Program-made: the position numbers and the translations under genes
Shown: positions 1 to 29,580 of the stretch, piece after piece
Numbering within the stretch: the stretch's first letter is position 1
How the letters are laid out: the number at the start of each line of letters is the position of its first letter
Notes under the pieces: generated by a model
Seen by the model: the letters and a program-made list of their open reading frames with translations, nothing else
Databases searched by the model: none
Told to the model about the DNA's origin: nothing
DNA from: a virus
Direction: 5' to 3' (one strand)
Virus record (IMG/VR): IMGVR_UViG_3300032240_001895
Span: 1-29,580 of that record
Length of the DNA: 29,580 nucleotides

Positions 1-894
1 ATGAGTTTCGCAAATCTAAAACGCCAATCTGGCAATCTCGATAAATTATCTAAAGCAATCGAGGCACTCTCCCAAACATCCGAAGGTGGTTCAGAGAAAT
101 CTGATAATTTCTGGCGTCCAGAAGTTGATAAGGCAGGTAATGGCATGGCCGTTATTCGTTTTCTCCCAGCATCCGAGAAAGATGGTGACGATGGTCTGCC
201 TTGGGTTAAAATCCATTCACATGGATTCCAAGGACCTGGTGGTTGGTTAATCGATAATTGTTTGACCACAAAGAATCAACAATGTCCAGTATGTGAACAC
301 AATTCTACATTATGGAATTCTGGCATTGAAGCAAATAAAGATGTAGTTCGTAAACAGAAGCGTAAGTTAAACTATATCGCCAATGTATACATCGTTTCGG
401 ATCCTAAACATCCAGAAAACGAAGGTAAAGTGAAGTTGTTCCGTTTTGGTAAGAAAATCTTTGATAAGATTACTGAAGCGATGAATCCACAATTCGAAGA
501 TGAAACACCAGTAAATCCATTTGATTTATGGAAAGGTGCTAACTTCAAGTTGAAGATTCGTAAGGTAGAAGGTTATCAGAACTATGATAAATCAGAGTTT
601 GATTCTCCATCTGCTTTGTTATCTGATGATGATGAGTTGGAAAAAATTTATAAGTCCGAGTTCTCTTTGCAAGAATTGATTGCAGATAAAGAATTCAAAT
701 CATATGATGACTTGAAGAAGCGTCTTGACAAAGTTCTTGGTTTGAATGGTGAAGCACCAAAGACAACTGTAGAACAAGTTAAAGCAAAAGAGTTCTCTGC
801 ACCTAAGAAACAAGCAGAAGATTCTCCGTTTAAAGATGACACTTCAGAAGATGAAGATATGGCTTACTTCTCTAAGCTTGCCGAAGAAGATTGA
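1..894 (+). CDS. 32: Single-stranded DNA-binding protein, T4 gp32 family
   Basis: This 297-residue protein is the phage ssDNA-binding protein that coats single strands during replication, recombination and repair. T4 gp32 is 301 residues, so the length fits. The N-terminal basic segment (MSFANLKRQSGNLDKL) is of the type used for cooperative self-association. A zinc-binding set is visible: H74, C87, C95 and C98, with the same 13-residue H-to-C spacing as T4 (H64, C77, C87, C90). The core is followed by a very acidic C-terminal tail (DDTSEDED...LAEED), the part that in T4 contacts other replication proteins. The ATG is at base 1, so its promoter and ribosome site lie outside the window. It ends in three consecutive in-frame stops (TGA TAG TAA, 892-900) and a hairpin terminator. 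Base composition is visibly richer in G and C than the fibre genes. Identity is confident. Confidence 0.95.
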   Translation: MSFANLKRQSGNLDKLSKAIEALSQTSEGGSEKSDNFWRPEVDKAGNGMAVIRFLPASEKDGDDGLPWVKIHSHGFQGPGGWLIDNCLTTKNQQCPVCEHNSTLWNSGIEANKDVVRKQKRKLNYIANVYIVSDPKHPENEGKVKLFRFGKKIFDKITEAMNPQFEDETPVNPFDLWKGANFKLKIRKVEGYQNYDKSEFDSPSALLSDDDELEKIYKSEFSLQELIADKEFKSYDDLKKRLDKVLGLNGEAPKTTVEQVKAKEFSAPKKQAEDSPFKDDTSEDEDMAYFSKLAEED

Positions 895-919
895 TAGTAA
901 CTTTGTTATGAGTATTGTG

Positions 920-943
920 AACCCACCGAAAGGTGGGTTTTTT
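920..943 (+). terminator. Rho-independent terminator after gene 32
   Basis: An 8-bp perfect stem AACCCACC / GGTGGGTT (920-927 with 932-939) closes a GAAA tetraloop (928-931) and runs into six Ts (938-943). It lies 26 bases after the gp32 stop. The T tract is only on the plus-strand side, so it should stop gp32 transcription. In the minus direction the stem is followed by TTCAC rather than a T run, so it should be a poor terminator for the convergent operon ending at 949. Confidence 0.92.
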
Positions 944-948
944 ATTGG

Positions 949-2409
949 TTAAACTATTCTGGTGCTGTAGACCATTAAGTTTTGTAATGTAGCCTCATCA
1001 TTTCTAACAAGAGGTATTGTAACTTGTCTAATCTCTTTATTGACATCTGAATTAACAGAATTATTAATTACAGTAGTATCATTTGATTTATTTGGTTTTG
1101 GCCTGTTTAAATCTAAGCTTTCACTTTGTACAGCATTTAATTTACTTGTTGCTTTAGAAATTTGATCCATTAATTGGGGACCAGCTTCTTGCCTAGGTAA
1201 TGTTGGTGTTGGTGTAGTATCTTTTGGTGTAAGTTTTTCTTTATTAATTGGAATGATGCCAGTATCACCTGAAGTAAATTCTCTGGTTGGACCAGCAACA
1301 ATACCTTGTTTCATTGCTCTATCTGCTTGAGCATTAACTTCTCTCATATATTCAGGTGGTGGTGATTTACCTTCTTTATTTTTAAAGATATATTCACCTT
1401 GAGGAGTTACACCAACTTTATTAAATCCATTTTCTGCAACCAACTCTTGAATTAAATTTTGTTTTTGTGTAACAAGTTTGTTTATCTTTTCACCTTTGGT
1501 TTCTTCACCAGCATTCATAATTGCTGAACCTAAAGCACCTGGATCACCAGCGCCTAAGTATTCATCAGTTTGTCTTTCTGCTGCTAAGTTACCAGCTTCT
1601 TCTCCACCAAGTTTAGTATATCTCTCTACCTCCTGTTTACCTTTGAGCGCTGCGCCACCAATAATAGCGGCAGAAACAAGACCTGCAAAAGCTACAGGAC
1701 CACCCAATAATGATCCTAGCCAAGCTAGACCTGTTCCTGCGGATACAAATTTTCTCAATAAATTAAATACTCCAAATAATCCAGCAGTAGATTCTAATAA
1801 TTTTAATAAATCTTTAAAATTAGGTATTAATTTTAATAATGCATCTTCAACCAATTTCATTAAATCTGGCATTTGAAAATTAGAACCAGAAAAGCCATCA
1901 ACTTTTGTTGCTGTTGATGTTGTACCGCCAGCAGAAGCAACTAAAGCTTTAAGAGCTTTAACCAATTCTTTATGTCGTTTTTGTCTTTCTAATTCTTTTT
2001 CTTCAGAGAAGTTTTGTTGTTTTTCACGGATTAATTTATCTTCTTCTCTTGTTTTATGTAACAAACTTTCTATTTCTTGCAATATACTAAGAGCTTCAGA
2101 TGAACCCATTCCATAAGAATTTAATTTAGAAGCAGTTCCTTTATTTTTGTCTTTAGCACCTGAAAAATATTTAATTGTACTTTGTTTTCTGCCAGTTAAT
2201 TTACCTAATAAAGCTGGCGCTAAATTGGAACCACCTGTTACAAATTTGGCAATATTTAATGGATCAAATTTTTCTTTAAGACCTTCTACTTTTGCTTTAG
2301 ATTTTAAAGAAATAGTTTTACTTAAAGAAGATAATACACCACCTTCTTGTTCAGCCAAAAGGCTACCAAAAGATTTATTTCTTATTTTAGATGCTTCTGA
2401 ATAGTCCAT
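949..2409 (-). CDS. Putative tail protein, paralog of the neighbouring lysozyme-like protein; hydrophobic central region
   Basis: I do not recognise a T4 equivalent for this 486-residue protein. Residues 1-90 are about two thirds identical by hand alignment to the start of the upstream 474-residue protein (shared RNKSFG, LLAEQEGG, FDPLN, APALLGKL, YFSG). A charged, probably coiled-coil stretch follows (about 105-150, rich in E, K, R and Q). Next is a leucine-rich helix region and a long hydrophobic segment at about 206-256 (AGLFGVFNLL...GPVAFAGLVSAAIIGGAAL), as in tape-measure or membrane-penetrating virion proteins. The C-terminus is low-complexity, rich in T, P, N and S. Its ATG overlaps the upstream stop by one base (TAATG at 2409), so the two are translationally coupled. 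A tape-measure-like or tail-tip role is inferred from position after gp26 and its extension; it is unproven. Confidence 0.6.
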   Translation of the reverse strand: MDYSEASKIRNKSFGSLLAEQEGGVLSSLSKTISLKSKAKVEGLKEKFDPLNIAKFVTGGSNLAPALLGKLTGRKQSTIKYFSGAKDKNKGTASKLNSYGMGSSEALSILQEIESLLHKTREEDKLIREKQQNFSEEKELERQKRHKELVKALKALVASAGGTTSTATKVDGFSGSNFQMPDLMKLVEDALLKLIPNFKDLLKLLESTAGLFGVFNLLRKFVSAGTGLAWLGSLLGGPVAFAGLVSAAIIGGAALKGKQEVERYTKLGGEEAGNLAAERQTDEYLGAGDPGALGSAIMNAGEETKGEKINKLVTQKQNLIQELVAENGFNKVGVTPQGEYIFKNKEGKSPPPEYMREVNAQADRAMKQGIVAGPTREFTSGDTGIIPINKEKLTPKDTTPTPTLPRQEAGPQLMDQISKATSKLNAVQSESLDLNRPKPNKSNDTTVINNSVNSDVNKEIRQVTIPLVRNDEATLQNLMVYSTRIV

Positions 2410-3833
2410 TATTTTCTATTAGCTTTCTTATCCATGGCGTTTCTATCATCACCAGTCACGGTTTCTGTTTGATTTGATTGTGCCTGTTTTAAATTCATTG
2501 GATTTTGTATGAGGGTATTAATAATATTGTCCGTTGTTGCTGCAATTGCTTTATTTTCTTTTAATTCAGCTGATGTTTTTTCTATTGTTTCACCAGTTTT
2601 CACGGTATTTGGAACAACTTGTGTTTTATTTTTTTGTAAATCTTGTCTATCACTTCTAAGAAGTTCCGTCATTTTTTCAACAGAGATAGATGCTTTATTA
2701 CCGTTACCATAATGTGAAGTTTTACCGCCAGGAATATCTGGATCGGCAATTGAAGCCCACTCTAAAGACAAAGACTTTAATGCTGCATATAATAACTTTG
2801 GATCATCAACCGGACTATTTAAGTAGTTTGCAATAGCTGGCCGTTTTGCACCAATTAAATATCTTTCAAATAAATTTTCTTGTACTTTACCAGTAAACTT
2901 TTGTTTAGTGTCTATATTTAATGTTTCAACGGCCAATTTTAAAGTTTCTGGAATCATTTGATATTTACCAACAGCAAACAATTTATCACCTTCATTTGGT
3001 GAACCCCATTTAATTGATTGCCTTCTCATAATTTCGTCAATTGTCATATCTTCTATATTTATTGAACCAGGTTTAATTCCAACAATTTCTTCTTTGCCTG
3101 TTTTTGCATTTACTCTTGTACCTTTATTGGCAGCATTATAACTTGCTTTAGCGGATTCACCTTCTGCAATTGCTTTTGAAATTTTTAAAGTAGAACCTAA
3201 ACCAGCAACAATTGCTGCGCCACCAGCCAATGTTGCGATAGAAGCAAAAGACGGAAATCCTTCTTTGCGTGGAGTTATATTAACATTTATAGGTTCACTT
3301 GTTGGTTCTGGTTGACTTTTTGGTGCCGTTAGTGGTTTTGTTTTTTTGGTGATTCTTTTTTTAGGTGTACCTTTTAAAACTTTAATAATTTCATCATTAC
3401 GATTCCATTCTTCATTTTCCATTTCTTCCATAAAATTCATTCTTTTCTCATCGTCTAATTTTTTATCTTCTCTAGCTTGTTTTAAAGATTTATAGATGTA
3501 ACCTAAACATTCAATTATTTCAGGTGAATCAAATGAGCCACTCATATTACTAATAGAATCAGCAGTATTTTTATTTTTAACACCAGAAAAATAGTCGGTT
3601 CTTCTTTTATCAGCTCCAATTAATTTACCCAACAAAGCTGGTGCCCAATTAGAACCAAAAGTTAATTTTTTGGCTAAATTGAGAGGATCAAAAGTTTCTT
3701 TAAGTCCTGTTATTTTTGCTTGAGTTTTTTGGGAGATTGCTTTTGATAAAGATGAAACTAAACCACCCTCTTGTTCGGCCAAAAGGGTACCAAATGATTT
3801 GTTTCTAAGTTTAGCTGCTTCTTGGTAATTCAT
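2409..3833 (-). CDS. Virion protein with lysozyme/transglycosylase-like domain
   Basis: This 474-residue protein starts with the ~90-residue module shared with its downstream paralog, followed by a charged helical region (about 105-155), a basic proline-rich linker (about 155-190) and a short hydrophobic stretch (about 196-215). Residues ~215-375 resemble phage muramidase/lytic transglycosylase domains: a GES/YNAANKG block near 225-238 (E224 or E226 is the likely catalytic acid), then MTIDEIMRRQ, then LFAVGKYQMIPETL (285-298), whose G-[KR]-Y-Q-x-I-P-x-T-L core is typical of the group. It probably cuts peptidoglycan during DNA entry. It could replace the lysozyme domain that sits inside gp5 in T4, since the gp5 homolog here lacks one. 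The ATG is 3 bases after the stop of the gp26 frameshift extension and the gene overlaps the next one by one base. The domain call is by motif; the exact glycosidase type is not decided. Confidence 0.72.
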   Translation of the reverse strand: MNYQEAAKLRNKSFGTLLAEQEGGLVSSLSKAISQKTQAKITGLKETFDPLNLAKKLTFGSNWAPALLGKLIGADKRRTDYFSGVKNKNTADSISNMSGSFDSPEIIECLGYIYKSLKQAREDKKLDDEKRMNFMEEMENEEWNRNDEIIKVLKGTPKKRITKKTKPLTAPKSQPEPTSEPINVNITPRKEGFPSFASIATLAGGAAIVAGLGSTLKISKAIAEGESAKASYNAANKGTRVNAKTGKEEIVGIKPGSINIEDMTIDEIMRRQSIKWGSPNEGDKLFAVGKYQMIPETLKLAVETLNIDTKQKFTGKVQENLFERYLIGAKRPAIANYLNSPVDDPKLLYAALKSLSLEWASIADPDIPGGKTSHYGNGNKASISVEKMTELLRSDRQDLQKNKTQVVPNTVKTGETIEKTSAELKENKAIAATTDNIINTLIQNPMNLKQAQSNQTETVTGDDRNAMDKKANRK

Positions 3834-3836
3834 TTA

Positions 3837-4025
3837 CTATTTTCTTTGTCTTTCTTTTATTTTAGCATTTTCATCTTCAATATACTGAATCAACAAAGAT
3901 ATGTAAATATCTCTTTCCCAAGGTATCATATTTTCAAGTTCGGTCAAGCTATACTTATGGTGCTGCATTAACGAAAAATTCGTTTTATAATAATTACTCA
4001 GATTTTCATGACGAAATATTAACCG
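3837..4025 (-). CDS. Candidate -1 frameshift extension of gp26 (62 residues)
   Basis: The -1 frame relative to gp26 is open from the slippery site to a TAG at 3837-3839 and gives 62 residues. It starts RLIFRHENLSNYYKTNFSL, continues MQHHKYSLTELENMIPWERD, then a helical charged tail ending KIKERQRK. The composition (aromatic, helical, MPWE-type turn, charged end) looks like real protein, like the T-type extensions of tail-assembly chaperones. The only internal ATG (3966-3968) would give 43 residues and would leave out the aromatic FRHENLSNYYKTNF part; I see no good ribosome site for it. Entry by frameshifting from gp26 would give a 302-residue fusion. The lambda G/GT and P2 E/E+E' genes are the known precedents. 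It may equally be annotated in relatives as a separate small hub-assembly gene; treat the fusion as inference. Confidence 0.7.
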   Translation of the reverse strand, partial: RLIFRHENLSNYYKTNFSLMQHHKYSLTELENMIPWERDIYISLLIQYIEDENAKIKERQRK

Positions 4026-4744
4026 AAAAAACTTTCTAACCCTTCCACCTCAATCGTGTGAGCAAATCCACACTTACCACAAGTAATATTAAGGGTTTCT
4101 TTTAATTTTGGCATTTCTTCAAAAAACTTTTCAACTTTTGTAAATTGTTCTTGATTCATGCTTTCTACAAAATCTAACATTTCACCTGGTTGCGCTTCAT
4201 GGCCATAATAAAATTGTTCCCCATCATAAATGTACTCAATAGATTCAGCAATCATATTAAAGGTAATTTGATTAACATTTTCATATTTTAATGAATCTTT
4301 GACAACACCAAATTCTGGATATTTCATTTTAACAGTAATTTTTGATGTTAATTGAATTTCTGGATCAATCTCTTTAGGTAATTGAACATTAATTTTTGTT
4401 AAATCAATGTTTTTTTCCATAATATTACCACATTCTTTATCATCGACAATATTATTACATCTATATTTTGATTCTACAATCTCACCAACAGATTTGGCTC
4501 TAAGATTTACAAAATAGTATTCGATATCAACAATAGGTAATTTGTCAACATCAATATCTTCAGTCATTGTACAATTGATGAGAATGTCTTTAATTGAAGA
4601 TTGAATGGTAGAAGATTCATTTGATTCTAATGCCATCAACAGATTTCTCTGTTCTTTAATTAAAAAAGGTCTGTATTTAATTTTCTTTTTAGATACAGGC
4701 AATTCAATTTCATAAGTTGGTACATCAAGTTTTGGTAAAGCCAT
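4019..4744 (-). CDS. 26: Baseplate hub/tail assembly protein, T4 gp26 family
   Basis: This 241-residue protein matches the T4 gp26-type baseplate family in start (PTYEIELPVSKKKIKYRPFL, then LIKEQRNLL) and overall plan; T4 gp26 is 208 residues. Early residues form a beta-hairpin and a helix. C96 and C105 plus C222 and C225 (CGKCGF) suggest a zinc ribbon formed from two halves. Its ATG has a good ribosome site on the minus strand (GGAG, 9-10 bases upstream). The last codons contain the slippery site described separately, so a fraction of ribosomes may make a 302-residue extended form. It sits between the tail-tube-type protein and the two paralogous tail proteins, which supports a role in assembling hub or tail. 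The family call is good; whether it acts as a catalyst/chaperone or a structural part is not visible. Confidence 0.8.
   Translation of the reverse strand: MALPKLDVPTYEIELPVSKKKIKYRPFLIKEQRNLLMALESNESSTIQSSIKDILINCTMTEDIDVDKLPIVDIEYYFVNLRAKSVGEIVESKYRCNNIVDDKECGNIMEKNIDLTKINVQLPKEIDPEIQLTSKITVKMKYPEFGVVKDSLKYENVNQITFNMIAESIEYIYDGEQFYYGHEAQPGEMLDFVESMNQEQFTKVEKFFEEMPKLKETLNITCGKCGFAHTIEVEGLESFFG
4025..4031 (-). promoter_or_regulatory. Slippery heptamer T TTT TTC for -1 ribosomal frameshifting
   Basis: Read on the minus strand, the gp26 codons end GAA AGT TTT TTC GGT TAA. The heptamer T TTT TTC fits the X XXY YYZ rule, so both tRNAs can re-pair one base back (TTT TTT) just two codons before the gp26 stop. 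A Shine-Dalgarno-like AGGTGG lies at 4045-4050, 13 bases upstream of the heptamer, with AAGGG closer in (4040-4044). An internal Shine-Dalgarno element at about this distance stimulates -1 shifting in E. coli dnaX. I see no strong hairpin within the usual few bases downstream. Confidence 0.65.
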
Positions 4745-4772
4745 TTTATTTTCACTCCATGTTAAAAATTAA

Positions 4773-5396
4773 TTATTTAAAGAAATTGCCAATCGATGAA
4801 CTACCAACAACATTGTCAACCATGTCGGCAACTTGATTGATACCATAATCAACCAATTGCATTGCAAGAGCCTGTGTTGAGTTGTTTTCCCAACGGGTAT
4901 AAGCAAAAGTTACGCTTAATTTGTGATAACCATCACTACCCCAATCTAAATCCAATTGATTCATTGAAATTGGATAAGCATCATACAAATTAATTGAATA
5001 TGATAAATCCCCAGAAACATCATATTGATTAATTTTAAGTATTGTTGCATAATCACCTTTATAACGAATATTGTTATTATATAAAGGATTAATATAATTT
5101 AACCACGCATCAAATAATACTTTTTGTTCCATATTATCATCAACAATAAATGTTAAGTCAATATCATTGTAAGTATTTAAATATGGATACTTTTCAATTG
5201 GTCCATAAGTTCTTTGTTCTGTAGTTGCTAATGTTCTTCCTGGTAAATTGGCATTTTCACAACGATATTTTAAAGATTTAACAGAAGAAACATAAGGTAT
5301 CATCACCACAGGAATAGTAACATCAACATCAAACCTATTGGTTCGTGCCACATCTTTAGTAAAACTTGATTTAAAATCGTTAATATTACCTGCCAT
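4773..5396 (-). CDS. 54: Tail-tube-type protein, baseplate tail-tube initiator (gp54/gp19 fold)
   Basis: This 207-residue protein has the tail-tube signature of T4-like marine phages: a segment with RFDVDVTIP near residue 22, YRCENANLPGRT near 45-56, TYGPIEKYPYLNTYNDIDLT in the middle, DAWLNYINP, and a closing beta strand YHKLSVTFAYTRW. These are the strands and loop that stack in the gp19-type inner tube. In such phages this form, placed beside gp26 and near gp48, is usually annotated as gp54, the baseplate protein on which tube polymerisation starts; T4 gp54 is longer (320 residues). It could instead be the tube protein itself (gp19), but the hub neighbours favour gp54. Its ATG is 1 base after the previous stop, with AAGGA in the end of the upstream gene as ribosome site. 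Confidence 0.72.
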   Translation of the reverse strand: MAGNINDFKSSFTKDVARTNRFDVDVTIPVVMIPYVSSVKSLKYRCENANLPGRTLATTEQRTYGPIEKYPYLNTYNDIDLTFIVDDNMEQKVLFDAWLNYINPLYNNNIRYKGDYATILKINQYDVSGDLSYSINLYDAYPISMNQLDLDWGSDGYHKLSVTFAYTRWENNSTQALAMQLVDYGINQVADMVDNVVGSSSIGNFFK

Positions 5397-5397
5397 T

Positions 5398-5988
5398 TTA
5401 GTTCCTTATTTCTTCCATTGATTCTTGCCACACTTTAGCTGCCGATGCCTTTTTAAACTGCTGAATTGGCAAGAATGCCGCTATGTCCCATTCGTTGGAC
5501 TGGATGGCAAGTATTTTTGACTGTATGTGACTAGTCAAGTATCTTTTAAGACATGGTTTAAACGCTTTAAGGCTCTTGGATGCAGTTAAAATATCGTAGG
5601 TGACTCTCAACCTTTCTATTTCACCGGCATCGTTCAGGTCAGCGAATTTCATTAGTTTACCTAAAAAGGCAATTCTATATTGAAACGGCAAATAATGTAA
5701 ATTTAAACCTAAGAATCCATCAGCATATCTGTCCAATACCAATACCATTGGAAAACGGTCATAATAGTCCAGTTTTTCTTTGGTTTTTGGATCATAATAA
5801 AAACAATACATTCCACCCATTCTGAAACCGGTAGTTTGTCTGTATGCTTCTTTACTTAATCCATTTGGTATGGCACTTGGATTTTTAATTTCAGCAATCC
5901 TATTGGCCAGCCATTCCAAAGATTTTTTAGACATTACTCTTAAATCTTCGGGTCGTTTTTTAGCTAATTGTGTAAGTTTTGATTCCAT
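5398..5988 (-). CDS. 2: Probable DNA end protector protein, gp2-like
   Basis: This 196-residue protein has a central block GGMYCFYYDPKTKEKLDYYD followed by RFPMVLVLDRYADGFLGLNL and HYLPFQYRIAFLGKL. I recognise this from aquatic T4-like phages, where it is generally labelled gp2 or left hypothetical. In T4, gene 2 lies next to gene 4, and gp2 sits on the DNA ends in the finished head, protecting them from host RecBCD. The same adjacency holds here, since gp4 is immediately upstream (12-base gap), and both genes are richer in G and C than their neighbours. T4 gp2 is longer (274 residues), so homology at a distance is assumed. The first ~50 residues are basic and helical. The last ~40 are helical and may bind DNA or the portal. 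The call rests mostly on synteny and the central motif. Confidence 0.6.
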   Translation of the reverse strand: MESKLTQLAKKRPEDLRVMSKKSLEWLANRIAEIKNPSAIPNGLSKEAYRQTTGFRMGGMYCFYYDPKTKEKLDYYDRFPMVLVLDRYADGFLGLNLHYLPFQYRIAFLGKLMKFADLNDAGEIERLRVTYDILTASKSLKAFKPCLKRYLTSHIQSKILAIQSNEWDIAAFLPIQQFKKASAAKVWQESMEEIRN

Positions 5989-6000
5989 AAGATTATTTAG

Positions 6001-6435
6001 TTAGAGTCCTAAATGCTCTTCAGTCATCACACGAAACTCCCAGCCACGATCCAAACAGTATTCGGTAGCGGCCTGCCATTTTGCCTGATTGACACCATAA
6101 GTCACAACTTCATTGATATACTGTTTGGTTACTCTTTTCTTTGGTTCTGGAGGCAAAGTCTGTCGTTTTGGTTTAACTTCTATGAGTATAGTTTTAAACT
6201 TACCATCTCTGGTTTTGACTTTAACAAGAAAATCTGGAAAATATCTGTGAAATCGATTGTCTGCTGGAGATTTGTAAGAAATGATAAGTTCTTCTGAAGC
6301 CCACGATATGACATTATCATTTCGGTCAAGCCAATCCATGACTTTGCATTCCCAGCTTGACCTGTAAACGATATTATTATAATCCCCAATATATTTTTGT
6401 GGATTTTTAGGGGTAAACTTTCCAGAATATGCCAT
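6001..6435 (-). CDS. 4: Head completion protein, T4 gp4 family (endonuclease-like fold)
   Basis: This 144-residue protein matches the gp4 (gp50) head completion family in size (T4 gp4 is 150 residues) and motifs. It has a start rich in basic residues (YSGKFTPKNPQKYIGD), then YRSSWECKVMDWLDRN, WASEELIISY, RYFPDFLVKV and ILIEVKPKRQT. The E...D...ExK arrangement (E in SSWE, D in FPDF, E and K in EVKPK) is that of TnsA/restriction-endonuclease-like nucleases, so the catalytic residues look intact. It acts late in head maturation, before tail joining. It is the first gene of the minus-strand operon, and its ATG (6433-6435) overlaps a possible late promoter reading in the other direction. The next gene, the gp2 candidate, follows after 12 bases. 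Confidence 0.88.
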   Translation of the reverse strand: MAYSGKFTPKNPQKYIGDYNNIVYRSSWECKVMDWLDRNDNVISWASEELIISYKSPADNRFHRYFPDFLVKVKTRDGKFKTILIEVKPKRQTLPPEPKKRVTKQYINEVVTYGVNQAKWQAATEYCLDRGWEFRVMTEEHLGL

Positions 6436-6440
6436 AAATA
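6433..6440 (+). promoter_or_regulatory. Possible T4-type late promoter CATAAATA upstream of gene 48
   Basis: CATAAATA matches the T4 late consensus TATAAATA at seven of eight positions and lies in the only divergent intergenic region, 31 bases before the gp48 ATG. Transcription would start near 6446, leaving room for a leader with the purine-rich AAGAGAG site (6460-6466) before the ATG. The sequence is so AT-rich that single matches occur often by chance; only the location makes this one credible. The palindromic TATATATA at 6442-6449 could serve the minus strand, but it lies almost on top of the gp4 start. Confidence 0.4.
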
Positions 6441-6470
6441 GTATATATATTTACTTATTAAGAGAGTAAC

Positions 6471-7478
6471 ATGGCCATTATTTCTATTCCAACATCTATC
6501 GGTGGAGTATCCATACCTGGACTATCAACAAATGGTCCTTTAGGTTTGTTATATAGTAGTAAATTTAAAGGTGCAAATTTTCAATATCCTAGAGATTTAG
6601 GTTCTTTACCCAAAGGACACGTTATAACATTCACAGCAAATGAAATTATACCATCAGATTATGGCACAACTTTAGAATCAACATTTAATAAACTTTATGC
6701 TGGTGCTAAATCTGTTACTAATGACGCTTATAATTTTGATATAAAAAAATTTACAACCGTAGAGGGTGCGGCACAAGCAACAAAAAACTTAGAACAAGGA
6801 GTAGAAAATTTTGCAACAGAAGCAACCAGCGTTGGAAAAGAACTTTTACAAAAAACTAATTTAAGTTTAACTAAAAGACGAACTACTCCTAGAGATACTA
6901 TTGCATTATATATTCCAGATACTATGGCTTTTGGTAATTCAGTATCATATGGAAAATTAAGCACCAGAAATACACTTCTAAAAGCTGGTGCATCAATTCC
7001 TTTTATAGGAAAAGCAATTAATGGTGTAGCTTCAATAATTGAATCCGATGTCACCAAGTTAGCATTAGCAACACAAGGATTAGCATTAAATCCTGTTGAC
7101 CAAATGTTGTTTGATGGAATCGATTTTAGAACATTTCAAATGGCATTTACTTTTACTCCTTATTCCAGAGAAGAAGCAAGAGAAGTCCGAGATATTATTA
7201 AGACATTTAGAAAATGGGCAGCACCAAGAATAATGAATGGTGCAGCTGGAATGTTTTTTGAACCTCCAGCAACTTTTTCTATTCTTTTTCGTAATAAAGA
7301 TAAAGAAAATGATTGGGTACCAAAAGTAGCTGAAAGTGTTATTGAAAGTATTGATGTTAATTATTCTCCTAATGGCTGGGCAGCTCACGATGACGGATCT
7401 CCTGTGCAAACAATGCTAACACTTAATTTTAGAGAGATAGCTTTGATTGATAGAAATCAAGTTGTTCAAGGATATTAA
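6471..7478 (+). CDS. 48: Baseplate tail tube cap, gp48
   Basis: At 335 residues this is close to T4 gp48 (364). Recognisable features are the early FQYPRDLGSLPKGHVITFTA strand, the LYIPDTMAFGNSVSYGKLST block, the FTFTPYSREEAREVRDIIKT helix (gp48/gp54-like TP-type motif) and the end, VIESIDVNYSPNGW... with TLNFREIALIDRNQV. The end corresponds to the T4 gp48 C-terminus (RFDKTPNG...TLEITMREIITLNR). gp48 sits on the hub and, with gp54, starts the tail tube. A central Ala/Gly/Ser-rich segment (about 80-190) is low in similarity. It is the first gene of the plus-strand operon. The stop TAA is followed two bases later by the next ATG, with AAGGA near the end of gp48 as ribosome site for gene 53. Confidence 0.85.
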   Translation: MAIISIPTSIGGVSIPGLSTNGPLGLLYSSKFKGANFQYPRDLGSLPKGHVITFTANEIIPSDYGTTLESTFNKLYAGAKSVTNDAYNFDIKKFTTVEGAAQATKNLEQGVENFATEATSVGKELLQKTNLSLTKRRTTPRDTIALYIPDTMAFGNSVSYGKLSTRNTLLKAGASIPFIGKAINGVASIIESDVTKLALATQGLALNPVDQMLFDGIDFRTFQMAFTFTPYSREEAREVRDIIKTFRKWAAPRIMNGAAGMFFEPPATFSILFRNKDKENDWVPKVAESVIESIDVNYSPNGWAAHDDGSPVQTMLTLNFREIALIDRNQVVQGY

Positions 7479-7480
7479 AA

Positions 7481-8080
7481 ATGCAATATTTTAATACTTT
7501 ACCAAAAATTATCTATACACAAAATAGAAAATCTACAATATACACAAATTTAATGGCAAGGGTTAGTCTTTACCCACAATTATTAAAAGACCCATCATTA
7601 TATTACCAATATGATATACAAGAAGGTGATACGCCAGAAATTATTGCTGAAAAATATTACGGTGATTCTTATAGATATTGGATTGTAATGTTTGTCAATC
7701 AATTAATCGATCCAATTTGGGATTGGCCAATGTCACAGCAAGAACTTCTTTCTTATCTTAAAAAGAAATATGGTTCAGAATATGCTTTTTATTCAACAGT
7801 TCATGAATATCAAAAAATACTTACTCAATTAGACTATGGTACAAATACTACAACAGTAACAAAAGTTGCAATTGATGAAGATACCTATAATAGTCTGGTT
7901 GAAGAAACAAAATATTATTCTTTACCTACTGGCGATTTAACTATTACCACAACCAAAGCAGCGGTTAGTGTATATGATTATGAAAATGAATTAAATGAAT
8001 CTAAAAGAAATATTAAAATTTTAAATTCTTTATATGTTAACGAATTGGAATCACAATTTAAAAAATTAATGTCTAATTAA
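7481..8080 (+). CDS. 53: Baseplate wedge protein, gp53
   Basis: This 199-residue protein is almost the same length as T4 gp53 (196). The start MQYFNTLPKIIYT is typical. Residues ~45-85 form the LysM-like fold known in gp53: IQEGDTPEIIAEKYYGDSYR, then YWIVMFVNQLIDPIWDWPMS. gp53 completes the wedge and holds neighbouring wedges together around the hub. The C-terminal half (about 100-199) is helical and poorly conserved. It lies 2 bases after gp48, with AAGGATATTAAAAATG as the ribosome site, and 1 base before the gp27 start. In T4 gene 53 is also close to the hub genes. Confidence 0.9.
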   Translation: MQYFNTLPKIIYTQNRKSTIYTNLMARVSLYPQLLKDPSLYYQYDIQEGDTPEIIAEKYYGDSYRYWIVMFVNQLIDPIWDWPMSQQELLSYLKKKYGSEYAFYSTVHEYQKILTQLDYGTNTTTVTKVAIDEDTYNSLVEETKYYSLPTGDLTITTTKAAVSVYDYENELNESKRNIKILNSLYVNELESQFKKLMSN

Positions 8081-8081
8081 T

Positions 8082-9452
8082 ATGGCTGCACAATTTCCTA
8101 CTTTAGCTGAAACCTCTGGCGTTTATTATTCACAAGATTTTTCGTTAAAAACTTTAAACTTTTTAACGTCTAGTGGAAAAACAATCGACTTAAAAAGAGT
8201 CATGGTGGAATTTTCTTATTATGAAGATTTGTATAGTTTTTGTACTACCGGTTATATAACCGTTAGTGATTCTAGAGGATTTATAGAACTATTACAATTA
8301 ACTGGTAGTGAATTTTTGGAAATTAACTTTGGTAAAGTAAAAAACGGACCAAATGATATTGATAAAATTTTTAGAGTTTATAAAGCTGGTAAAAGAGTTC
8401 CAGCTGGAAACATGAACACCGAATTTTATACCTTATATTTTTGTTCTGAAGAAATGATTTTATCTGAGCAAAAAAAGATTAGTAAGTCTTATAAAGGTGA
8501 AGAAATATATAAAATTGTTAATGATATATTGACAGAACAATTAAAAGTAAATTCTGGTAAAATTGAGAATATTGAAGAAACAAAAGGTATTTACGATTTT
8601 ATTATTCCGAGATTAAAACCTTTTGAAGCAATTTCTTGGTTATCAAATTATGCCAGACCAGCAAATTATACTGGTGCTGATATGTTATTTTTTGAAACTA
8701 AAAATGGATATAATTTTAGGTCGTTACAATCGATGTTTTCTGATGATGCTTACGCAACATACAAATATCAATTAGCAAATCTTTCACCAACTTCACAGAG
8801 CGCACAAGATAAAGCAACAACAATAATTCATTATGAAGTTGTAAAAACTTATGATGCTTTAAATCAAATTAATTCTGGAACATTTACAAATAGATTAATA
8901 TCAATTGATCCATTAACAAGAACATATAAAACAACAGACTTTAATTATAATAAATTTAAATCTCAGGCAAAAACATTAAATCCTGGTAATCCATCAAGTG
9001 ATTTTAAAAATAGATTTAATGAATCTCAAACTGAAGAATATGAAGGTGTTTTAAAAGTGGCAATTGGTAATGCCAATCAAAAAATGGTACCATATATTAA
9101 ACAAGCTGAAGGTGGAGTTGCTCAAGATATCTTTATTGAAACCTATGTACCAAACAGAACAGCACAAATTGCTTTGGCCAATTATACAGTCATTAAAGCT
9201 TTAATCCCTGGTGATCCAGGAATAACCGTTGGTCGAACAGTTAATTTAAATTTATATACATTAAGACCTTTAAGCAATAAAAAAGAATTGGATAAATTTT
9301 ATTCCGGTAAATATTTGATTGTTGCTGTTAGACATTTACTTTTGGCTCAAGGTTCATACCAAACTGTATTAGAAATGGCCAAAGATAGTTCTGCAACAAC
9401 ATATCAGAGTGATGTAGAATCTGTTGACCAAATAGAAGCGGCACAATCATGA
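8082..9452 (+). CDS. 27: Baseplate central hub protein, gp27
   Basis: This 456-residue protein corresponds to T4 gp27 (391 residues), the trimeric hub ring that links the tail tube to the gp5 spike. Supporting features are the early VEFSYYEDLYSF strand and TTGYITVSDSRGFIELLQLTG, characteristic of the tube-like hub domain, the KSYKGEEIYKIVNDILTEQL helix, and the RLKPFEAISWLSNYARP motif seen in gp27-type and gpD-type hubs. The C-terminal third contains ALIPGDPGITVGRTVNLNL and YSGKYLIVAVRHLL, a beta barrel of the hub family. The stop overlaps the next ATG (ATGA at 9449-9452), so it is coupled to the gp5 OB gene, its direct partner. No classical ribosome site precedes its ATG, which follows one base after the gp53 stop. 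Confidence 0.88.
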   Translation: MAAQFPTLAETSGVYYSQDFSLKTLNFLTSSGKTIDLKRVMVEFSYYEDLYSFCTTGYITVSDSRGFIELLQLTGSEFLEINFGKVKNGPNDIDKIFRVYKAGKRVPAGNMNTEFYTLYFCSEEMILSEQKKISKSYKGEEIYKIVNDILTEQLKVNSGKIENIEETKGIYDFIIPRLKPFEAISWLSNYARPANYTGADMLFFETKNGYNFRSLQSMFSDDAYATYKYQLANLSPTSQSAQDKATTIIHYEVVKTYDALNQINSGTFTNRLISIDPLTRTYKTTDFNYNKFKSQAKTLNPGNPSSDFKNRFNESQTEEYEGVLKVAIGNANQKMVPYIKQAEGGVAQDIFIETYVPNRTAQIALANYTVIKALIPGDPGITVGRTVNLNLYTLRPLSNKKELDKFYSGKYLIVAVRHLLLAQGSYQTVLEMAKDSSATTYQSDVESVDQIEAAQS

Positions 9453-10393
9453 ACAATTTTATAGGAAAAGATGGATTCAATTGGTGGGTGGGTGTTGTAG
9501 AAAACCGAACAGGAGATCCATTAAAATTGGGTCGGTGCCAAGTTCGTATTTTTGGTCATCACACAGAAAATAAAATATTATTACCAACAGAAGATTTGCC
9601 TTGGGCTTTACCTTCTTTACCAACAAATAATTCTCAAAATTTTTCAGTTCCAAAAGAAGGTGATTATATAACAGGATTTTTTGCTGACGGAGAATCTTCA
9701 CAAAGTCCTATTATGACGGGTGTATTACCTGGATTAAAATCACTGGTATCTGGTCAATCAGGATTTCAGGACCCAAGAACACCAGAAGAAATTGATTCTG
9801 CACCAAAACCACCTGATGGTGTTATATTGGAAACTGTTGGAGAACCAACAAATTCTCCTTCATCCAGAGGAGTTGTTCAGAATACTTTACAAGGACAGGC
9901 AGCTGATAATAGGACTCACAATTGCGATATTTGTTCAAGTTTAAATAAAGATATTGCAGAAATAAAATCTTCAATAATGACTACAGTTAAAGACCTTAGA
10001 CTTGCAGCAGAAGCTGCGTTTGCTGGAAGTGAAGCCAATCCAGTAATTGAATCTGCTAAAGAATCCATTGAAACATTAAAAGCCGAAGCTAAATTAATTC
10101 AAAAAGAGTTACAACCTGTTATTGATGAAGTCAAAGCTTATGAACAATATATTAAAGATTTACAAGATTTAATTGCTTATATAAAAAATTTACCAGCTGA
10201 ATTGATAGGTATATTTACCAAATGTTTATCAGAAGCTACGAATTCTTTAACTGGTGCTTTGGCAGTAAAATCAACATTAACTGACCAAACGGCAGTTTTA
10301 ACATCTGCACAAAAAGAAATAGAAACTGCAATAGCATCAAAAACAGATATTGCAAATGGAAACACAACAGCGGTTGAAGCGGAACTATCATAG
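9449..10393 (+). CDS. 5: Baseplate hub protein, gp5 OB-fold part with helical extension, no lysozyme
   Basis: Residues ~10-95 match the N-terminal OB-fold of T4 gp5: NWWVGVVENRTGDPLKLGRC, then VRIFGHH, LPTEDLPWALP and VPKEGDYITGFFADGES, then PIMTGVLPGL. In T4 the same polypeptide goes on into a lysozyme and then a beta-helix. Here it does not: a proline/serine-rich linker follows (about 100-155), then a CxxC (C159, C162), then a long helical, probably coiled-coil region (about 160-305, repeated A, E, K, I and L). The beta-helix is the next gene, and a lysozyme-like domain is found in the minus-strand operon. The gene starts inside the end of gp27 (ATGA overlap). Identity of the OB domain is strong; the role of the coiled coil is unknown. 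Confidence 0.85.
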   Translation: MNNFIGKDGFNWWVGVVENRTGDPLKLGRCQVRIFGHHTENKILLPTEDLPWALPSLPTNNSQNFSVPKEGDYITGFFADGESSQSPIMTGVLPGLKSLVSGQSGFQDPRTPEEIDSAPKPPDGVILETVGEPTNSPSSRGVVQNTLQGQAADNRTHNCDICSSLNKDIAEIKSSIMTTVKDLRLAAEAAFAGSEANPVIESAKESIETLKAEAKLIQKELQPVIDEVKAYEQYIKDLQDLIAYIKNLPAELIGIFTKCLSEATNSLTGALAVKSTLTDQTAVLTSAQKEIETAIASKTDIANGNTTAVEAELS

Positions 10394-10401
10394 GATAAAT
10401 T

Positions 10402-11145
10402 ATGGCAACAAATAACTCTTGGACAGAACCGGTCGTTATAGATCAAAATAATCCACCACAATATCCATATAATCAGATACAACAATCTGAATCTGGTCAT
10501 TCTATTGAAATGGATGATACTCCATCAAAAGAAAGAGTTCGTATTCAACATCGTTCAGGTACATTTACTGAAATGCAACCTAATGGTGATGAAGTACATA
10601 AAATCTATGGTGATGGATATGAAATCATTTTGGGTGGTAAAAATGTTCAAATTACTGGCCAATGTAATATTACTATTGATGGTGCCTGTGTTGTTAATAT
10701 TACTGGTGATTCAATTATGAATGTTGGTGGTAATGTAACACAAAAAATTGGAGGTAATGTCAATCAAGTAATTGGAGGGTCAACAACAATTACAAGTGAT
10801 GGTGATGTAGATATTGCTTCTTCTGCAGATATTAATTTAATGTCTGAAAATGTTAATATTAGTGGAAAATTAAATGTGACTGGAAGTATTTCAACAAAAC
10901 AAAGTGTTAGTGCTATTGGTAATATTAATGCAGGTTTACAATGTTATGCTGGATTAGGCGTGGTTACTCCTGGATACATAAGTGCTGGTTCACCAACTGC
11001 TCTCAATCCTATTCCAGGTTGGGTATCTGGACTTATGGTTACAGACATGGTAAGAACTTTAGTTGGTGACAGATTAATATATGATATGCACACACATATT
11101 GGTAATAAAGGGTTTCCGACATCGGCACCTTTGCAACCAATGTGA
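10402..11145 (+). CDS. Central spike protein, gp5 C-terminal beta-helix type with HxH tip
   Basis: This 247-residue protein holds the triple-stranded beta-helix that in T4 is the C-terminal part of gp5. After an N-terminal region (1-55) with RVRIQHRSGTFTEMQPNGDE, residues ~70-165 show regular short repeats with alternating hydrophobic residues and glycine/asparagine turns (VGGNVTQKIGGNVNQVIGGS is the clearest). The C-terminus has YDMHTHIGN with H230 and H232, the HxH arrangement that binds an iron ion at the tip of short-tailed spikes such as P2 gpV, followed by PTSAP. This suggests the tip is complete in this one protein. It follows the OB-fold gene after 8 bases with AGGAT as ribosome site, so the gp5 functions are co-expressed. 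It should trimerise and puncture the outer membrane. Confidence 0.82.
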   Translation: MATNNSWTEPVVIDQNNPPQYPYNQIQQSESGHSIEMDDTPSKERVRIQHRSGTFTEMQPNGDEVHKIYGDGYEIILGGKNVQITGQCNITIDGACVVNITGDSIMNVGGNVTQKIGGNVNQVIGGSTTITSDGDVDIASSADINLMSENVNISGKLNVTGSISTKQSVSAIGNINAGLQCYAGLGVVTPGYISAGSPTALNPIPGWVSGLMVTDMVRTLVGDRLIYDMHTHIGNKGFPTSAPLQPM

Positions 11146-11156
11146 TGGAGAAATAA

Positions 11157-11993
11157 ATGGGACTTTTATACAGATTAAATTACAATTTTGATTCCAATAA
11201 ATTTGGTGATGGTCAAAATTTATCTGATGGACAATTAAAGCTATTAACTTCTGTTCCACCACCATTAAAAGAATGGCAGGCTGACGATTTAATTAACGTT
11301 TCAGTAGGAGGTTATTTTCAAAATCCTCTTTTGGGTAATTTAAATACAATAATTGTTTTACTTAATAATTTTCAAGCAACATTAAATACTTCAAATATTA
11401 CATATACATATGCTCAAGATTTAGCAAATACTTTGTATTCTGTTACAAGTAATGTAAAATCTGAAATTCCAAATTTTATTTCACACACAAATAGAATATC
11501 TGGCACAACAGCATCAACTGATCCATTAACTTTACCAGATTATCAATTTGCAATTTCTGTAGGCCGTCAAATTTTAACTATTGTAGAACAGGTCGATGGA
11601 GTACAAAATAATATTCCAATGCTTGGAAATTTTACCAGTTTAGCAATAGCAGATGATTTAGCAAATACAATAATAACATTATCTTCTGATAATGACACAT
11701 TAAATAATAGTATTACTATTGTTGACAGTAACGCAGTTTCAAATATTAGTAATTCGGCCATGGCTGGTATTATAGACCATGTAAATTCTACTTATACACT
11801 ATTAAATGGTAGAAGAACTGCTGATGTTAGTTTTTATTTAAATTCACTTTCATTGATTAGAGATTATAACACCGTAACACAATTTAATCATCTTGGAACC
11901 AATTCTAAATATTTGATATATACTTTAAATATCGGTACAGAAAAACTTAAAACCAATCTGTTATCGACACCCTATATTGAGGAGCCGCAGTAA
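11157..11993 (+). CDS. Hypothetical structural protein next to the spike
   Basis: I do not recognise this 278-residue protein. It begins with a distinctive segment (FGDGQNLSDGQLKLLTS, then PPPLKEWQADDLINVSVGGYFQNP). The rest is rich in N, T, S, I and L in a mostly helical pattern, with regular Thr/Asn spacing between about 60 and 210, and ends in KLKTNLLSTPYIEEPQ. There is no signal peptide or membrane segment. It has a good ribosome site (TGGAGAAATAA before the ATG) and its stop overlaps the next gene's ATG (TAATG at 11993). Its place between spike and fibre genes implies a virion component, perhaps a connector or fibre-anchoring protein of the baseplate; this is inference only. Confidence 0.55.
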   Translation: MGLLYRLNYNFDSNKFGDGQNLSDGQLKLLTSVPPPLKEWQADDLINVSVGGYFQNPLLGNLNTIIVLLNNFQATLNTSNITYTYAQDLANTLYSVTSNVKSEIPNFISHTNRISGTTASTDPLTLPDYQFAISVGRQILTIVEQVDGVQNNIPMLGNFTSLAIADDLANTIITLSSDNDTLNNSITIVDSNAVSNISNSAMAGIIDHVNSTYTLLNGRRTADVSFYLNSLSLIRDYNTVTQFNHLGTNSKYLIYTLNIGTEKLKTNLLSTPYIEEPQ

Positions 11994-13396
11994 TGACCGC
12001 CAACACCCAAAGTTATTATGGTTACGGAAAATATCCCGTAGGACCATCAGATATATACAATCTTAGGATTGATTCATCCTATACTCAAGCAAATACTGCA
12101 AATGTGGGTGCTCAAGATGCGTATAATCGTGCTGAAGCTGCTTTTTTCTATGCTAATACAATCAATGGTGGTCCTTATGCTGATAACGTTGCACGGGTTA
12201 GTACAAATGTGGCTACAATTAAAGTTGCTGCGGCTTACAATCAAGCCAATTTAACTATTGGTGTTGATGCTACTCAAAATGCTAATATTATAATAATTCA
12301 AGGGGTAAATGCTGGTCAAAATGCTAGAATGACTATTATTGAAGGTACAGATACTAGCCAAAATACTAGAATGTCTATTATTGAAGGAACAAATACAACA
12401 CAAAATACAAATATTGCTGCTACTGATGGTAAAATGCAAAGTGCTTATTTTCAAGCCAATACTGGTACCGTTTTAGCACAAGCTGCTTATGCTTCAGTAA
12501 ATAACTTTACATCAACAACTACTACCGATAATTTATCAAGAGTAACTGCACAATCTGCATTTCTTCAAGCTAATACGGCATTAGCACAAACTGTTTATTT
12601 ACAAACAATTGAAGATTCACAAAATTCTTCTATTATTGTTTTACAAAATATTAATATTGTTCAAAATGCGGCAATTGCAGCAACTGATGCAAAAATGTTA
12701 AGTTCTTATGAACAATCAAATACTATTAATGCATTTGCAATTGCAGCATCTTTAGTAGCTAATACGGCTACAGCAAATACTGTTTATACACAAGCTGTTG
12801 ATAATTCACAAAATGCTAGTATTATTGTTATTCAAGGTACGGATGTAAGTCAAAATGCTCGTATAGCCATTATTGAAGGTACGGATACTAGCCAAAATGC
12901 TAGAATGACTATCATAGAGGGTGTTGATGTCACACAAAATACTAATATTTCAAATAAATTATCTTTAACCGGAGCAGCAACTCAAACTGTTTCGGGTAAC
13001 GTGTATGTTAGTGGATTTATTTCAGGAAATATTAATGCTGCCACAGCATTATACAGTACTGCTTCGGCAGGTTATTTGGGAGTACCTCAAAACAGTATAT
13101 CATCAGTTCCATATACATTAGCTTTATCTGACGCAGGAAAACATTTATATGTTACTACAACTGGTACTATTAATGTACCTCCAAATGCAAGCGTTGCCTT
13201 TCCTACTGGAACAATAATTGGATTAATAAATTCTCCAAGTGTTACAACAACAATTGCAACCAGTGGTGCTGGAACTTTGTATATTTCTGCAAACACTACG
13301 ATTAGAACTTCTATAACAATGTTGCCGGCAGGTGCGTTATCTTTAATAAAAGTTTCATCAGATACATGGTATATTTCTGGAGCAGGAATTTACTAA
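11993..13396 (+). CDS. Repeat-rich tail fibre-like protein
   Basis: This 467-residue protein looks like a slender trimeric fibre. Short N-terminal repeats with AYNQAN/QAN motifs lead into a 14-residue repeat of the form SQNARMTIIEGTDT. The repeat occurs in two clusters (residues about 94-141 and 281-320) with a weaker copy near 209-225. Between and around them lie QANTGTVLAQAAYASVN-type helices. The C-terminal ~100 residues (YTLALSDAGKHLYVTTTGTI onward) form a compact beta-rich end with little repeat, probably the tip domain. The SQN/TQN spacing could build a coiled coil or beta-prism shaft. No chaperone or receptor function can be read. It is coupled to the gene before (TAATG) and overlaps the next one by one base (13396). 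Confidence 0.7.
   Translation: MTANTQSYYGYGKYPVGPSDIYNLRIDSSYTQANTANVGAQDAYNRAEAAFFYANTINGGPYADNVARVSTNVATIKVAAAYNQANLTIGVDATQNANIIIIQGVNAGQNARMTIIEGTDTSQNTRMSIIEGTNTTQNTNIAATDGKMQSAYFQANTGTVLAQAAYASVNNFTSTTTTDNLSRVTAQSAFLQANTALAQTVYLQTIEDSQNSSIIVLQNINIVQNAAIAATDAKMLSSYEQSNTINAFAIAASLVANTATANTVYTQAVDNSQNASIIVIQGTDVSQNARIAIIEGTDTSQNARMTIIEGVDVTQNTNISNKLSLTGAATQTVSGNVYVSGFISGNINAATALYSTASAGYLGVPQNSISSVPYTLALSDAGKHLYVTTTGTINVPPNASVAFPTGTIIGLINSPSVTTTIATSGAGTLYISANTTIRTSITMLPAGALSLIKVSSDTWYISGAGIY
12335..12373 (+). repeat. Direct repeat copy 1 within the fibre gene (39 bp)
   Basis: This 39-base stretch (starting ATTATTGAAGGTAC) recurs at 12869-12907 with only two mismatches. It encodes the IIEGTDTSQN(T/A)RM repeat unit. 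The near identity at DNA level, not just protein level, suggests recent duplication or recombination between the two clusters. Confidence 0.85.
12869..12907 (+). repeat. Direct repeat copy 2 within the fibre gene (39 bp)
   Basis: This is the second copy of the 39-base repeat, 534 bases after the first and in the same reading frame, with two base differences. Recombination between the copies would delete 178 codons in frame and shorten the fibre shaft. Confidence 0.85.
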
Positions 13397-14739
13397 TGTC
13401 TGGAATAACTTTATTAAATACTAATATTAATCCTGGACAAATTGTAGCTACAGGAGGAGCAAATATATCCATAGAATATCTTAAAGATGATACTCAACAA
13501 ACATATAATGCTTTTTCACTTGTCAATGGTGGAGTAAAAAATTCAGCAGGAAGTCTTACATATTATGTATCTTCTGGATCATTAACAGCCAATAGCGGAT
13601 TTGCAACTAGTACACTAAATGCAGCTACTGGCGTTATTACAAGACTTTCATTTACTGGAGGATCTTCAAATCCTCAAATAGCAAATTATACTGTTTCTGT
13701 AAAAGATGCAAATGGTCGTATTGCTACAGGTTTTGCGACATTTAGGTTTACTGCATGGCCATCTACAGGAGCCTTTGAATTTGCACCTACAGATTCAGGA
13801 TTTGAAGTTACTAAAGCAGTAACACCATGGGCACCGTTGGTAGCCACTGGTGGTAAACCACCATACACATATACACTTTATAGTGGATCTTTACCAGCTG
13901 GATTAAGTTATTCAACTTCTGGAATAATATCTGGAACTCCAACAACAGGTAATTATCCATCGTATACAGGAGTTGAATTTAAAGCGACTGATCAACTTGG
14001 AAATATAATAAGGACTGGCACCGGCAACTATACCTATAATAGTTCGCTAACGGTTCGAAGTAGAATAACATCTACAGCTAATACCTCTACATTATATTTT
14101 ATGAGAAATAGAGATATGTTCTCGATTACTAACTTTGCGCCAGGTTCCAATGTTAATCCATTTCTTACTGTAAGTTTAGGAACGTTAGCTTACTCATATA
14201 GTAGTAGTATTAATTTTGGACCTTACGGCTTAACATATCTATCAAGCAGTAATTGGATTGGAACACCAAATACAACTTCTATAGCAGGTATAACATCCAC
14301 ATTTACAGTAAGTGATAGTTTAGGTGTAAATTCAGTAACCACATCTACAAAAATAATTAAAATTGCTCCAGAAATAACAGCTGCTGATGGCGCTGCTGTT
14401 AGCGGAAATCTTACTAGAGGTGTGGCTGCCAATCTACACATATTACAAGCTTCTGGTGGTGTTCCTAATTGGCCTAGTACTCCACTTAAAACTGGTGCAT
14501 TATATACATATCAACAGTCCGGCGGAACTATGCCTCCTGGATTGTCCATTGTTAATACTAAAAATGGAGGTTATGTTGTTGGAACTCCAACTACAGCAGG
14601 ATCGTTTACCATTGGTGTAAACGTATATGATGGTAATTTAAGTGACAGGCAAACTAATCCAAACGTAAGCCCATACGCCGGCACCCAAGTTAATCAATAT
14701 GCAGCGTATTCAAGAACGTTTAGTTTTACAGTTGTGTAA
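13396..14739 (+). CDS. Ig-like repeat virion protein (He_PIG-type domains)
   Basis: This 447-residue protein starts at ATG 13396, which overlaps the stop of the fibre gene (TAATG); an upstream in-frame ATG at 13366 lies inside that gene and is less likely. It consists of about four beta-sandwich repeats of ~100 residues. The clearest is at ~153-205: GGKPPYTYTLYSGSLPAGLS followed by GIISGTPTTGNYP and FKATDQLGN, the putative-Ig (He_PIG) signature of surface adhesins and phage tail proteins. A second clear copy is near 365-415 (GGTMPPGLSIVN, then YVVGTPTTAGSFTIGVNVYD), and a weaker one near 270-315 (SSNWIGTP, STFTVSDSLGV). It probably decorates the tail or fibre and binds weakly to carbohydrates on the host surface. 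It uses more G and C than the neighbouring fibre genes. Confidence 0.75.
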   Translation: MSGITLLNTNINPGQIVATGGANISIEYLKDDTQQTYNAFSLVNGGVKNSAGSLTYYVSSGSLTANSGFATSTLNAATGVITRLSFTGGSSNPQIANYTVSVKDANGRIATGFATFRFTAWPSTGAFEFAPTDSGFEVTKAVTPWAPLVATGGKPPYTYTLYSGSLPAGLSYSTSGIISGTPTTGNYPSYTGVEFKATDQLGNIIRTGTGNYTYNSSLTVRSRITSTANTSTLYFMRNRDMFSITNFAPGSNVNPFLTVSLGTLAYSYSSSINFGPYGLTYLSSSNWIGTPNTTSIAGITSTFTVSDSLGVNSVTTSTKIIKIAPEITAADGAAVSGNLTRGVAANLHILQASGGVPNWPSTPLKTGALYTYQQSGGTMPPGLSIVNTKNGGYVVGTPTTAGSFTIGVNVYDGNLSDRQTNPNVSPYAGTQVNQYAAYSRTFSFTVV

Positions 14740-14769
14740 TGTTTTATAATTTAATTCACATAATCATCG

Positions 14770-14777
14770 TATAAATA
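14770..14777 (+). promoter_or_regulatory. Exact T4 late promoter consensus TATAAATA before gene 25
   Basis: TATAAATA is the full T4 late -10 consensus and lies in the largest gap of the plus operon (14740-14781). It is only 4 bases upstream of the gp25 ATG, so transcription from it would begin about at the start codon. That would give a leaderless message, or the site may serve gene 6 and beyond, or be a chance match: in DNA this AT-rich several are expected in a window of this length. The rest of the gap shows no hairpin. Confidence 0.4.
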
Positions 14778-14781
14778 ATAA

Positions 14782-15174
14782 ATGGCCACATTAAGTAAAA
14801 TTTACTCCGATATCGATTTCACTTTTACCAAAAAACCGGTAGTAGGAGATATTGCTCTTAGTTACGATTCTCAGGCGGTTATTCGTTCTATTCGCAATAT
14901 TTTATTAACACGACACTACGAAAAACCTTTTAATCCAAACTTTGGTTCAAATATAGATGCTTTATTATTTGAAATGGTTTCACCACTTTCAGTATCTTCT
15001 TTGGAAACAGAAATAAGATCCGCTATAGAAAATTATGAACCAAGAGCAACAATAAATGAAGTGGTTGTGACTGCTTTACCAGATAATAACGCATATAATG
15101 TTAACTTATCTTTTTATATTGAAAATGCTACATTACCAACCACAGTAACCCTCCTTTTAGAGAGAAATAGATAA
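14782..15174 (+). CDS. 25: Baseplate wedge protein, gp25
   Basis: This 130-residue protein matches T4 gp25 (132) in length and sequence pattern: IYSDIDFTFTKKPVVGDIAL, then AVIRSIRNILLTRHYEKPF and NPNFGSNIDALLFEM. The last contains the E of the EPR-type lysozyme-like region that gives the family its name; it is structural and not an active lysozyme in contractile tails. gp25 joins gp6 and gp53 in the wedge core and starts sheath assembly. It starts a second plus-strand segment after the 42-base gap. The next gene begins 1 base after its stop. Confidence 0.92.
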   Translation: MATLSKIYSDIDFTFTKKPVVGDIALSYDSQAVIRSIRNILLTRHYEKPFNPNFGSNIDALLFEMVSPLSVSSLETEIRSAIENYEPRATINEVVVTALPDNNAYNVNLSFYIENATLPTTVTLLLERNR

Positions 15175-15175
15175 G

Positions 15176-17251
15176 ATGGCAGGCGCTAATTCAAATATTC
15201 AAATAACAGATTTAGATTTTAATAACATTAAAACCAATCTTAAAAAGTATTTACAAGGTCAAGATACTCTTAAAGACTATAATTATGAAGGTTCTGCACT
15301 TTCTACTCTCTTAGATGTTCTTGCATACAATACTCAATATAATGCTTACTATTTAAATATGGTAGCAAATGAGATGTTTTTAGATTCAGCTTTACAACGT
15401 TCATCAGTTGTATCTCACGCTAAATTATTAAATTACACACCAAGGTCAGCTGGAGCTCCAACAGCAAAAATTAATCTTAAAGTTAATCAAGTTAGTGAAT
15501 CTTCATTGACACTACCAAAATTTACTACTTTTATTTCTGAAGCAATTGATGGTATTAATTATAAATTTGTAACTGTGGATGATATTACAGTAAACAAAAA
15601 TATTACCACCAATGCGGTTACTTTTTCAAATTTAACTATCAAACAAGGTGAACCTGTTAATTTAAATTTTGCTTATAGTTCAGCAGATAATGCTTCAGCA
15701 ACTATAGAATTACCAGATACAAATATTGATACAACAACACTTTCAGTAGTTGTTCAACAAAGCAGTTCCAACACTTCTTCTCAAGTATTTACAATGGTAG
15801 AAGATTATCTTGGATTAAATTCAAGTTCTGCCGTATATTTTTTACAAGAAGGAACTAACGGATATTATCAAATTTATTTTGGTGACGGACTTTTAGGTAA
15901 AGCATTAGTTGACGGTAATCAAATTATTGTTTCTTATATTACAACTCAAGGTACAATTTCTCATGGTGCCAACAATTTTGTTTTAATGAATAATATTGGT
16001 GGATATTCAAACACAGTTATTACACCAATTACATCTTCTACACAAGGTGCAGAAAAAGAAACTATTGATTCTATCAAATATACAGCACCAAAATCTTATG
16101 CTTCACAAGGTCGTGCAGTTACTAAAGAAGATTATATCTATCAAATTCAAAATAATACAAATGCATTTCCTGTTGATGCTGTTAATGTGTGGGGTGGTGA
16201 AGAAAATGATCCGCCAGTATACGGTACAATTTTTGTTGCAATTAAACCAAAAGGTGGTTATAGTTTAACACAAATACAAAAAACTATTATTGAAACTGAA
16301 ATTATTAAACCAATTAGTGTTCTTACTGTTAAACCAAAAATTATTGATGTTGATTATACCTATTTGGCAATCACATCTAATGTTTTATATGATCCAAAAT
16401 TAACAACCTATACAGCGGCACAATTAAAATTATTAATTTTAAATGCAATACAACAATTTGGTTCTGCTACATTAAACACATTTAATTCAACATTTAGATT
16501 ATCTTCTTTAATTACTACAATACAATCTGTCAGTCCATCATTTATTACTAATGATGCTTCAATTGTTTTGCAAAAAAGATTTAAACCAAATTTAAATAAT
16601 TCGGGAACATATGTATTTGATTTTGGAACATCATTAAAGAAAGACATATATTCAAAAAGTATTAGTGCAAGTCCAACATTTCAAATCTATGATACAATTC
16701 AAAATACCACCAATCGTGTGTTAAGAACTGAGGTTTATTTGGAAGAAACTCCCTCATCAACAACTTATGTTGATTCTATTTCAATTGTTAATCCTGGTTT
16801 TAATTATACAGATATTCCAACAGTAACCATAGTAGGTGATGGTTCTGGTGCCACAGCCGAAGCCATTGTTGTTAATGGTCAAGTTACTAATATTATTGTT
16901 ATAAATCCAGGTTCCAATTATTCACAAGCAAGTGTATTAATTTCTGGTGGTGGCGGAAGTTTAGCTTCTGCACTAGTTAATTTAGCAAGTAATGTAGGTG
17001 TTTTGAGAACTTATTTCTATATTAATGGTATTAAAACTATTTTAAATACGAATGCCGGAACAGTAGATTATGATAAAGGTATTGTAACTTTAACAGCTTT
17101 TGCTCCTGTAGATGTTAATAATGAATTAGCTGAATTAACAATACAAGCCGTTCCAACTTCAACTATTGTTTCTTCTAGCAGAGATAAAATTATAACACTT
17201 GATTCTTCTGATTCTAATGCAATCAATGTAAATCTTTCAGCTAAAACATGA
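15176..17251 (+). CDS. 6: Baseplate wedge protein, gp6
   Basis: At 691 residues this is close to T4 gp6 (660). The N-terminus NIQITDLDFNNIKTNLKKYL is followed by YEGSALSTLLDVLAYNTQYN and LNMVANEMFLDSA, the family's most conserved stretch. YQIYFGDGLLGKAL and a J-like domain with VNVWGGEENDPPVYGTIF and IKPKGGYSLT follow. gp6 forms the ring that ties the wedges around the hub. Residues ~533-595 contain a small beta module (IVNPGFNYTDIPTVTIVGDG and NPGSNY) also found in gp7-like, gp8 and the giant protein at the right end; T4 gp6 is shorter and this looks like an insertion. The stop overlaps the next ATG (ATGA at 17248-17251). Confidence 0.92.
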   Translation: MAGANSNIQITDLDFNNIKTNLKKYLQGQDTLKDYNYEGSALSTLLDVLAYNTQYNAYYLNMVANEMFLDSALQRSSVVSHAKLLNYTPRSAGAPTAKINLKVNQVSESSLTLPKFTTFISEAIDGINYKFVTVDDITVNKNITTNAVTFSNLTIKQGEPVNLNFAYSSADNASATIELPDTNIDTTTLSVVVQQSSSNTSSQVFTMVEDYLGLNSSSAVYFLQEGTNGYYQIYFGDGLLGKALVDGNQIIVSYITTQGTISHGANNFVLMNNIGGYSNTVITPITSSTQGAEKETIDSIKYTAPKSYASQGRAVTKEDYIYQIQNNTNAFPVDAVNVWGGEENDPPVYGTIFVAIKPKGGYSLTQIQKTIIETEIIKPISVLTVKPKIIDVDYTYLAITSNVLYDPKLTTYTAAQLKLLILNAIQQFGSATLNTFNSTFRLSSLITTIQSVSPSFITNDASIVLQKRFKPNLNNSGTYVFDFGTSLKKDIYSKSISASPTFQIYDTIQNTTNRVLRTEVYLEETPSSTTYVDSISIVNPGFNYTDIPTVTIVGDGSGATAEAIVVNGQVTNIIVINPGSNYSQASVLISGGGGSLASALVNLASNVGVLRTYFYINGIKTILNTNAGTVDYDKGIVTLTAFAPVDVNNELAELTIQAVPTSTIVSSSRDKIITLDSSDSNAINVNLSAKT

Positions 17252-20172
17252 TTTTAAATCATCACAATACTTCATTAAAAATAGCAAAACAACTTCCTGA
17301 ATTTATTCGGGACGATGTTAATTATGAAACTTTTGTAGCTTTTTTACAAGCTTATTATGCTTGGTTAGAAACCAGTAATACTGCAAATTCTTCGAATACA
17401 GTAGCACATTCTAGTAATCAAGGCATTACACACGCATCTCAAAATTTATTAAATTATTCTGATGTTGATAATACAATTAATGATTTTATTGAATATTATA
17501 TTAATGATTTTCTTCCATATATTCCAGAAGATGCGTTAACGGATAAAAGAAAATTATTAAAAATATCAAAAGAATTTTATCATTCAAAAGGAACAGAAAA
17601 ATCATATAAATTTTTATTTAGAGCTTTATATAATGAAAATGTTGAAATATTTGAAACTGGTGATTCGGTTTTAAAAAGTTCTGCTGGCAAATGGATTATT
17701 CCAAAATTAATTAGAATTAATACAACAACAAATAGTTGGGAATATTGTAATGGTTTTAAATTATTTGGAGAAAAAAGTAAAGCTTTTGCAAATATTGATG
17801 AAGTTTTTTTGACCACAGGCAAAGCAGAAATATACATTTCTAATATTAATCGTATATTTAAATCTGGTGAATTTGTTCGTGTTCTTGATAACAATAATAA
17901 AGATGTTTATTTTTATAATGATCAAATTTATATACAAAATCAAGGTTATGAAATACCATCTTATGCTACAATATTAAGAGAAAAAATCGTAGGTATTGTT
18001 AATTCTGTAACTATTGATCCTGATAATAAAGGTTTATATTATAAGGCTGGTGATCCTGTTGTTGCTTATGGTGGTTTAAATCCTGTTAAAGATAATCCCG
18101 TTGCTTTTTCTGGTATAGTAGGAACTACAACTACAGGTTCAATTAAATCCTTAAATGTAAACAAAGGTTCAAACGGATATAGATTATCTCCAAATACAAA
18201 AATTATATTGGGTGGAGATGGTCAATATGCTGCTGCCGAAGTAACATTATTAGATGATACTAAGAAAACTTTTTTTACTATGGTATCTTCCAATACAATA
18301 GGAGCAGTTGCTAATGTTCGCATTGGTAATACTATGTTTGCACAAACTTATACCACTTTTGCTGTTGCTGCAAATTCAAAATCAACATTAGCAAACACAT
18401 TAACATTTAAAGCCTATTCTGTTGCTCCAGTTGCTGGAGTAAACGTTACAAATCCTGGAGTAAATTATCCTTTACCACCTCCTTCAGTAGTAATTTCAGA
18501 ATATCAAACACAATCTGGAACAGATGATTTTGCTTATCTTGGAGTATTACAACCAATTCAAATTGTAAATGGTGGTACAGGCTATGGCAATTCAAATACA
18601 ATTTCTATTGTCGGTGGTACAGGTTTTGGTGCTTATGCTAATATAAGAGTAAATTCTGCTGGTTCTATTATTTCGGCAAATTATATCTACTCCAGTTCAA
18701 ATACAATTACAAGTTATCCATTAGGTGGATTAGGATATTTGCCTGATTATTTGCCAACTGTCAACATTAGTTCAATTTCTGGCGCAAATGCTTCTTTGAT
18801 TGTACCTGGAGTTATGGCAATCGGTGCTTCATTAGATACTGTATCTGAAAAAATTGGAGCAATATCTTCAATTAAAATTTTAAATTCTGGTGAAGATTAT
18901 ATTTCATCTCCTAATTTAACGGTAAAAGTTGCTGATGTTACAGTAACTAACGTTTCAACAATACATACATTTACTTCTGGCGATCTAATTTTTCAAGGTG
19001 CATCACTTAATACAAAATCATTTTATGCTTCCGTAGATTCTTATAGAAAAATTTCAACTGCTGTACCAAAAAATACATCAAAAGATGTTTATTTAATTCG
19101 AATGTATGAATATTTTGGTTCATATAATCCAAATTTACCTTTAAAAATTATAAAAAGTATTACCACATCACAAACATATACATTGGTAATGTATCCTAGC
19201 AATAATTTTACAGACGCTTTTGGTAATTTGGTGTCTATTAAACAATATGGTGATGGATTAGGTAAAATATATCCATCATTTTTGGGTGGTGTAATTGATG
19301 GCCAAGGTAAATATTTGAATGAAGATGGTCATATTTCTTCTTTGGGAATTGTGTTACAAAGTATAGATTATAATACTTTTACTTACATTTTATCTTCTCC
19401 AGAAACTTTGGCCAAATATAAAAATTTAGTACTTAATCTTGTTCATCCTGCTGGAATGAGATTGATTGGAAGAAAATTAATTAGATCAGCAAATACACTT
19501 AATATGTCTATTTCTGACAAATTACAGTTTGGAGTGCCTTTAGCTCACGTTGCAGGTTCTGCTGCATTTACAACTTTGTCGGTCGATACCAGCTTAAATG
19601 AAAAAACATTATCTAGTAATAATATTATTAAATTTACTAATGTTATTGCGGGTAATATTGGAAATACCATTTTTGCCAATGATATTGTTCAATTTAATGC
19701 AACAAATAATATTAAAGCTTATTCTACGATTACCAATGTGGATTGGTCAAATAATCAAATTTACATGAAAGATAATGTTTATTTGACTTTTAGAAATGTT
19801 GCAACTTGTTCAATAAATGCTTCTTCTAACGTCATAAATATAGATACATTAACTGGCCAATTTGATGGTAATTTTGGTACATTATATGACTTTACGCCAT
19901 CAAATGTAATATTTTCAGTTGGAGATTCTGTATTATTTAATAGTGAAGGAATTTATCACACGATTACTAAAATGTTTAGTAATGGTAATTTCTCAATTAA
20001 TAACAGTAGTTTGGGTCCAAGAACTGAATTATTAATAACCGTAAATAAAAATGCTAACACAAAAAATGTGATGATATACGGAACCACAACTTTATATGCA
20101 TATCCAGAAATAACAACTGAATCCGGCGATTCGATTCTGACTGAATCGAGTGCTTACTTATTAATAGGGTAA
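17248..20172 (+). CDS. 7: Baseplate wedge initiator-like protein, gp7-like
   Basis: This 974-residue protein lies between gp6 and gp8, the position of gene 7 in T4 (gp7 is 1032 residues). The N-terminus has AKQLPEFIRDDVNYETFVAF, then LQAYYAWLE, a bundle conserved in marine T4-like phages, and SKGTEKSYKFLFRALYNENV. Several copies of the glycine-tyrosine beta module follow from residue ~298 to ~570. The later part contains PSFLGGVIDGQGKY and HPAGMRLIGRKLI, which usually close this family's core. The C-terminal ~220 residues are N/T/S-rich beta repeats. T4 gp7 starts wedge assembly by binding gp10 and gp8. The gp7 call is by position and size; direct similarity to T4 gp7 cannot be judged by eye. 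Confidence 0.65.
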   Translation: MILNHHNTSLKIAKQLPEFIRDDVNYETFVAFLQAYYAWLETSNTANSSNTVAHSSNQGITHASQNLLNYSDVDNTINDFIEYYINDFLPYIPEDALTDKRKLLKISKEFYHSKGTEKSYKFLFRALYNENVEIFETGDSVLKSSAGKWIIPKLIRINTTTNSWEYCNGFKLFGEKSKAFANIDEVFLTTGKAEIYISNINRIFKSGEFVRVLDNNNKDVYFYNDQIYIQNQGYEIPSYATILREKIVGIVNSVTIDPDNKGLYYKAGDPVVAYGGLNPVKDNPVAFSGIVGTTTTGSIKSLNVNKGSNGYRLSPNTKIILGGDGQYAAAEVTLLDDTKKTFFTMVSSNTIGAVANVRIGNTMFAQTYTTFAVAANSKSTLANTLTFKAYSVAPVAGVNVTNPGVNYPLPPPSVVISEYQTQSGTDDFAYLGVLQPIQIVNGGTGYGNSNTISIVGGTGFGAYANIRVNSAGSIISANYIYSSSNTITSYPLGGLGYLPDYLPTVNISSISGANASLIVPGVMAIGASLDTVSEKIGAISSIKILNSGEDYISSPNLTVKVADVTVTNVSTIHTFTSGDLIFQGASLNTKSFYASVDSYRKISTAVPKNTSKDVYLIRMYEYFGSYNPNLPLKIIKSITTSQTYTLVMYPSNNFTDAFGNLVSIKQYGDGLGKIYPSFLGGVIDGQGKYLNEDGHISSLGIVLQSIDYNTFTYILSSPETLAKYKNLVLNLVHPAGMRLIGRKLIRSANTLNMSISDKLQFGVPLAHVAGSAAFTTLSVDTSLNEKTLSSNNIIKFTNVIAGNIGNTIFANDIVQFNATNNIKAYSTITNVDWSNNQIYMKDNVYLTFRNVATCSINASSNVINIDTLTGQFDGNFGTLYDFTPSNVIFSVGDSVLFNSEGIYHTITKMFSNGNFSINNSSLGPRTELLITVNKNANTKNVMIYGTTTLYAYPEITTESGDSILTESSAYLLIG

Positions 20173-20175
20173 AAA

Positions 20176-22032
20176 ATGTCAACAGTAAAAATATCAGAAT
20201 TACCAGAAATAACACACTATAGCACAGATACCGATCAAACACTAGTTGTTGGTGTTGATTTGGCTACTGGTACTACAGGAAAATCTACATTGACTACTTT
20301 AGGTGAAGGTCTTTATGCCTATCAGCCTTTAAAGGTTGGCGAAAATCAAGTGTTGTTTTCTAATACTATTGGCCAGTTTTCTGGCAATTCAAATACTTAT
20401 TTACAAGTTAATAACCAAAATTTTAATGCCAACGGTTCTGCTGATTATGTAGCATCAACAAGTGATTCTGATAATTCAAACAAATATATTGATATGGGTG
20501 TCAATGGATCAACTTTTAATGATTCAAATTTTTCTTCAATGAAACCTTATGATGGTTATTTGTACACTTATGGCGCATCAGCAACAAGTACTTCAGGTAA
20601 CTTAGTAATTGGTACAGCATCTTCATTTGCAAACATTGTGTATATTGTTGGTGGTACTGTTGCTGCAAACATTGTTGCAAGAATGTCAAAGACTGCCTTG
20701 GAGTTTTCTTCAGGTTACGCATTGAAGTTTGGTGATGGTTCAGTACAAACTACAGCATCAAATCCTGCCTCTTATTCTACTGCTGCTTATGCGCAAGCAA
20801 ATACTGGAACAGTTCTTACTCAAGCGGCATTTAATGTAGCCAATACAGCAGTTCAAAATACTGCCACAATTCAATTAAATACAGTTAGGCTTTCCGGTAA
20901 TTTAATTGCTAACTCTACAGGTCAAGGCATTTTTGTCGATAACTTTACATCAAATTCTGCAACATTTAGCCAAAACATGGTCGTTCTTGGTAATCTTACT
21001 GCCAATACATTATTGGGTAATATTTTCTTTTCTAACGTAACAACACAAACTACTCAGTCTAATTCTATTCTTTGGACTACACAAGCTAGTCCACCCACAC
21101 AACAGGTTGCACAATTATGGTACTCTAGTAATACACAATCGTTGATTTTAGATACGGATATTCCTGGTGATAGATTGTCTATTTCTAAAGTTCTTTTCTT
21201 TCGTGGTTATAATAATACTGGTGCAACAATACCAGCAAACTCAATTGTTCGCTTAGTAGCAGGTGTCACAGCTAATCAAATTCCTTACATTGCTTTGGCT
21301 GATGCAACATCATCTGCAAATGCAACAGTTGCTGGTTTTGTTAAAAATGCAATTTCTGCTTCTGCATATGGTTTTGTATATTCACAAGGTATTGTTGAAG
21401 ATTTAGATACAACTGGTCTTGGCTCAAATGGTGACCTTCTTTTCTTATCTGCAACACCGGGTCGTGCTTCCAATACAGCTCCTGTTGATGGTGCAAATAC
21501 TGTTGTTCAAATAGGTAGAATTCTTAATTCTAATGCAACTCAAGGTAAACTGTTTATTCAGAACCAATTAAGACAAGCATATGGTAGACCAAATGGTTCA
21601 TTGTTATATGCTTCTGCTAATAATATTACAGCAAGTAATACATTAAATATCAATGAAAGTATTGGCCGATTGAATGTGTCTAGTACCATTTATGCTGCCA
21701 ACGGTATTATTAATAGAGTATCACAATATCCTAGCACTCAGACAGCAATTACTATTAGTATGACTACTGATACATGGGTAAAGTGTAATGTGGGAGCATC
21801 ACTTGCAATTACACCAACATCATTTGTTCCTGGTACTGAAGTGGTTGTAATTGTAACTAATCCAAATACAGGTGGTGGTGCAGCAAGAACAATTACTCAT
21901 GGTGGTTCATCTTATAATTCATCGGTGGGTGCAACAAGCTTTACTTTGGGTGCCACTACAACTGCTTTCATTAAGTATTACAGTTTGTCTAACGATTTAG
22001 CAAATACTTACGTTCAAGTAACTTACAGTTAA
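20176..22032 (+). CDS. Tail fibre protein
   Basis: This is a 618-residue multidomain fibre. Residues 1-45 (VKISELPEIT, then TLVVGVDLATGTTGKST) are an N-terminal attachment module found on many aquatic phage fibres. Residues ~74-170 (TYLQVNNQNFNANGSADYVA and YIDMGVNGSTF) are a widespread beta module of phage fibres. Residues 175-195 (LKFGDGSVQTTA) lead to a QANTGTVLTQAAFNVANT segment shared with the 467-residue fibre. Residues ~340-465 form a domain beginning FRGYNNTGATIPANSIVRLV and including GDLLFLSATPG and VVQIGRILN, as in other phage fibre or decoration proteins. The C-terminus is beta-rich and ends in YVQVTYS. It follows gp7-like after 3 bases (AGGGTAAAAAATG) and precedes gp8. It probably contacts the host surface; no enzyme motif is seen. 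Confidence 0.75.
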   Translation: MSTVKISELPEITHYSTDTDQTLVVGVDLATGTTGKSTLTTLGEGLYAYQPLKVGENQVLFSNTIGQFSGNSNTYLQVNNQNFNANGSADYVASTSDSDNSNKYIDMGVNGSTFNDSNFSSMKPYDGYLYTYGASATSTSGNLVIGTASSFANIVYIVGGTVAANIVARMSKTALEFSSGYALKFGDGSVQTTASNPASYSTAAYAQANTGTVLTQAAFNVANTAVQNTATIQLNTVRLSGNLIANSTGQGIFVDNFTSNSATFSQNMVVLGNLTANTLLGNIFFSNVTTQTTQSNSILWTTQASPPTQQVAQLWYSSNTQSLILDTDIPGDRLSISKVLFFRGYNNTGATIPANSIVRLVAGVTANQIPYIALADATSSANATVAGFVKNAISASAYGFVYSQGIVEDLDTTGLGSNGDLLFLSATPGRASNTAPVDGANTVVQIGRILNSNATQGKLFIQNQLRQAYGRPNGSLLYASANNITASNTLNINESIGRLNVSSTIYAANGIINRVSQYPSTQTAITISMTTDTWVKCNVGASLAITPTSFVPGTEVVVIVTNPNTGGGAARTITHGGSSYNSSVGATSFTLGATTTAFIKYYSLSNDLANTYVQVTYS

Positions 22033-22044
22033 TAGGATTATATA

Positions 22045-23445
22045 ATGCCAGCCTTAACCGCCAATTCGTCACTACTACTATACGGTAGTAAAATTTATGA
22101 AGTATTACAATACTATTATGCTCCTTCAGCAAATGCTATATCACAAAGTACTACTCAAAATACATTATATGCTTTTATTGGCAAAGTTACTCCTTGGGAG
22201 GATCCATATAATCCACCAGCACCAACACAAGACCAATATTCCTTAAAACAAACATCTAAAAATATTATTGCAGCAAAAAAAATAACATCAGCTGATATTT
22301 CTGCAGTTTTGCCAAGAATAGATTGGACTTCTGGTATAATATATGATTATTATGATGATAGAATAGATATGTTTGCTTTAAATAATAATAATTTAATAAT
22401 TAAAAATTTTTATGTTAGAAATAGATATGACCAAGTATTTAAATGTTTATGGAATGCAAATGGTGCTCCATCAACTCAAGAACCTCAATTAGCTCCAGGT
22501 ACATTTAATTCAACATTTTTAGTTCAAACTTCAGATGGTTATAAATGGAAATTTTTATATAATATTAGTTCTGGTGCAAAACAAAGATTTTTAGATGAAA
22601 ATTGGATGCCTGTACCTTCAGGAAACTTTGTTCCTAACCCCACACTTACTGATGCTGGAGTAGGATCAGTAGACGTTGTTAATATAACCACCATTGGTGA
22701 AGGATATGATCCAGTAGGTACACAAATTACAATAGTAGGTGATGGTTATGGTGCTAATGCTGAACCAGTTATTAATGCAGCAGGTTATTTGATTGACGCT
22801 ACTGTAACAGATGTTGGTACAAATTATACTTATGCTAATCCGGTTATATCTGTTTTAAATGGTTACAATACTCCAAATGTTCAAGCTGTTGGTATATCTC
22901 CAGCTTCGCCTGTTGGTGGCCATGGATTGGATCCAATTTCTGAATTAGGTTGTAATAATGTAATGCTTTCTTTAAATTTTGCAGGTGATGAAAGTGGAAC
23001 CATTCCTACAGATATATCATATTATCAATTAGGTTTAATTTTAGATCCTTCAGACAAACAAACTAATCCTCAAGTTTGTTATGGAGATATCTATGATGTT
23101 ACAACTCATTTAGGTGTTTCACCGGGAACAGGTTCATTTGTAAGTGGCCAAACTGTATATCAAGGACCAAATTTAACAAATGCAACTTTTATTGCAACAG
23201 TTGTTAGTTTTAATACTCAAACCAATGTGGTGCAAGTGATAAATACTTTAGGAACTCCAACACTAAACCAAGCTTTAATACAAGAAGCTAACGGAACAAT
23301 ACCTTTTTCAGTTAGAACTTTATTGGAATATACAGAACCACAATTTTTAATACAGACTGGTTATATGACCTACCTAGAAAATAGAACAGCTGTACAGAGA
23401 AGTACTGATGGCACAGAACAATTCCGTGTCGTGTTAAGATTTTAA
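22045..23445 (+). CDS. 8: Baseplate wedge protein, gp8
   Basis: This 466-residue protein carries the gp8 pattern: YAFIGKVTPWEDPYNPPAPT near the start, RIDWTSGIIYDYYDD, NFYVRNRYDQVFKCLWNANG, and TSDGYKWKFLYNISSGAKQR. The C-terminus has VRTLLEYTEPQFLIQTGYMT, then YLENRTAVQRS, with the YxxNRxxxxRS element common in the family. T4 gp8 is 334 residues; the extra length is mostly at residues ~210-275, which hold the glycine-tyrosine beta module also seen in gp6 and gp7-like. gp8 dimers bind gp7 and gp10 in the wedge. AGGAT is the ribosome site before the ATG (12-base gap after the fibre gene). Confidence 0.9.
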   Translation: MPALTANSSLLLYGSKIYEVLQYYYAPSANAISQSTTQNTLYAFIGKVTPWEDPYNPPAPTQDQYSLKQTSKNIIAAKKITSADISAVLPRIDWTSGIIYDYYDDRIDMFALNNNNLIIKNFYVRNRYDQVFKCLWNANGAPSTQEPQLAPGTFNSTFLVQTSDGYKWKFLYNISSGAKQRFLDENWMPVPSGNFVPNPTLTDAGVGSVDVVNITTIGEGYDPVGTQITIVGDGYGANAEPVINAAGYLIDATVTDVGTNYTYANPVISVLNGYNTPNVQAVGISPASPVGGHGLDPISELGCNNVMLSLNFAGDESGTIPTDISYYQLGLILDPSDKQTNPQVCYGDIYDVTTHLGVSPGTGSFVSGQTVYQGPNLTNATFIATVVSFNTQTNVVQVINTLGTPTLNQALIQEANGTIPFSVRTLLEYTEPQFLIQTGYMTYLENRTAVQRSTDGTEQFRVVLRF

Positions 23446-23457
23446 TGGAAAGAAAAA

Positions 23458-26400
23458 ATGGCAACTAATTTTACTGGCGATTTTAATGTAGACCCGTACT
23501 ATGATGATTTTGATGGCGCAAAAAATTATCATCGAATTCTATTTAAACCTGGATATGCTGTTCAAGCCAGAGAATTGACACAATCACAGACAATTCTACA
23601 AAATCAAATTACCAATTTTGCTGATGCAATTTTTACACAAAATACTCCAATTAATGGTGGTAAAGTTACATTAAATCAAAATGTTTATTATTTAAAACTT
23701 AATACCACTTATAGTGGTTCAATTATTTCTGCAGAAAGCTTTACTAAAGGTACAGCTACAATTACTAATGCAGATAAAAGTGTTGTTGCTAAAGTTGTAG
23801 TTGCCGTAGAATCAACCACCACATCATCTGGATCCGTTGGAGATTCTCCAACTTTAATTGTTACATATATTACCGGTACTAAATTTGCTTCTGGTGATAC
23901 AATTAATTTAGAAGGCAGTAACATTTCAGCAACACTTATTACAGAATCTACCAATAATTTAGCAACAGGATTAAGTTCTGTTGCTTCTATTGCAAAAGGT
24001 ATGTTCTATGTGAAAGGTAATTTTGTAGCTGTTAATGAAAAAACAATTGTTTTGGACAAATATAATTCTATTCCATCATTAAGAATTGGATTAAATATTA
24101 CTGAAGCTATTATTGGTTCTGCTGATGATGGCACATTATTAGATCCTGCAGTTAATGCTTCAAATTATCAAGCTCCTGGCGCAGACCGTTATCAAATCTA
24201 TTTAACTCTACAAACACGACCACTTACATTAGGTGAAGATAATAATTTTATTGAATTGGTTCGTTTGGAAAATGGAGAAATTTTAAAACAAGTTGATAAT
24301 ACCGTATATTCAGCAATTGATGATTATTTTGCTAAACGTACAAATGATACCAATGGCGATTTTATTGTAAAAGATTACACATTAACACCAAAATCAAATA
24401 CAATTAATTCTGCTCAATATAATTTAAGTATTTCAAAAGGTATTTCTTATATTCGTGGTTATCGTTTAGAAAATCAAAGTGATGTTACTTTGGTCAATGA
24501 CCGAGCAAGAACTGCAGCTGCTTCAAATACCAGCCCAACATATATTGATTATGGCAACTATTTTTATGTTAATAGTTCTAATGGTGTATTTGATGTTACA
24601 AAATTTCCACAAGTTGATTTTCATACAGTTAGAACTGATGGAGTTTTAACTACTAACACAACAACATATAACTCTACATTGGCTGGTACAGGCTACATGA
24701 GAGCAGTGGAGTTTTCAAGCACTTCAAATACTTCTAATGGTGCAGCATACATTTATAAAGCTCATGTTTTTGGATTACAAAATCAAACATTGACAGCAAA
24801 TGTTGCAGCAACATCAGCTAATTCAAATTATATTACATTACCACATTTACCACAATTTTCTACAACAGCAAATGCTTATTATAATGTAACAGTATCGATT
24901 GACCAAGGTACTTCTGCTGGCGATTTTAGAAATATTGTAAGTTATGTTCCTGGTTCGGCAGCTAAAATTGCTTTTGTTGATAGGCCATTTACTGTTCCAC
25001 CAGATTCGACTTCAGTATTTACATTAAGATATGATGTAACTGATTATGAAACAATTATTAAAGCAACATCTGGTACTCCTTGGCAAATTACTGCAAATGC
25101 TTCTATGGATAATTCCAGCAAAACATCCAATAATCCTTTAGGTGATACAGTATTACAAAATAGTAGTAATCCAGAATTGTTATTTAATTTGGGTAATCCA
25201 TATGTAAGTTATGCAAACAATACTTCATATACTACACAACAAGTATTCAGAGACGTTTCTTTTGGTGCTTCTGGTGGTAATTATTCTGCCACTCTTACTT
25301 TTGGTTCTGCACCAGGTTCAGTAATTTCTTTTCCATTTGGAAATGGTTTCTTAACATCTGATGCAATTACACAAAATTTTCAAATTATTGTTACTGATCC
25401 ACAATCAAGCGGTTTAGTAAAAGGACAAAATTTAACTTGGACAACAGGCACTAGAACAGTTCAGATTACTGGATCAGGTTCAACTGCAATATTTACGGTA
25501 TCTGGTGCTGAAATACCAAGCGCATTTACAGCAACCATAATTGCTAAAGTTTATATTAAAAATGGTAATAATACTTCTTATGTTTTAAAAGCTAAAAATT
25601 TAGTTAAAGCAAATACAACGGAAGCTTTTATAACAGGAACAACTGTTGCAGTATATACTAAAGTCGATTTAACTCATGGCCAAGTATACATTCCTTATAC
25701 TGGACTTGTTTCTCCCGGTCAACCACAAAAATTATACATTACTGATGTAAAGAAAATTGTAAAAATTATTGATACTAAATCAACTTCAGTATCTCCTGAT
25801 GCTTCGATGTTGACTGGACCAACTGCGGCTCAATATGATGTAACAAGTCGTTTTACACTTGATAATGGCCAAAGGGATTCACATTATGATTTTGCTTCAA
25901 TTACATTAGGTGTTGGTCAACCTCCAATTCAAGGTAATTTATTAGTTCTTGTAGATTATTATTCAGCTACAGGTGGAGATGGTTATTATAGTGTAATGTC
26001 TTATTTGTCACCAGCATCTTCATCTCCTGAAGATTATGCTCAAATACCATATTATAGAAGTACTTCAGGTAATTTTTATGAATTGAGAGATTGTTTAGAT
26101 TTTAGGCCATCATTGCAAAATGCTCAGGCATCATTTACAATTAATACATCAGGTTCAGGTTCTGGTGCTGCTGGTGTTTATATTCCAATAGATTTGACTA
26201 TATTTCAATCTGATTATGGATACTATTTGGGTAGATACGATAAATTAATTTTAACTAAAGATAAATCATTCGAAATTGTTCAAGGAACACCATCAACAAA
26301 TCCTTTATTACCAGTAGAACCTGATGGATCATTAATTATTGCAAATCTATTTCATGATCCATATACAGCTTATATTCCAACCGAAGCTTATGGTGCTATA

Positions 26401-29400
26401 TCAAATTTATCAGTAGAAAAAGTTAAACATAAACGTTGGTTAATGAGTGATATTTCTGCTTTAGAGGGTCGTGTTAATAATATTGAATATTATACAGCAC
26501 TTAACACATTAGAAAAAGGCGCATCATCACTTCAAATTTCTGATGCCAATGGATTAAATCGATTTAAAAATGGTATTTTAGTAGATGATTTTTCTAGTTA
26601 TGCTTCTTCAGATGTAAATAATCCTGATTATTTGGTTACTGTAAATCGCAGAACTAAACAAATGACTGCATCACAAACAGTTAAAAATTTCCCATTACAA
26701 TCTACAAAACTTGTTTATAATATGGGTCAATTAGATGATACAACATCTAGTACATTAGGTTATAAAATTTCAAAATCTGGTTCTTCAAATTACTTCACAT
26801 TACCGTATACAACGGCTAATGTTGTATCTCAACCAATTGCTTCTCGTACAGTCAATTTAAATCCTTTTGCTGTTACTTTAAATTCTGGTGTAATGTCTTT
26901 AAGTCCGCCAATGGATAATTGGGTTGATACAAATAAATCTCCAGATTTATTAATTGTTGATCCAAATCTTCAAGTTTATAGAGCAAGTGATAATGTAAAC
27001 GTATTACAAGTTGGAGATTGGAAAACAACAGTTGCAACATCAACCGACAGTTCATATAGCGTTATTGGCCACGGAATTAATTGGTCTCCTTTTGGAAGAG
27101 TAGGTTATACAAAACACGACATAACAACATATACACAACAAGAACAAACAACAATTCTTGGTAATTATGATAAATTAAATTCAAGTTATGTTGAAACTGG
27201 TGGATTTATTACTGATGTAAGCGTATTACCTTACATTAGACAACAGTTTGTGTTCTTTAATTCTTATGGTATGTTGGTTAATAGTCAAGTACACGCATAT
27301 TTTGACGGTACAAATGTTGACAATTATATCCGTAAACCCAACGTATTAGAATTAATTGGTGTGTCTGGTGATTTTAAAGATGGTGATATTATTGGTTATT
27401 ATTCTAGTGGAAACTTTACTCCTGCAGCAAAAGTAATTTCTTGGTATCGTGATCCTGTAACCACAACAAAAGTTCGTTTATATATTGTTGGTATTGTTAG
27501 TGGTTCAACATTTAATACTAATGCAACAATTCAAAATGCGCAATTTAATGAAACAGGACAATATCAATCAACAACTGCTTCTGGCACAATAAATTCTTAT
27601 ACTCATTTTGGTGGAAATATTCGTAATGCTAGTTCTACAACAATTACTTTATCAACGTTGGCAGCAAACACAGATATCTATTCAGGAAACACTCTGTATA
27701 TTATTAATGGAACAGGTATTAATCAATCTGCAACAATTTCATCTTATGATGGTACAACAAAAATTGCAACATTAAGTTCAACTTTGACAACCACTCCAGC
27801 AGTTGGTGATATCTATTCTATTGGCTCATTAAAAACTAATGAAGCGGGTATGATTTCTGGTGTCTTTGCTATACCTGGAGGAACATTCCATACTGGTCAA
27901 AGATTGTTTAGAGTTGATAATTCTATTGCAAATAATCCAACAACAGCAACAACATTTGCTGAATCTACATTCTACGCTTCTGGATTACAACAAACTAAAC
28001 AAGGTGTTAATTATGCAGCTTCAATTGATTCTGCTAAAAATACTTTTTCTTCAATAGATTCAAAAACAAATACAAGTTCTTATAGCTATTATACACCATA
28101 TGATCCAGTAGCACAAACATTTATTATAGATAAAAACAATTATCCTAATGGTGCGTTTATTGATTCAATTAAATTGTTTTTTGCTACTAAACCTTCAACA
28201 GGTTATGCACCAGTAACAATTTCAATTGTTGGCACAATTAATGGATATCCTAGTGGCGATACTTTAGATAATTCACAAGTAACATTAACTTCTGAAAATA
28301 TTAAAACTTCAGATAAACCACATTATTTGGACGCTAGTACATATACAGTATTTAAATTCCCAACACCAGTATATTTGGAATCAAATAAATTATATTCATT
28401 AATTGTTAAGTGTCCTACATCCAATGAATATACAATTTATACAGCACAACTTGGAGATAATGCAGTTGCTTCTTCTGTTAAAAATAATTATTATGACACT
28501 CCTCCTTCAACCATAACAAAAATTAATTCAGCCCCATATGTTGGTTCATTATTTGTTTCACAAAATAGTCAAACATGGACAGCAGACCAAAATGAATCAA
28601 TGATGTTTGTTATTGAGCGTTGTAAATTTGCAACAGGTACAACACCAGTAGTTCAATTTATTGTACCTAGAAATCTTCCATATCGTAAAATTGTTGAAGA
28701 GGACATTAATTATTATTTAAATCCAAACACAACATCAAGTTCTGTAGTATCTGCAGCAAATACTAACGTTCCATTTGATGCTTTAAATATTACAACTACT
28801 GATTTTATACCAGGAAGTTCAATAATTAATTATAGTTATTCAGCAACTTTAAATAGTTCTTATACTGCTGCCACAACTCAAAGTGTAACTCCAGGTAAAT
28901 ATGGTGCACCAACTTATGACGATATTTACTTAAATGATGGATTTGGCCAACGTGTGTTATTGGCAAGTTCCAATACATCATTTACTTTATATGCTTCAAT
29001 GTCAACAAATGATGATTCTGTTTCTCCAATTTTATCTGATGATGGATTGAGTTTATATACTGTTACTTGGAACATAAACAATTTAGAATTGTCTAATAGT
29101 ATGATTACTGTTGCCAATACAGGTTCAGGTTATAATGTTAATACAACAACTGTAACTGTAACAGCTGCAAATGGTTACGGATCTGGTGCTGTTGCTACTG
29201 CTAATATTTCTGATGGCCAAATTAAGAATATTTACATTACTAATCCTGGTTCCGGTTATGCAACAACACCAACAATTACTGTTTCCGATCCAACTACTCG
29301 TTTGACAGGAAATGCAAACGTAATTATATCAATTGCTGGTGAAACTTCTGTTTCTGGTGGTAACGGACTAGCAAAATACTTTACTAAGAAAGTTATTTTA

Positions 29401-29580
29401 GACCAAGGTTTTGATTCTGGTGATTTAAGAGTGTATTTTACCGCTTATAGACCAGTTAATACCGACATCTTCATTTATTATAAAATACTTTCTAGAAGTG
29501 ATACACAAACATTTGATAGTGGCAATTGGCAATTAATGACCAAAATCAACAACGGTTCTTCTTTATACTCAGCAACAAGA
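23458..29580 (+). CDS. Giant DUF4815-type virion structural protein (runs off the right edge)
   Basis: The frame from ATG 23458 is open without a stop to the last base of the window, 2041 codons; I read it codon by codon. The start is MATNFTGDFNVDPYYDDFDG, then NYHRILFKPGYAVQARELTQ and SQTILQNQITNFADAIF, the signature of the DUF4815 domain of T4-like aquatic phages, which closes near residue 340 with ISKGISYIRGYRLE. Later blocks known from this protein type are KHKRWLMSDISALEGRVNNI (near residue 992), TPYDPVAQTFIID (near 1546), and LFVSQNSQTWTADQNESMMF (near 1699). The glycine-tyrosine beta module occurs at about 1884-1942. GGAAAG lies 6 bases before the ATG. Its position after gp8 is that of genes 9-12 in T4, so a baseplate-rim or fibre-base role is likely, but this is inference. 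Confidence 0.9.
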   Translation, partial: MATNFTGDFNVDPYYDDFDGAKNYHRILFKPGYAVQARELTQSQTILQNQITNFADAIFTQNTPINGGKVTLNQNVYYLKLNTTYSGSIISAESFTKGTATITNADKSVVAKVVVAVESTTTSSGSVGDSPTLIVTYITGTKFASGDTINLEGSNISATLITESTNNLATGLSSVASIAKGMFYVKGNFVAVNEKTIVLDKYNSIPSLRIGLNITEAIIGSADDGTLLDPAVNASNYQAPGADRYQIYLTLQTRPLTLGEDNNFIELVRLENGEILKQVDNTVYSAIDDYFAKRTNDTNGDFIVKDYTLTPKSNTINSAQYNLSISKGISYIRGYRLENQSDVTLVNDRARTAAASNTSPTYIDYGNYFYVNSSNGVFDVTKFPQVDFHTVRTDGVLTTNTTTYNSTLAGTGYMRAVEFSSTSNTSNGAAYIYKAHVFGLQNQTLTANVAATSANSNYITLPHLPQFSTTANAYYNVTVSIDQGTSAGDFRNIVSYVPGSAAKIAFVDRPFTVPPDSTSVFTLRYDVTDYETIIKATSGTPWQITANASMDNSSKTSNNPLGDTVLQNSSNPELLFNLGNPYVSYANNTSYTTQQVFRDVSFGASGGNYSATLTFGSAPGSVISFPFGNGFLTSDAITQNFQIIVTDPQSSGLVKGQNLTWTTGTRTVQITGSGSTAIFTVSGAEIPSAFTATIIAKVYIKNGNNTSYVLKAKNLVKANTTEAFITGTTVAVYTKVDLTHGQVYIPYTGLVSPGQPQKLYITDVKKIVKIIDTKSTSVSPDASMLTGPTAAQYDVTSRFTLDNGQRDSHYDFASITLGVGQPPIQGNLLVLVDYYSATGGDGYYSVMSYLSPASSSPEDYAQIPYYRSTSGNFYELRDCLDFRPSLQNAQASFTINTSGSGSGAAGVYIPIDLTIFQSDYGYYLGRYDKLILTKDKSFEIVQGTPSTNPLLPVEPDGSLIIANLFHDPYTAYIPTEAYGAISNLSVEKVKHKRWLMSDISALEGRVNNIEYYTALNTLEKGASSLQISDANGLNRFKNGILVDDFSSYASSDVNNPDYLVTVNRRTKQMTASQTVKNFPLQSTKLVYNMGQLDDTTSSTLGYKISKSGSSNYFTLPYTTANVVSQPIASRTVNLNPFAVTLNSGVMSLSPPMDNWVDTNKSPDLLIVDPNLQVYRASDNVNVLQVGDWKTTVATSTDSSYSVIGHGINWSPFGRVGYTKHDITTYTQQEQTTILGNYDKLNSSYVETGGFITDVSVLPYIRQQFVFFNSYGMLVNSQVHAYFDGTNVDNYIRKPNVLELIGVSGDFKDGDIIGYYSSGNFTPAAKVISWYRDPVTTTKVRLYIVGIVSGSTFNTNATIQNAQFNETGQYQSTTASGTINSYTHFGGNIRNASSTTITLSTLAANTDIYSGNTLYIINGTGINQSATISSYDGTTKIATLSSTLTTTPAVGDIYSIGSLKTNEAGMISGVFAIPGGTFHTGQRLFRVDNSIANNPTTATTFAESTFYASGLQQTKQGVNYAASIDSAKNTFSSIDSKTNTSSYSYYTPYDPVAQTFIIDKNNYPNGAFIDSIKLFFATKPSTGYAPVTISIVGTINGYPSGDTLDNSQVTLTSENIKTSDKPHYLDASTYTVFKFPTPVYLESNKLYSLIVKCPTSNEYTIYTAQLGDNAVASSVKNNYYDTPPSTITKINSAPYVGSLFVSQNSQTWTADQNESMMFVIERCKFATGTTPVVQFIVPRNLPYRKIVEEDINYYLNPNTTSSSVVSAANTNVPFDALNITTTDFIPGSSIINYSYSATLNSSYTAATTQSVTPGKYGAPTYDDIYLNDGFGQRVLLASSNTSFTLYASMSTNDDSVSPILSDDGLSLYTVTWNINNLELSNSMITVANTGSGYNVNTTTVTVTAANGYGSGAVATANISDGQIKNIYITNPGSGYATTPTITVSDPTTRLTGNANVIISIAGETSVSGGNGLAKYFTKKVILDQGFDSGDLRVYFTAYRPVNTDIFIYYKILSRSDTQTFDSGNWQLMTKINNGSSLYSATR

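Follow-up and report, generated by a model that had tools for sequence, protein, structure and literature searches.

A gp26/gp51 tail assembly chaperone pair in an uncultivated T4-like phage, very probably fused by a -1 programmed frameshift at T TTT TTC

The window analysed here is the whole 29,580-nucleotide stretch of the viral record IMGVR_UViG_3300032240_001895, and all the genes and signals described below lie on its minus strand. Gene 26 (positions 4019–4744) encodes gp26, a protein of 241 residues assigned as the short chaperone, TAC-N, and it is followed in the -1 frame by the gene 51 extension (3837–4025), which consists of 62 codons and a TAG stop and is assigned as TAC-C. The upstream neighbour (4773–5396) encodes the tail tube protein (phrog_45, 4.9e-40, and PF23849), and the upstream genes also include those for the gp2 DNA end protector and the gp4 head closure protein (Pfam and PHROGs). 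Downstream, gene 51 is adjoined by the gene of a 474-residue tail protein (2409–3833), which matches phrog_30077 (6.6e-26) and, among endolysin-like PHROGs families, phrog_1200 (1.8e-12). The next gene encodes a 486-residue protein (949–2409). Up to residue 154 it is paralogous to the 474-residue protein (54% identity, 4e-45), and beyond that the two differ. The hydrophobic stretches of the 486-residue protein would be compatible with a tape measure role; neither Pfam nor PHROGs gave a tape measure assignment for either of the two. The gene order gp2, tail tube, gp26, gp51 and large tail protein is the same in phiM12 and in a KVP40-like phage, and similar orders are found in pf16 and phiM9. 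The relatives of the window are mostly cyanophages, followed by Vibrio, Aeromonas and Sinorhizobium phages, and the window is part of an uncultivated T4-like phage of the cyanophage/KVP40/phiM12 kind.

In the Pfam profile search gp26 matches T4_baseplate (PF12322) over residues 9–240 with 6.9e-60, and in PHROGs it matches phrog_150, "baseplate hub" (1.6e-63). The extension matches phrog_634, "baseplate hub assembly catalyst", which is gp51 (3.9e-28); its Pfam search returned chance matches only, and tblastn with the gp51 part matched 568 phage records. The gp26 and gp51 profiles found no useful match among PDB sequences. The AlphaFold2 model of gp26 is confident (pLDDT 91), and that of the extension is helical (pLDDT 84). 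When the gp26 model was compared with 350,542 PDB chains, ranks 1 and 2 went to 2ob9, the tail assembly chaperone of HK97, with its two chains, though the resemblance is weak and non-significant (E = 0.76, probability 0.54–0.63). Against predicted viral proteins, the same model matched T4-like gp26 proteins, down to 6e-21.

The 3' end of gp26 reads GAA AGT TTT TTC GGT TAA on the minus strand. The heptamer T TTT TTC (4025–4031) stands in the X XXY YYZ register, and the single codon GGT separates it from the gp26 stop TAA (4019–4021), which would be bypassed after a shift. Past the two phenylalanines the -1 frame is open for 62 codons, up to the TAG at 3837–3839; from the local dinucleotide composition, the chance of so many open codons is ~0.008. 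The predicted fusion has 238 + 64 = 302 residues. A purine-rich, Shine-Dalgarno-like stretch, AGGTGGAAGGG (4040–4050), lies 8–13 nt upstream of the heptamer and is a possible stimulator; it comprises AGGTGG (4045–4050, 13 nt upstream) and a second purine run, GGAAGGG (4040–4046). Upstream, the extension frame is closed by a -1-frame TGA (4050–4052). The earliest ATG of this frame is M22 (numbered from the reading that starts FF), and no ATG, GTG or TTG occurs in the window between the TGA and M22. The slippery heptamer, its register, the 62-codon extension, the 302-residue product and the distance of AGGTGG had all been proposed in the first-pass annotation, as had the loss of 19 residues if translation began at the ATG, and the window sequence bears out each of them.

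An alignment of the junction in related phages had been named in advance as the check on the proposed frameshift. The proposal passed this check, and retention of the site in these relatives is the decisive evidence for it. About 330 loci were taken from viral contigs and annotated phages, and dropping those more than 85% identical in nucleotides around the junction left a non-redundant set of 163. In 161 of these the frame of gp51 is -1 with respect to that of gp26, and 160 of the 161 carry an in-frame TTTTTTN before the gp26 stop, at a distance of exactly 10 nt in 149. The seventh base of the heptamer is C in 133 of the 160 loci, A in 19, T in 7 and G in 1. The codon ahead of the TTTTTN run always ends in T, whatever residue it encodes (AGT, GAT, TCT, AAT, GCT and others). 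The sequence T_TTT_TTC was found at 133 of the 140 junction Phe-Phe sites, but at none of the 159 Phe-Phe sites elsewhere in the same genes, and away from the junction gp26 genes have an in-frame XXXYYYZ heptamer at 0.66% of codon pairs; the sampled loci share ancestry and the counts are thus not independent events, but the contrast is still extreme. The Salmonella phage Det7 (Ackermannviridae; locus L093, 1938–2902) has a gp51-like stretch in the -1 frame without the canonical heptamer (GAG ATT TTC ATT TAA), so that a different shift signal or route would be needed there. All the comparative evidence fits the proposed joining of gp26 to its extension by a -1 programmed frameshift, and we regard it as very probable that gp26 and gp51 are a tail assembly chaperone pair fused in this way at T TTT TTC.

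The most likely of the alternatives, although we reject it as very unlikely, is that gp51 is a separate small protein with its own start, translated by re-initiation just past the gp26 stop. Most cyanophage records annotate it as a stand-alone protein; S-RIM44, S-SSM7, phiM12, P-RSM6 and a KVP40-like phage are cases of this annotation, and an in-frame ATG is present near the junction in 94 of the 160 loci. With other start codons counted, 108 of the 160 relatives have a possible start there, and in these a free gp51 could be made as well. The remaining 52 loci, the window included, have no ATG, GTG or TTG before extension residue 15, so the lack of a good independent start suggested for the window extends to 51 other lineages. 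The residues ahead of M22 are as constrained as the later ones: among the 16 distinct members of the window clade, extension residues 3–21 have a dN/dS of 0.078 and residues 22–58 one of 0.065, whereas the other two reading frames of the same DNA give values above 1.5. With a dN/dS of 0.08, purifying selection on the N-terminal part of gp51 is strong, and 36 loci have V or I in place of M22 itself. A separate gp51 would also leave the in-register retention of T TTT TTN unexplained. Finally, gp51 of cyanophages and marine vibriophages lacks the first ~200 residues of the T4-type protein (Sullivan et al. 2010, PMC3037559), and the cyanophage protein would look short because the frameshift supplies this part from gp26.

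Still less probable is a slip of the RNA polymerase on the T6 run, which would add a base and yield the fusion from an edited mRNA. The run of six T is indeed present in all heptamer loci, but six is short for transcriptional slippage. Such slippage would not need the codon register X XXY YYZ, which is constant in 160 of 161 loci, and the heptamers with A as their seventh base, found in 19 loci, are likewise of a kind on which ribosomes slip. That the break is an indel from sequencing or assembly, or that a formerly continuous gene has decayed into a pseudogene, has a negligible chance and is already refuted by the relatives: the parts do form a single uninterrupted gene in gp51 of T4 and of the Aeromonas phage, but 326 of 330 loci, drawn from many separate samples, show the same frame relation with the heptamer, and the extension is under strong purifying selection.

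In respect to stimulating elements, the situation differs between lineages. The duplex of the purine stretch with the anti-Shine-Dalgarno sequence is -7.8 kcal/mol in the window. Over all lineages the mean is -7.0 kcal/mol, compared with -5.5 after synonymous resampling and -2.1 elsewhere in the gene (p 6e-14 against resampling, a value that is too small since the loci are related). Within the window clade (n = 16), however, the pairing is not above the resampled value (-5.4 vs -5.5 kcal/mol), which means that the amino-acid sequence EGL explains the stretch there. The Shine-Dalgarno-like stimulator of the first-pass annotation is therefore plausible, but in this clade its pairing is no stronger than what the gp26 amino-acid sequence alone gives. 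Downstream of the heptamer, no RNA structure signal was seen in the window (z about +0.5) or its clade (mean z +1.2). Hairpins that begin 4–5 nt after the heptamer, and span or follow the gp26 stop, are found in MED4-213-like and S-SSM7-like relatives (L303, L313, L327, L328 and similar; L085, L098, L136), and they are of two types, 8 bp with a 4-nt loop and 12 bp with a 9-nt loop. The pairs co-vary in alignment A1: 16 cells are changed on both sides of the helix, whereas shuffling gives 5.4 and none of 500 shuffles reaches 16, and the pairing is 77% against at most 45% when slid. The covariation support is weaker in alignment A2, and in alignment A3 (MED4-213 subclade) the helix is almost invariant, so covariation says nothing there. 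It is conceivable, at somewhat less than an even chance in our estimate, that the slippery site is constant throughout the group and the stimulating elements turn over between lineages. The window clade would then rely on the heptamer, on the upstream purine stretch or on something unseen. The lineage-specific downstream hairpin is the only element that may be new, and it belongs to the relatives, not to the window.

The heptamer, its register, the coding character of the -1 frame, the absence of start codons and the fused nature of T4-type gp51 are established at the level of comparative sequence; in vivo frameshifting with its efficiency, and a function as chaperones, are inferred. In the proposed mechanism most ribosomes would end at the gp26 TAA and release the short chaperone TAC-N of 241 residues. 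At T TTT TTC some would slip one base backwards, with the P- and A-site tRNA-Phe pairing again with TTT and TTT, and would go on to read gene 51, giving the 302-residue fusion, TAC-NC. If lambda gpG/gpGT is a guide, it is probable that both forms coat the tape-measure or hub protein and help it to fold, and that the extension recruits the tail tube subunits.

The -1 frameshift at this site would explain why gp51 of cyanophages often escapes annotation or is entered as a stand-alone protein, and why it seems ~200 residues short. The practical outcome is an annotation rule, namely to join gp26 and gp51 by a -1 shift at T TTT TTN, which covers hundreds of phage records. In several deposited cyanophage genomes gp51 is unannotated, for example in Synechococcus phage ACG-2014d (locus L083, 2004–2192).

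T4 genes 26 and 51 contain parts homologous to gp26 and gp51 of the window. T4 gp26 matches the gp26 profile, and in T4 gp51 residues 1–201 match PF12322 (3.9e-52) and residues 147–246 match phrog_634 (1.2e-23), which makes it a natural fusion obtained without frameshifting. Exceptions to the frameshift arrangement are the T-even phages, which have a separate long gp51 gene, and an Aeromonas phage, where, as in T4, it is one long gene with an N-terminal part of ~200 residues homologous to gp26. In T4 the short and long forms are encoded by two divergent, separate genes and no shift is needed, whereas the window has one overlapping pair. Frameshifting is reportedly conserved in several T4-like groups, T4 being said to use separate genes 26 and 51. 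The idea that gp26 proteins of T4-like phages use such a shift agrees with its retention in the relatives, but it had already been published, and T4 itself, with its separate gp26 and fused gp51, does not need it. According to the papers that cite them, Vladimirov, Gautam & Davidson (2022, Virology 566:9-15) identified the T4-like tail assembly chaperones and their polyT slippery sites, that is, the same gene pair with the slippery site in the TAC-N gene. The Adele paper (PMC12846349), citing the same work, treats polyT slippery sequences as known in T4-like TAC-N genes, and PRFect (PMC10885494) describes some T4-like phages that encode the short and the fused form in separate genes instead of frameshifting. 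Neither the mechanism nor the gene pair is new, the window contig is another member, and the conceptual gain beyond the 2022 identification is small.

Among more distant systems, the tail assembly chaperones of Vandenendeviridae and Andersonviridae (phage Adele, PMC12846349) combine a -1 shift at a T-rich motif that ends TAC-N with a downstream TAC-C and an adjoining tape measure gene. They differ from the window in belonging to other phage families and in the motif, GTTTTT. The parallel with lambda G/GT and P2 E/E' drawn in the first-pass annotation is consistent with all the comparative evidence obtained. The lambda frameshift uses another heptamer. In respect to arrangement, lambda gpG/gpGT and P2 gpE/E+E' (Levin 1993; Christie 2002; Xu 2004) resemble the gp26/gp51 pair, with a short protein and its -1-extended form encoded between the tail tube and the long tail proteins.
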